DNA of 47,532 bases from Deltaproteobacteria bacterium (GTDB taxonomy: Bacteria; Desulfobacterota; Desulfomonilia; UBA1062): contig JAKLDU010000002.1 of NCBI GenBank assembly GCA_022703355.1, positions 1 through 47,532 of the forward strand, in the 5' to 3' direction. Below are positions 1 to 47,532 of this stretch, piece after piece (positions within the stretch are counted from its first letter, which is position 1; the number at the start of each line of letters is the position of its first letter). Both the position numbers and the translations under genes were made by a program. The notes beneath the pieces are model-generated. The model worked only from the letters and a program-made list of their open reading frames with translations. It was not told where the DNA came from and made no database searches.

Positions 1-743
1 AAGCCCCCGAAGCCGCCTCCCCCGAACGAGCCGAACCCCCCCCGGGAGCGCCCCGCGGGGAACCCCAGGCCGTCGTACCTGCCGGAGCTTCCCCAGGTGT
101 TCGGGTGGGAGAGGTTCCCGCGGAAGACCGAGCCCAGGAAGAGGAAGGCGAAGAAGATGATGAAGGCGGCGCCCAGCGGGTTGCCCCTCGACTGTTTCCG
201 GGGGCGGGGCACGGGCTCGGCGGGGGCGCCCAGGGTCACGCCCTTGGCCTGGGCGATGGTGTCGGTCACCGCGATCACGGCGGCGTAGATCCCTTCGCCG
301 TAGGCGCCCCGCCTGAAGGCCGGGACGAGGAGCCGCCTGCCCACGGTCCCGACGAAGCTGTCCGGCACGATGGGCTCGAGCCCATATCCCACCTCGAAGC
401 GGTATGCGCGCTCCCGGAGTGCCACGGCCAGGAGCAGGCCGTCGTCCGTGCCCTTGCGGCCGAGCTTCCAGGCCTCGGCCTGCTTCAGGGCGAACTCCTC
501 GATGGGCACCCCGCCGGTGGTGGGGGCCACCAGGACGATCATCTGCGCGCCGGTCTTCTGTTCGAGCTCCCTCAGGCGAGCGTTCAGGGCCTGCTCGAAG
601 CGCTCGTCCACCACGCCTGCCTCGTCCACGACGTAGTTCTGCGGCGCAGCCTCCGCGGCGCAGAGCACTGCCGGGCCCAAAAAGAGCAGGAGGGTGAGGA
701 GCGCCCTACGAAGGGATGCGGTCCATGGTGAGGGAAAGCTCAT
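1..743 (-). CDS. TPM-domain (YgcG-type) membrane protein, C-terminus cut by window edge
   Basis: Reading the minus strand from the ATG at 743 gives a signal-type hydrophobic stretch (LLTLLLFLGPAVLCAA), then a domain starting NYVVDEAGVVDE, then motifs such as QMIVLVAPTTGG, GLLLAVALRERAYRFEVGYGLE and FRRGAYGEGIYAAV. This matches the TPM domain (YgcG/TPM_phosphatase family), a periplasmic fold of uncertain biochemical role. A transmembrane segment (AAFIIFFAFLFLGSVF) and a Gly-rich tail (GGFGSFGGGGFGG) follow, as usual in the family. The frame stays open to base 1, so the true end lies outside the window. The start overlaps the 3' end of the nucleotidyltransferase-like gene by 38 nt, suggesting one transcript. 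The start is chosen because it gives a complete signal peptide; a shorter start is possible. Confidence 0.8.
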   Translation of the reverse strand, partial: MSFPSPWTASLRRALLTLLLFLGPAVLCAAEAAPQNYVVDEAGVVDERFEQALNARLRELEQKTGAQMIVLVAPTTGGVPIEEFALKQAEAWKLGRKGTDDGLLLAVALRERAYRFEVGYGLEPIVPDSFVGTVGRRLLVPAFRRGAYGEGIYAAVIAVTDTIAQAKGVTLGAPAEPVPRPRKQSRGNPLGAAFIIFFAFLFLGSVFRGNLSHPNTWGSSGRYDGLGFPAGRSRGGFGSFGGGGFGG

Positions 744-1482
744 GGGTTACCTTGTACACCTTGGTGAAGATTTCCTTTGCCGCGCCCCGGTCGAGCCAGA
801 ACACCCGCTTCAGGGCCATGGCCCTGACCTCGCGCAGGCAGTCCAGCGAGATCCCGAACGCCGACTCCATGCTCTCGAGGACCTCCTCCTTGAGCAGGGC
901 GGGTTCCTGCTTGAGCCTGACCAGGGAGAGCATGGCCCGGAAGAGCGGGAAGAACCCGGGCCAGGCCTCGTTCAGGAGCGCCCGCAGGCCGCGTCCGTTG
1001 CCGGAGCAGGAGATGTACCCCTGGTGGAGGTGGATGATCTTGGCCTTGAGGTCGCGCTCGCACTGGAGCCTGAGCAGGGGCTTGCTGATGGAGAGGCCCG
1101 AGAAGAGTTCGGCGCCGTGGATGGTTTTGTGGATGAGCTTGATGTCGAGGAACTCGATGGGGAAGACGTCCAGCGAGCGCTCGATGTACGGGCAGGTCAT
1201 GACCAGCGGCGCCCGCATGCCCTTTCTGCCGTAGCGCCTGCCCAGGGAGGCGAGGCGGTCGAGGAGGGCGGGCGACATCTCCTTGAGCACGAGCACGGAG
1301 TTGATGTCCGACCTGCCGGGCACGTAGTCGGGCGTGAGGCAGCTCCCGGTGAGGGCGTAGCTTTCGATCCCCCCCGGGAAGGCCTGGAGGACGTCCTTCA
1401 GGAAAAGGCCCACCACGCTGCGCAGATGGGGGTCGAGCTTCTCGAGGCCCCACCGGTCCGTCCCGTCCTTCAGCTCTTCCAT
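706..1482 (-). CDS. Nucleotidyltransferase-like protein (polymerase-beta fold), hypothetical
   Basis: A 258-residue protein. Near the N-terminus it carries LTGSCLTPDYVPGRSDINSVLVL (G46-S47 and S58-D59-I60-N61), resembling the G-S...D-x-D/N nucleotide-binding motif of polymerase-beta superfamily nucleotidyltransferases. The remainder is helical with no recognised domain. The substrate is unknown, and the second acidic position is Asn (SDIN), so activity is not assured. I start at the ATG at 1482, which has a G-rich run (ACGGGGGGCAGAG) just upstream. An in-frame ATG at 1527 would add 15 residues, but a weak promoter-like pair (TTGACC at 1553-1548, 17 nt, GATATG) overlaps it. It probably shares a transcript with the downstream TPM protein. 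Confidence 0.6.
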   Translation of the reverse strand: MEELKDGTDRWGLEKLDPHLRSVVGLFLKDVLQAFPGGIESYALTGSCLTPDYVPGRSDINSVLVLKEMSPALLDRLASLGRRYGRKGMRAPLVMTCPYIERSLDVFPIEFLDIKLIHKTIHGAELFSGLSISKPLLRLQCERDLKAKIIHLHQGYISCSGNGRGLRALLNEAWPGFFPLFRAMLSLVRLKQEPALLKEEVLESMESAFGISLDCLREVRAMALKRVFWLDRGAAKEIFTKVYKVTHELSLTMDRIPS

Positions 1483-1623
1483 CTCTGCCCCCCGTACGGC
1501 GCGGGAATTACGCGCATTCACCTTCATATCGCCCAGATACGAAAACGGGTCAAGGCATTTGTGGCACGGGTGGGGTTTTCACGGGGGCAGGGGGCGCCGT
1601 TTCCGGGCCCCCTGGAAAAGGGC

Positions 1624-1689
1624 AAAAAAATAGCCAGAAGAAGTTAGGTGTTAGGACAAAGCACGAGAGGACTTGTCCCCTCTTCTGGC
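1624..1689 (-). terminator. Long-loop hairpin followed by a T-run; candidate terminator or end of a structured RNA
   Basis: On the minus strand GCCAGAAGA (1689-1681) pairs perfectly with TCTTCTGGC (1641-1633), followed by TA and seven T residues (1630-1624). Inside the 39-nt loop two alternative smaller stems are visible: GGAC-AA-GTCC and GGACAA...TTGTCC. Those two cannot form together, so this could be a switching RNA. It lies downstream of the response regulator gene and upstream of the nucleotidyltransferase-like gene, both on this strand, so a plain terminator for the former is the simplest reading. Confidence 0.45.
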
Positions 1690-1820
1690 GTAAAGGAGGT
1701 CAGAACAACACTTGTTGTACATCCACCTGTACAGTAAGATTATAAGACAGGATAGAGGCAAATGCCTCATAAGAATGTAGGTAATTATCTTTTTGATATG
1801 TAGGAAAAATCCTACATGGC
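1640..1820. other. AT-rich intergenic island with a series of small palindromes
   Basis: The 1483-1969 gap between genes holds a stretch clearly poorer in G+C than everything around it. It contains perfect inverted repeats: ACAACA-CT-TGTTGT (1705-1718), two TGTACA palindromes 12 bp apart (1716-1721, 1728-1733), GAGGCA-AA-TGCCTC (1755-1768) and ATGTAGGA-AAAA-TCCTACAT (1798-1817). An 80-residue minus-strand frame crosses it (1893-1651), but it looks neither coding-like nor similar to a family I know. I see no gene here. Operator sites, a small RNA or a remnant of foreign DNA are possible. Confidence 0.4.
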
Positions 1821-1969
1821 CGGGGCGCCCTTCAGAATCCCCGCGGGAAGGGGAACCGGGAAGGGCTTCTGGCTGACGGCGCCCGCGGTCCATAAAGCCA
1901 GGGGCGGAGATTCCGCCGGGCTGTCCGATCCCCTGTAGGCAAATCCCTGAAAGCCCGGGCAGAAGCCGT

Positions 1970-2602
1970 TCACTCCACGAGCTTGTTCTGGACGGCGTAG
2001 AGCACGATCTCGGCGTTGTTCTTCATGTTCATCTTCACCAGGATCCGGGTCCGGTAGGTGCTCACGGTCTTCACGCTCAGGTCGAGCTCCTCGGCGATCT
2101 CCTTGACGGACTTGCCCACGGCGATCTTGTGCATGACCTGGTACTCCCGGTCCGAGAGCACCTCGTGGGCGGCTTTGTCCGCGTCGCGGTCGAGCTCGTA
2201 GGTGAGCCGCTCGGCCAGCGAGGTGCTGATGTACTTGCGCCCGGAGGACACCCGGCGGATGGCCGAGATGAGCTCGTCGGGCGCGCTGGATTTCGTGAGG
2301 TAGCCCGCCGCGCCGCCCCGGAGCACGCGCACCGCGTAGTGCTCCTCGGGGTACATGCTCAAAACGAGCACCGGCAGCTTGGGCTGCTGCTGCTTGAGCT
2401 CCCGGAGCACGTCGAGCCCGTCCCTGCCGGGCATGGAGATGTCCAAAAGCACCACGTCGCAATGCCCCCTGGCGAGGCAGGTCATCACGGCCTGCCCGGA
2501 GTCCGCCTCGTCGACGACGAGGATGTCGTCCGTGTCGGACAGGATCTGCCGCAAACCTTCCCTCACGATGGGGTGGTCATCCGCGATAAGCACTCGTATC
2601 AT
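1970..2602 (-). CDS. NarL/FixJ-type response regulator
   Basis: A 210-residue two-domain regulator. The receiver domain (about 1-120) has the acidic pair D8-D9, phosphoacceptor D54 (VVLLDISMPG) and conserved Lys104 (GYLTKS). The C-terminal LuxR-type helix-turn-helix (about 145-205: LSDREYQVMHKIAVGKSVKEIAEEL...SVKTVSTYRTRI) binds DNA after phosphorylation. It is the partner of the histidine kinase just upstream, whose 3' end overlaps this start by 26 nt, so the two are translationally coupled. The signal and target genes are not evident. Confidence 0.95.
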   Translation of the reverse strand: MIRVLIADDHPIVREGLRQILSDTDDILVVDEADSGQAVMTCLARGHCDVVLLDISMPGRDGLDVLRELKQQQPKLPVLVLSMYPEEHYAVRVLRGGAAGYLTKSSAPDELISAIRRVSSGRKYISTSLAERLTYELDRDADKAAHEVLSDREYQVMHKIAVGKSVKEIAEELDLSVKTVSTYRTRILVKMNMKNNAEIVLYAVQNKLVE

Positions 2603-5186
2603 CGATACTCCTCGTCTGGTCGATGGGAATGGTGATCATCACCGTGGTTCCCTTGCCTTTTTCCCCGGTGATCCGCGCCGTGCCCCCGCTGAAGCTGGCG
2701 CGCTCCTGGATGCCCATGAGCCCGAAGGACCTGGGGTTCTCCATCTGCTCTTTCGTGATCCCCACGCCGTTGTCCGCCACGGTCATCTCGAAGCTCCCGC
2801 CGTGCTCGATGAGCACGATGTCCACCTCGGTGGCCCGGGCGTACTTGGAGATGTTGGTGAGGGTCTCCTGGAAGATCCGGAATACCGTGGTGGACTGCTC
2901 GGGCTCGAGGATGATCTCCTCGGGGGTGACGCTCATGCGGCACCTGATGCCCGTGCGCTTCTGAAATTCCTCGGCCTGCCACTGGATGGCCGCAACCAGG
3001 CCCAGGTGGTCGAGCACTCCCGGCCTGAGGTCCATGGTGATGCGCTTCACGGACTGGATGGTCATGTCCACGAAGCGCAGCATGAGGTTCGTCTTGGTGA
3101 CGAGCTCCGTGAGCTCGGCGGGAAGCTTCCTGGCCAGGAACGACAGGTCCAGCTTGAGCCCGGTGAGAACCTGGCCCAGCTCGTCGTGGATCTCCCGCGC
3201 CACCCGCGTCCGCTCACGCTCGCGCACGTCCTGGGCGTGCCGGAAGAGGTTCCTCAGGTGCTCCTGGGAGAGCCGGAGCTTCTCCGCATCCTTCTTGCTC
3301 CGGGTGATGTCCAGCATGGACAGGAGGATGCGCTTCGTGCCGGGCAGGAGCGAGGCCGTGGCGAAGATGTCCTTGATTTTCCCGCCCCTGGTGACGGCCC
3401 GGAACTCGTAGTTCTTCGGCGCCGCACCCGGGTCGATTTTCCTCAGGGTGTTGTACCCGGTGAGCCTCTCGAGGCCCTCCGGGGTGACGAACTCCTTCCA
3501 GTGCATCCTGCCCACGAGCTCGCCGGCGGCGTATCCCGAGAGCTTCTCGGTCTCCTCGTTCACCAGGGAGAAGGTCCCGTCCTCCTCGACGATGACCATG
3601 GCCGTCCCGGTGCTCGCGAAGATGGTCCGGTACATCTCCTCGCTCCGGCGGAGGCTCTCCTCGCCGCGCTTCCGGTCGGAGATGTCCCGGGTCACCCCCA
3701 CGATGCCCACGGGCCTGCCCTTCTCGCCGAGCAAAACGTTCGTGGTGATCTCCACCCAGATGGTCGAGCCGTCCTTCCGATACCGCTGCGCCTCGAAGGT
3801 CATGGTCCGCTTGTCCTCGGGCACGAATCCCTCGTCGAGCCAGCGCCTGGCCTGTTCGAGGAGCGCCAGGTTCACGTCCCGGGACTCTTTCGTGTACGCC
3901 CAGCCGAAGGGCTTGTCCATCACCTCTTCCGCGGTGTAGCCGAACATCTTTTCCGCCGACGGGCTGACATAGGTGAACCGGATGTCGGTGTCCACGGCCC
4001 AGATCACGTCCTTGGCGTTCTCGGCCAGGAGCCGGTACTGCTCCTCGCTCCTGCGCAGGGCCTCCTCGGTCTGCTTCCGGGCGGTGATGTCCCGGGTCAT
4101 GCCCACGAGGCCGGCGGGCCTGCCGTTCTCGTCGTACACGAGGTTCGTCTTGATCTCCACCCAGATGGTCGAGCCGTCCTTCCGGTACCGCTGCGCCTCG
4201 AGGACCACAAGCCGCTCCCCCTCGGGGGCGATGCCCTCCGCGAACCACCCCTTCACTTTCGCCAGGTACGACTGAAAAAGCTCCAGGGACTCCTTCGTGT
4301 ATGGCTCGCCCGGCTGCTGGGCCATGACCTCCTCGGCGGTGAACCCGGAAAGCCTTACCGACGAGGGGCTCACGTAGGTGAACCTGAACTCGGCGTCGGT
4401 GGCCCAGATCACGTCGGTGATATTCTCGGCCAGGAGCCGGTAGCGCTCCTCGCTCCTGCGCAGGACGAGCTCCAGGGCCCTCTGCTCGGTGATGTCCACC
4501 GCAGGCCCGTAGATGAAATCCACCTCCCCGTCCTCCCGGTAGGCGACCCGCGCCTCCCACTGCAGAAGGAGCTCTTTGCCGTCCTTGGTCACGAGGTGGG
4601 TTTCGCCCCGGACCGGGGTGCCCAGGCGGAGGAGGTCTTCGAGCTTCCGGCTGACCTCTTCCCGTTCAGGAGGAGGAACGAGCAGGGCGAGGTGGTTCTT
4701 CCCGATGATCTCTTCGCGGCGGTAGCCCGACTTCTCGATGAAAAACTCGCTCGCCACGATGATGGTGCCGTCGGGGTCGAAGGCCAGGAACATCGTGGGC
4801 GACTCGTTGAGGAGAATTTCCGAGAGGATCTTGTCCCGTTTCCTCTCCTGCTCGTCCTGTGTCCGGGCGACCAGGAGGCGGAAGAGCAGATGGTACAGCA
4901 CGAGCCCCGTGGCGCACATGACCGCGGATTCCAGGAGGGCCTCAAGAAAGTTCGCGGGCGTGGACGACGCGTTGAACAGCAGGCGGGGGAGGTCCAGGAA
5001 CTCGTCGAGCCAGGGGACGGTGACGAAGATCAGGGTCGAGAGGAGCACCCCCACCCTGAGCATGCGCACGGATGCCTTCCCGCCGTGACGGCCAGGGTTG
5101 GGGCTTTCGCCCGGGCGGAAAACGCGGGGGGCCGTATCCCCCTGATCCGCGTCCCGGCCCCGTCTGGGAGGATTCATGGCGTGCAT
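2577..5186 (-). CDS. Membrane-anchored multi-PAS sensor histidine kinase (NarX/DegS type)
   Basis: An 869-residue kinase. Two hydrophobic segments (about 44-60 and 84-106) anchor it. Four PAS/PAC sensor modules follow (about 120-236, 245-372, 380-505, 515-631), then a HisKA_3 dimerisation domain with phospho-acceptor H667 (AREIHDELGQ) and a HATPase domain (N-box near FRIFQETLTNISKYA, G-box VADNGVGI). PAS2 and PAS3 are near copies (YRLLAEN...DVIWA.D...FTYVSPS), pointing to an internal duplication. It phosphorylates the NarL-type regulator encoded next. The ligand is unknown; PAS modules without visible haem or flavin motifs leave it open. The upstream gap holds a small palindrome TTGCA-CCA-TGCAA at 5247-5259 and a weak -10-like TAAAAT. 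Confidence 0.93.
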   Translation of the reverse strand: MHAMNPPRRGRDADQGDTAPRVFRPGESPNPGRHGGKASVRMLRVGVLLSTLIFVTVPWLDEFLDLPRLLFNASSTPANFLEALLESAVMCATGLVLYHLLFRLLVARTQDEQERKRDKILSEILLNESPTMFLAFDPDGTIIVASEFFIEKSGYRREEIIGKNHLALLVPPPEREEVSRKLEDLLRLGTPVRGETHLVTKDGKELLLQWEARVAYREDGEVDFIYGPAVDITEQRALELVLRRSEERYRLLAENITDVIWATDAEFRFTYVSPSSVRLSGFTAEEVMAQQPGEPYTKESLELFQSYLAKVKGWFAEGIAPEGERLVVLEAQRYRKDGSTIWVEIKTNLVYDENGRPAGLVGMTRDITARKQTEEALRRSEEQYRLLAENAKDVIWAVDTDIRFTYVSPSAEKMFGYTAEEVMDKPFGWAYTKESRDVNLALLEQARRWLDEGFVPEDKRTMTFEAQRYRKDGSTIWVEITTNVLLGEKGRPVGIVGVTRDISDRKRGEESLRRSEEMYRTIFASTGTAMVIVEEDGTFSLVNEETEKLSGYAAGELVGRMHWKEFVTPEGLERLTGYNTLRKIDPGAAPKNYEFRAVTRGGKIKDIFATASLLPGTKRILLSMLDITRSKKDAEKLRLSQEHLRNLFRHAQDVRERERTRVAREIHDELGQVLTGLKLDLSFLARKLPAELTELVTKTNLMLRFVDMTIQSVKRITMDLRPGVLDHLGLVAAIQWQAEEFQKRTGIRCRMSVTPEEIILEPEQSTTVFRIFQETLTNISKYARATEVDIVLIEHGGSFEMTVADNGVGITKEQMENPRSFGLMGIQERASFSGGTARITGEKGKGTTVMITIPIDQTRSIDDTSAYRG
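3670..4480 (-). repeat. Intragenic duplication encoding PAS modules 2 and 3 of the histidine kinase
   Basis: The segments encoding residues about 245-372 and 380-505 of the kinase are recognisably similar at DNA level. For example, the blocks around 3745-3800 and 4150-4205 share long identical runs encoding ...TIWVEI.TN. This is a recent-looking tandem duplication of one PAS/PAC unit. Confidence 0.75.
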
Positions 5187-5404
5187 CCGTCTGTTCTCCC
5201 CCGGAAAGGCGATCGGGCAGGAGGGTTTTCCATAAGAAAAATTTTATTGCACCATGCAAATTAAACAAAGACGCCTTCCGCTCGTCGCGGCGGGATACTC
5301 TTCACCGTTCGCCTGACGAGGAGGCCCCATGTTCAATATCTTTTTTTCCGCGCCTTTGCAACGCCCATTTGCGAGGGGCCCGGGCGCTCGCCGGGAGGAG
5401 GGGG

Positions 5405-7930
5405 TCAGGCGGCGAGCTCCCGGCCCCGGAGCCTCAGTGCGTTGGAGATCACGGACACGGAGCTCAGGCTCATGGCCGCCGCCGCGATCATGGGGGAGAG
5501 GAGGATGCCCAGGAACGGGTAGAGCACCCCGGCAGCCACCGGGATGCACAGGGCGTTGTACACGAAGGCGAAAAACAAATTCTGGCGGATGTTGCGCATG
5601 GTCGCCTTCGAAAGGCCGATGGCGGAGACGATGCCCTTGAGGTCGCCCTTCACCAGCGTCACCGCGGCGCTCTCCACGGCGATGTCCGAGCCGTCGCCCA
5701 TGGCGATGCCCACGTCGGCCCGGGCCAGGGAGGGGGCGTCGTTGATCCCGTCGCCTGCCATGGCGACCTTCCGGCCTTCCCCCTGGAGCCTGCGGACGAT
5801 GGACTCCTTCTGGGCGGGCAGCACCTCGGCGAAGACCTCGTCGATGCCCAGCCGGCCGGCCACGGAGCGGGCGGTGGAGGCGCTGTCGCCCGTGAGCATG
5901 GCCACCCGGATGCCCAGCCGGTGCAGGGCCGCGATCGCCTCGAAGGAGGTGGGCTTGATGGGGTCCGAGACGCCCAGGAGCCCGGCAAGCTCCCCGGCCA
6001 CGGAGAGCAGCATGACCGTCTGGCCTTCCTCCCTGAGGGCCTTTGCCTGGGACGACGCCTGGGAGAAGGAAACGCCCTCGTCCTCCATGAGCTTCTCGTT
6101 GCCCAGGGCCACGCGCCTGCCGTCCACCGTGCCCGCCACCCCCTTGCCGGGGACGGAGAGAAAATCGTGCACCTCGACGGTGCCTGCGCCCAGGTCCTGC
6201 GCCCCCCTGACCACGGCCTGGGCCAGGGGGTGGCCGCTGAGCTTTTCGAGGCTCGCGGCGATGCCCGCGACGGCCTTCCCGTCGCGGCCGTTCAGCCCCT
6301 GCACGTGCGTGAGCGCGGGTTTGCCCCGGGTGATGGTCCCGGTCTTGTCCACCACGAGGGTGTCGATCTTCTCGAGGGTCTCGATGGCCTCGGCGTTCCG
6401 GAAGAGCAGGCCCATGGAGGCGCCCCGGCCGGAGGCCACCATGATGGAGACGGGGGTCGCCAGCCCCAGCGCACAGGGGCACGCGATGATGAGCACGGAC
6501 ACCGCCGCCACCACGGCGTGGGCGAGCCTGGGCTCCGGGCCGGCCAGCAGCCAGAAGCCGAAGGCCGCCGCCGCGACGAGGATGACCCCGGGCACGAACC
6601 AGCCCGCCGCCACGTCGGCCACCCGCTGGATGTTCGCCCGGGACCGCTGGGCCTGGGCGGTGAGGGCCACGATCTGGGCGAGCACGGTGTCCGCGCCCAC
6701 CTTTCTGGCCTCCATGACCAGGGAGCCCGACCCGTTCACGGTGGCGCCCACGAGGGGGTCGCCGGGGCCCTTCTCCACGGGCACGGGCTCGCCCGTGAGC
6801 ATGGATTCGTCCACGGTGCTGCTCCCCTGGAGCACGGCCCCGTCGGTGGGGACCTTGTCCCCGGGCAGGACCCGCAGCCTGTCCCCCGGGTGCACGAGGG
6901 CGAGCGGGATCTCCTCCTCGAGCCCGCCGGCGCCGATCCTCCGGGCCATTCTGGGCGCCAGGCCCAGGAGCTTCCGGATGGCCTCGCCCGTCTTGCCCCT
7001 GGCCCTCAGCTCGAGGACCTGCCCCAGGAGCACCAGGGTGGTGATGGCCGCGGCCGCCTCGAAGTACAGGCCCACCAGCCCGTCCTGCCCCCTGAGGGAG
7101 GCGGGGAAGATCCCCGGCAGGGTCAGCGCGACGAGGCTGTACGCAAAGCTCACCGCGACGCCCAGCGAGATGAGGGTGAACATGTTCAGGCTCCGGTTGG
7201 CGAGGGACAGCCACCCGCGCACGAAAAACGGCCACGCCCCCCAGAGCACCACCGGGCTTGCCAGGGCGAGCTCCGCCCACTGCAGGGCGCGGGAGCCGGG
7301 GAGGTGCACCCCCGGGATCATGTGGCGCATGGCGATGGCCACGAGCGGGACCGTGAAGGCGAGGCTGACGGCGAAGCGGGTTTTCATGGAGCGCTCCTCC
7401 GGGTCTTCTTCCGGCGGGGCTTCGCGCGGCGCCGCGGGCTCGAGGGCCATGCCGCAGACGGGGCAGGGCCCCGGGCGGTCCTGCAAAACCTCGGGGTGCA
7501 TGGGGCAGGTCCACCGGGGGGCTTCGGGGGTGGCCGCCCGGAGCGGGGGCTCGAGCGCCATCCCGCATTTGGGGCAGCTCGCGGGGCCCGGGCTCTTCAC
7601 CCCGGGGCACATGGGGCACCAGTACTCCCCCGCCGACGTCGCCGGCGCGGGGGGCGGGGCGGACGCGGGCTTCCCGTGGGGGGGCGCCACCGCCCCCATC
7701 ATCTGGAAGGGCGAAGCCTGGGCCTTTGTCGAGGCGTCGAGGTATCTCCGGGGGTCTGCCTTGAACTTCTCCAGGCAGTGGGGGTTGCAGAAGTAGTAGG
7801 TTTTCCCCTCGTGTTCATAGTGAATATAGGCGTTCGGGTCGGTGGTGACCATGCCGCACACGGGGTCGCGGTATTCCCCGGCCCCGCCTGTTCCCGGCCC
7901 CCTGTCTCCGTTGTGGTGAGAATGGTTCAT
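5405..7930 (-). CDS. copA: Copper-type P1B ATPase with N-terminal YHS and heavy-metal-binding domains
   Basis: An inner-membrane ATPase that probably exports Cu(+). From the chosen start (841 aa) there is a His-rich leader, a YHS domain (DPVCGM, 22-27, with FCNPHC), two heavy-metal-binding domains of CP-M-C/H-P type (YWCPMCP near 103 and TCPMHP near 141, each ending in C.(V/K)CGMALEP), then eight predicted membrane helices. Key P-type motifs: TGEP (379-382), the membrane metal site CPC (484-486), phosphorylation site DKTGT (D528), HP (GHPLAQAV) and GDGINDAP. It lacks the classic GMxCxxC HMA domain, with the YHS/HMBD modules in its place. I start at the ATG at 7930 because GGGAGGAG lies 5 nt upstream; an ATG 45 nt earlier lacks such a site. 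The gene appears monocistronic. Silver or another soft metal is an alternative substrate. Confidence 0.92.
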
Positions 7931-7975
7931 GGGCACTCCTCCCGTACGGTGCGAACGGGCATTCTTTTTCTTCAA

Positions 7976-8004
7976 TTAATAAGAGCATTCCGGGCTTGTA
8001 TCAA
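7976..8004 (-). promoter_or_regulatory. Candidate sigma70-type promoter of the copper ATPase gene
   Basis: On the minus strand TTGATA (8004-7999) and TATTAA (7981-7976) are separated by 17 nt, about 45 nt before the ATPase start codon. No clear MerR/CueR-type dyad is visible between the boxes. Confidence 0.5.
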
Positions 8005-8031
8005 GGTCGACACATTGATGCAGGGCAAGGT

Positions 8032-8050
8032 GCGGGGGAATTTCCCCCGC
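8032..8050 (-). terminator. Perfect GC-rich hairpin abutting the radical SAM stop codon
   Basis: GCGGGGGAA and TTCCCCCGC form a 9-bp perfect stem around one central base. The hairpin begins at the last base of the TAG stop of the radical SAM gene. No T-run follows on the minus strand, so intrinsic termination is uncertain; it may stabilise the 3' end. Confidence 0.45.
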
Positions 8051-10371
8051 TAGAACCGGATTTCCGCCCGGGTGATCTCCCAGGCCCTGATCCCGTCCGG
8101 GGAGAACTTCTCGAGTATGGCCAGGGGCGAGATCGTCCTGCCCTCGCGCACGGCGATGGTGAGGGTGGTTTCGTCGCGGGCCAGCAGGTACTCGTCGACG
8201 GAAAGCTGCCTGTCGCCCTTGGTGACGACGCTCCCGGGGGGGACGTCGAGGGTGAAGGGCCGGGAGGAGGAGTACACGTAGGCCCGGGGCAGGCCGAGCG
8301 TGCCCCGCTCGCACGACAGGGCCTCGACCCTCCGGGGCAGGGCGCCTTTCAGGGCCGCCAGGACCTCTCCCGGGTCGCGCTCGCCCTTGAGGTCGAGCTG
8401 GACGAACTCCCCCTTCGAGGAAACGCCGAAGGGCGGGGGCGGGGTCATGCTGAGCTTCATGATGGGGCTGAAGCCCTTCGTGTACACGGCGTTCAGGCCG
8501 CTCCTGCGCACCGAGCGCCTGATCGTCTCCAGGAAGTCCCGGGGGGAGACGAACCCCAGGCCGCCCTCCTTCGAGAGCTTCACCACGTAGGGCACGGGCT
8601 CGCCTTCGACGGGCTTCGCGTAGAGGGGCGCCGGCTCCGTCTCGCCGGAGAGCCGGTTTTCGACCCCGTCGCCGCACACGCCGCAGCCCGTGCAGCCCCC
8701 GTACCTGCAGTCCGGGGTGGCCTGCCCTTCGAGGGCGCGGGCCTCCTCGGCCAGGAGGAAGGCCCGGTCGAGGCCCATGGAGATGAACTCCCAGGGGAGC
8801 GCCTCGTCCTTGCTCCTGGCTTTGAGGTAAACGGCCGGGTCGACCCCGGTCTTTTCGAAGGCCCGGTCCCAGGCGCCCTGGTTGAACGTGTCGCCCCAGC
8901 CGTCGAGGTAGGCGCCTTCGGCCTCGGCCTGCTCCACCACCCGGGCGAGCCTCTCGTCGCCCCGGGAGAACACGCCCTCGAGGAAGGTGAGCTCGGGGTC
9001 CTGCCACTTGAGGCCGATGCCGCGCTGCCTGAGGTTGGCCTGGAGGAATTTCAGGCGCTCCCCGTGCTCTGCCATGCCGAGCTGCTCGCACCACTGGAAC
9101 GGGGTCCAGGGCTTGGGGATGAAGCCCGAGACGCTGATGGTGAGCCCGCCCTTGAACTGCCTCGAGAGCGCCCGGGAGAGGTCGCAGATGGCCTCGACGT
9201 CCGCGGCCGTCTCCGTGGGCAGGCCTACCATGAAGTACAGCTTGAGGGCCTTCCACCCGAGCTTGCGGGCGATCTCCGCGCTCCGGAAGAGGTCCTCCTC
9301 GGTGTTGCCCTTGTTGATGACCCGGCGGAGGCGCTCAGTGGCGGCCTCGGGCGCCAGGGTGAAGCCCGGCTTCTTCACGGCCGACAGGATGTCCGCCACC
9401 TTTTGCGTGAGGCCCTCCACCCGCAGCGAGGGCACGCCCACGGAGATCTCCCGGGACGGGCACACGAGGGACTCCATGATCGCGTCGAGGTGGCTCAGGT
9501 CGGTCATCGAGAGCGCCAGCAGGGCGACGGTGTCGTAGCCCGTGGCGGCCAGCGACCCGCGCAGGCTCTCCATGAGCGATTGATAGGAGCGCTCCCGGTA
9601 GGGCCGGTAGATCATCCCGGCCTGGCAGAACCTGCACGACCGGGTGCACCCCCGTGCCGCCTCCACCCCGATGCGGTCGTGGACGATGGAGACGTGCGGG
9701 ACCACGGTGGCGCAGGGAAAGGGGAACAGGTCGAGGTCCTTGAGGACCCGGCGCACCGGGCTCCTGCCCGAGCCGGGGCGGTACACGCCGGGGATCTCCC
9801 CCATGGCGGCGAGGCGCTCGGCGCGGTCCTTCGTCTCCAGGCACACCGCGGCCATCCGGGAGACGATCTCCTCCCCGTCCCCGATGGCCACCAGGTCGAA
9901 GAAGGGCAGGAACGGGCCGGGGTTCACCGAAGACGTGCCGCCGGCGACGACGATGGGGTCGTCCGCGCCCCGCTCTTCGGCCCGCACGGGGATGCGGGCG
10001 AGCTTGAGCATCTTCACCACCGAGGTGTACGAGAGCTCGTAGAGGAGCGAAAAGCCCACCACGTCGAACGCCCTCAGGGGCCGCTTCTCCTCGAGGGAGC
10101 AGAGCTCGGCGCCCGCCTCCTCCATGGCCCGGGCCATGTCGTGCCAGGGGGCGAAGACCCGCTGCGCCCACACCCTCGGCAGGGCGTTCAGGATGGCGTA
10201 GAGGATCTTGATGCCCGCGTGGGACATGCCGATCTCGTAGGTGTCCGGGAAGGCCAGCGCGAAGCGGACGTCGACCGCCGAAGGGTCCTTGGCCGCCTCG
10301 TTGATCTCCCCCCCCAGGTAGCGGCCGGGCTTCTGGGTGGTGTACAGGATTGCGGGGTCCGTTCCGTGCAC
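8050..10371 (-). CDS. Radical SAM protein of the TIGR03960 type fused to a TIGR03936/DUF2344 domain
   Basis: A 773-residue protein. The N-terminal part (to about 215) resembles the B12-binding-like region of this family (FALAFPDTYEIGMSHAG). The radical SAM core follows, with the cluster-binding motif GCTRSCRFCQ (C242, C246, C249). A cysteine-rich bridge (CRYGGCTGCGVCGDG) precedes the C-terminal DUF2344-like domain (GFSPIMKLSMTPPPPFG). The family is widespread in deltaproteobacteria and Firmicutes, often near ribosomal or RNA-processing genes, and a role in RNA or cofactor modification is suspected but unproven. The start is GTG at 10371 with GGAGG about 10 nt upstream. No partner gene lies on this strand nearby. 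Confidence 0.88.
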   Translation of the reverse strand: MHGTDPAILYTTQKPGRYLGGEINEAAKDPSAVDVRFALAFPDTYEIGMSHAGIKILYAILNALPRVWAQRVFAPWHDMARAMEEAGAELCSLEEKRPLRAFDVVGFSLLYELSYTSVVKMLKLARIPVRAEERGADDPIVVAGGTSSVNPGPFLPFFDLVAIGDGEEIVSRMAAVCLETKDRAERLAAMGEIPGVYRPGSGRSPVRRVLKDLDLFPFPCATVVPHVSIVHDRIGVEAARGCTRSCRFCQAGMIYRPYRERSYQSLMESLRGSLAATGYDTVALLALSMTDLSHLDAIMESLVCPSREISVGVPSLRVEGLTQKVADILSAVKKPGFTLAPEAATERLRRVINKGNTEEDLFRSAEIARKLGWKALKLYFMVGLPTETAADVEAICDLSRALSRQFKGGLTISVSGFIPKPWTPFQWCEQLGMAEHGERLKFLQANLRQRGIGLKWQDPELTFLEGVFSRGDERLARVVEQAEAEGAYLDGWGDTFNQGAWDRAFEKTGVDPAVYLKARSKDEALPWEFISMGLDRAFLLAEEARALEGQATPDCRYGGCTGCGVCGDGVENRLSGETEPAPLYAKPVEGEPVPYVVKLSKEGGLGFVSPRDFLETIRRSVRRSGLNAVYTKGFSPIMKLSMTPPPPFGVSSKGEFVQLDLKGERDPGEVLAALKGALPRRVEALSCERGTLGLPRAYVYSSSRPFTLDVPPGSVVTKGDRQLSVDEYLLARDETTLTIAVREGRTISPLAILEKFSPDGIRAWEITRAEIRF

Positions 10372-10456
10372 GAAAAGATTTCCTCCGAGGTGTATGGGGT
10401 TACCGGGCTTTCACCCGTCTGTCAACCCCTGAGCGCGTGAACGCTTACGGGAATCG

Positions 10457-10543
10457 TGACAATCCGCGTACGAGTACGCATGTGGCAAGAAAGAGCACCT
10501 TGGAGATTGCGAGCCCCTGACAATCCGCGAGCGGGTGCGCTCG
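10457..10543. repeat. Two copies of TGACAATCCGCG, each running into an inverted repeat, in a gene-free gap
   Basis: The gap 10372-10677 separates divergent genes. TGACAATCCGCG occurs at 10457-10468 and 10518-10529, exactly 61 bp apart. The first runs into the perfect palindrome GCGTAC-GA-GTACGC (10466-10479), the second into CGAGC...GCTCG (10528-10543). Such paired sites could bind a regulator of either divergent gene. I see no convincing -10/-35 pair in the rest of the gap. Confidence 0.4.
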
Positions 10544-10677
10544 TGATTGGCTTCTGGCACCTGAACGCACCCGAAAATCCCCAACGGAGGGGGGCCGGGC
10601 CGGGGAGTGCCGGCAGAGAGATATTGCCACGCCGAAATTGTCATGATAGAGGGAAAGGGAGAGCAAGGAGGAGCACC

Positions 10678-11145
10678 ATGTCTGAGGAAACGCTCACACT
10701 GGGCCAGTATTTCAAGAGAGAGCGGGAAAAGCGCGAGATCACGCTCAAGGAGATCGAGCAGACCACGAAGATACCGGCCCAGACCCTGAAGTTCCTTGAA
10801 GAGGACCAGATCGACGTGCTTCCGCCCCGGGCATTCCTCAGGGGCTTCCTCCAGGTCATCGCCAAGGAGTTCGAGTTCGACGAGGAAGAGCTCTTCCGCC
10901 ACATGGACGAGACCCTTTCCGCCTACGGGAAAAAGGAAGACGCGAGAAAGGCCAGGTTCATGAACAAGGCCAGGGGCAGGAGCATGGCGCTCCGCATCGC
11001 CTTCGCCGCCTTTCTGCTGGTCATCCTCATCGCGCTGGCGGGGATATCCGTCAGGGCCTGCAGCACGACGTACCAGACGTCCTCCCTGGCGCAGCCCCAG
11101 GCGGCTGCACACGCGGCTTCGCCGCGGCACGCCGCAGGAACGTGA
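10678..11145 (+). CDS. RodZ-like helix-turn-helix protein with one membrane helix, C-terminally short
   Basis: A 155-residue protein. Residues about 7-85 form an HTH_25 (RodZ-type) domain: LGQYFKREREKREITLKEIEQTTKIPAQTLKFLEE then LPPRAFLRGFLQVIAKEF. A basic segment and a single membrane helix (about 104-125, MALRIAFAAFLLVILIALAGI) follow. RodZ proteins link MreB to the cell envelope and carry a periplasmic beta domain (DUF4115); here only about 30 low-complexity residues follow the helix. The start is the ATG at 10678, with AAGGAGGAGC just upstream; the longer upstream frame has poor codon content. It heads a run of recO, glyQ and glyS on the same strand. Confidence 0.82.
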   Translation: MSEETLTLGQYFKREREKREITLKEIEQTTKIPAQTLKFLEEDQIDVLPPRAFLRGFLQVIAKEFEFDEEELFRHMDETLSAYGKKEDARKARFMNKARGRSMALRIAFAAFLLVILIALAGISVRACSTTYQTSSLAQPQAAAHAASPRHAAGT

Positions 11146-11234
11146 CCACCCCCGCGCCTCCAGCCCCCGGCGGGCAAGCGAGGCGCCCTTCCCGGTCCGG
11201 CAGAGGCGGACATGACACCTTTTCCTGAGCGCAC

Positions 11235-11939
11235 ATGGGCATCCTGAACACCGACGCCATCATCCTCTCCTCCATCGACTTCATGGAAGCGGACAAGATC
11301 GTCTGCGCACTCTCGAAGGACCGGGGGATCATCCACGCCATCGCCAAGGGGGCCAAGAACAGCCGCAGACGCTTCCCCGGCACCCTCGAGCCCTTCTGCG
11401 AGGTGAGCATGGACGTGTTCGTCAAAAAGGAGGGCGACCTCCACCGCCTCGAGTCCTGCCAGCTCACCGACGCCCACCTGGGCATCCGGGAGAACCTCGA
11501 GCTCCTCGCCCACACCACGGTCATGATCGAGCTCATCAAGGAGCACCTGGGCCAGATGGACCCGAGCCCCGCCACCTTCGAGCACCTGCGCAGGGCGCTG
11601 GCCGCCATGGAGCCGGACAGGCAGTGGTTCTCCGTGTGGTGCGTGGCCCTCCTGAACATCCTGTCCTCCCTGGGCTACGGCATCGACCTGAAGGAGGAGG
11701 GCAGGGCGGGCATCGGCAGGCGGGTGGTCCCCAGCGGGCTCTCCCGGGAGGCCACCACGTTCCTCCTGAACGCGGGCCGGCTCGAGGGCGAGATCCTGCA
11801 GCGGCTTTCGGTCAAGGAAAACCTGAAAAGGGAGATCTCCTCGTTCCTGCTTTCCGTGTGCAACCACGTGACCGACAAGCGGCTGAAATCGGGCCGGTTC
11901 CTGGCGAAGCTTCTTGATTTTGACGCCAACCAGTGCTAG
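11235..11939 (+). CDS. recO: DNA repair protein RecO
   Basis: A 234-residue recombination mediator that acts with RecR (and RecF) to load RecA on SSB-coated single-stranded DNA. The N-terminal OB-fold region (about 1-80) shows the family pattern [49 protein letters not shown]. The helical C-terminal domain includes [18 protein letters not shown]. The four-cysteine zinc finger found after this point in many RecO proteins is absent, replaced by a short [15 protein letters not shown] linker, as in the zinc-free branch of the family. It precedes glyQ by 10 nt, so the two are probably cotranscribed. Confidence 0.9.
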
Positions 11940-11949
11940 AGGGAGGGTT

Positions 11950-12810
11950 ATGGATTTCCAGGAATTGATATTAAATCTGCAGGATTATTGGTCACGCTCC
12001 GGCTGCCTCATCGGCCAGCCCTACGATCTCGAGGTGGGCGCCGGAACGTTCAACCCCCACACCTTTCTGAGGGCGCTCGGCCCGGACCCGTGGAAGGTGG
12101 CGTACGTGGAGCCTTCCCGGAGGCCCACCGACGGGCGCTACGGCGAGAACCCCAACCGCCTCCAGCACTACTACCAGTACCAGGTCATCCTCAAGCCCGC
12201 ACCCATCGACGTGCAGGAGCTCTACCTCGACAGCCTCAAGCAGCTGGGCATCGACCCGCTGGAGCACGACATCCGCTTCGTGGAGGACGACTGGGAGTCG
12301 CCCACGCTGGGCGCCTGGGGCGTGGGCTGGGAGGTGTGGCTCGACGGCATGGAGATCACGCAGTTCACCTACTTCCAGCAGGTGGGCGGCTTCGACCTCG
12401 ACCCGGTCTGCGTGGAGCTGACCTACGGCCTCGAGCGCATCGCCATGTACCTCCAGAACAAGAACTCCGTGTACGACATCACCTGGAAAAACGACGTCAC
12501 CTACCGCTACGTCCACCACGCGGGCGAGTACCAGTGGTCGAAGTACAACTTCGAGGTGGCCAGCGTGCCCATGCTGCTCCAGCTCTTCACGCTCTACGAG
12601 CAGGAGGGCGGGCGGGCCGCGGAGGCGAACCTGGGGCTGCCGGCCTACGACATGTGCCTGAAGTGCTCGCACATCTTCAACCTGCTCGACGCGCGCAACG
12701 CCATCTCCGTGACCGAACGCCAGTCCTACATCGCCCGGGTCCGGGATCTTGCCAAGGCGGCCGCCAGGCTTTACGTGGACAGCCTGAAGCCCAGGGCTGA
12801 AGGGGAATAG
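11950..12810 (+). CDS. glyQ: Glycyl-tRNA synthetase alpha subunit
   Basis: A 286-residue catalytic alpha subunit of the bacterial alpha2-beta2 glycyl-tRNA synthetase, which forms glycyl-adenylate and charges tRNA-Gly. Family hallmarks: [72 protein letters not shown] and [22 protein letters not shown]. The start is the ATG at 11950 with GAGGGAGGG just upstream; an earlier in-frame ATG at 11914 lies inside recO. It is followed after 2 nt by glyS, as usual. Confidence 0.98.
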
Positions 12811-12812
12811 GA

Positions 12813-14882
12813 ATGGCAAAGACACTGCTTTTCGAGATCGGCTCCGAGGAAATCCCGTCGGGCTACATCGCGCCGGCGCTTGCGTTTATCCGCTCCCACG
12901 TGGCGAACAGGTTCGCCGAGGCGAAGCTCGAGAGCGAGGCCCCCGAGGTCTTCGGCACCCCCCGCAGGCTCGCCCTGAGGGTGAAGGCCGTCGCGGAGAC
13001 CCTGCCCGACACCGTGGAGACGAAGACCGGCCCCGCGAGGCAGGCGGCCTTCGACAAGGACGGCAACCCCACCAAGGCGGCCCTGGGCTTTGCCCGCTCC
13101 GCCGGCGTGGACATCTCCGAGGTGGGCTTTGCCTCAACCCCCAAGGGGGAATACCTGAGCGTCACCCGGACCATCCCGGGCAAGCCCACGGCGGAATTCC
13201 TGCCGGACCTGCTCCAGGACATGATCGGGCTCATCCCCTTCCCCAGGACCATGAAGTGGTCGAACCCCGGCGTGCGCTTCGCCCGGCCCGTGCACTGGAT
13301 CGCGGCCCTCTACGGCACCGACGTCCTGCCGGTGAGCTTCGGGGACATAACCGCGGGCGCTCTTTCCTACGGGAACCGGTTCATGGCCCCCGGCCCCATC
13401 GCGATCACCCGGCCCGAGGACTACGAGGACCTGCTCATGGCGGCCTTCGTGGTGCCCGACATCGAGAAGCGGAAAAGCCTCATCTGGGAAGGGGTCGAGG
13501 CCAACGCGAAGAACCTCGGGGGCGAGGTGCGTGACAGGGAGCTCCTCGACGAGGTGGCGAACCTCCTCGAGTTTCCCCACGTCCTGGTGGGCCGCTTCGA
13601 CGAGGCCTTCCTCGACCTGCCCACCGAGGTGCCCGTCACGGTCATGATGCACCACCAGCGCTACTTCCCCGTGTACTCCCTCGAGAACCCCAAGGCCCTG
13701 CGCCCCTGCTTCATCACCGTGAGCAACATCGTCCCCAAAGACGACGCCGTGGTGCGGGCGGGCAACGAGCGGGTGCTCAAGGCCAGGCTCGACGACGGCA
13801 GGTACTTTTTCACCGAGGACCTGGGCGTGCCCCTGAAGGACTACACGGAAAAGCTCAGGGACGTCATCTTCCACAAGGACATGGGCACGTCCTATGAAAA
13901 GATGGAGCGCTTCTCGAAGATCGCCCTCTACCTGGCCGACCTCCTGGCGCCCGAAAAGAAGGACCTGGTGCGGCAGGCCGCCTACCTGTGCAAGGGCGAC
14001 CTCAACTCGCTGGTGGTCTGCGAGTTCCCCGAGCTCCAGGGCATCATGGGCAGGGAGTATGCGCTCCGCCAGGGCAGCGACCCCGAGGTGGCGCTGGCCA
14101 TCCGGGAGCACTACCTCCCCTCGTCCGCCGAGAGCGAGCTGCCCTCGGGCGCGGTGGGCGACATCGTGGGCATGTCCGACCGCATCGACACCATCTGCGG
14201 CTGCTTCGGCGTGGGCCTCGTCCCCACGGGGACGTCCGACCCCTTCGCGCTCCGCAGGCAGACCATCGCCATCGAGAACATCATCCTCGCCAAGGGCTAC
14301 CGGCTCTCCGTCGCGGCCCTGATCGACCAGGCGCTCCTCCACCTGGCCCCCCGGCTCAAGCGGGAGAGCGCCCAGGTGCGCGACGACGTGCTCGGATACT
14401 TCCGGTCGCGGTTCGTCTCCATCCTCCAGGGCCGGGGCATCGCGGGCGACGTCATCGAGGCTGTCCTGCGGGACTTCGACGAGCCCGTGGACACCCTCAT
14501 GCGGGCCCAGGCCATCATGAGCGTGAAGGCCGAGCCGTGGTTCGGCTCCATCTGCGCGGCCTCGAAGCGCGTGGAGAACATCCTCAAAAAGGCGGGCGAA
14601 ACCGGCGAGGTCAAACCGGAGCTCTTCGCCCAGGACGAGGAGAAGGCGCTTTTCGCCCGGTTCCAGGAGACCGAGGCCCCCTTCATCGCCCACGCGCTCA
14701 GGGGGGAGTACCCTTCGGCGCTGAAGCTGCTGGCGGGGCTGAAGGAGCCGGTCGACTCCTTTTTCGACAAGGTGCTCGTCATGAGTGAGGACGAGGCCGT
14801 GAAGGCCAACCGCATCGCCCTCCTGAAGGGCCTCGTGGGGCTGTTCGACCGCGTGGCGCAGTTCTCGAAGATCTCGTCGTAG
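12813..14882 (+). CDS. glyS: Glycyl-tRNA synthetase beta subunit
   Basis: A 689-residue beta subunit that recognises tRNA-Gly. The N-terminus LLFEIGSEEIPSGYIAPAL is diagnostic. Further family blocks are TPRRLALRVKAV, FPRTMKWSNPGVRFARPVHWI, VMMHHQRYFPVY and RLDDGRYFFTEDL, with an HD-like region (GDIVGMSDRIDTICGCFGVGLVPTGTSDPFALRRQ) and an anticodon-binding-like C-terminus. The length is normal for the family. It sits 2 nt after glyQ and 7 nt before the dGTPase-like gene. Confidence 0.98.
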   Translation: MAKTLLFEIGSEEIPSGYIAPALAFIRSHVANRFAEAKLESEAPEVFGTPRRLALRVKAVAETLPDTVETKTGPARQAAFDKDGNPTKAALGFARSAGVDISEVGFASTPKGEYLSVTRTIPGKPTAEFLPDLLQDMIGLIPFPRTMKWSNPGVRFARPVHWIAALYGTDVLPVSFGDITAGALSYGNRFMAPGPIAITRPEDYEDLLMAAFVVPDIEKRKSLIWEGVEANAKNLGGEVRDRELLDEVANLLEFPHVLVGRFDEAFLDLPTEVPVTVMMHHQRYFPVYSLENPKALRPCFITVSNIVPKDDAVVRAGNERVLKARLDDGRYFFTEDLGVPLKDYTEKLRDVIFHKDMGTSYEKMERFSKIALYLADLLAPEKKDLVRQAAYLCKGDLNSLVVCEFPELQGIMGREYALRQGSDPEVALAIREHYLPSSAESELPSGAVGDIVGMSDRIDTICGCFGVGLVPTGTSDPFALRRQTIAIENIILAKGYRLSVAALIDQALLHLAPRLKRESAQVRDDVLGYFRSRFVSILQGRGIAGDVIEAVLRDFDEPVDTLMRAQAIMSVKAEPWFGSICAASKRVENILKKAGETGEVKPELFAQDEEKALFARFQETEAPFIAHALRGEYPSALKLLAGLKEPVDSFFDKVLVMSEDEAVKANRIALLKGLVGLFDRVAQFSKISS

Positions 14883-14889
14883 AAAGGGA

Positions 14890-15972
14890 ATGAAAGGCAC
14901 GCACCCGGCCCAGTCATCGCGGAGAAGGAGCGAGCGCTCCACCGCGTGGGACATGAGGGACGCCTTCTCCATCGACGTGGACAGGATCCTCCATTCCCAG
15001 GCCTACACCTCGTACATCGACAAGACCCAGGTCTTCTACCTCGTGGGGCACCAGGGCATCTCGCACCGGGTGATCCACGTCCAGCTCCTGTCCCGCATCG
15101 CCCGCACCATCGGCCGGCGCCTGGGCCTCAACGACGACCTCATCGAGGCCGTGGCCATCGGCCACGACATCGGGCACCCGCCCTTCGGCCACGACGGCGA
15201 GCGCTACCTCGACGAGCTCTGCCGGGAGGCGGGCATCGGGCCGTTCCTCCACAACGTGCAGGCGATGCAGTCCCTCCAGCGCATCGAGAAGGGGGGCAGG
15301 GGGCTCAACCTCTCGCTCCAGGTCCTCGACGGCATCCTCTGCCACAACGGCGAGGACATGGAGCCCTCCGTGACCGTGGGGCCGGGGGCCTCCTTCGGTG
15401 AGCTCGACCACAAGATCGAGCTCACCCGGCAGGGCAAGAGCCCGCTGCCCATGACCCCGGAGGGGTGCCTCGTGCGCATCGTGGACACGGTGAGCTACAT
15501 CGGCCGGGACATCGAGGACGCCATCTCGCTGAAGATCGTCACCCGGGGCCAGATCCCGAAGGAGGCGTCGGCGGTCCTCGGCGACACCAACGGCAAGATC
15601 GTCTACGCCCTGGTGGAGGACATCATCGGATCCTCCCGGGGCGGCAGGATCGGCTACTCGAAGAAGGTCTACGCCGCCCTCGAGAGGCTCAAGCAGTTCA
15701 ACTACGAGAACATCTACCTCAATCCCCGGGTCAAGACCGAGTCCACGAAGATCCGGACCATGTACCGCCTCGTGTTCCAGAAGCTCCTCGAAGACGTCCT
15801 GCAGGGCAGGGAGGACTCGGTCATCCGCGCCTCCTTCCTCGACAGGCTCGACGAGAGCTACCGCCGGGACTTCACCCCCGGCGAGGTGGTGCGCGACTTC
15901 ATCTCCTGCCTCACCGACTCGGCCTTCCTGCGCCTCTTCAACGAGCTCTTCGTCCCGGACTTCCTCGCGTAG
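14890..15972 (+). CDS. dGTPase-like HD-domain phosphohydrolase
   Basis: A 360-residue HD-superfamily protein resembling deoxyguanosinetriphosphate triphosphohydrolase, which cleaves dNTPs to deoxynucleoside and triphosphate. Visible motifs: RSTAWDMRDAFSIDVDRILHSQAYT, SYIDKTQVF and metal ligands H59 (ISHRVIHVQ) and H92-D93 (IGHDIGHPPFGHDGE). A later Asp (VRIVDTVSYIGRDIEDA) could complete the HD site. It lies 7 nt after glyS, so probably on the same transcript. The substrate (dGTP versus several dNTPs) cannot be told from sequence. Confidence 0.9.
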   Translation: MKGTHPAQSSRRRSERSTAWDMRDAFSIDVDRILHSQAYTSYIDKTQVFYLVGHQGISHRVIHVQLLSRIARTIGRRLGLNDDLIEAVAIGHDIGHPPFGHDGERYLDELCREAGIGPFLHNVQAMQSLQRIEKGGRGLNLSLQVLDGILCHNGEDMEPSVTVGPGASFGELDHKIELTRQGKSPLPMTPEGCLVRIVDTVSYIGRDIEDAISLKIVTRGQIPKEASAVLGDTNGKIVYALVEDIIGSSRGGRIGYSKKVYAALERLKQFNYENIYLNPRVKTESTKIRTMYRLVFQKLLEDVLQGREDSVIRASFLDRLDESYRRDFTPGEVVRDFISCLTDSAFLRLFNELFVPDFLA

Positions 15973-16075
15973 GCGCCCTGCCGGACCGGGAGGCCGCCCG
16001 CCGGAACCCCTGCCCCGGTCGTCTTCCGTCCCGCCGATGTGGTCCCCGCCTTCTCGGGGCCGCACGCAGGCCTAA

Positions 16076-16105
16076 GCCCGGGCACGCCCTTGATTCTGCC
16101 CGGGC
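16076..16105 (+). terminator. 9-bp perfect inverted repeat between genes
   Basis: GCCCGGGCA (16076-16084) and TGCCCGGGC (16097-16105) are separated by 12 nt, between the dGTPase-like gene and the next plus-strand gene. No T-run follows. It may be a weak terminator or a leader structure of the downstream gene, whose start is 19 nt away. Confidence 0.4.
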
Positions 16106-16123
16106 GGGGGGTACATATTTCAT

Positions 16124-17410
16124 ATGGCGCACAAAGCTCTCCGGTCAGGCTACGCGCTCCTGGCGGACAGGCTGAACCGCTTCCCCCAGGGCGCCCCGCC
16201 CGCCGAACTCCTGTTCAGGATCCTGAAGGTGCTCATGTCCGAGCAGGAGGCGGGGCTCGTGTCCCGCCTGCCCGTCAGGCCCTTCACCGCGGAGCGGGCG
16301 GCAAGGGCCTGGGGCACGGGGCCCGGCGAGGCCCGAAAGACCCTCGATGCGCTTGCGGACAGGGCGGTCCTGGTGGACTTCGAACGCGAGGGCGTCACGA
16401 CGTACTGCCTCCCTCCGCCCATGGCGGGCTTCTTCGAGTTCTCCCTCATGCGCGTGCGCAACGACATCGACCAGCAGGCCTTGAGCGAGCTCTTTTACCA
16501 GTACCTGAACGTGGAGGAGGGCTTCGTGAGGGACCTCTTTGTCCGGGGGGAGACCGGGCTCGGGAGGCCCTTCGTCCACGAGCCGGCCCTGTCCCCGGAA
16601 AACAGCGTGCACGTCCTGCCCTACGAGCGCGCCTCCGAGATCATCAGGCAGGCGCCCTTCCGGGCCGTGGGGCTGTGCTACTGCCGGCACAAGATGGCGC
16701 ACCTGGGGCGGGCCTGCTCCGCGCCGCTCGACATCTGCATGACCTTCGGCACGGCAGCGGGCTCACTCGTCAGGCACGGCTTCGCCCGGCAGGCGGATGC
16801 GGGGGAGTGCCTCGACCTGCTCGCCCAGGCATACGAACACGGCCTGGTCCAGCTCGGCGAGAACGTGCGGGAGCGGCCGAGCTTCCTGTGCTCCTGCTGC
16901 CCGTGCTGCTGCGAGGGCCTGCTCGCCATGAAGCGCTTCCCCGGCGAGATCCCCGTGCACACCACGAACTTCATGCCCAGTGTCCGGGGGGAGCTCTGCA
17001 CCGGGTGCGGCCTGTGCGTGGGGGCCTGCCCGGTGGGCGCGGTCGGGCTCGCCGATGCGCCGGGGCCGGGGGGGGACGCGCGGAAGAAGGCGTGCGTGGA
17101 CGAAGGGCGGTGCCTGGGGTGCGGCCTGTGCGTGCGCGCCTGCGCCCGGGGGGCCGTCGCCCTCCTTTCCCGGGAGCCCAGGGTCATCACCCCCCTCAAC
17201 GGGGCGCACCGGATCGTCCTCATGGCCATCGAGCGGGGCACCCTGCAGCACCTGATCTTCGACACCCACACCCTGTGGAGCCACCGCGTCCTCGCCGGGG
17301 TGCTGGGGGTCATCCTCGGGCTGCCCCCGCTCAAGCAGGCCCTGGCGAGCAGGCAGGTGAAATCGAGGTACCTCGAGACCCTCATCAGGAGGGTCCCCGG
17401 CCTTTCCTGA
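16124..17410 (+). CDS. Cysteine-rich protein with winged-helix-like N-terminus and two [4Fe-4S] ferredoxin motifs
   Basis: A 428-residue protein. Residues about 27-95 look like a winged-helix domain (RILKVLMSEQEAGLVSRLP...AARAWGTGPGEARKTLDALADRAVLV). The middle part has CYCRHKMAHLGRACSAPLDIC (C185, C187, C198, C205) and an extraordinary CSCCPCCC cluster (256-263). Two bacterial ferredoxin motifs follow: C292-x2-C-x2-C-x3-C302 and C330-x2-C-x2-C-x3-C340. The C-terminal helical part has a hydrophobic segment (about 390-410). Proteins of this layout occur in anaerobic deltaproteobacteria, with electron transfer or redox sensing as the likely job; the function is not established. It appears monocistronic. 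Confidence 0.75.
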   Translation: MAHKALRSGYALLADRLNRFPQGAPPAELLFRILKVLMSEQEAGLVSRLPVRPFTAERAARAWGTGPGEARKTLDALADRAVLVDFEREGVTTYCLPPPMAGFFEFSLMRVRNDIDQQALSELFYQYLNVEEGFVRDLFVRGETGLGRPFVHEPALSPENSVHVLPYERASEIIRQAPFRAVGLCYCRHKMAHLGRACSAPLDICMTFGTAAGSLVRHGFARQADAGECLDLLAQAYEHGLVQLGENVRERPSFLCSCCPCCCEGLLAMKRFPGEIPVHTTNFMPSVRGELCTGCGLCVGACPVGAVGLADAPGPGGDARKKACVDEGRCLGCGLCVRACARGAVALLSREPRVITPLNGAHRIVLMAIERGTLQHLIFDTHTLWSHRVLAGVLGVILGLPPLKQALASRQVKSRYLETLIRRVPGLS

Positions 17411-17517
17411 AAACGGGGCGGATGCCCTCGAAGGGCTCCAGGAGAGGCTTTGCGGGCTGCTCCGGCGATCCTCTCACATAAATATCAAGAAACTTTGAAG
17501 AAAATGCATTTTACCCA

Positions 17518-17546
17518 TTGCCGCATCGCCAACTATCGATTATATT
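17518..17546 (+). promoter_or_regulatory. Sigma70-type promoter of the IHF/HU-family gene
   Basis: TTGCCG (17518-17523) and TATATT (17541-17546) are spaced by exactly 17 nt in an AT-rich stretch. They place a start site near 17553, about 26 nt before the proposed TTG start codon. Confidence 0.6.
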
Positions 17547-17578
17547 TATGGATAATAATTCTGAAAAGGGAGACTTCC

Positions 17579-17869
17579 TTGGACGCGTTGACAAAGAATG
17601 ACATAGTCGAAAACATTGTCATGAACCTGGGTATCAGCCACAAAGAGGCCTATGACGGCGTAGAGACCTTTCTCGAGATCATCAAGGAGAACCTCGAGAA
17701 AGGCGAGGACGTTTCCCTGTCCGGCTTCGGGAAATGGTCGGTGAGGAGCAAGCGGGAGAGGAGGGGGCGCAACCCCAAGACCGGCGAGGAGATCTCTATC
17801 ACCCCCCGGCGCGTGGTGTCCTTCTCCCTGTCGAACGTGCTCAGGGCAAAGCTCGAAGGAAAGAAGTAG
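17579..17869 (+). CDS. Integration host factor / HU-family DNA-bending protein (IHF alpha-like)
   Basis: A 96-residue nucleoid protein from TTG at 17579, with AAAAGGGAG about 6 nt upstream. The start is set by family alignment: members begin just before the LTKNDIVENI helix. The core LTKNDIVENIVMNLGISHKEAYDGVETFLEIIKENLEKGEDVSLSGFGKWSVRSKRERRGRNPKTGEEISITPRR shows the DNA-binding beta arm with the conserved RNPKTG tip, where Pro intercalates into DNA. The sequence is closer to IHF alpha than to HU, but subunit identity is not certain. An upstream in-frame ATG (17504) would give an atypical extension. It bends DNA for recombination, replication and sigma54 promoters. Confidence 0.93.
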   Translation: MDALTKNDIVENIVMNLGISHKEAYDGVETFLEIIKENLEKGEDVSLSGFGKWSVRSKRERRGRNPKTGEEISITPRRVVSFSLSNVLRAKLEGKK

Positions 17870-17937
17870 GGAGCCCCGGCAGCACGCGCGCACCCGGTAC
17901 GGCCGTTTCCCCGGGGTGCGGCCGGATGCCCGGAGAC

Positions 17938-17959
17938 AAGGCCCATGACCATGGGCCTT
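17938..17959. terminator. Bidirectional hairpin between convergent IHF and selenoprotein genes
   Basis: AAGGCCCATG (17938-17947) and CATGGGCCTT (17950-17959) form a perfect 10-bp inverted repeat in the gap between two convergent genes (ends 17869 and 17968). There is no long T-run on either side, so it is a strong structure of probable terminator role. Confidence 0.6.
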
Positions 17960-17967
17960 CAGACCCC

Positions 17968-18174
17968 TCAGGACCCCCCGTACCCCACCTGCACCCTGCC
18001 GTCCTCCACCACCACGGGGACCTGCCTTTTGCCGCCGGAAAGCTCGAGCATCTCGTCGAGCTTGTCCCGGTCCCGCTTCACGTCGAAGTACTGCGCCCTT
18101 TCCCCGTAGGCCGACCTGGCCTGATCGGTGTAGGGTCAGCCGCCCTTGCCGTAGATGAGCACCTTCTTTTCCAT
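17968..18174 (-). CDS. Small glutaredoxin-like selenoprotein (UXX-star type) with in-frame UGA as Sec13
   Basis: A 68-residue protein if the TGA at 18138-18136 is read as selenocysteine: it begins MEKKVLIYGKGG, then U13-P-Y-T-D, and continues through AQYFDVKRDRDKLDEMLELSGGKRQVPVVVEDG to a real TGA at 17970-17968. The beta-alpha-beta pattern, the U-P-Y-T site (glutaredoxin CPYT) and the cis-Pro element QVPVVV are those of a thioredoxin fold. A very good ribosome site (GGGAGGA, 8 nt before ATG 18174) precedes it. Coding character continues unchanged across the UGA. A SECIS-like hairpin follows the UGA. It matches what I recall as the UXX-star (seleno)protein group, redox proteins of unknown substrate found in anaerobes. 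The alternative is a pseudogene with a Cys-to-stop change, made unlikely by the hairpin. Confidence 0.82.
18102..18138 (-). promoter_or_regulatory. SECIS-like hairpin directing UGA recoding
   Basis: Starting 13 nt after the UGA, AGGCC (18122-18118) pairs with GGCCT (18112-18108) around the five-base loop AGGTC. The loop contains the GGU characteristic of bacterial SelB-binding hairpins; the E. coli fdhF loop is AGGUCU. A lower CCC/GGG stem (18135-18133 with 18105-18103) can extend it. The distance from UGA to loop, 18 nt, fits the bacterial rule. Confidence 0.7.
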
Positions 18175-18228
18175 ACCGCTTTTCCTCCCTTGCCCATGGG
18201 TTTTGGGAATGCAACCCTTCGGAATATT

Positions 18229-18259
18229 CATATAGTGCATGAGCGCGGGGATTTTTCAA
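18229..18259 (-). promoter_or_regulatory. Candidate promoter of the selenoprotein gene
   Basis: TTGAAA (18259-18254) and TATATG (18234-18229) on the minus strand are separated by 19 nt. This is longer than ideal for sigma70 but usual for MerR-type activated promoters. The pair is about 55 nt before the start codon. Confidence 0.35.
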
Positions 18260-18323
18260 GCCCGATGTGCGGTCGCCTTCGACAGGGGCCTCCGCGGGGA
18301 CCTCACCCCCGGGCCTGCGCTGT

Positions 18324-18360
18324 CCGGGAACTTCCCGGTGGAAAAGCGGGAAGCTCCCGC
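18324..18360. promoter_or_regulatory. Twin 15-bp palindromes two helical turns apart (probable operator)
   Basis: CCGGGAACTTCCCGG (18324-18338) is a perfect palindrome around one base, and GCGGGAAGCTCCCGC (18346-18360) a nearly perfect one. They share the core CGGGAA...CCCG, and their centres are 22 bp apart. They lie between the divergent selenoprotein and AraC-type genes, about 45-80 bp upstream of the latter's -10 box, which suggests cooperative binding of a dimeric regulator. Confidence 0.6.
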
Positions 18361-18400
18361 GGCCCCGCTCTTTTGTGTGGCCCGGGGCGGAAGCCTGTAT

Positions 18401-18406
18401 TATAAT
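18401..18406 (+). promoter_or_regulatory. Consensus -10 box (TATAAT) upstream of the AraC-family gene
   Basis: A perfect TATAAT lies in an otherwise GC-rich region. No good -35 hexamer sits at the proper distance (TTGTGT is 22 nt away), so activation by a bound regulator is plausible. The inferred start site near 18413 favours the ATG at 18447 over the one at 18417. Confidence 0.55.
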
Positions 18407-18446
18407 ATTGTCTTACATGAGCCCTTCTCCGGAGGGATCGGCAGCT

Positions 18447-19577
18447 ATGCAGGGAGGTTTCTTGCCGGACGCATTCTTTGCACTCCTGGTGGATTTCGTG
18501 GCCTTCGGGGCAGGGTTCTCCCTCGTCTTCGCCCTCGCCCAGCTTTTCAGGAAAGACCCCGGCCTTTCCCACTGCCTCAATTTCCTGGTTTTCACAGGCA
18601 ACAGCCTCATCCAGCTCATCGTCGTCCTCAAGGCGCGGGGCACCGTCCAGGAATACCCCCTGGTCTTCTTCCTCTCCCTGTCGGCGCTCTTCTTCATCGG
18701 GCCGGCGAACTACCTCTACCACCATACCCTGCTGAACCCGGGGCAGCCGGTGCCGGCGAAGCTGAAGGCGCAGTTCGTGCCCGCGGCCCTGGCGGTCCTG
18801 TGCGGGCTCCTCTATCAGCTTCTCCCGGCAGGCACGAGGAGGGACTGGCTGGCCGGGTACGTCAGCTCGCCCCTTACCCAGTGGCCAACCGTCATCCTGG
18901 CCCTCGGGGTGGTCTTCATCTTCGCCTGCTTTCTGGTCATGACGAAGCTGGCGCTCACGGTCCTGAACAGCCGGAATATCCGGGCGCAGGCGCGCATCAT
19001 CCTGGCGGCCTTCCTTTCCACGCTGGTGTCCATCGTCCTCATCTCCCTGGGCTTCATTCTCGGCTCCGACCGGACCCTGGTCGCCGGCGGGGCGCTCGTG
19101 ACGCTCATCAACCTCTCCATGTTCTTCTCGAACATGCGCTATCCGGACTTCTACCGGCTGGTGGAGAGCGAGATCAAGAAAACCAGGTACGAGCGCTCGC
19201 TCCTCAAGGGCCTCGACACCGAACTCGTCAACGACCGGCTGGGATACCTCATGGGCAAGGAGCACATCTACAAGGACTTCGACCTGAGCCTCGAAAGCCT
19301 GGCCCGGCAGCTCTCCATCACCCCCCACCAGCTGTCCCAGTTCATGAACGAAAGGCTCCGCACCAGTTTCCGCCGCTACATAAACTCCTACCGGATCGAG
19401 GAGGCGAAGAAGATCCTCGCCAGCGATCCGGACAGGAATATCCTCACCGTCTGCTTCGACGTCGGCTTCAACTCCAAGTCCACCTTCAACCAGAGCTTCA
19501 GGAAATACACGAACCAGACACCCTCGGAGTTCCGCCAGGAGCACCAGGCGAAGGGCCCTGAAAGTTCCGATCTATAA
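18447..19577 (+). CDS. Membrane-embedded AraC-family transcriptional regulator
   Basis: A 376-residue protein. The N-terminal half (about 1-225) has seven or so hydrophobic segments, for example FVAFGAGFSLVFALAQLF, LVFFLSLSALFFIGPANYLY, VILALGVVFIFACFLVMTKLAL and IILAAFLSTLVSIVLISLGFIL. The C-terminal 100 residues form an AraC-type double HTH (FDLSLESLARQLSITPHQLSQFMNERLRTSFRRYINSYRIEEAKKIL...ILTVCFDVGFNSKSTFNQSFRKYTNQTPSEFRQEH). It probably senses a membrane-soluble or envelope signal and regulates the acyl-CoA enzyme operon that starts 245 nt downstream. The start at 18447 is chosen by the GGAGGG 11 nt upstream and the position of the TATAAT box. Confidence 0.9.
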   Translation: MQGGFLPDAFFALLVDFVAFGAGFSLVFALAQLFRKDPGLSHCLNFLVFTGNSLIQLIVVLKARGTVQEYPLVFFLSLSALFFIGPANYLYHHTLLNPGQPVPAKLKAQFVPAALAVLCGLLYQLLPAGTRRDWLAGYVSSPLTQWPTVILALGVVFIFACFLVMTKLALTVLNSRNIRAQARIILAAFLSTLVSIVLISLGFILGSDRTLVAGGALVTLINLSMFFSNMRYPDFYRLVESEIKKTRYERSLLKGLDTELVNDRLGYLMGKEHIYKDFDLSLESLARQLSITPHQLSQFMNERLRTSFRRYINSYRIEEAKKILASDPDRNILTVCFDVGFNSKSTFNQSFRKYTNQTPSEFRQEHQAKGPESSDL

Positions 19578-19593
19578 ACCCGGCCATCCCCGA

Positions 19594-19696
19594 GGCCCTG
19601 TGGCGCTTTTTACGGGTGCCGGGTGCCGGGCCGGGTCGAGGGGTGCCATCGCCCGCCCTGCAGCGCTTTTCCGGGGGCCGGACCCCGGGCCGGCCG
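19594..19696. repeat. Imperfect approximately 40-bp direct repeat with 60-bp period
   Basis: GCCCTGtgGCGCTTTT followed by a CCGGG-rich tract at 19595-19634 recurs at 19655-19693 as GCCCTGcaGCGCTTTT. The second copy contains CCGGGG-N6-CCCCGG (19671-19688). TATAAACCCGG also occurs twice, at 19573 and 19737. The stretch fills most of the gap between the AraC gene and the acyl-CoA dehydrogenase operon. Confidence 0.4.
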
Positions 19697-19822
19697 GCAA
19701 GAAAAAAGGGGAGTGCACGTTTTACGCGCCCGGATTTATAAACCCGGTCGACACGGACCGGGCCGCGGCCTACTTTACCGGCATGCAGGCTGAAACAATT
19801 TGAAAAAAGGAGGGAACTCACC

Positions 19823-21346
19823 GTGCAGGCACCCACACCCGAGGCGACAGGACATCCCCGCGCCCCCCTGGGTTTCACCGGGACGCTCAACAGCATCGAG
19901 GCGATGCACCGTCTCCCCGTCTGGATCAGGGGGGACTTCTACCGGGCCCTGGAGCTCGCCCGGAGGTTCAACGACCTGGTCGTGAAGCCCATGTCCGGGG
20001 AGGTGGACCTGAAGGTCATGGAGGACAACGACTACCTGCCCCGGGACTTCCTGAAAAAGGCGAACGAATGGGGGCTGTTCACACTCTGGATCCCCAAGAT
20101 GTACGGCGGGAAGGGCATGAACATGCTGTCCCTGTACCCCTTCATGGAAGAAGTGTCCTCCGCCTGCGCGGGGCTGGCGAACCTCATCGGCGCGCACTAC
20201 CTGGGGGTGTCCGTGCTGTGCTCGTCGTGCAACATGGATATCACGAACCGGGTGCTGCGGGACGTGGTAAAAGAGAATGACCGGGGCCGTCCCTGCACCA
20301 TCTCGCTGGCGTGGACCGAGCCGGACGCCGGGACCGATCAGGTGCAGGCCCCGCTTCTCCCCGGTGCGAAGGTCAGGACGCAGGCGACGAAGACCGCGGG
20401 GGGCTACGTGGTGAACGGGAGCAAGGTCTTCATCTCCTCCGGCCACCTGAGCACCTGGCACATGCTCATCTGTTACGAGGACGTGTTGAAGCCCGCGGAC
20501 ACCATCGTCATGCTCGCGGTGAAGACCGGGATGAGGGGATTCACCTTCGGCCACAAGGAGCGGAAAATGGGGCAGAAGGCCTGTGTGGCCAGCGAGCTGA
20601 TCTTCGAGGACTGCTTCGTGCCGGACGAAAACGTGTGCTTCGACCGGGAGCAGGTGCGGCGGCTGGGCATCACGGCGCGGCAGGCCGGGCTCAAGCTCAT
20701 CGACATGTTCCCCGCCGTGACCCAGCCCGGGGTGGCCGCCATCTCCACGGGCATCGCCCGGGCCGCCTGCGAGGCTGCTGTCCGCTATGCCGCGGAAAAG
20801 AAGGTCGCGGGAAAGGCTCTCATCAACCACGAGTGGGTGCAGCTGGTCATCGCGGACCTCTACCGGAACGCCGTGTCGTCCCGGGCAATCTACATGGAGG
20901 CGACCTATGCGGCGGGCCTGCTGAGCATGATCAGGCTGCTCTTCAACAAGGCGATCTTCTATCTCACGCTCGTCACTCCGGGGTGGTTCTTCACCCTGTT
21001 CGTCTCCCCCCTGTTCCGCCTGGGGATCGTCAGCCACGTCTACCGGAAGATGAACTTCGAGATGACCAGCCCCGAGGACGAGCGGCACATGTCAGGGCTG
21101 GGCTCGCTGACGAAGTTCACCTGCAGCGACCTGGCGATGCTCAACTGCTCCCTTGCCCTCGACCTCATGGGCGCGGACGGGACGAGGCACGACCTCGGCG
21201 CCGAGAAGCTCTTCCGGGACGCAAAGCTCCTCCAGATCTACGAGGGCACGAACGAGGTCAACAGGATCAATCTCTTTTCCCGGCACATCGCGCAGGTGAT
21301 GCCCGGTGTCGGGGTGTTCGAGCAGGGTTCGGGAGGTGAACGGTGA
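19823..21346 (+). CDS. Acyl-CoA dehydrogenase-family flavoprotein with a hydrophobic insertion
   Basis: A 507-residue protein that probably oxidises an acyl-CoA-type thioester with FAD. Seen: flavin/substrate motif SLAWTEPDAGTD (161-172), GGYVVNGSKVFISSG, and the C-terminal QIYEGTNEVNR with candidate catalytic base E474. It is about 120 residues longer than the usual 380. Residues about 368-412 (MIRLLFNKAIFYLTLVTPGWFFTL...) are strongly hydrophobic, so the enzyme may sit on the membrane. The start is GTG at 19823 with GGAGGG 8 nt upstream. First gene of a tight plus-strand operon; the next start overlaps its stop. The substrate is unknown. Confidence 0.88.
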   Translation: MQAPTPEATGHPRAPLGFTGTLNSIEAMHRLPVWIRGDFYRALELARRFNDLVVKPMSGEVDLKVMEDNDYLPRDFLKKANEWGLFTLWIPKMYGGKGMNMLSLYPFMEEVSSACAGLANLIGAHYLGVSVLCSSCNMDITNRVLRDVVKENDRGRPCTISLAWTEPDAGTDQVQAPLLPGAKVRTQATKTAGGYVVNGSKVFISSGHLSTWHMLICYEDVLKPADTIVMLAVKTGMRGFTFGHKERKMGQKACVASELIFEDCFVPDENVCFDREQVRRLGITARQAGLKLIDMFPAVTQPGVAAISTGIARAACEAAVRYAAEKKVAGKALINHEWVQLVIADLYRNAVSSRAIYMEATYAAGLLSMIRLLFNKAIFYLTLVTPGWFFTLFVSPLFRLGIVSHVYRKMNFEMTSPEDERHMSGLGSLTKFTCSDLAMLNCSLALDLMGADGTRHDLGAEKLFRDAKLLQIYEGTNEVNRINLFSRHIAQVMPGVGVFEQGSGGER

Positions 21347-22479
21347 GAATTGAGGCGCACGCGATGCATAACGGTGAGCTCGAGGCGTTCAACGACCTGG
21401 CGGAGAGCTTTGCGAAGAAGGAGCTGCTCGCGCACGTGCACGAGCGGGAGTTCCCTTACGCCCTGGATGCGGCGGAGGCGGTGGAGGCGGCACGGAAGGC
21501 CGGGCTGCTGAGCGTCAACCTCCCGGAGGAGTGGGGCGGGACCGGCCTCGACGCGTCCGTTCTGGCGGGGATGCTGAGCAGGATCAGCGCCGTGGACGCG
21601 GGCATGGCGGGGATACTCTTCACCCACGCCGCGGCCCTGGAGATCATTTCCGCAGCCGTTGACCGCGGGGACTGTGCGGAGGTCTGCCGACTCGTTTCGG
21701 GGCGGGAAGGCTCGCCCCTGGCGTTCCAGGTCTATGGCGGGCCCGGCGAGATCGAGCTCCCGGCAGTGGCGGGCGAAGGCGTGAACCAGCTCAGCGGCAG
21801 GCTGCCGCTCGTGGCGCTCGGGAGAATGGCCCGGCATGCGGTCGTGCCCGGCGCCCGCCCGGGGGGCGAGAAGTTCTCCTGGTATCTCGTCGACCTTTCT
21901 CTGGACGGGGTGAAAAAGTCGGACCCCGTGCTCACCCTCGGCATGCAGGCCTGCCAGGCCGTGGACATCGAGCTCGACGCCGTGCCCGCCCTGCTCCTGG
22001 GGGCGGAAGGGCAGGGCGGGGCGTATTTCCGCACGATGCAGGCACGGATGTCCGCCGGCGCCGCGGCCATCTCTCTTGGCATCATGGAGGGCTCCTTCCG
22101 GGAGGCCCTCGCTTATGCCCGTCAGCGCTGGCAGGGGGGCAGGTACCTCGAGGAGTGGTCGGGGGTCCGCATGATGCTCGCCCGGATGGCCGTCCAGATC
22201 GAGGTGAGCCGGTGCTGCCTGGCCGGCTGCGGCATTGCCGGGAATGGCGCGGCCTTCGGCGGGGAAGGGTCCGCCCTTGCGGCCGCGCTCCACATAAGCG
22301 AACTGGCCTGTGCCGCGACGTCCGAAGGCGTGCAGCTCCTCGGGGGCAACGGGTACATGAAGGACTACGGCCAGGAAAAGAGGATGAGGGACGCCAGGCA
22401 GGCCCGGTGCCTGCTGGGCATGGGCGGGCTGAGAATGATGAGCTTCATCGGGACGATCATGGAGGAGGCACGGGCATGA
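21343..22479 (+). CDS. Acyl-CoA dehydrogenase-like protein lacking the usual catalytic glutamate motif
   Basis: A 378-residue ACAD-family protein from GTG at 21343, overlapping the previous stop by 4 nt. Family signs: LPEEWGGTGLDASVLAGMLSRISAVDAGMAG near the N-terminus and GVQLLGGNGYMKDYGQEKRMRDAR near the C-terminus. Where ACADs read I-Y-E-G-T after the MRDA block, this protein has ARCLLGMGGLRMM, so the common catalytic Glu is missing. The mid-region TEPxAGSD block is also not recognisable. It may be a non-catalytic partner of the upstream ACAD, or use a Glu elsewhere as long-chain and isovaleryl enzymes do. Confidence 0.82.
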   Translation: MRIEAHAMHNGELEAFNDLAESFAKKELLAHVHEREFPYALDAAEAVEAARKAGLLSVNLPEEWGGTGLDASVLAGMLSRISAVDAGMAGILFTHAAALEIISAAVDRGDCAEVCRLVSGREGSPLAFQVYGGPGEIELPAVAGEGVNQLSGRLPLVALGRMARHAVVPGARPGGEKFSWYLVDLSLDGVKKSDPVLTLGMQACQAVDIELDAVPALLLGAEGQGGAYFRTMQARMSAGAAAISLGIMEGSFREALAYARQRWQGGRYLEEWSGVRMMLARMAVQIEVSRCCLAGCGIAGNGAAFGGEGSALAAALHISELACAATSEGVQLLGGNGYMKDYGQEKRMRDARQARCLLGMGGLRMMSFIGTIMEEARA

Positions 22480-23255
22480 AGAGGTACGCACCGGACAGGA
22501 ACGATTTTTTCAAGGGCATCGTGCAGAGCGAGAACAGGGAGTACGACGTGAAGATGCCGATCTTCTACTACGACAGCATGGCCATGAGCGCCATCTGCAC
22601 GGCCTCCACCAGGCAGGTGAGGAAGCTCCTCCCACTGCCCGACATGCACCCCGTGGAGGCGTTCCCGGGCAGGTGCCTGGTGGCGTTCTCGGCCTTCGAG
22701 TACCGCAGAACGGACATCGGCCCCTACAACGAGTTCAGCGTCAGCGCCCTCATCTCCTACGGCAGGAGGCCTGTCCCGGGGGTAGCCCCGCTCCTCTCTG
22801 TGCTGAAGAACCGCTTCACCGCGTACATCATCCACCTGCCCGTAACCTCCGAGCGGGCTCGCCGGGGCGGGGTCGAGACCTGCGGGTACCCGAAGTTCCT
22901 GGCCGACATCACCTTCACGCAGGAGGGAGGAAACACCGCGTGCACCGTGGCGGAAAACGGTGAGCGGATCCTGACGCTCAGGGGCAGAAACCCCCGGACC
23001 TCCCGGGGCAGGGTCACGAAGTACATCATCCACACGGTGCTGGGCGGCATACCCCTCAGGGCGAACCTTTACCTGAACCCCATCCGGTACCGTCAGACGA
23101 TCGGCTTGGGGGCGGCGAGACTCGATATCGGCAATGGGCACAGGATCTGCGGCGAGCTGAAGGGCATGGGGTTGAGCGGGATGCCGGTCCTGTACCAGTA
23201 TACGCCGTCCTATGAGGCGATTTTGTGCAACTCCAGGAATCTCATGGACGATTGA
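22476..23255 (+). CDS. Acetoacetate decarboxylase-superfamily protein
   Basis: A 259-residue protein from the ATG at 22476, whose ATGA overlaps the previous stop. It resembles the ADC fold: GPYNEFSVSALISYG, YIIHLPVTSERARRGGVETCGYPKFLADITF and a late NPIRYRQTIGLGAARL. K140 in GYPKFLADI is in the position of the Schiff-base lysine region of acetoacetate decarboxylases. The superfamily also includes aldolase-dehydratases and proteins of unknown reaction, so decarboxylation is not assured. The operon context suggests it acts on a beta-keto or enoyl product of the acyl-CoA enzymes. Confidence 0.78.
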   Translation: MKRYAPDRNDFFKGIVQSENREYDVKMPIFYYDSMAMSAICTASTRQVRKLLPLPDMHPVEAFPGRCLVAFSAFEYRRTDIGPYNEFSVSALISYGRRPVPGVAPLLSVLKNRFTAYIIHLPVTSERARRGGVETCGYPKFLADITFTQEGGNTACTVAENGERILTLRGRNPRTSRGRVTKYIIHTVLGGIPLRANLYLNPIRYRQTIGLGAARLDIGNGHRICGELKGMGLSGMPVLYQYTPSYEAILCNSRNLMDD

Positions 23256-23267
23256 GGGGGTCTTGCA

Positions 23268-24119
23268 ATGGGAATGAAGAATCTCCGGGAAAGAAAGGTG
23301 GTCATCACCGGGGCTGCATCGGGGATAGGGAGGGAGCTGGCGCTCGCTTTCGCGCGAGAGCGGTGCGACATGGTCCTGGCGGATATCGACGAGGCGGGGC
23401 TGCAGGAGACCGTCGGGATGGTGAACGGGGCGGGAGGCAGCGCCGAGGCATTTTTCTGCGACGTGTCGAAAGCGGATCAGGTCACGAGGATGGCCGACCG
23501 CTGCTTCGACAAGTGGGGGAGGGTGGACCTACTCATCAACAACGCGGGCGTCGCATCCACGGGGTTCATGGGCGACGTCCCCATCACGGACTGGGAATGG
23601 GTCATGTCCATCAATTTCTGGGGCGTCGTGTACGGCTGCCACGCCTTCGTCCCGGGGATGAAGGGGCAGGGGGAGGGCCACATCGTGAACGTGGCGTCCG
23701 CCGCGGGCATCATCTCGTCGGCGGAGATGGCTCCCTACAACGCGTCGAAGGCCGCGGTGATCTCCCTCTCGGAAACGCTCAAGAGCGAGCTTGCCCCCTA
23801 TGGCATCGGGGTGACGGTGCTCTGCCCGACCTTCGTCCGGACGAACCTGCTGGAAAAGATGCGGTTCACGGACGATTTCCAGCGGCACTGCTCCACCACG
23901 GGCATGGCGAACGCCCGGTGGACGCCCGAGAAAGTCGCGGCCCTGGTGCTCGACGCGGTCAGGCGGGACAGGGTGTACGTGCTCCCTCAGGCGTCGGCCA
24001 GGCTGATCTGGCTTTTCAAGCGCATATCACCGGCCGCCTACCTTGGCTTCTTCGCCTTCCTGATGCGCATGGGGTGGGCGAGGGGCCTCATGCTCCGCAT
24101 GGTGAAGGCAGGGTTCTGA
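23268..24119 (+). CDS. Short-chain dehydrogenase/reductase
   Basis: A 283-residue Rossmann-fold oxidoreductase. NAD(P)-binding motif TGAASGIG (14-21), D39 after the second strand (favours NAD(H)), NNAG (91-94), and catalytic S144, Y157 and K161 (YNASK). The C-terminal extension (about 245-283, hydrophobic with FLMRMGWARGLMLRM) may contact a membrane or lipid substrate. Last gene of the 19.8-24.1 kb operon, 12 nt after the ADC-like gene. Likely a hydroxyacyl or alcohol dehydrogenase step; the substrate is unknown. Confidence 0.92.
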   Translation: MGMKNLRERKVVITGAASGIGRELALAFARERCDMVLADIDEAGLQETVGMVNGAGGSAEAFFCDVSKADQVTRMADRCFDKWGRVDLLINNAGVASTGFMGDVPITDWEWVMSINFWGVVYGCHAFVPGMKGQGEGHIVNVASAAGIISSAEMAPYNASKAAVISLSETLKSELAPYGIGVTVLCPTFVRTNLLEKMRFTDDFQRHCSTTGMANARWTPEKVAALVLDAVRRDRVYVLPQASARLIWLFKRISPAAYLGFFAFLMRMGWARGLMLRMVKAGF

Positions 24120-24171
24120 GGAGAGCGGGCAGGTCCCGAAAGAAGCGTTCCGGCAGGCTCACGCAGGGCGC

Positions 24172-25428
24172 TTATTTCCACTCCCGCTCGTCCCGGAGGG
24201 GTTTCGCGTCCGGGGCTAAGCTCCCGGGCAGGGCGAACTCGACCTCGTCCACCCTCACCGTGCAGGTCTCCTGGAAGACCTTTTCGAAGCGGGCCTTCAG
24301 GCCCTTCAGGTCCTTCTCCCCGCCCCGGGGGTCGAGCCGTGCCAGAAGGAAGTCCCGGTGGCCTTTGCGGGTCACCACAAGCTCGACGGCCAGGCCCGGG
24401 AAGCTCTCGGCAACGCGCCTGACCTGGCTGGGGGCCACGAACATGCCCCTGACCTTCACGGCGTCGCCCACCCGGCCCGCGATCCCCGAGAGGCGCCGCG
24501 AGGTCCTGCCGCAGGGGCAGGGCGCTTCGACCAGGCTCGAGAGGTCGCCGGTGCCGAAGCGCAGGAGGAAGAAGACGGGGTTCAGCCGGGTCACCACCAC
24601 CTCGCCCAGCTCCCCCGCCGCCACAGGCGCGCCCGTGGCGGGATCCACGATCTCCACGATCACCTCCTCGCAGAGGTGCCAGCCCTGTTTTTCCGAGCAC
24701 TCGTAGGCCACGTCGCCCACCTCGGTGGCGCCGTACATCTGGTAGGTGTCGATGAGGAACTCGGTCTCGAAGCGCTGCCTCAGGCTCGGCTGGAGCGGCT
24801 CGGCCACGAAGCTCGCGCGCCTCAGCGAGAAGTCCCGGGCGAAGTCGAAGCCCAGCTCGCCCGCCTTCTCGATGATGGCCATGAGGAAGCTCGGGGTGCC
24901 GGTGTAGCCCGTGACGTGCAGGTCCCTGATGAGCTGCACCTGGAGCTGCGCGGAAGACGCCCCCGAGGGCACCACGGTGGCGCCCACCCTGGTGAGCCCG
25001 CCGTGGAAGGTGAGCCCGGCGGCCACCATGTGGTAGGAGAAGGCGTTGAGCACCACGTCGCCCGGGCCGAAGCCCGCGGCCTTGTAGCCCCTGGCCCACA
25101 GCGGGTCGCTCGAGCCCAGGTGCGGCTCGTACACCGGGCCGGGCGAGGTGAAGATGCGCTCCACCGGTGCGCCCGGGTCCTCGAGCCCGCCGTACGGGGG
25201 CTGCTGCGCCTGGAGCGCCACGACCCGCTCGCGGCTGATGACCGGGAGCTTCACGAGGTCGTCCACACCCTGCACGTCGGCCGGCGTGAGGCCCCGCTCA
25301 TCCAGGATCCTCTTCACCCGGGAGGACTTCTCGTACCCGAGTTCGACCATCCCGGCGATCTTCCGGTCCTGCTCCGCCCGCCGCTCTTCGCGGGACACCG
25401 TCTCGAGCCTGTCGAAATAGCCGCCCAT
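24172..25428 (-). CDS. Phenylacetate-CoA ligase-family adenylate-forming enzyme (PaaK-like)
   Basis: A 418-residue ANL-superfamily protein of the short PaaK type. Seen: VDDLVKLPVISRERV near 60, a degenerate P-loop-like FTSPGPVYEPH (about 92-102) where most members read SSGTTGxP, GYTGTPSFLMAIIEKAGELGFDF, the adenylate-binding YGATEVGDVAYEC, and the C-terminal VRGMFVAPSQVRRV. It activates a carboxylate to a CoA thioester via an acyl-AMP. The altered P-loop is typical of a PaaK-like subgroup found in liv-type operons. Last gene of the minus-strand operon, 15 nt after livF. Aromatic acids are the textbook substrates of the family; here the substrate is not shown by sequence. Confidence 0.82.
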   Translation of the reverse strand: MGGYFDRLETVSREERRAEQDRKIAGMVELGYEKSSRVKRILDERGLTPADVQGVDDLVKLPVISRERVVALQAQQPPYGGLEDPGAPVERIFTSPGPVYEPHLGSSDPLWARGYKAAGFGPGDVVLNAFSYHMVAAGLTFHGGLTRVGATVVPSGASSAQLQVQLIRDLHVTGYTGTPSFLMAIIEKAGELGFDFARDFSLRRASFVAEPLQPSLRQRFETEFLIDTYQMYGATEVGDVAYECSEKQGWHLCEEVIVEIVDPATGAPVAAGELGEVVVTRLNPVFFLLRFGTGDLSSLVEAPCPCGRTSRRLSGIAGRVGDAVKVRGMFVAPSQVRRVAESFPGLAVELVVTRKGHRDFLLARLDPRGGEKDLKGLKARFEKVFQETCTVRVDEVEFALPGSLAPDAKPLRDEREWK

Positions 25429-25443
25429 ATCTCCCTCCCCGGG

Positions 25444-26265
25444 CTACAGCCAGCGCTTCCGGCGCTTGTAGGATTTCACGTCGCGGTAGGAGCGGGCGGT
25501 GCCGCCTGCGCCCACGCCCAGGTAGAACTCTTTCACATCCGGGTTCTCCGTGAGGTCTTTGGCCTCGCCCTCCATGACCACGCGGCCGTTCTCCATGACG
25601 TAGCCGTAGTGGGCAATCTTAAGGGCCATGTTGGCGTTCTGCTCCACGAGCACGATGGTGGTGTGCTGCTCCTCGTTGATGAGCCTGATGATGCGGAAGA
25701 TCTCCTTCACCACCAGCGGTGCCAGGCCCAGCGACGGCTCGTCCAGGAGGAGGAGCTTCGGGTGCGCCATGAGCGCCCTGCCCATGACCACCATCTGGAT
25801 CTCGCCCCCGCTGCAGTAGCCGGCCATGGTCTTCCTGCGCTTCGTCAGGGCCGGGAAGTAGTGGTACACCATCTCCAGGTCCTTTTTGTAGGGCTTCAAA
25901 GGCCTGGTGGCCGTACCCACCCGGAGGTTCTCCTCCACCGTGAGGTACTTGAAGGGCTGCCTGCCCTCGAGGACCTGGATGATGCCCTTGCGGGTGATCT
26001 CCTCCGGCGAGAGGTTCTGGATGCCCGCCCCGTCGTAGGTGATCTCGCCGTCGGTGACCTTGCCGTTCTCGGGCTTCAGGAGCCCTGAGATGGCCTTGAG
26101 CGTCGTGGTCTTGCCCGCGCCGTTGCTCCCCAGGAGCGACACGATTTGGCCCCGGGGCACCTTGAGCGACACGCCCTTCAGGACCTGGATCACGTCCGAG
26201 TAGACCACGCTGATGTTGTTGACCAGGAGCAGGGTGTCGTCTTTTTCGTTTTCCACGGCACCCAC
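25444..26265 (-). CDS. livF: Branched-chain amino-acid-type ABC transporter ATP-binding protein (LivF)
   Basis: A 273-residue ATPase. Walker A GSNGAGKT (46-53), signature YCSGGEIQMVVMGRALM, Walker B LLLLDEPSLGLAP, and switch His in the region IVLVEQNANMALKIAHYGYVMENG. LPRGQ-type spacing and GIIQVLEGRQPF identify the LivF branch. The signature is CSGGE rather than LSGGE, and a basic C-terminal tail (YKRRKRWL) extends the usual 235 residues. It pairs with LivG to energise uptake. The start overlaps nothing; livM ends 1 nt upstream. Confidence 0.95.
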   Translation of the reverse strand: MGAVENEKDDTLLLVNNISVVYSDVIQVLKGVSLKVPRGQIVSLLGSNGAGKTTTLKAISGLLKPENGKVTDGEITYDGAGIQNLSPEEITRKGIIQVLEGRQPFKYLTVEENLRVGTATRPLKPYKKDLEMVYHYFPALTKRRKTMAGYCSGGEIQMVVMGRALMAHPKLLLLDEPSLGLAPLVVKEIFRIIRLINEEQHTTIVLVEQNANMALKIAHYGYVMENGRVVMEGEAKDLTENPDVKEFYLGVGAGGTARSYRDVKSYKRRKRWL

Positions 26266-26266
26266 C

Positions 26267-27337
26267 TCAATACGAGAACGGCCAGAGCCGGAAGGACGAG
26301 CGGACTATCCGCCAGAGCTCGGCGAGCCCCTTGGGCTCGATGAGGATGAAGAGCACGATGGCCAGACCGAAGGCGAACTCTCTCAAGCTCGCCATGTTGA
26401 GGCCGTAGCCGCTTAAGCCGGGGAAGTTCATCAGCGCGTCCGTGGCGAAGCGCAGGCTCTCGTTCAGGCCCGTGATGAACACCGCGCCGAAGATGGAGCC
26501 CGGGATGCTCCCGAGGCCGCCGATGATGACCATGGCGAGGTACTCCACGGAGAGCCCGAGCGTGAAGGGCTCGGTGGAGATGCTCCGCATGTAGTACGCC
26601 CACAGGCCGCCGGCGAACCCCGCGTAGAAGGAGCTCACCGCGAAGGAAAGCAGCTTGTAGAAGAAGATGGGGATGCCCATGCCCTCGGCGGCCCGGTCGT
26701 TGTCCCGGATGGCGATGAAGGCCCTTCCGTAGCGCGTGCGCATGAGGTTCGAGGCCATGAGGGTGAGCGCCGTGAGGCTTGCGAAGATGACGAAGAAGAA
26801 GCGCAGGTCGGTGTTGATCTCGAGCCCGAACAGGCTCGCCCCGGGCAGCATGATCCCCATGGTGCCCTTGGTCACCGCCTCCCAGTGCACGAGGAGGTAC
26901 TCGATGATGAACTGGCCCGCCAGCGTGGCGATGGTGAGGTAGAGCCCCTTGAGCCTGCCCGAGGGGATGCCGAAGACCATGCCCGTCAGCGCGGCGACTA
27001 TCCCCGCCCCGGGCACGGCGACGAGGAAGGGCAGCCCGCAGGTGGTGGCGAGCACCGCGCCCGCGTAGGCGCCCACGCCGAAGAAGGCCCCGTGGCCCAG
27101 CGAGATCTGGCCCGTGAACCCCACGAGGATGTTCAGGCCCAGCGCCGCGATGGCCGCGATGCCCGTGGTGTTGACGACGTAGAGGAGGTAGGGAGGGGAG
27201 ACGAAGGGCACCACGCAGAAGAGCGCGGCGATGCCCACGAAAGCCCAGAGCCGGCCGAAGTCGGTCTCGAAGAGGGCCAGCTCACGGGCGTAGACCTCCT
27301 TGTAGTTGCCGCAGGGGTGGAAGCGGGGCGCTCTCAT
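26267..27337 (-). CDS. livM: Branched-chain amino-acid-type ABC transporter permease (LivM)
   Basis: A 356-residue inner-membrane permease with about nine hydrophobic segments. Family blocks: GLNILVGFTGQISLGHGAFFGVGAYAGA (residues about 85-115), TRYGRAFIAIRDNDRAAEGMGI and AMVIIGGLGSIPGSIFGAVFI. It forms the translocation path with LivH. It sits 4 nt after livH and 1 nt before livF in the operon. Confidence 0.96.
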   Translation of the reverse strand: MRAPRFHPCGNYKEVYARELALFETDFGRLWAFVGIAALFCVVPFVSPPYLLYVVNTTGIAAIAALGLNILVGFTGQISLGHGAFFGVGAYAGAVLATTCGLPFLVAVPGAGIVAALTGMVFGIPSGRLKGLYLTIATLAGQFIIEYLLVHWEAVTKGTMGIMLPGASLFGLEINTDLRFFFVIFASLTALTLMASNLMRTRYGRAFIAIRDNDRAAEGMGIPIFFYKLLSFAVSSFYAGFAGGLWAYYMRSISTEPFTLGLSVEYLAMVIIGGLGSIPGSIFGAVFITGLNESLRFATDALMNFPGLSGYGLNMASLREFAFGLAIVLFILIEPKGLAELWRIVRSSFRLWPFSY

Positions 27338-27341
27338 GTCC

Positions 27342-28220
27342 TCACACCCGCTCGATTTCCACCAGGCCGAAGAGGCCGTAGGGCTTGACGAGGAGGATCG
27401 CCACGAGCACGATGTAGGGGATCACGTCGCGCAGCGACGGCGAGAGGTAGCCGCTCGTGAAGGTCTCGAGCAGGCCGATGATGATGCCGCCGATGATGGC
27501 GCCGCCGATGGAGTCGAGCCCGCCCAGGATCACCACCGGGAAGACCTTGAGCCCGATAGAGGAGATCTCGTGCACGTTGATGCCGTTGATGACCCCCAGC
27601 ACGATGCCGCTCATGGAGGCCACCAGCGCCGCGATGGCCCAGGACAGGGCGAAGACCTTCTTCACGTGCACGCCCAGCGACAGGGCCGCGGTCTGGTTGT
27701 CCGCCACCGAGCGCATGAAGATGCCCTGGGGCGAGTACTTGAAGAAGAGGCCGAACAGGACGAGGAAGGTGACGCCCATGAGGGACGAGGCCACGTACAC
27801 CGGGGCGATGGTGATGCCGCCGAACTGCATGCCCAGGGAGGCGGGCAGGAAGTCCGGGTAGGTCTGGAGGTTGCCGCCGAAGAAGAAGAGGAGCAGGCCC
27901 TTGAACATGGAGGAGAGCCCCACCGTGAGCATGATGACGAAGATGAGCGGCTCGCCGATGAGGGGCCGCAGGAAGATGCGCTCCACCGTGAAGCCGAGCA
28001 CGAAGGAGCCCGCCAGCGTGACGAGGAAGGCGAGCGCCACCGGGAGCTGGAGCCAGGACACGAGCACGAGGAAAAAGAAGGCGCCGATGGCCAGGAGCTG
28101 CCCGTGGGCGAAGTTCAGCACCGAGGACGACTTGAAGATCATGACGAAGCCCAGGGCGGAGAGCCCGTAGAGAAGCCCCACGCTCAGTCCGTTGATGAGC
28201 AGCTGCAGAAAGAATTCCAT
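27342..28220 (-). CDS. livH: Branched-chain amino-acid-type ABC transporter permease (LivH)
   Basis: A 292-residue permease. The N-terminus FLQLLINGLSVGLLYGLSALGFVMIFKSSSVLNFAHGQLLAIGAF and the C-terminal VFPVVILGGLDSIGGAIIGGIIIGLLE are standard LivH blocks; about eight hydrophobic helices are visible. It follows the CoA ligase gene after 13 nt and precedes livM by 4 nt, so it belongs to the same transcript. Confidence 0.96.
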   Translation of the reverse strand: MEFFLQLLINGLSVGLLYGLSALGFVMIFKSSSVLNFAHGQLLAIGAFFFLVLVSWLQLPVALAFLVTLAGSFVLGFTVERIFLRPLIGEPLIFVIMLTVGLSSMFKGLLLFFFGGNLQTYPDFLPASLGMQFGGITIAPVYVASSLMGVTFLVLFGLFFKYSPQGIFMRSVADNQTAALSLGVHVKKVFALSWAIAALVASMSGIVLGVINGINVHEISSIGLKVFPVVILGGLDSIGGAIIGGIIIGLLETFTSGYLSPSLRDVIPYIVLVAILLVKPYGLFGLVEIERV

Positions 28221-28233
28221 GGTATTCGTGCTC

Positions 28234-30183
28234 CTATTCCACCGTGATGACCCGGGCGACGGTCTCGATGACCCCCTCCCGGCCGTCCCGGTACTTGACC
28301 TTGCCCTTGACCGGGACCTCTTTTTTGTCCGAGTACATGGCCTCGATGAGGGGGAGGTAGAGGCCGTAGACGAAGCGCCGGCGCACCTTGCCCGTGCGCG
28401 TGAGCTCCTCGTCGTCCGCGTCGAGGAGCTTGTAGAGGAGGATGAACCTCCTGATCTTCATGGGTTTCGGGAGCTGGGCGTTGACCTTCCTCACCTCTTC
28501 GAGGATGAGCCCTTCCATCTCCGGGCGCTGGGAGAGGTCGGTGTAGGTGGTGTAGGGGATCATGCGCGCTTCCGCCCAGTTGCCCGCGTTGCCCTGGTCG
28601 ATGTTGATGAAGGCGGTGATGTAGGGCCGCGCCTCGCCGAAGGTCACCGCCTCCTTGATGTAGAGCGAGAACTTGAGCCTGGTCTCGATGAAGTCCGGGG
28701 AGAAGGCGTTGCCCTCCTTGTCCCGGATGATGTCCTGCTTGCGGCCGATGATCACGAGGTGGCCGTCGGCGTCGAGGTAGCCCGCGTCGCCCGTGAGGAA
28801 CCAGCCCTCCTCGAAGGCGTCTTCGGTGGACTGATAGTCGTTGTAGTAGCCCGAGAACACCGACTTCGACCTCACCATGACCTCCTGGTCCGGGGAGATC
28901 CTCACCTCGGTGCCGGGCAGGGGCGTGCCCACGGTTTCTGGCTTGGCCTCGCCGTCGGGCTGGACCTGGAAGATGCCGCAGGTCTCGGTCATGCCGTAGC
29001 ACTGCTTGAGGTTCAACCCGCAGGCGCGGAAGAAGCGGATCACGTCAGGCGAGATGGGGTGGCCGCCGGTGTAGGCGCTCACGAACTGCGAGCAGCCCAC
29101 CCGGTCGAGGAGCGGGTTGAACACGAGCGCCCGGGCCAGGCCGTGGAGAACCTTCAGGGCCGGGCCCGCGGGCCGCTTCTTCTCCTCGCCTTCCACCACT
29201 CTGCCGCCGATCCTTTCGGCGAGTGCGAACAGGGCGCGGTTGACGAACCCCGCGTCGTTCATCCTGACCCGGATGCTCGAGGCCAAATCCTCCCAGAACC
29301 GCGACGACGAGATGAGCAGGTGCGGGCCGATCTCCCGGAAGTCCGAGGAGACGGTCTCGGGGGTCTCGGGGAAGTTCATGGTCATGCCGCCCATGAGCGC
29401 CACACCGAAGGCCCACATCTGGTCCACGATCCAGGCGGGGGGCGTCATCGACAGCCAGTTGGCGCCCACGCCCACCGGGGAGGACTCGATCCACTTCCTG
29501 CCCATGGCCGTGTAGTTGCGGTGGCTGAGCATGGCGAGCTTCGAGACGCCCGTGGTGCCCGAGGTCATGATCATGTGGGCGGCGTCGTCCTCCTTGGCCT
29601 TGCCCGCCTCCTCCTCGAAGAGGCCCGGGTTTTCCTGTTCGTGCCGCGCACCCAGGTCGAGGAGGTCTTTGAAGCTCACGAGGAGGGGGTCGTCGTAGCC
29701 CCGCATGCCCGTGGGGTCCACGTAGATTATGGCCTTGACGGTCTTGAGCACGTCGATCTTTTCCAGGAGCTTGTCCACCTGCTCCTGGTCCTGGACGACC
29801 ACGAAGCTTGCGCCTATGCGCGAAAGCGCCCCCGCGAGCTCGCCCGCCACGGCCGAGGTGAAGAGGTTCAGCGTCACCGCGCCGAAGGCCTGGGCGCCCA
29901 GCTGGGTGAAGAGCCACTCGGGGTGGTTGTTCAGGATCATGCCCACGTTGTCGTGCCTTTTGATGCCCAGGCTCCTGAGGCCCAGGCCCGCGTGCCTGAC
30001 GAAGCCCAGGTAGTCCCGCCAGGAGTAGGTCTTCCAGACCCCGTAGGCCTTTTCCCTGATGGCGGCGGCGCCGGGGCCGAGGAGCTCCGCCTGCCTGAGC
30101 AGGACCTGGGGCAGGGTGCAGGCCTCCAGTGCGTCGAGGTGCCCGGCCGTCATCCTGGTGATCTTCACGCCCCTGCCCGCCAT
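28234..30183 (-). CDS. AMP-dependent acyl-CoA synthetase (long-chain fatty-acid-CoA ligase type)
   Basis: A 649-residue adenylate-forming ligase. P-loop TSGTTGVSK (207-215), acceptor motif YGMTETCG, GWFLTGDAGYLDADGHLVIIGRKQDIIRDKEGNAFSPDFIE (hinge region) and a C-terminal domain of the FadD15/FAA type (RRRFVYGLYLPLIEAMYSDKKEV). It converts a carboxylic acid, ATP and CoA to acyl-CoA. The start is the ATG at 30183 with GGAGGG 6 nt upstream; the long upstream extension of this frame lies inside livG. Being nested between livG and livH, it probably activates the imported solute by metabolic trapping. Fatty acid, aryl acid and other carboxylates are all possible. Confidence 0.9.
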   Translation of the reverse strand: MAGRGVKITRMTAGHLDALEACTLPQVLLRQAELLGPGAAAIREKAYGVWKTYSWRDYLGFVRHAGLGLRSLGIKRHDNVGMILNNHPEWLFTQLGAQAFGAVTLNLFTSAVAGELAGALSRIGASFVVVQDQEQVDKLLEKIDVLKTVKAIIYVDPTGMRGYDDPLLVSFKDLLDLGARHEQENPGLFEEEAGKAKEDDAAHMIMTSGTTGVSKLAMLSHRNYTAMGRKWIESSPVGVGANWLSMTPPAWIVDQMWAFGVALMGGMTMNFPETPETVSSDFREIGPHLLISSSRFWEDLASSIRVRMNDAGFVNRALFALAERIGGRVVEGEEKKRPAGPALKVLHGLARALVFNPLLDRVGCSQFVSAYTGGHPISPDVIRFFRACGLNLKQCYGMTETCGIFQVQPDGEAKPETVGTPLPGTEVRISPDQEVMVRSKSVFSGYYNDYQSTEDAFEEGWFLTGDAGYLDADGHLVIIGRKQDIIRDKEGNAFSPDFIETRLKFSLYIKEAVTFGEARPYITAFINIDQGNAGNWAEARMIPYTTYTDLSQRPEMEGLILEEVRKVNAQLPKPMKIRRFILLYKLLDADDEELTRTGKVRRRFVYGLYLPLIEAMYSDKKEVPVKGKVKYRDGREGVIETVARVITVE

Positions 30184-30185
30184 GA

Positions 30186-31010
30186 TCAGCCCTCCGCGGC
30201 CTCTTCGCCCGACCCGGCCGGGCCGGGGTCGTCTCCCGCCGCGTCCCCGAGGTAGGCCCTGATGACCTCGGGGTGGTCCTGGATCTCCCCGGGCCTGCCC
30301 TCGGCGAGCTTCTCGCCGAAGTTGAGCACCACGATGCGCTCGGAGATGCTCATGACGATGGACATGTCGTGCTCCACGAGGATCATGGTCTGGCCCCAGC
30401 CGTCGTGGAGCTCCAGGAGGAAGCGCACCATGTCCTCCTTCTCCTCGAGGGTCATGCCCGCGAAGGGCTCGTCGAGCACGAGGAGGCTGGGCTCCGAGGC
30501 GAGCGCCCTGCCGAGCTCCACCCGCTTGCGCATGCCGTAGGGCAGGGCGCCCACGAGCTCCTTGCGCACGTGCTGGATCTCCAGGAAGTCGATGATCTCC
30601 TCGAGGATCTCGTGGTGCCTGACCTCCTCGTCCCGCACGGAGCGGGAGAAGAGGCACGCCAGCCCGAAGCTGTAGGAGGAGCGGGTGTGGCGGGCCAGCA
30701 GCATGTTCTGGAGCACGGTCATGCCCGGGAAGAGCTCGATGTTCTGGAAGGTCCGGCCGATGCCCAGGCCGGTGAGCCGGTGGGTGGGCAGGGAGGTGAT
30801 ATCGCGGCCGTTGAACGAGATGGTGCCGGAGGTGGCCTTGTAGAAGCCCGTGATGCAGTTGAGCAGGCTCGTCTTGCCCGCGCCGTTGGGCCCGATGACG
30901 GAGACGAGCTCCCCCGTGGAGACGTTCAGGCTCACGTCCCTGACGGCGTGGATCCCCCCGAAGGACAGGGACAGGCCGGTGACCCGAAGCTCGGCCTTGC
31001 GCTCCCCCAT
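30186..31010 (-). CDS. livG: Branched-chain amino-acid-type ABC transporter ATP-binding protein (LivG)
   Basis: A 274-residue ATPase from the ATG at 31010 (MGERKAELRVTGLSLSFGGIHAV). Walker A GPNGAGKT (40-47), signature region LPYGMRKRVELGRAL, Walker B LLVLDEPFAGMTLEE, and VEHDMSIVMSISERIVVLNFG. The FNGRDITSLPTHRLTGLGIGRTFQNIELFPGMTV segment identifies LivG. The signature is YGMRKRVE rather than LSGGQ, as is common in this branch. The extra N-terminal frame to 31190 reads through REP-like repeats and is not credible. It is separated from livJ by 258 nt that hold only those repeats. Confidence 0.95.
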   Translation of the reverse strand: MGERKAELRVTGLSLSFGGIHAVRDVSLNVSTGELVSVIGPNGAGKTSLLNCITGFYKATSGTISFNGRDITSLPTHRLTGLGIGRTFQNIELFPGMTVLQNMLLARHTRSSYSFGLACLFSRSVRDEEVRHHEILEEIIDFLEIQHVRKELVGALPYGMRKRVELGRALASEPSLLVLDEPFAGMTLEEKEDMVRFLLELHDGWGQTMILVEHDMSIVMSISERIVVLNFGEKLAEGRPGEIQDHPEVIRAYLGDAAGDDPGPAGSGEEAAEG

Positions 31011-31081
31011 CTTCCCGGCGGAGAATATCCGCGGCTGTCCCCTGAACGCCCTCACCCGGCGCCCCCTTTGCCGCTTTCCGC

Positions 31082-31171
31082 CACGCCCGCGGAGGCGGGG
31101 GCAGGTGCGGCCGCACCGCCGCAATTGGTGATGCCCCCCTTCCCTTTTACCGTCACGCCCGCGGAGGCGTG
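31082..31171. repeat. Two REP-like palindromic units between livJ and livG
   Basis: CACGCCCGCGGAGGCG occurs at 31082-31097 and 31154-31169. The second copy extends to CACGCC-CGCGGA-GGCGTG, a perfect 6-bp stem; the first has a 4-bp stem. Their form resembles the dispersed TCATTCCCGCGAAAGCGGGAA-type repeats of deltaproteobacteria. They occupy the largest gap inside the operon and could attenuate or stabilise the mRNA there. Confidence 0.6.
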
Positions 31172-31268
31172 GACCCGGGGGGCCGGGCACATACCCCGGA
31201 ACCCCCTCTTCGCGAAGGTGGCGGGGCGGGTGATGGACTGTGGCGCCTGGTGCACGGCTGCTTCTCCC

Positions 31269-32483
31269 TTACTTGACCTTCAGCAGCTTGATCCTGTCCC
31301 TGCCGGGGGTGAAGAAGTTGGTGAGCGGGGTGAAGGTCCCGTTCTCGTGGACCTGGACGATCCTGCCCTTGAACGACGCCCCGTGGTCGGTCTTCGAGTA
31401 GGTGACGTTGGGCACCAGCCCGCCGAAGTCCTCGTTCCTGAAGGTCTCGAGGGCCTTGTTGACGTTTTCCGGGGTGATGGTCCCGAACTTTTCCTGCGCC
31501 CGGATGAAGGCCCTTTCCATGATCATGCCCACCACCACGCCTTCCCAGTACGAGGTGTCGAAGGCGTTGACGGTCTTGTAGCGCTTCCACACGGACTCCA
31601 TGAGCTTGACGCCCGGGGTGCCGTCCGAGGGCAGGCCGCCGCAGAACTGCATCTTCACGCGGTCCTTGATGAGGCCCTTGCCGTTCTTGAAGAAGTCCGG
31701 GTCGGTGGAGGTCCAGGTGCCGATGAACTGGGGGTCGTAGCCGATGCGGTCGGCGCTTTTCAGCGTGGAGATGAGCGCCGCAGGGAGCACCTGGACGAAC
31801 ACGTACCGGGCGCCCTTCTGCTTGAGGCGCAGCAGCTCGGTGGTGAGGTCGACCGTCTGGGGGGGGAACTCCTCGATGGACACGATCTCGATGCCGTTGG
31901 CCTTCGCGTACTCCCTGCTCGGTTCGTGGATGGAGCGCCCGTAGGGGTTGTTGTAGGTGAGCAGGCCGACCTTGGGGGCGCCGGGGCCCTTGTGCACGGC
32001 CTTGATGTACTCGAGCACGGCCTGGCAGTCGAGCCGGTAGTTGCCGAAGGGCAGGTACAGGTAGTCCACCGGGGCCTGGAGGATCTCCCAGGCCGTCGAG
32101 TAGTTGATGGCCGGGATCCTGAACTGCTGGAGGAGCGGCTTGGCCTGGATGCCCTCGCCCGCGCTCCAGGTGGCGATCATGTCGACGCGCTCCTGCATGG
32201 CGAACTTGCGGACGGCCGCCACCGCCTCGGGCGCCTTGTAGGCGGTGTCCACGGTGAGCATCTGGATCTTTCTGCCCTTGACGCCGCCCTTGACCTCGTT
32301 GACGTACCTGAAGTAGTCCTGCTGGCCCTTGGCGTGGTACTTGCCGAAGGTGGAGGCCGGGCCGGTGAGGTTGATGGCCGCCCCCACCTTGATGTCCTTC
32401 GCGGCAGCAGCCGAGGGCAGGGCCCCCAGGGAAAGAACCGCGGCGAGTGCCCCGATGGTCAGTACCCCGATGATCTTCTTCAT
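31269..32483 (-). CDS. livJ: Periplasmic solute-binding protein of the liv-type ABC transporter
   Basis: A 404-residue secreted binding protein. The signal peptide (MKKIIGVLTIGALAAVLSLG, likely cleavage after SAAAA) is followed by KDIKVGAAINLTGPASTFGKYHAKGQQDYFRYVNE, the usual start of a type I leucine-binding fold. Later blocks are GPGAPKVGLLTYNNPYGRS and AFDTSYWEGVVVGMIMERA. It captures the solute for LivHMGF. Homologues in deltaproteobacteria bind amino acids, aromatic or aliphatic carboxylates, so specificity is open. Ribosome site AAGGGGGA is 8 nt before the ATG. It is the first structural gene after the Phe-leader attenuator. Confidence 0.93.
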   Translation of the reverse strand: MKKIIGVLTIGALAAVLSLGALPSAAAAKDIKVGAAINLTGPASTFGKYHAKGQQDYFRYVNEVKGGVKGRKIQMLTVDTAYKAPEAVAAVRKFAMQERVDMIATWSAGEGIQAKPLLQQFRIPAINYSTAWEILQAPVDYLYLPFGNYRLDCQAVLEYIKAVHKGPGAPKVGLLTYNNPYGRSIHEPSREYAKANGIEIVSIEEFPPQTVDLTTELLRLKQKGARYVFVQVLPAALISTLKSADRIGYDPQFIGTWTSTDPDFFKNGKGLIKDRVKMQFCGGLPSDGTPGVKLMESVWKRYKTVNAFDTSYWEGVVVGMIMERAFIRAQEKFGTITPENVNKALETFRNEDFGGLVPNVTYSKTDHGASFKGRIVQVHENGTFTPLTNFFTPGRDRIKLLKVK

Positions 32484-32551
32484 AACCGAATCCCCCTTTC
32501 TAATGTTTCACGTTCTCATGCGCCAGCCCCGGTGCTCCGTGCTGCGCACAT

Positions 32552-32599
32552 AAAAAAAGCCGCAGGTAGACGAAACCCGGTCCACCTACGGCTTTTTTT
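32552..32599 (-). terminator. Intrinsic terminator in the livJ leader
   Basis: On the minus strand an A7-GCCG... arm (32599-32580) pairs with the ...CGGC-T7 arm (32571-32552): a 20-bp stem with two G-T wobbles, an 8-nt loop and a terminal run of seven T. It lies 68 nt before the livJ start codon, inside the leader rather than after a gene. Confidence 0.85.
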
Positions 32600-32642
32600 C
32601 TCCTCTTTTTCGATCAGATCTTAAAAGCGCTCGCAGGCAGAC

Positions 32643-32702
32643 CTAGTCAAAAAAGAAGAACCCGAACATTGTAGTTGTGATGTGTACTGGTGCCATAGAC
32701 AT
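32643..32702 (-). CDS. Phe-rich leader peptide of the liv-operon attenuator
   Basis: A 19-residue frame, MSMAPVHITTTMFGFFFFD, ending in TAG. Five of its last seven codons are Phe (TTC, then after a Gly codon TTC TTC TTT TTT). No ribosome site precedes the first ATG; the promoter would start transcription at or within a base or two of it, so translation may be leaderless. The second or third ATG (codons 3 and 12) are alternatives and keep the Phe run. The function is regulatory rather than as a protein. Confidence 0.7.
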   Translation of the reverse strand: MSMAPVHITTTMFGFFFFD

Positions 32703-32707
32703 GAAGC

Positions 32708-32735
32708 TTTAAAGGGAAAGGCCATCACAAGTCAA
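32708..32735 (-). promoter_or_regulatory. Candidate promoter of the livJ leader
   Basis: TTGACT (32735-32730), a 16-nt spacer and TTTAAA (32713-32708) on the minus strand. The predicted start is close to 32701, giving a leader of about 220 nt before livJ. Confidence 0.55.
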
Positions 32736-32814
32736 GAAAAAAATTGGGGAGGCGCGTGCGCCCGGGTCGCCCGCCATCCGGAAGCGTACAGAGGAGGGGC
32801 TCAAGACTTCCTGG

Positions 32815-32910
32815 AATCCGGGCGATCACGGGGGCGCTTCGGCTAAAGGTCCCGTGCAGTCACATGATGGAGACCCCATGAAATCCGGGCGATCACGGAG
32901 GCGCTTCGGC
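32815..32910. repeat. 29-bp direct repeat, 67 bp apart
   Basis: The 29-bp unit beginning AATCCGGGCGATCACGG occurs at 32815-32843 and 32882-32910 with one mismatch. The second copy ends 8 nt before the stop of the radical SAM gene. No open frame spans them. The rest of the 32484-32918 gap is the livJ leader described separately. Confidence 0.7.
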
Positions 32911-32918
32911 GGCCGCCC

Positions 32919-33812
32919 TCAGATCACCGAGGGGACGGACCGGTAGTGTGCGATGCGCCGGTCTTCCGGCAGGGCCAGGAAGGAGTCGATGACGTCCAGG
33001 AGGGCCTGCCTGTCGCGGTTGAGCAGGCCGTGGACGGGCAGGTAGTTGTTCGCGTGGTCGCAGGTGAAGGTGGTGCCCTCGGCGTCGAGCGCGGCGATGA
33101 GGGACCTGAGCTCGTGCACCGTTCCCTCGGGGGTCTGCTCCCGGAACTCGCCTGCGGCGATCTTCCCGGCGAGCTTCGACATGGGGTGGATGAAGAGCCT
33201 CCGCACCCGGATGAAGTGCGGCTTGACCTCGGTGAACACGGCCGCGGACTCCAGGGCGTGCTCCTCCCAGAGGTCCTGGCCGCCCAGGCCCAGGAGGAAG
33301 TAGTAGCTGAGCTCCAGGCCCGAGGCCATGGTCTTTTTTCCCGCCTCGACCAGCTGCTTGTGGCTGGTGCCCTTCATCTGGAGCTTGAGCACCCGGTTCG
33401 AACCGCTCTCGAGGCCGACGTGCACCCGGTCGAGCCCGGCCTCGCGGATGGCCAGGAGGTCGTCTTCGGTCTTCTTCGCGAGGCTCGAGGCCCTGGCGTA
33501 GGCCGTGACGCGCGTGAGCCGGGGGAACTTCTCCCGCAGGCGCTCGAGCACGTCCACGAGGAATTGAGCGGGCAGGTCGAGGGGGTTGGCGTCTCCAAGA
33601 AACGCGGTGGTGAAGATGTCGCCGTGCAGGGAGGCCAGCGCGTCGATGTCCATGAGGACCTCTTCCTTCGAGCGGGTGGAGTAGGGCGTGCCGAAGAGGT
33701 CGTAGATGCCGCAGAAGCTGCAGCGGTTCCAGTCGCACCCGCGCACGACCCTCACCAGCAGGCTCCTCGCCTCGCTCGGAGGCCTGATCACCAGATGTTC
33801 CGGAGTGTGCAT
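32919..33812 (-). CDS. Radical SAM protein (CxxxxCxxC-type, function unknown)
   Basis: A 297-residue radical SAM enzyme. Cluster motif GCDWNRCSFCGIY (C26, C31, C34; C-x4-C-x2-C, a known variant), SAM-binding FLGDANPLDLP, and VHVGLESGSNRVLKLQMKG. The C-terminal part is short, and no substrate-domain or auxiliary-cluster motif is visible. The start at 33812 is set by the onset of family-like sequence and by a promoter placing the transcript start at this ATG; the frame to 34091 upstream reads as non-coding. It is followed by a 435-nt gap, so it is not obviously part of the liv operon. Confidence 0.87.
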   Translation of the reverse strand: MHTPEHLVIRPPSEARSLLVRVVRGCDWNRCSFCGIYDLFGTPYSTRSKEEVLMDIDALASLHGDIFTTAFLGDANPLDLPAQFLVDVLERLREKFPRLTRVTAYARASSLAKKTEDDLLAIREAGLDRVHVGLESGSNRVLKLQMKGTSHKQLVEAGKKTMASGLELSYYFLLGLGGQDLWEEHALESAAVFTEVKPHFIRVRRLFIHPMSKLAGKIAAGEFREQTPEGTVHELRSLIAALDAEGTTFTCDHANNYLPVHGLLNRDRQALLDVIDSFLALPEDRRIAHYRSVPSVI

Positions 33813-33819
33813 AGCCTTG

Positions 33820-33848
33820 AATATAGGAGAAGCGGTCAACGAGGTCAA
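33820..33848 (-). promoter_or_regulatory. Strong promoter giving a leaderless radical SAM mRNA
   Basis: TTGACC (33848-33843), 17 nt, TATATT (33825-33820) on the minus strand. The -10 box ends 7 nt before the ATG at 33812, so the transcript should begin at or next to the start codon. Confidence 0.65.
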
Positions 33849-34047
33849 GGGAACATGCCGGGCCGCGCCGGACTGCCCCGGCGGCCGGGGGCCCCGGGGT
33901 TTGCCGCGGCGGGCGGTGCGACAACACTTCCGCATCGATCGGCAGCACGGAGCTCCGGAGTTTGTCCCTTGGCAGAGGGCTCTTTTTTCATGAGGCCGAC
34001 CTTCCCGGGATGCGTTCCGAAAAGTCCGGCCGACCCCTGTTTGCCCT
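33849..34047. other. Gene-free part of the gap between radical SAM gene and RND operon
   Basis: GC-rich, without a credible frame on either strand. A weak CCCT-N6-AGGG hairpin followed by CTCTTTTTT (near 33966-33989, plus strand) is the only structure noticed; no plus-strand gene precedes it. Confidence 0.3.
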
Positions 34048-34092
34048 TCACAGGGCCATGGAATGCAGTTATTATAATGAAATATATTCATG
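34048..34092 (+). promoter_or_regulatory. Candidate promoter and small dyad upstream of the RND operon
   Basis: TTCACA (34048-34053), 17 nt, TATTAT (34071-34076). The dyad ATGAA-N5-TTCAT (34078-34092) overlaps the likely start site and could be an operator for a local repressor. The operon's first ATG is at 34174. Confidence 0.4.
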
Positions 34093-34173
34093 CCGGCCGA
34101 AGCGGGGCAGTTTCATGGCGCGGGGCATGATGCAATTCGAGTGAACTTGAACGAACGTATCGCGGGGGTTGCC

Positions 34174-35424
34174 ATGAAGAATGGATTCGAGGGAGCTTAC
34201 AGGGCCGGGGCTCGGGAAAGCGTGCGCGCCCTTTTCGTGTGGTCGTGCGTTTGTCTTGCGGCGCTCCTCTTGGCGGGGTGCGGGAAAGGCAAGACCCCCC
34301 GGATGCCCACGCCCCCGGTGACGGTGACGCCCGTGATCCGGCAGGACGTGCCCGTGACCTTCGAGTGGGTCAGCACCCTCGACGGCAGCGTCAACGCCGT
34401 CATCCGCGCCCAGGTCCAGGGCTATCTCACCCGGCAGCTCTACCAGGAAGGCGACCTCGTGAAGAAGGGGCAGGTGCTCTTCGAGATCGACCCCCGGACC
34501 TTCCAGGCGGCCTTCGACTCAGCCCGGGCCCAGCTCGCCCTGAACAACGCCAAGTGGGACCAGGCCAGGCAGAACCTCGCACGGGTCAAGCCCCTGGCCG
34601 CACAGAACGCCCTGAGCCAGAAGGACCTGGACGACGCCGTGGCCGCGGAGCGGTCGGCCAAGGCAGCGGTCGACGCCGCGAAGGCCGAGCTCGACAAGGC
34701 ACGGCTCAACCTCGAGTTCACGAAGATCACCTCCCCCATCGACGGCATCGCGGGCATCGCCAAGGCCCAGATCGGCAACCTCGTCAGCCCCCAGTCGTCT
34801 GAGGAGCTCACCACCGTCTCACGGGTCGACCCCATCAAGGCCTACATATCAGTCAGCGAAAAGGAGTACCTGAACGCGGCCCAGTACGCGCGCGGCAACC
34901 TGAGGAACGCCCGGCTCGAGCTCGTCCTGGCCAACGGATCGGTCTACCCCCGGAAAGGGGCCTTCGCCGTCGTGGACCGCCAGATCGACGTGAAGACCGG
35001 CACCCTGAAGGTCGAGGCCCATTTCCCCAACCCGGACAGCTTCCTCAGGCCCGGCCAGTTCGCCAAGGTCCGCGCCGTGCTCGCCACGTGGAAGGATGCC
35101 ATGGTCATCCCCCAGAAGTGCCTCATCGAGCTCCAGGGCAAGACCCAGGTGGGCGTGGTCACCCCGGACAGGAAGGTGGACATCCGCACCGTCAGGACCG
35201 CCTGGAAGGAAAACGGTCTCGTCATGGTGCTTGAAGGCCTCAAGCCCGGGGAGCAGGTGGTGGTGGAGGGCACGCAGAAGATCAAGCAGGGCATCGCCGT
35301 GAACCCCACGCCCTATGCCCGCCCCGCCCCGTCCGCCGGAGGGGCCCCGAGCGGCCCGGCCGCCCCGGAAAGGGATGTCGCCTTGCCCGCCGCCCAGCCC
35401 CCCGCCCCCGCCGGGAAGGAGTAG
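34174..35424 (+). CDS. RND efflux periplasmic adaptor lipoprotein (AcrA/MexA family)
   Basis: A 416-residue membrane-fusion protein. The lipobox LLLAGC (C36) marks a lipoprotein anchored to the inner membrane. Biotinyl-lipoyl half motifs (VNAVIRAQVQGYLTRQLYQEGDLVKKGQVLFEIDPRTFQAAF) flank an alpha-hairpin (about 105-180, coiled coil) that docks on the outer-membrane channel. The beta-barrel and membrane-proximal domains follow, ending in a Pro/Ala-rich tail. The start at ATG 34174 gives the complete lipoprotein signal; GGGGG lies 5 nt upstream. First gene of the adaptor-pump-channel operon. The substrates of the pump (drugs, solvents, lipids) are not predictable. Confidence 0.95.
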   Translation: MKNGFEGAYRAGARESVRALFVWSCVCLAALLLAGCGKGKTPRMPTPPVTVTPVIRQDVPVTFEWVSTLDGSVNAVIRAQVQGYLTRQLYQEGDLVKKGQVLFEIDPRTFQAAFDSARAQLALNNAKWDQARQNLARVKPLAAQNALSQKDLDDAVAAERSAKAAVDAAKAELDKARLNLEFTKITSPIDGIAGIAKAQIGNLVSPQSSEELTTVSRVDPIKAYISVSEKEYLNAAQYARGNLRNARLELVLANGSVYPRKGAFAVVDRQIDVKTGTLKVEAHFPNPDSFLRPGQFAKVRAVLATWKDAMVIPQKCLIELQGKTQVGVVTPDRKVDIRTVRTAWKENGLVMVLEGLKPGEQVVVEGTQKIKQGIAVNPTPYARPAPSAGGAPSGPAAPERDVALPAAQPPAPAGKE

Positions 35425-35429
35425 GCCCC

Positions 35430-38400
35430 ATGTCGAAGTTCTTCATCAACCGCCCCATCGTGGCCATGGTCATCGCCATCCTCATGGTCATCGTCGGACT
35501 GGTTTCCCTGGCGGGGCTGCCCATCTCCCAGTTCCCCAACATCGTGCCCCCCGAGATCAAGGTGACCGCGAGCTACACCGGCGCCGATGCCATCACGGTG
35601 GAGCAGTCGGTGGCCACCCCCATCGAGCAGCAGATGTCCGGCGTGGACAACATGAACTACATGTACTCGGTCAACACCAACAACGGGGACATGACGCTCA
35701 CCACGAACTTCGACATCAAGACCGAGGCGAACACCGACCAGGTGCTCGCGCAGATGCGCCAGAGCCAGGCCGATTCCCAGCTCCCCTCCGACGTGCGCAG
35801 CTACGGCGTCACCGTCCAGAAGTCCCAGTCCGCGCCGCTCATCATCTACGCCCTGTACTCGCCCCGGGGCACCTATGACGGCGTCTTCCTGGCCAACTAC
35901 GCCTACATCAACATCAACGACCAGATGACCCGGGTCAAGGGCATCGCGAGCGTCACCGTGTTCGGCGCCGGCCGCTACGCCATGCGCTTCTGGGTCAGGC
36001 CGGACCAGCTCGCCAAGCTCGGCGTCTCCATCCCGGAAATCTCGAACGCCATAACCGCCCAGAACACCGTGAACCCGGCGGGCAAGATCGGCGGCGAGCC
36101 CGTGCCCGCAGGGCAGGACTTCACCTACGCGGTCCGGGCCCAGGGCAGGCTTGAAAGCGAGGAGGAGTTCGGGAACATCGTCATCCGGGCCAACCCCGAC
36201 GGCTCCATCGTCCGCCTCAAGGACGTGGCCCGGGTGGAGCTGGGTGCCCAGGCGTACAACCTCGCGGGCCGTCTCAACGGCAAGCCCGCGGCGGTCATCG
36301 CGGTCTACCAGATGCCCGGGACGAACGCCATCGAGGCAGCCAGAGGCACCCGGGAGCTCATGGCCGGGCTCAAGAAGAACTTTCCCGCCGACCTCGACTA
36401 CGCCGTGGCCCTCGACACCACCCTGTCGGTCACCGAAGGCATCCACGAGATCGTGGTGACCCTCTTCATCGCCCTGGCCCTCGTCATCGTCGTGGTCTTC
36501 GTCTTCCTCCAGGGCTGGCGCGCCACGCTCATCCCGCTTCTGGCCGTGCCCGTCTCCCTGGTGGGCACCTTCATGCTCTTCCCGCTCTTCGGCTTCTCCA
36601 TCAACACGCTCTCGCTTTTCGGGCTCGTACTCGCCATCGGGCTCGTGGTGGACGACGCCATCGTGGTGGTGGAGGCGGTGGAGCACCACATCGAGGGGGG
36701 CATGAGCCCGAAAGAGGCAACCATACAGGCCATGGAGGAGGTGTCCGGGCCGGTGGTGGCCATCGCGCTCATCCTCGCGGCCGTGTTCATCCCCACGGCC
36801 TTCATCCCGGGCATCACGGGCCGCCTTTACCAGCAGTTCGCCGTGACCATCTCCATCTCGGTCCTGCTCTCCGCCTTCAACGCGCTCACGCTCTCGCCGG
36901 CGCTCTCCGCCCTGCTGCTCCGCCCCAAGAAAGAGGCCTCCGGCCCGCTCCAGAGGTTCTACGACTGGTTCAACCGGGCCTTCAGCAGGGCCACGGACAG
37001 GTACGTGGGCGTCTGCGGCCTGCTCATCCGCAAAACGGGCTTCAGCCTGGCCTTCCTGCTTGCCATGGTCGTGCTGGCGGGGCTCTTCGGCCTGCGCCTG
37101 CCCGCCACCTTCCTGCCGGAGGAGGACCAGGGCTACGTCTACGCCGCCGTGCAGCTGGCCGACGCCTCGTCCCTCCAGCGCACCGACGCGGCGGTCAGAA
37201 AAGCCGAGGAGCTCATCATGGACACACCCGGCGTGGAGTACTGCACCTCCATCGTGGGCTACAACCTGGTGAGCCAGGTCCAGAACACCTACAGCGGCTT
37301 CTTCTTCGTGACCCTCAAGGACTGGGGCGAGCGCAACCGGCACATCGAGCAGTGGTACCGGTTCATCAAGGGGAAGATCTCGCTGGCCCTCCTGGGCAAG
37401 ATCCCCGAGGCCCAGGGCATGGCCTTCTCCCCGCCCGCCATCCCCGGCGTCGGCACCTCCGGGGGCATCACCTTCATCCTCGAGGACCGGGCGGGCAAGG
37501 ACATCGCCTTCCTCTCGGAAAACGTGGAGAAGTTCCTTGAGGAGGCGAAAAAGCGGCCCGAGATCGCCGGGGCGACCACCACCTACAAGCCCTCGGTGCC
37601 CCAGGTGTTCGTGGACGTGGACCGGGACAAGGTCCTCAAGCAGGGGGTGAACCTCTCCGACGTCTACAAGACCCTCCAGTGCTTCATGGGGGGCGTGTTC
37701 GTGAACTACTTCAACCGCTTCGGCCGCCAGTGGCAGATCTTCATCCAGGCCGAGGGCGAGTACCGCACGGACGCCGAAGAGCTCCGCCAGTTTTCCGTGA
37801 AGAACGCCAGCGGCGACATGGTCCCGCTTTCCGCGCTCACCACGGTGAGGCAGACCACCGGCCCCGAGTTCACCATGCGCTACAACCAGTACCGCGCCGC
37901 CCAGATCAATGCCAACGCGGCCGAGGGCTACACCACCACCGAGGCCATGGACGCCCTCGAGGAGGTCTTCGGGCAGACCATGCCCCGGGAGATGGGCTTC
38001 GACTACCTGGGCATGAGCTACCAGGAAAAGAAGGCCCGGGAAGGGGTGTCCCCCTTCGTCATCTTCGGCTTCTCGCTTTTGTGCGTCTTCCTCATCCTGG
38101 CCGCCCAGTACGAGAGCTGGGCCCTGCCCTTCAGCGTCCTCCTGGGCACGCCGATCGCGGTCATGGGGGCCTACGGCGCCCTCCTCCTGTGCAGGCAGGA
38201 AAACAACATCTACGCCCAGATCGGGCTCGTCATGCTCATCGGCCTGGCCGCGAAGAACGCCATCCTCATCGTGGAGTTCGCCAAGGTGGAGCACGGGAAG
38301 GGCAAGCCCATCGCGGAGGCGGCCCTGGCGGGGGCCCGGCTGAGGCTCAGGCCCATCCTCATGACGAGCTTCGCCTTCATCCTCGGCTGCGTGCCCCTGG

Positions 38401-38582
38401 CGACGGCCATGGGCGCGGGCGCCATCTCCCGGAGAGTCATGGGCATCGCGGTCATCGGGGGCATGCTCGCGGCCACGGGCATCGCCATCTTCCTCATCCC
38501 GGTGATGTTCACGCTCATCCAGCGGCTCGCCCGCCGGGGGGAGGGGGACGCCCCCGCCAAGGAGGAGAAGAATCATGCATAA
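35430..38582 (+). CDS. RND efflux pump, HAE1 family (AcrB/MexB type)
   Basis: A 1050-residue inner-membrane antiporter. Begins MSKFFINRPIVAMVIAILMVI (helix 1). Twelve membrane helices in two repeats with large periplasmic loops. GLVVDDAIVVVEAVEHH in the helix-4 region carries the paired Asp residues of the proton relay, and AAKNAILIVEFAK lies near helix 10. The length is normal. It exports amphiphilic compounds from the periplasm or membrane using the proton gradient, through the adaptor and channel encoded on each side. It begins 5 nt after the adaptor gene and overlaps the channel gene by 8 nt. Confidence 0.97.
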   Translation: MSKFFINRPIVAMVIAILMVIVGLVSLAGLPISQFPNIVPPEIKVTASYTGADAITVEQSVATPIEQQMSGVDNMNYMYSVNTNNGDMTLTTNFDIKTEANTDQVLAQMRQSQADSQLPSDVRSYGVTVQKSQSAPLIIYALYSPRGTYDGVFLANYAYININDQMTRVKGIASVTVFGAGRYAMRFWVRPDQLAKLGVSIPEISNAITAQNTVNPAGKIGGEPVPAGQDFTYAVRAQGRLESEEEFGNIVIRANPDGSIVRLKDVARVELGAQAYNLAGRLNGKPAAVIAVYQMPGTNAIEAARGTRELMAGLKKNFPADLDYAVALDTTLSVTEGIHEIVVTLFIALALVIVVVFVFLQGWRATLIPLLAVPVSLVGTFMLFPLFGFSINTLSLFGLVLAIGLVVDDAIVVVEAVEHHIEGGMSPKEATIQAMEEVSGPVVAIALILAAVFIPTAFIPGITGRLYQQFAVTISISVLLSAFNALTLSPALSALLLRPKKEASGPLQRFYDWFNRAFSRATDRYVGVCGLLIRKTGFSLAFLLAMVVLAGLFGLRLPATFLPEEDQGYVYAAVQLADASSLQRTDAAVRKAEELIMDTPGVEYCTSIVGYNLVSQVQNTYSGFFFVTLKDWGERNRHIEQWYRFIKGKISLALLGKIPEAQGMAFSPPAIPGVGTSGGITFILEDRAGKDIAFLSENVEKFLEEAKKRPEIAGATTTYKPSVPQVFVDVDRDKVLKQGVNLSDVYKTLQCFMGGVFVNYFNRFGRQWQIFIQAEGEYRTDAEELRQFSVKNASGDMVPLSALTTVRQTTGPEFTMRYNQYRAAQINANAAEGYTTTEAMDALEEVFGQTMPREMGFDYLGMSYQEKKAREGVSPFVIFGFSLLCVFLILAAQYESWALPFSVLLGTPIAVMGAYGALLLCRQENNIYAQIGLVMLIGLAAKNAILIVEFAKVEHGKGKPIAEAALAGARLRLRPILMTSFAFILGCVPLATAMGAGAISRRVMGIAVIGGMLAATGIAIFLIPVMFTLIQRLARRGEGDAPAKEEKNHA

Positions 38583-40005
38583 GGGGCTGACAGCGCTGCT
38601 GCTGGCAATGATCCTGTCGGGGTGCGCCCTGGGGCCGGACTACGAGCGGCCCGCGGTGGATGCGCCCCGGGCGTGGCGCACTCAGGCGGGCGAAGCGCGG
38701 GACGCGGCGAACGCCGCCTGGTGGAGGCAGCTGGGAGACCCGGTGCTCGACGGGCTCATCGCCGGGGCCCTCGAGGAAAACAAGGACCTCGCCATCGCCG
38801 CCGCGCGGATTCAGGAGTACGAAGGCCGCCTCATGGTGACCTCCTCCGACCTCTTCCCGCATGCTCAAGCATCGGGCGAGGGGGGCAGGGTCCGCTCTTC
38901 GGAGAAGGAAGGTTCGCTCCTGTCGAACTTCCTGGAAAACCCGCGCAACAAGTACCAGGCCGTCCTGGGCGCCTCCTGGGAGCTCGACTTCTGGGGCCGC
39001 TACCGGCGGGCAGGCGAGGCCGCCCGGGCCGACCTCCTGTCCACGGAGGAGGCGAGACTGGCCGTGGCCCTGTCCGTGGCCGCCGGCGTGGCGGGGGGCT
39101 ACGTCACCCTCAGGGACCTGGACAGCCAGCTGATCATCGCAAAACGCACCGCCGAAGGCCAGAGGAGCACCATGGACCTCTTCGAGAAGCGCGCCCGGGG
39201 CGGGGTCGTCTCGGACCTGGAGCTCAACCAGGTGAGATCGCAGTACTACCAGGCCACCTCCCGGATCCCGAACATCGAGAAGCTCATCTCCCAGCAGGAA
39301 AACGCACTCTGCGTCCTCATGGGCAGGAACCCGGGGCCCATACCCCGGGGGAAGGCCATCGAAGAGCTCGCCGTGCCCGCGGTGCCTCCCGGCCTGCCCT
39401 CGGAGCTCCTGGAGCGCCGGCCCGACATCCGCCAGGCGGAGCAGAACCTCGTCGCGGCCAATGCCCGCATCGGCGAGGCGCGGGCCCTGTACTTCCCGAG
39501 CATATCCCTCACCGGGGCCTACGGGTGGTCGAGCTCGAAGCTCTCGGATCTCCTCTCGGGGTCTTCGCGGATGTGGAGCTATTCGGGGAGCGCGACGCTG
39601 CCCATCTTCGCCGGGGGCGCCATCCGGGGCCAGAACATCATCGCCGAAGCCGTGCAGAAGGAGGCCCTCCTGTCCTACCAGAAGGCCATCCAGAACGCGT
39701 TCAGGGAGGTGGACGACTCGCTGACGAACCAGAGAAAAACCCGGGAGCAGCTCCAGGAGCAGAAGAGCCAGGTGGACGCCCTGCGCGGCTATGCCCGCAT
39801 AGCCCGGGCCAGGTTCGACAACGGCTACACGAGCTATCTCGAGGTCCTCGACGCCGAGCGCAGCCTCTTCGACGCGGAGATCTCGTTCGCCCAGACCGAA
39901 GGCACGCTCTTCACCGACCTCGTCGGTCTCTACAAGGCCATGGGGGGAGGCTGGGGGGTGGCGGGCGACACGCCTTCCCCCCCGGAGAGCACGGGGGACA
40001 GATGA
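38575..40005 (+). CDS. Outer-membrane efflux channel lipoprotein (NodT/OprM family)
   Basis: A 476-residue TolC-like factor. Signal with lipobox ILSGC (C17), the starter motif CALGPDYERPAVDAPRAWR, internal repeats of the OEP domain (LAIAAARIQEYEGRLMVTSSDLFPHA... and LVAANARIGEARALYFPSISLTGAYG) and SYLEVLDAERSLFDAEISFAQ near the end. It forms the trimeric channel for the RND pump. Its 3' end overlaps the HD-domain gene start (ATGA). Confidence 0.96.
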   Translation: MHKGLTALLLAMILSGCALGPDYERPAVDAPRAWRTQAGEARDAANAAWWRQLGDPVLDGLIAGALEENKDLAIAAARIQEYEGRLMVTSSDLFPHAQASGEGGRVRSSEKEGSLLSNFLENPRNKYQAVLGASWELDFWGRYRRAGEAARADLLSTEEARLAVALSVAAGVAGGYVTLRDLDSQLIIAKRTAEGQRSTMDLFEKRARGGVVSDLELNQVRSQYYQATSRIPNIEKLISQQENALCVLMGRNPGPIPRGKAIEELAVPAVPPGLPSELLERRPDIRQAEQNLVAANARIGEARALYFPSISLTGAYGWSSSKLSDLLSGSSRMWSYSGSATLPIFAGGAIRGQNIIAEAVQKEALLSYQKAIQNAFREVDDSLTNQRKTREQLQEQKSQVDALRGYARIARARFDNGYTSYLEVLDAERSLFDAEISFAQTEGTLFTDLVGLYKAMGGGWGVAGDTPSPPESTGDR

Positions 40006-41378
40006 CCCCTCCCACGGGCAGAGCAGGCGGGTCCCCGATCCACCGGGCGCTCATTTCCCGGCTCGTTTTCGCCGGGGTGTGCACCTCCCTTCTCCTGGCC
40101 GCCCTCGTGCTCTTCGTCCAGTTCGGGAGCATAAACGACCGGGTCCTCGAGCAGGTGGCCATCTCGACCGAGCGCCTGCGGTGGGCCGTCATCGAAAACC
40201 TCGACAGCCCGGGCCTGGGGGACCATGCCCGGATCCAGAGGCTCCTGGACCGGGGGATGTCGGGGAGGGCCAGGCCTTCGGAGGGCCGTTTCGTCATCGT
40301 GCGCGTCCTCGACCCGGGTTTCCGCGAGGTGGCCGGGAAGACCGACCCCTCGTTTGCGCACCTCGGGGAGGTGGCCCGGGCCGTGGCGGCGGGCGTCGAC
40401 CAGGCGGCCCTCGAAAAGCGGGGCAGATGGAGCAGGGGCATGCGGGTCTCCGGGGAGACGGTGATCCACATCGGCTATGAGCTCAGGGACAGCGGGAACA
40501 GGCGGGCGGGCTTCATCGAGGGGGTGTACGCCATCTCCCCGGCCTTCCTCCACCGGGCCCGCATGGCCGCCCTGACCACCGGGCTCGTGGCCGCGGGCAT
40601 CGTCCTGCTGACCACCCTCATCCTCTACCCGGTCATCAACAGGCTGCTCCGGCGCGTCTCGAACCTGTCCGCGGACCTCCTCCACGCGAACCTGGAGATC
40701 CTCAGCGTCCTCGGAAGCGCCGTCGCCAAACGGGACAACGACACGGACGCCCACAATTTCCGGGTCACGATCTACGCCGTCAGGATAGCCGAGGAGATGG
40801 GCCTGGGCGAGGGGGAGATCCAGACGCTCATCAAGGGGGCGTTCCTCCACGACGTGGGCAAGATCGGCATCAGCGACGCCATCCTGCTCAAACCCTCTGA
40901 CCTCACCCCGGGGGAGTACGAGGAGATGAAAAGGCACGTGCGGCACGGCCTGGACATCGTGAAGCGCTCGGGGTGGCTCCGGGAGGCGGCCCTGGTGGTG
41001 GGCAGCCACCACGAGAAGTACGACGGCACGGGCTACCTCGAGCGCATCGGGCGCGAGGAGATACCCCGGGTGGCCCGCGTCTTCGCCATCGCGGACGTCT
41101 TCGACGCCCTGACCTCGAAGCGCCCCTACAAGGAGGCCTTCGGGTTCGCGAAGGCCATGGAGATCATGGAACAGGGGCGGGGCACCCACTTCGACCCGGA
41201 GATCCTCGACGCGTTCAGGCGGATCGCGCCCTCCCTGTACGAAACCTGGGCGAACCGGACCGATGCAGGGCTGAGGGCCGAGCTGGCGGCCATCGGGGCG
41301 CCGTACTTCGACCGCACCCTCATCGACCGGATCGTTTCCCTCAGGGCGCGGGCAAGGCGCCGGGAGAACCGGGGGTGA
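40002..41378 (+). CDS. Membrane sensor with HD-GYP-like phosphodiesterase domain
   Basis: A 458-residue protein. Two membrane helices (about 20-40 and 188-212) bracket a periplasmic sensor region. The cytoplasmic part (about 235-420) is an HD-GYP-like domain: DTDAHNFRVTIYAVRIAEEMGLGE (H251), LHDVGKIGI (H283-D284), RHGLDIV, HHEKYDGTGY (336-345) and IADVFDALTSKRPYKEA. HD-GYP enzymes hydrolyse cyclic di-GMP. Here the Pro of GYP is Leu (GYL) and a Pro appears later (EEIPRVAR), so activity is probable but not certain. Translational coupling to the efflux channel gene suggests signalling tied to pump use. It could instead act on another (di)nucleotide. Confidence 0.88.
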   Translation: MTPPTGRAGGSPIHRALISRLVFAGVCTSLLLAALVLFVQFGSINDRVLEQVAISTERLRWAVIENLDSPGLGDHARIQRLLDRGMSGRARPSEGRFVIVRVLDPGFREVAGKTDPSFAHLGEVARAVAAGVDQAALEKRGRWSRGMRVSGETVIHIGYELRDSGNRRAGFIEGVYAISPAFLHRARMAALTTGLVAAGIVLLTTLILYPVINRLLRRVSNLSADLLHANLEILSVLGSAVAKRDNDTDAHNFRVTIYAVRIAEEMGLGEGEIQTLIKGAFLHDVGKIGISDAILLKPSDLTPGEYEEMKRHVRHGLDIVKRSGWLREAALVVGSHHEKYDGTGYLERIGREEIPRVARVFAIADVFDALTSKRPYKEAFGFAKAMEIMEQGRGTHFDPEILDAFRRIAPSLYETWANRTDAGLRAELAAIGAPYFDRTLIDRIVSLRARARRRENRG

Positions 41379-41386
41379 TCCCCCGG
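41369..41386 (+). terminator. Hairpin enclosing the HD-GYP stop codon
   Basis: CCGGGGG (41369-41375) and CCCCCGG (41380-41386) form a perfect 7-bp stem whose four-base loop TGAT contains the stop codon. No T-run follows. Possible weak terminator or 3'-end stabiliser of the RND transcript. Confidence 0.45.
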
Positions 41387-41427
41387 GGCCCGCGCGGGGC
41401 CGCGGCGGCCGCTTCCCGGAGAAAGGT

Positions 41428-41455
41428 TTGTCAGCTCAAGTGAAACGGGTATATT
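41428..41455 (+). promoter_or_regulatory. Sigma70-type promoter of the small secreted protein gene
   Basis: TTGTCA (41428-41433), 16 nt, TATATT (41450-41455). The predicted start near 41462 leaves a 34-nt leader with GGAGGAGG before the ATG at 41496. Confidence 0.6.
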
Positions 41456-41495
41456 TGGCAGGAACAGAAACGATATTCATACGGAGGAGGTTTTC

Positions 41496-42032
41496 ATGAA
41501 GAGGATTTCGATGGTTGTGCTGCTCGGGGCGTGGCTGGTGCTGTGCGGGGGGTTCGCCTTCGCCGCCGGCCCGGAAAACGTTGACCAGGGCGGGCCCGCG
41601 GTCGGGGGGCAGGCCCCGGGCGAAGGGAACATGAGCTTCGACACCTATGTGGAGCTCATGAGGACGGACCTCAGGGCAAAGAAGAAAGCGATCGTCTCCA
41701 AGGCCATGGGGCTCACGGCCGAGCAGGAAAAGGTGTTCTGGCCCATCTACAACGACTACGAGCACGACCTGGGCAAGTTCACCGACGTGGGCATCGCCAT
41801 CGTGAAAGAGTACTCGCAGAACTTCCAGAACATGACCGACGAGAAGGCCCGGGACCTCATGAACCGCACGCTCGACAACCAGGCCGGGAAGGTCAAACTC
41901 AGGAAGGCCTACGGCAGGAAGATCGACAAGGCGTTGAACGCGAAGATCGCGGCACGGTTCCTCCAGGTGGACGGCACCGTGAACAAGATGGTCGAGCTGC
42001 AGATCGATTCCAAGCTGCCCGTCATCAAGTGA
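41496..42032 (+). CDS. Secreted helical protein of unknown function
   Basis: A 178-residue protein with a clear signal peptide (MKRISMVVLLGAWLVLCGGF, cleavage about FAFAA). The mature part is mostly charged helix: LRAKKKAIVSKAMGLTAEQEKVFWPIYNDYEHDLGKFTDVGIAIVKEYSQNFQNMTDEKARDLMNRTLDNQAGKVKLRKAYGRKIDKAL. The LTAEQEKVFWPIYNDYE stretch and overall helicity recall periplasmic CpxP/Spy-like or metal-sensor proteins, but I cannot assign a family. It has its own promoter and is followed after 39 nt by another small exported protein. Confidence 0.75.
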   Translation: MKRISMVVLLGAWLVLCGGFAFAAGPENVDQGGPAVGGQAPGEGNMSFDTYVELMRTDLRAKKKAIVSKAMGLTAEQEKVFWPIYNDYEHDLGKFTDVGIAIVKEYSQNFQNMTDEKARDLMNRTLDNQAGKVKLRKAYGRKIDKALNAKIAARFLQVDGTVNKMVELQIDSKLPVIK

Positions 42033-42071
42033 CGCCGTCGGCAGGAAGAAAGCTGTTACCGGAGGGGCGCC

Positions 42072-42368
42072 ATGAAGAGTCTGCTTTTAACCTTGTGTCT
42101 GTGCCTGGCCCTGACCGCGGTTCCCTGCGCTTCGCTGGGAGCGGACCACCCGCGGGCGGAAAGGGCGGGGGGAATACTGTCGTCGGCCCTCGTGGGGGCC
42201 GGAGCGGGGCTGCTCGTGGGCACGTTCATCGCCCTGCTCTCGCAGAGCACGTCCGGAACCGCCATGGGGGCGGGCCTGGTTGCGGGCGCCTGCCTCGGGG
42301 CCCTGTATGCCATCTTGAACCCCGCGGCCGAGGAGCCGCCTCCGGAGCCGTCCGGGGCAGCCTCCTGA
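42072..42368 (+). CDS. Small exported glycine-zipper-like protein
   Basis: A 98-residue protein. A signal-like start (MKSLLLTLCLCLALTAVPCAS) is followed by two Gly/Ala-rich hydrophobic segments (ILSSALVGAGAGLLVGTFIALL and AMGAGLVAGACLGALYAIL) of glycine-zipper character and a Pro/Glu tail. The function is unknown, with membrane insertion or oligomerisation likely. GGAGGGGC lies a few nt before the ATG. It probably shares a transcript with the preceding secreted protein and converges on the patatin gene 6 nt away. Confidence 0.65.
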   Translation: MKSLLLTLCLCLALTAVPCASLGADHPRAERAGGILSSALVGAGAGLLVGTFIALLSQSTSGTAMGAGLVAGACLGALYAILNPAAEEPPPEPSGAAS

Positions 42369-42374
42369 CCCCCT

Positions 42375-44642
42375 TCAGTAGTAGAACCCGATGATGAAGT
42401 AGAAGGCGTTGCAGCCGCCCTCCGCGTGGCCGTAGGCGAGATAGACCGGGCCGATGAGGGAGTCGGCGGCGAAAAACACGCTGCCGGCCTGGAGCAGGTC
42501 GCCCGTGTCCGCGTCGGACCGGTCCCTCCAGGCGTTCCCCATCTCGTAGGAAAATCCCGCGTACAGGTCGTTGCCGAACACCTTTTCCCGCAGCAGCCTG
42601 CAGGTCACGATGCACTCCCCGAGCACCAGCTGCTCCCCGAAGAGCTGGCCGGGCTCCATCCCGGACAGGTCGAGGAACCCGCCCAGGAAGGAGTAGCGGG
42701 GGGTCTCATCGGTGTGGCTGAGGACGGACTCGTACCTGCCCCTGAGGATGAGCGTGCCCCGCCCCCAGGAAAAAGGCTTGAGGGCCGTGGCCTTGACGAG
42801 ATGGCAGTTCTCGTCCGCCCCGAGGCCGGTTCTCTGGGCCGTGAACGTGGTCCGGACCAGGGTCCCCCGGGAGGGAAAGCTCAGGTTGTCCAGGGTGTCG
42901 AGCACCAGGGAGGCTTTCCAGGCGCCGGTGTCGGACTTGAGCCGGGGCAGGGAGGGCTCGCCCGTTTCCAGCTCGATCTCCGTGGAGCCCGTGACGAGCC
43001 CCAGCCTGAACTCGCCGTACTCCGCAAGCTGCATGCCCAGGTCCGCGCCCAGGTTCGTGTCCTTCTGCTGGTATTCGGCGATCTTGTCCGAGCCGTTGTA
43101 GAGGTAGAAGGGGGTCGCCTCGTACTCGAAATAAGGGGCGACGAACATGCGCCAGGCCGAGGAGTCCAGGGGCTGGTAGAACTCCGTGGACACGCCGCGC
43201 TTCTCGCCCAGCCTGAAGGAGTTCTTCCACTCGGCCCCCAGGGAGTTGATGCGCGACAGGGTGTACTTGAGGAGGAGGTCGTAGGAGTTGTTCCCGCTGA
43301 GGTTGTCGCTCAGCTGGAGGCCCAGCTCGATGTTGTGCTGCATGTGGTCGCGGGCCTTGGCGAAGAGCAGGATCCCCTGCCTGCCGTCCTTTTCCACCAG
43401 GGAGAAGTCGATGTTCTCGAGGTCGGCCCGGTCGGAGATCTCGAAGATGGCCTCGGAGAGGTCCTCCGATCTGGGCGGCTTGCCCCGCGCCTTCACGATC
43501 CGCTCCTTGAGGTAACCGCTCAGGAGCTCGGCCTTGAGGATGTCCTTCTGCTGCACCTCCGCGAAATCGATCTGCCGGGGCCGGTGCGACCTTAGGAGCT
43601 GGGCCTCCCGGTGCGCCCGGTACTCGGGCTCGCTCAGCGCCAGGAGCGACAGCCGGAACTCCTCCGCCCGGGCGGCGTCCCTGCCGATGGCGATGGCGTC
43701 TTCCATCCTCGCGAAGCTCATGGTGGTGATGTCCTTCATGTCGGGGGTGATGAGGATGTCTGAGGGCCTGAGGGTCTTCACCTGGTCGTCCACGTTGCGG
43801 GTGGTGAGAAAGCCCATGGTCTGATCGGAGATGGAAAAGAAGTTGCTGAGCTTGTCGCGCTTGTAGAGGGGGGTGCTGATGTTCACCGCGATCACGACGT
43901 CGGCGCCCAGGTCGCGGGCGACATCGATGGGCAGGTTGCGGGACACGCCGCCGTCCACGAGCATGCGGCCGTCGATCTCCACCGGGCTGAAGATGCCCGG
44001 AATGGCCATGCTCGCGGTTACGCACTTCGCCAGGTCGCCCTTGCCCAGGACCACCATTTCGCCGGTCTCGATGTCCGCGGCCACGGAGCGGAAGGGCACG
44101 GGGAAGGCGTCGAAATCGCTGCCGGCGCCGAGCGTGAGGGAGCGCAGGACGAGGTCGAGCTTCTTGCCCGACACGATGCCCGAAGGGATGACCAGGCCTT
44201 TCTGCGCGTCCACCCTGATGGTTGCCAGGTAGTTCCCCCGGTCGGCCTTGCGCCGGTAGAACTTCTTGTCGCGGGGGATCTTTTCGGTGAAGATCTCCTT
44301 CCAGTCCATCGCGGTGGAGAGCTTCGCGAGCTCGCCGGTGGTGGCGCCGGTGGAGTAGATGCCCCCCACGACGGCACCCATGCTCGTGCCCACGATGAAG
44401 TCGACGGGGACGCGGAGCTCTTCGAGGACCTGGAGCACGCCCACGTGGGCTGCGCCCCGGGCGCCGCCGCCGCTGAGGACGAGGGCGATTTTCGGGCGGG
44501 AACCCGCGGGCGGGCCGTCTTCGGCCAGGCAGGGGGGGGCAGGGGCCAGAACAAAGAGCGCAAGCAGGGCAAGGCCCGCAGCCCGAATCACCGGGGAGCC
44601 CTTTTTCACGGTCGGCACGCCCTTTTTTCCCGGAAAACGCAT
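42375..44642 (-). CDS. Patatin-like phospholipase fused to an outer-membrane barrel (PlpD-like)
   Basis: A 755-residue protein from the ATG at 44642 (AGGGG 6 nt upstream). The signal peptide (AAGLALLALFVLAPAPPCLA) is followed by a patatin domain with oxyanion loop GGGARG (58-63), nucleophile S87 in GTSMG and D230 in DGG, a Ser-Asp dyad lipase. A POTRA-like segment (RQIDFAEVQQKDILKAELLSGYLKERIV) and a BamA-type 16-strand barrel region follow, ending in the aromatic-terminated strand FYFIIGFYY. This is the type Vd autotransporter layout, in which the lipase is delivered to or beyond the cell surface. It probably hydrolyses phospholipids. The upstream frame to 44708 is not needed. A -10-like TATAAA lies just before it. 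Confidence 0.92.
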   Translation of the reverse strand: MRFPGKKGVPTVKKGSPVIRAAGLALLALFVLAPAPPCLAEDGPPAGSRPKIALVLSGGGARGAAHVGVLQVLEELRVPVDFIVGTSMGAVVGGIYSTGATTGELAKLSTAMDWKEIFTEKIPRDKKFYRRKADRGNYLATIRVDAQKGLVIPSGIVSGKKLDLVLRSLTLGAGSDFDAFPVPFRSVAADIETGEMVVLGKGDLAKCVTASMAIPGIFSPVEIDGRMLVDGGVSRNLPIDVARDLGADVVIAVNISTPLYKRDKLSNFFSISDQTMGFLTTRNVDDQVKTLRPSDILITPDMKDITTMSFARMEDAIAIGRDAARAEEFRLSLLALSEPEYRAHREAQLLRSHRPRQIDFAEVQQKDILKAELLSGYLKERIVKARGKPPRSEDLSEAIFEISDRADLENIDFSLVEKDGRQGILLFAKARDHMQHNIELGLQLSDNLSGNNSYDLLLKYTLSRINSLGAEWKNSFRLGEKRGVSTEFYQPLDSSAWRMFVAPYFEYEATPFYLYNGSDKIAEYQQKDTNLGADLGMQLAEYGEFRLGLVTGSTEIELETGEPSLPRLKSDTGAWKASLVLDTLDNLSFPSRGTLVRTTFTAQRTGLGADENCHLVKATALKPFSWGRGTLILRGRYESVLSHTDETPRYSFLGGFLDLSGMEPGQLFGEQLVLGECIVTCRLLREKVFGNDLYAGFSYEMGNAWRDRSDADTGDLLQAGSVFFAADSLIGPVYLAYGHAEGGCNAFYFIIGFYY

Positions 44643-44718
44643 CAACCCCTCGAACCAAAGGAAGCACTTTATAAACAAGCATTTACTACGCGCGCCCCCC
44701 GAAGTCAATCCGGGGTTC

Positions 44719-45825
44719 TCATTCCGGTGCGTGGCTTTTCAGGAATGACAGGCGCGTGGCCGTGATCTCGTCGATGGAGTCCGTGAGGATCATGACATGG
44801 AAGCCCCCCTTGACGAGATGGAGCTCGGAGCCCGGGATCTTTGAGGAGGCGAACAGGGCATGGTCCACGGGCACGTCGGCGTCGCTCGTGCCGTGGAGGA
44901 TCAGGGTGGGGGCCGTTATGCTTTTCAGCGGGAGGTCTCCGACCTTCCGGAGCTCTATCACGTCGTTGTCCATGCCGTCCCTGCGAAGCTCCTCCGGGCT
45001 CATGCTCTTCACCATGTCCACGAGCACGGCCACCCTGCGGTCGTCCTGCATGATGCTGTCCATGAGCTTTCGCGCCTCAGGCTTTCCAAGGGTGCTTTCC
45101 ATCTCGATGGTGGACATGCCCACGAGCCTCGGGGCGAGGCGGCCCGTGATGTCCGATGCCCAGAGGAAGGGGTCGCTGTACATGAGGTAGCCGAAAAAAA
45201 GCTTTTCCCGGAAGTTTTCCGGGCTCACGGTCCATTCTTTCGTGACCGCGCATTCGAGGATGAGGGCCCGGACGCGGTCGGGGTGCCGGGCGGCAAGGTG
45301 GATCGCCACGGGGCCGCCGGCCGAGTAGCCCAGGACGGCTGTCTGCCGCACGTGCAGGTTGTCCAGCAGGGCCGCCGCGAGGTCCGCCTGCTCCTCGAAG
45401 GTTTTGCCGTCCTCCAGCGGGGTGCGGAGGTAGCCCGGCCTGGAGAAGCTGATCACCCGGAATCCCTTGCCGAGCATGTCGCGGAACAGGGCCTTCGTCT
45501 GGTCGTAGCCCCCCGGCCCGCCGTGGATGATGAGGAGGCAAGGGCCGGCTTCGCCGTCGACCCGGTACTCCACAGGGCCCATTGCCGTGTACAGGAGGGA
45601 GCTTCCCTCGATGAGCCCCCTCATGAGGTCGATCTTCCACGAGACGTAGGGGCCGTGCGCGGCCCTGGCCCTGGCAGCGATGCGCCAGTCGGGCAGGGGG
45701 TCCCGGCCCGCGGCAAGGTCGTACTGGGTTTCCCGGGAAAGGCACGAAGAGGCGAGCAGGGAGGCGGCAGCGAGGATTACGGCACAAGATCTGACAACGC
45801 TCGGCCCCATTCCCCGGGTATACAC
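44719..45825 (-). CDS. Exported alpha/beta hydrolase, probable lipoprotein
   Basis: A 368-residue hydrolase. N-terminal hydrophobic signal with LLASSC (C28), a loose lipobox. Alpha/beta-hydrolase signs: oxyanion loop HGGPGG (101-106), nucleophile S168 in GYSAGG, a late Asp in LHGTSDADVP and His in KGGFHVM. HGGPGG is typical of the proline-iminopeptidase-like subgroup, so a peptidase or esterase is likely. The start is GTG at 45825; an ATG 15 nt downstream is an alternative, and neither has a good ribosome site. It lies 76 nt upstream of the patatin gene on the same strand, so a shared role in lipid or peptide hydrolysis is possible. Confidence 0.85.
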   Translation of the reverse strand: MYTRGMGPSVVRSCAVILAAASLLASSCLSRETQYDLAAGRDPLPDWRIAARARAAHGPYVSWKIDLMRGLIEGSSLLYTAMGPVEYRVDGEAGPCLLIIHGGPGGYDQTKALFRDMLGKGFRVISFSRPGYLRTPLEDGKTFEEQADLAAALLDNLHVRQTAVLGYSAGGPVAIHLAARHPDRVRALILECAVTKEWTVSPENFREKLFFGYLMYSDPFLWASDITGRLAPRLVGMSTIEMESTLGKPEARKLMDSIMQDDRRVAVLVDMVKSMSPEELRRDGMDNDVIELRKVGDLPLKSITAPTLILHGTSDADVPVDHALFASSKIPGSELHLVKGGFHVMILTDSIDEITATRLSFLKSHAPE

Positions 45826-45995
45826 CCTGATGCGGACCGGGCCAACAGAATTCCCGGCTCGGCCGGCCCCGTGCTTTTCCCTTGCAACGCTTTTCCGGAG
45901 AACTTATAGTCGATGCCGGGAATGCCTTTGTGGAGGGGCCTGTTATTCGATCTTCGCTTGTTGAATCGCTTTCCCGACGGGAAAACGGGGATGGC

Positions 45996-47006
45996 ATGGG
46001 CAGACGCCGGAGGATGAGGGATCGGTACCGCCGCTTTTCGTTCCTGACGGACATCGGGGGGATGAAAAACGCGCTGGGCGAGATGCGCGGGCTGTTCTTC
46101 CCGAAGCAGCCCGTCCTGAACAGGCAGGCCGCGGCCCCCGCCCTTGACGGGGCGTGGTTCGCCGGGGCCCTCGGGGACAAGGTCGCACGCCACCCGGACA
46201 ACGCCCTCGAATACCCCTTTTACGGCGAGCCCATCTTCACCGAACCCCTCGTGGGCTTCGTCCGGGGGGACGACCCCATCTTCGAAAAACTCAAGCACGT
46301 CATCGGCCCCCACCACTTCACCCCTTGGGAGATCATGGCGTGGCAGGCGGAGAACAATGGCGTCGAGCCCCCCGCGCCCGGTGACCTCAGCGTGGTCTCC
46401 TTCGTCCTGCCCTTCACGAAGAGCACCAGGGACGACAATGCATCGGCCACCGTGCACGTCTCGGAGCGGTGGGCCCAGTGCCGCCTCCTGGGCGAGATCT
46501 TCAGCCAGACCATGGTCGGGGAGATCGTGGCCGACCTCATGGGCCGGGGCATCCTCGCGGTGGCCCCGGACGTCACCCCCCTGTTCAGAAAAAAGCGCTA
46601 TCCCGCCGTGGGCTGGGCGTCGCCCTGGTCGCACCGCCACGTCGCCTATGCCGCCGGGCTGGGCACCTTCGGCATGCACGACTTCCTCATCACGGAGAAG
46701 GGCAGCGCCCACCGCATGGGCAGCTTCGTGGTCAACCTCCGGCTGGAGCCAAACCGCACCCGCCCGGAAAACATCCACGCCCACTGTCTCCACCACCGGG
46801 GGGTGACCTGCCTCAAGTGCGCTTCCCGCTGCCCCGCCGGGGCCATCACCGCCGGACACGGCCACGACAAGGAGGCCTGCTATCGGAAGGTCGCTTCTTC
46901 CCTCCGGTACTGCACCGCGAAGTATCACATCTTCATCTACGGCTGCGGCCTGTGCGCCACCGGGGTGCCCTGCGAGTCGGGCATACCCGCGGCCCTGAGC
47001 CGGTGA
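45996..47006 (+). CDS. Epoxyqueuosine reductase-like (QueG-related) Fe-S protein, divergent
   Basis: A 336-residue protein from the ATG at 45996 (ACGGGG upstream; an ATG at 46014 is an alternative). The fold signs are GWASPWSHRHVAYAAGLGTFGMHDFLITEKGSAHRMGSFVVNL, as in QueG-type corrinoid/Fe-S proteins, then a cluster region C264...C272-x2-C275-x3-C279-P and a second set C317-x2-C320-x5-C326. Cys spacing differs from true QueG (CGxCxxCxxxCP), so queuosine synthesis is not implied. Deltaproteobacterial genomes carry several such paralogues, some tied to reductive dehalogenase-like or unknown redox roles. It is followed by a second related gene 42 nt away. Confidence 0.72.
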   Translation: MGRRRRMRDRYRRFSFLTDIGGMKNALGEMRGLFFPKQPVLNRQAAAPALDGAWFAGALGDKVARHPDNALEYPFYGEPIFTEPLVGFVRGDDPIFEKLKHVIGPHHFTPWEIMAWQAENNGVEPPAPGDLSVVSFVLPFTKSTRDDNASATVHVSERWAQCRLLGEIFSQTMVGEIVADLMGRGILAVAPDVTPLFRKKRYPAVGWASPWSHRHVAYAAGLGTFGMHDFLITEKGSAHRMGSFVVNLRLEPNRTRPENIHAHCLHHRGVTCLKCASRCPAGAITAGHGHDKEACYRKVASSLRYCTAKYHIFIYGCGLCATGVPCESGIPAALSR

Positions 47007-47048
47007 CCGCTCCGGGCGGCCCTCACGTTCAAGGAGGTTGAAAGGCAC

Positions 47049-47532
47049 ATGAAACAGGAACTCCCCGGGAAAAAGGAGCCCGTCGATGCCCCCTTCATCA
47101 AGGGCCTGCTCAAGGAGGAAGGGATCGACCTCGCAGGCATCGCGGACGCCAGGAACCTCACCCTCGGGTATCCCCCCCGGCCGGCTTCGGCGCTCATGCC
47201 CGGCGCCCGGAGCGTCATCGTCATGGCGGTGGCCCACTCCCTGGGGGCGGTGTACGCGCCGGACATCATGCTCTGGACGAGGAGCAAGATGCAGACCTCC
47301 CGCCTTCTGGACGCTGCGGCCGAAAAGGTGGGCCGCCTCCTCGAACGCCTGGGCCATCTCTCCCTGCCGGTCTCGGCGGACAAGCCCGTGGAGATCGTGA
47401 AGGCCGATCCCCGGACCGGGAAGAAGCTCCGCCAGACCCGCGCCGTGGGTTTCCTCTCTCTCAAGCACGCGGCCCTGAGCTGCGGCATGGGCACTATCGG
47501 CCGGAACAACCTCCTGCTGACCCCCGAGTTCG
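47049..47532 (+). CDS. QueG-related Fe-S protein, 3' end beyond the window
   Basis: An open frame from the ATG at 47049 (AAGGAGGT 11 nt upstream) to the window edge, 161 residues. FIKGLLKEEGIDLAGIADARNL, MPGARSVIVMAVAHSLGAVYAPDI and KHAALSCGMGTIGRNNLLLTPEF are the N-terminal half of a QueG-like protein; the GxGxxGRNNLLLTPEFG block is a family signature. The Fe-S cysteine motifs would lie outside the window. It forms a tandem pair with the preceding gene and probably shares its transcript. Confidence 0.8.
   Translation, partial: MKQELPGKKEPVDAPFIKGLLKEEGIDLAGIADARNLTLGYPPRPASALMPGARSVIVMAVAHSLGAVYAPDIMLWTRSKMQTSRLLDAAAEKVGRLLERLGHLSLPVSADKPVEIVKADPRTGKKLRQTRAVGFLSLKHAALSCGMGTIGRNNLLLTPEF

Follow-up and report, generated by a model that had tools for sequence, protein, structure and literature searches.

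A small glutaredoxin-like gene of UXX-star selenoprotein family 1 with two probable selenocysteine codons, missed by a standard open reading frame scan

The stretch of DNA analysed here (the window, 47,532 nt of contig JAKLDU010000002.1) raises the question of whether a short frame broken by an in-frame TGA can be a gene, and where such a gene would end. The original prediction placed at 17968-18174 a hidden thioredoxin-fold selenoprotein with selenocysteine (Sec) in a U-P-Y-T site, encoded by 68 codons containing a single TGA. It did not name the strand; translation of the plus strand is meaningless, and the real frame lies on the minus strand. Read from 18174 to 17968 with UGA as U, the frame begins MEKKVLIYGKGG-U-PYT, ends VQVGYGGS, shows no frameshift and contains one TGA within its 68 codons, at codon 13. 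Both the proposed start and the ribosome site held (Table 1), and an AGGA, GGAG or GAGG core lies at most 16 nt from the start in 39 of the 44 genes compared below. The end point did not hold: downstream of the TGA at 17970-17968 the sequence continues GGG-GTC-TGA, which would append the tail U-G-V before a stop, so that the frame would run to 17959. As had been foreseen, the standard list of open reading frames with a 40-aa minimum does not contain it. Judged from its sequence, the locus is a real and easily overlooked gene for a tiny glutaredoxin-like selenoprotein. The best explanation, to which we would give roughly nine chances in ten, is a 71-residue protein of UXX-star selenoprotein family 1 with two selenocysteines and no cysteine.

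Table 1. Position, strand and nature of the features predicted at and around the selenoprotein gene (window coordinates)
Feature	Position	Strand	Remark
Predicted UXX-star family 1 gene, 71 aa, Sec13 and Sec69	17959..18174	minus	NF041114 110.5 bits
Predicted true stop codon, TGA	17961-17959	minus	two codons past UGA69
Ribosome-binding site, GGGAGG	18184..18189	minus	9-nt spacer to ATG 18174-18172
UGA codon 13, putative first Sec (U-P-Y-T)	18136..18138	minus	glutaredoxin helix-1 active-site position
UGA codon 69, putative second Sec	17968..17970	minus	TGA in 60/60 genes read
SECIS 1, candidate apical hairpin AGGCC-AGGUC-GGCCU	18108..18122	minus	within coding region
SECIS 2, candidate hairpin AAGGCCCAU-GGUC-AUGGGCCUU	17938..17959	minus	model R1 33.3 bits
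IHF-alpha-like gene	17579-17869	plus	flanks selenoprotein gene
AraC-type regulator	18447-19577	plus	other flank of selenoprotein gene

The gene belongs to a family that is already on record, a name which the original prediction had overlooked. The profile NF041114, "UXX-star selenoprotein family 1" (cut-off 72 bits), was matched by the 68-aa frame at E 6e-31, and Pfam Glutaredoxin (PF00462) was also matched over its cut-off, at E 2.5e-7; the glutaredoxin-like similarity claimed for both sides of the TGA is thus present and far beyond chance. With the tail codons added to the 68-aa frame, the NF041114 score goes up from 106.5 to 110.5 bits and the aligned part of the profile widens from 1-68 to 1-70, and the whole profile (1-70 of 70) aligns to residues 5-71 only if the frame crosses the second TGA. 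The protein shares with the family this whole-profile match, the UxxT motif (U13-P-Y-T), two Sec and the C-terminal Sec-x-x-stop, and no feature distinguishing the window copy was found. We infer from the name and the profile that "UXX-star" stands for Sec-x-x-stop, and a stop two codons after TGA69 together with this ending sets the gene at 17959-18174, with 71 residues. The related profiles for UXX-star families 2 and 3 and the HUGP/GUXX-star fusion (NF041211, NF047338 and NF045501) scored 48.8, 54.1 and 52.0 bits, below their curated cut-offs of 100, 97 and 325, and the protein is therefore not a member of these. Glutaredoxin 3 and NrdH-type proteins (TIGR02181, PF00462; PDB 3grx, 1h75) have the fold and the VP (cis-Pro) site in common with it, but TIGR02181 reached 28.7 bits, far under its cut-off of 90. 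Moreover glutaredoxins carry CPYC where this protein carries UPYT, so that the CxxC active site of a classical dithiol glutaredoxin is missing; the window protein has no Cys, and its chain stops at the point at which glutaredoxins start their last helix.

The accessible part of a 2026 review lists a "Distant Grx-like protein 1 (UXX-star selenoprotein family 1)" with NF041114, UxxT and two Sec (PMC13188914), and the same protein name is entered as UxxT in the part consulted of PMC9312934. The review cites Haft and Tolstoy 2025 as the naming paper and PMC2398784 for the family, the available text of the latter yielding no passage that names it. No functional study of UXX-star family 1 was found in the literature searched.

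Matches to NF041114 over the cut-off occurred in 100 of 395 sampled genomes of the phylum. For the comparison 44 genes were used, namely 15 from the same taxonomic family, 4 from named Deltaproteobacteria and Syntrophus MAGs and 25 from across the phylum, the window's own gene (L025) included; 40 of the 44 entered the protein alignment (A2). The same-family search gave 20 places over the cut-off, of which 15 were taken. Five loci (L035, L036, L041, L042 and L043) were excluded as a sister form with TGA at both sites and no stop two codons on. L037 (below the cut-off, with Trp at site 1) and the remaining sub-cut-off matches were excluded as other or decayed glutaredoxins, and L054 (35% identity) was set aside too. 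A further 16 genes, selected for having fewer than two TGA inside the profile match, were all read, which brings the genes read to 60, the window gene included. In one genome of the genus a tandem of two family 1 genes was seen (L023 and L040, on the same contig about 425 nt apart), each with two UGAs. The sister form, which comprises the five loci named above and L100-L102, has an insert ahead of the C-terminal site and reads LPLFGGT-U-P/S/A-V/I; UGA and hairpin are kept at this site, again without a stop two codons on.

The two sites behave differently in this set. Of the 44 genes, 38 have TGA and 6 have Cys at position 13, and of the 16 further ones 5 have TGA and 11 have Cys there, giving 43 Sec and 17 Cys among the 60; homologues with Cys in place of Sec, by which the original prediction proposed to check itself, do exist, and exchange of U for C is found where frame decay would have spoken against a gene. 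The second site is TGA in all 44 and in all 16 further genes, a count of 60 out of 60 made on genes found via the family 1 profile, by which Cys69 forms filed in other families could be missed. Sec/Cys exchange is thus present at site 1 and absent at site 2 among the genes read, and it is the putative Sec69, not Sec13, that is invariant. Among the Cys13 loci the stem or loop of SECIS 1 is changed in L050 and L052 and intact in L051, as if the exchange of Sec for Cys were recent.

Regarding the protein itself, no Cys occurs outside position 13 in 43 of the 44 genes. The AlphaFold2 model (40-row alignment) has a pLDDT of 92.6 and shows the strand and helix order of a glutaredoxin minus the last helix. 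Sequence profile, Foldseek and structural re-alignment all gave glutaredoxin 3, NrdH and related proteins as the nearest solved structures, with TM up to 0.74 for the glutaredoxin/NrdH-type neighbours in Foldseek and Z from 9.3 to 7.6 among the listed re-alignment matches, in which the tail (residues 68-71) was hardly aligned. These matches also include GST-type folds, and a shared fold is no proof of function. The glutathione-synthetase domain PF02955 was found in 0 of 24 same-family genomes and in 9 of 14 control genomes, which by this one marker makes a glutathione partner unlikely.

In the proposed mechanism SelB with Sec-tRNA-Sec would bind each hairpin in turn, and UGA13 and then UGA69 would be read as Sec. 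Readthrough of UGA69 would append U-G-V, with termination at the next UGA, and a ribosome that leaves UGA69 unread would release a 68-aa form. Sec13 would occupy the place of the attacking Cys of glutaredoxins, without a Cys or Sec partner at +3, and Sec69 would lie on a short tail in place of the C-terminal helix. The two selenols might then form a diselenide/diselenol redox couple, or serve jointly as ligands for a soft metal or metalloid, in neither case with glutathione. That they work as a pair is a reading we favour slightly. The invariance of Sec69 set against Cys13 in 17 of 60 genes, the general lack of other Cys and the missing PF02955 lead to the more tentative proposal that Sec69 and not Sec13 is the functional core of a cysteine-free selenol-pair protein acting in diselenide redox chemistry or metalloid transfer.

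One branch of this explanation can be taken alone, as a selenol carrier of metal or metalloid which is not a redox enzyme, with Sec69 as the essential ligand and Sec13 or Cys13 as the second. The pattern of Sec69, Cys13 and absent further Cys just given is in its favour, and metal or other substrate binding by the Sec of UXX-star proteins is proposed in the part seen of PMC13188914. Nevertheless the predicted fold is that of a redox protein, and no gene related to metals adjoins in the window, where past the AraC-type regulator there follow an acyl-CoA dehydrogenase, ADC-like and SDR genes and a PaaK-like ligase. The genes that recur around this gene in the family (glyS, a dGTPase-like gene and a PaaK-like ligase) are uninformative on metals, and we consider a carrier role by itself rather doubtful.

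In 12 of 14 same-family loci the selenoprotein gene is followed, at a distance of about 40 to 480 nt, by the dGTPase-like gene in convergent orientation (L023 and L040, which adjoin on one contig, share the same one), and in 7 of 14 it is preceded on its own strand by the PaaK-like gene; most of these stretches are only about 3.2 kb long, and further genes could lie beyond. In the window other genes intervene between the selenoprotein gene and these neighbours. We see in them a shared gene order, and no function is drawn from it. The window also encodes at 16124-17410 (plus strand) a protein whose C-terminal half holds a 4Fe-4S dicluster domain and whose N-terminal part is long; no NCBIfam match was found for it at 1e-10.

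A simpler account of the locus would accept a single Sec: UGA13 is recoded, the TGA at 17970-17968 is a real stop, as the original prediction had it, and the codons for G and V and the hairpin behind them are incidental or belong to a terminator. This needs one recoding event fewer, and 68 residues already span most of the fold. Against it, a stop is found exactly two codons past the second TGA in 44 of 44 genes, and all three stop codons are used (TGA 17, TAA 15, TAG 12). The first tail codon is GGG in 24, GGC in 7, GGT in 5, GGA in 4, GCG in 2, GCC in 1 and AGA in 1, and the second GTG in 12, GTA in 11, GTT in 9, GTC in 8, ATC in 2, ATA in 1 and ATT in 1; they differ mostly at synonymous positions (Gly 40/44, Val 40/44). 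Some of the 16 further genes have a longer or ill-defined tail, for example L087, L090 and L100-L102, which lack the stop two codons on. In addition, the NF041114 profile itself includes the tail, two Sec are given for the family in the consulted part of PMC13188914, and the Cys13 loci L059, L061, L069 and L050-L052 retain UGA and hairpin at site 2.

Bacterial SECIS elements are hairpins close behind the UGA, with a G starting the apical loop. The AGGUC-loop hairpin that had been predicted was found, with 5 bp, at a distance of 18 nt from the UGA. The five pairs are intact in 16 of 16 near relatives with Sec13 (the window gene included), and covariation is weak, a compensatory change appearing in two of the 16 rows at the same single pair. 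Folding energy alone does not set it apart (z -1.4, matched by 19 of 200 shuffles). What escaped the original prediction is a second and stronger hairpin (loop GGUC on a stem of 9 bp, 17 nt behind the UGA; z -2.4, equalled by 3 of 200 shuffles), which overlaps the predicted stop codon by its final base and extends into the 3' region. In the 44-row alignment both sides have changed at 8 of its 8 pairs. The proportion of paired cells is 85.1%, against 60.2% in shuffled and 31-37% in slid versions, and double changes occur in 111 cells, where shuffles give 37.8 on average; the shuffles are uncorrected for relatedness, the slid versions preserve it, and the results agree. By a simple rule (a stem of 7 bp or longer and a G at the first or second loop position) 34 of the 44 genes have a hairpin behind the second TGA (L022 and L083 being among those without), against 3 of 109 TGA codons that end long open frames. 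At site 1 a hairpin of at least 6 bp was present in 16 of 44 genes against 8 of 109 controls.

No Rfam model reached its gathering score in the window, so that the SECIS call rests on our own alignment. Model R1 recovered in the window only the known SECIS 2, the next best score being 9.1 bits, and in the genome gave one weak additional SECIS 2-like match (E 0.98). An intrinsic terminator would be expected to show a run of at least four T further downstream; this occurs in 7 of 44 genes, and the 37 hairpins without it led us to reject SECIS 2 as a terminator for most of them, while that of L034 may double as one. Covarying SECIS-like hairpins thus support the selenoprotein reading, chiefly at the second site. 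The single-Sec account is, with all this, very improbable; most likely the TGA at 17970-17968 encodes a second Sec instead of ending the frame, and Sec is in all probability inserted at both sites.

Insertion of Sec requires its machinery, and the refuting condition set with the original prediction (no selAB/selC, or frame decay) turned out largely to its advantage. The genome (80% complete, 242 contigs) has SelB (342.4 bits, cut-off 242.25) and tRNA-Sec (75.2 bits, cut-off 47; anticodon TCA in ARAGORN). SelA gave no match in this 80% complete assembly, and SelD gave only sub-cut-off ones (65.9 bits against 125). The other genomes of the genus have SelA and full-score SelD in 7 of 7 cases each; in the same taxonomic family 17 of 24 genomes have SelA and 19 of 24 have SelD at full score, with the window genome among the misses. 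We read the absence of selA and selD as an assembly gap. In the 19 same-family genomes where SelD matched at full score, its gene itself contains UGA in 19 of 19. FlpD was considered as a second, independent Sec protein, and the single FlpD match in the window's genome has no TGA inside. That the locus is a decayed glutaredoxin gene or a chance frame with a nonsense mutation and no Sec insertion, to which the missing SelA and full-score SelD could point, is hardly credible against the same TGAs kept in relatives across the phylum, the intact frame, the SelB and tRNA-Sec and the complete counts in the genus.

The hidden selenoprotein of the original prediction is thus supported by NF041114, PF00462, Sec/Cys exchange, SelB, tRNA-Sec and a SECIS-like hairpin, with the amendment that its single Sec very probably becomes two. 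The comparative evidence supports two UGAs under coding constraint, with a hairpin behind each, in a putative glutaredoxin-like fold. For annotation this means that a standard ORF scan would lose such a gene twice, since codon 13 breaks the frame and codon 69 gives it too early an end, the latter even in the original prediction, which had spotted the first Sec. The family is widespread in the phylum. Moreover, the combination of an invariant C-terminal Sec with an exchangeable first one predicts which residue does the work, and if this is true the family would use a selenol-pair chemistry unlike that of glutaredoxins.

Follow-up and report, generated by a model that had tools for sequence, protein, structure and literature searches.

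A short frame rich in Phe codons precedes an operon for a Liv-type transporter and two CoA ligases in a genome of the Desulfobacterota (Deltaproteobacteria bacterium, UBA1062; GCA_022703355.1), which raised the question of whether this frame is part of an attenuator and, if so, what the operon supplies to the cell. The window analyzed here is the whole stretch of 47,532 nucleotides at positions 1–47,532 of contig JAKLDU010000002.1, forward strand. For comparison, livJ orthologues were gathered from GTDB contigs as well as 60 relatives, and conservation was assessed on the 18 orthologues of the window's own family (f1) that retained the upstream region.

Promoter, leader peptide and alternative helices

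A sigma70-like promoter, TTGACT-N16-TTTAAA, spans 32735–32708 on the minus strand. Alignment and positions place its −10-like hexamer TTTAAA (32708–32713) 16 nt after the −35 hexamer TTGACT (32730–32735), of which TTGAC is invariant in the 18 orthologous leaders. The preliminary description of this DNA had reported a minus-strand frame of 19 codons ending in FGFFFFD-stop, and we read it directly as MSMAPVHITTTMFGFFFFD-TAG at 32702–32643, with the refinement that the second ATG (32696) is the conserved start, giving 17 codons. The two ATGs lie 5 and 11 nt past the −10-like hexamer, with no visible Shine-Dalgarno sequence. Because the −10-to-ATG spacing is conserved and a Shine-Dalgarno sequence is missing, the leader 5′ UTR is probably 0–6 nt, and the leader RNA is predicted to be leaderless or nearly so.

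A run of four Phe control codons (TTC TTC TTT TTT) occupies 32649–32660 on the minus strand, and a fifth Phe codon lies at 32664–32666. All 18 leaders contained four to five consecutive Phe codons, or FF-S-FFFF, in a run that varied synonymously only. In the last four of these codons, bases 1 and 2 were always T and the third base was T or C only (18/18), and the first half of the peptide was free to vary in the alignment. Simulation of 40 windows of the same dinucleotide content produced no short ATG frame (8–40 aa) containing FFFF, against two in the real window: the leader frame and another on the plus strand near 7.9 kb. The leader frame with its FFFF is not a product of chance.

Upstream of the promoter, a 26-bp sequence, GAAGCGCCYCCGTGATCGCCCGGATT, occurs twice on the minus strand (32815–32840 and 32882–32907), with no such repeat expected by chance. 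Both copies sit between the promoter and a gene for a radical SAM protein (32919–34091, minus strand), which seven checked loci of the family conserve, at 66–78% identity, immediately upstream of the attenuator.

Segment 2, GGTCTGCCTGCG (32632–32643, minus strand), the 5′ arm of an antiterminator, starts on the final base of the stop codon. Across a 41-nt linker it can form 12 continuous base pairs, three of them G-U, with segment 3, CGTAGGTGGACC (32579–32590, minus strand), which is also the 5′ arm of the terminator. Folding and alignment located the intrinsic terminator, 20 bp followed by T7, at 32552–32599 on the minus strand; a 43-nt piece of it folds at −26.1 kcal/mol (z −6.7), and its T run ends 68 nt before the livJ ATG. 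The preliminary description had recognized both structures, and direct reading of the 12-bp pairing, together with folding and positions for the terminator, agreed with it.

Folding of the leader without ribosomes revealed a further helix, P1, which was absent from the preliminary description. Its 5′ arm (32639–32660, minus strand) runs through the Phe codons, the stop codon and GGTCT, and pairs with a 3′ arm in the linker, AGATCTGATCGAAAAAGAGGAG (32600–32621, minus strand), in a duplex of −24.3 kcal/mol (z −5.5). In the alignment to the Rfam model RF01859 (Phe_leader), the 1:2 helix of the model falls on the bases of P1. P1 is the 1:2 hairpin of classical attenuators and completes a three-hairpin attenuator.

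From how the element is built and conserved, from the mutual exclusion of its helices and from the way a ribosome footprint fits it, we infer how it would act in the cell, namely as a ribosome-mediated transcription attenuator sensing charged tRNA-Phe. In an untranslated leader, P1 would form early and mask part of segment 2, and the terminator would then form. Under Phe shortage, a ribosome that stalls within the Phe run would disrupt P1 and leave segment 2 free to form the antiterminator with segment 3, and the operon would be transcribed. When Phe is plentiful, a ribosome at the stop codon would cover segment 2, and segments 3 and 4 would terminate transcription. Our footprint model sets the edge of the ribosome 12 nt beyond the first base of the A site. 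With this geometry, no part of segment 2 is covered by a ribosome stalled at one of the first two or three Phe codons, and the antiterminator then folds at −22 to −32 kcal/mol; a stop codon in the A site leaves only 1 of the 12 nt of segment 2 free. Without a ribosome, either P1 or the antiterminator gives the lowest-energy fold of the RNA as far as segment 3, depending on the sequence; super-attenuation of untranslated leaders is therefore plausible, though not as a general rule.

Conservation and comparison with described attenuators

The whole arrangement of leader, Phe run, stop-overlapping segment 2, antiterminator and terminator was present in 18/18 f1 orthologues, and TTGAC, the ATG, the stop codon, GGTCT-CCT and the terminator core were invariant or nearly so in the 18-leader alignment. 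The antiterminator was paired in 97.0% of cells and is so conserved that compensatory change was seen at one pair only (GC, GU, AU), comprising 4 cells, a number reached by 30 of 500 shuffles. In the terminator (97.2% paired), three pairs had changed on both sides, with 13 doubly changed cells, which none of 500 shuffles reached. P1 was found in 18/18 leaders, where its duplex beat shuffled linkers (z −2.5 to −6.5) and its 10-bp core was 94.8% paired vs. 17–45% when slid; as a strong helix, it was limited to f1. A covariance model of the livJ element (R1) gave strong matches only before livJ, only in f1 and once per genome, in 18 of the 24 family genomes.

The preliminary description had itself proposed a test of its reading, namely whether relatives conserve the Phe run and the alternative stems, and the comparison, once run, found both retained. 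That an ordinary terminator lies behind a chance T-rich frame, with no regulation, is hardly credible: intrinsic terminators are common, but here three alternative helices, the Phe codons, the stop position and the promoter are conserved over 18 genomes. As judged from these sequence features, the element is almost certainly a real attenuator of the leader-peptide type.

Rfam gave no match in the window at the gathering threshold. At a permissive threshold, RF01859 was the best of 4,227 families (E 0.003, all 125 positions), with a score of 28.9 bits vs. a gathering cut-off of 55, at which a formal assignment fails. The element resembles the enterobacterial pheA/pheST leader represented by RF01859 in its short Phe-run peptide, its Phe-codon 1:2 hairpin and its competing antiterminator and terminator, with the parts on the same strand and in the same order. 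It differs in belonging to another phylum, in standing before a transporter/CoA-ligase operon rather than pheA or pheST, in an ATG that follows the −10 by 5–11 nt without a Shine-Dalgarno sequence, and in a stop codon that overlaps segment 2. The preliminary description's reading of a ribosome-mediated attenuator of the pheA and pheST kind gains further support from P1, from the best Rfam match and from a Phe/Tyr version of the attenuator before livJ in a second family, f32.

Other described systems share single features. In Sinorhizobium meliloti, the trpL attenuator RNA begins at the trpL ATG (PMC7298713); the likeness is a leader peptide on a leaderless or near-leaderless RNA, predicted here from promoter spacing only, whereas the S. 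meliloti leader responds to Trp and lies on trpE(G). ABC-leaders also place a premature terminator and an antiterminator before ABC-transporter operons, but the excerpt of PMC2965389 that describes them gives their signals as T-boxes or unknown and mentions no Phe leader peptide. The literature searched, which covered few subscription journals, yielded no Phe attenuator for a transporter and none from Deltaproteobacteria. By its sequence, the element extends the Phe attenuator to a new type of operon, one that joins a transporter with CoA ligases.

Related attenuators in Desulfobacterota

Weak R1 matches elsewhere were mostly related attenuators with leaders rich in Phe, Tyr or Trp (F/Y/W) codons, and four of five such loci lay on genes for ADH synthase, shikimate kinase and DAHP synthase, as confirmed by NCBIfam. 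Matches on the opposite strand were discarded as the terminator's mirror, and the weak matches L077, L079 and L084, which had no aromatic leader, were taken as chance or antisense terminators. A second model (R2), trained on the related F/Y/W leaders, matched 77 of 395 Desulfobacterota genomes, a count that is not independent evidence because such leaders made up the training set. The R2 matches inspected precede aroK and genes for DAHP synthase, ADH synthase and chorismate synthase, and one with Trp codons precedes a TrpE-like gene (all genes named by reading the sequence).

In the second family, f32 (L153, L154, L155, L158), a Phe/Tyr attenuator precedes the livJ orthologues, with leader peptides such as GFFFFSF and AAFFFFYFFSF; L038 is similar. 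Some f32 members have a Shine-Dalgarno-like GAGGC or GAGGT before the ATG. Most inspected f32 and aro leaders form an antiterminator and a terminator, L155 being unmatched by the simple pattern used. The livJ element belongs to a set of F/Y/W attenuators that occurs across the phylum on aro genes and is apparently undescribed.

Individual F/Y/W leaders were seen in L078, L080, L081, L082, L083, L151, L156, L157, L160, L161 and L163, and further ones in L164, L166, L167, L169, L170 and L172. They share a TCTGCC-like segment 2 with the livJ element and mostly precede aroK or the genes for DAHP, ADH or chorismate synthase. Five F/Y/W-attenuator loci tested against Rfam matched no family at cut-off. 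In L159 (1450–1896), tandem attenuators, each followed by a terminator, precede a gene for an ADP-forming acyl-CoA synthetase; the first leader reads ...NFYYFYY..., and the second, MTLKDKHPETETYCYCYCYCKGPP, has alternating Tyr and Cys codons. Tyr-rich leaders (KYYFYY, LYYYYYY) with terminators also precede genes of the metallo-beta-lactamase fold in L080 (1422–1650) and L162 (1400–1650), which suggests a tyrosine link for these genes. A leader-like frame with Trp codons (NIWWC) and a terminator stand before a TrpE-like gene in L174, from the family member G009.

The operon and its possible role in Phe supply

Behind the leader, all on the minus strand, lie livJ for a HAAT-type solute-binding protein (31269–32483; PF13458; fold nearest to 3lkb, LivJ family), the ATPase gene livG (30186–31190 as the longest ORF; PF00005, PF12399), a gene for an AMP-forming acyl-CoA ligase (28234–30255 as the longest ORF; PF00501), the permease genes livH (27342–28220; PF02653) and livM (26267–27337; PF02653), the ATPase gene livF (25444–26265; PF00005, LivF-like) and, as the operon's last gene, that of a PaaK-like ligase of the phenylacetate-CoA ligase family (24172–25428). 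The real start of livG is probably near 30990 (orthologues cover 251–260 aa). NCBIfam PaaK models scored the last ligase below their cut-offs, and the solved structures nearest to it are phenylacetate-CoA ligases. The seven-gene order livJ-livG-ligase-livHMF-paaK follows the leader in every locus long enough, and paaK closes the operon in every such leader-bearing locus; it is absent from five of the six leaderless operons long enough, and L044 has a 45% homologue. LivJ identity among the 18 leader genomes goes down to about 69%, and the tree groups all LivJs from leader-bearing loci in a single clade (support 99/99), outside which the leaderless ones fall. In the AlphaFold model of LivJ (pLDDT 88.9), Foldseek neighbours hold valine, leucine, phenylpyruvate and p-coumarate; prediction of a ligand from the structure was dropped since the ligands of these neighbours include both amino acids and aryl acids.

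Orthologous liv/ligase operons with neither leader nor paaK beside livF were observed in L046, L040 and L041. Directly downstream of livF, leaderless operons have a gene for a protein of >1000 aa in L045 (17702–20701), L046 (16939–21203) and L040 (9379–12854), and the first 1000 aa of the L045 protein matched no Pfam family. In L046 (8267–9779), TetR/AcrR-like and EtfB-like genes, named by eye, lie upstream, as if the ancestral operon had been catabolic.

Since attenuation would turn the operon on when Phe is short, the operon should supply Phe, and a catabolic sense of the "Phe catabolite" that the preliminary description had listed among possible solutes becomes less likely. The solute would be Phe or an aryl precursor, and we infer that the data favour an aryl acid feeding Phe synthesis. 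The operon would import this acid, most simply phenylacetate, and the PaaK-like ligase, the other ligase or both would activate it to the CoA thioester. Phenylacetyl-CoA could then be reductively carboxylated to phenylpyruvate by an indolepyruvate-type oxidoreductase (IOR), and transamination of phenylpyruvate would yield Phe, supplementing or replacing prephenate dehydratase (PDT). A comparable route from aryl acids to aromatic amino acids, with IOR as the named enzyme, is given for Methanococcus maripaludis in PMC4162585, citing Porat et al. That organism, unlike the present one, is an archaeon. We know of no link of its route to a Liv transporter, an AMP-forming PaaK-type ligase or a Phe attenuator.

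The gene content of the genomes bears on this proposal. PDT was absent with chorismate synthase present in 9 of 23 genomes with a livJ orthologue vs. 0 of 33 others (Fisher p 1e-4), and in 5 of 19 vs. 0 of 33 (p 0.004) when only safer cases were kept, in which the absence is not likely to stem from a missing contig. These counts ignore phylogeny, include eight genomes reached through loci and without a completeness figure, and score PDT only, for which an unrelated enzyme such as cyclohexadienyl dehydratase could stand in. In the leader-bearing genome G014 (99% complete), the gene that in relatives encodes a chorismate mutase–PDT fusion is reduced to chorismate mutase alone (L142: 9690–9998), a domain-precise loss in an aro cluster that is otherwise intact (chorismate mutase, aminotransferase, TyrA, AroA). 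TyrA is missing too in G000, G002, G003 and G023, where loss of a contig can account for the absence of PDT, and the PDT of G018 is cut at a contig edge; with PDT and TyrA linked and the G018 gene running off its contig, PDT loss is weakened as a clean marker. PDT was still detected in eleven leader-bearing genomes, where the operon would be a supplement; it is therefore not simply a replacement for PDT. Several PDT-less genomes have leaderless operons, and PDT loss therefore tracks the operon, not the leader specifically. IOR alpha (TIGR03336) scored above cut-off in the genome of the window and in most relatives, with G003 and G023 as exceptions; being nearly universal in the phylum, it was rejected as a discriminating marker.

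With the same attenuator, the transporter might instead be a starvation-induced Phe importer whose neighbouring ligases serve something else. LivJ does belong to the branched-chain/aromatic amino acid binding family, its nearest solved structure has bound valine, and LIV-I of E. coli takes Phe too. However, every long leader-bearing locus has two CoA ligases within this operon, which argues against simple Phe import, and activating ligases make little sense if switched on under Phe scarcity; we regard this reading as unlikely. Less probable still is a catabolic operon, for aromatic or fatty acids, in which a real attenuator would use Phe-tRNA charging as a general starvation signal only. The divergent TetR/AcrR-like gene and the EtfB-like gene adjoining livJ in the leaderless L046 point that way, as do, in G048, a ligase and benzoyl-CoA/2-hydroxyacyl-CoA dehydratase-like genes downstream of a leaderless operon (all read by eye). 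Against it stand the Phe specificity of the f1 leader and the position of related attenuators of the phylum on aromatic amino acid biosynthesis genes. A Phe attenuator on an anabolic operon with aryl-acid salvage is the explanation that we favour and hold to be reasonably probable. Its fuller form is offered more tentatively, as a serious possibility: a Phe-attenuated operon scavenging phenylacetate or a similar acid through the CoA ester and IOR, letting some lineages drop PDT, and forming a branch of a phylum-wide F/Y/W regulon.

Sequence alone would label this operon "branched-chain amino acid transport" or "aromatic degradation". Leader-peptide attenuators tell which amino acid an operon serves, and the conserved Phe attenuator thus allows a physiological role to be assigned to the transporter and its ligases. 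The aromatic attenuation regulon of Desulfobacterota was missing from the papers searched and is without an Rfam model, and the livJ element adds an example of a leader peptide possibly translated from a leaderless RNA. For the uncultured anaerobes that carry it, the element points to a route of Phe supply.
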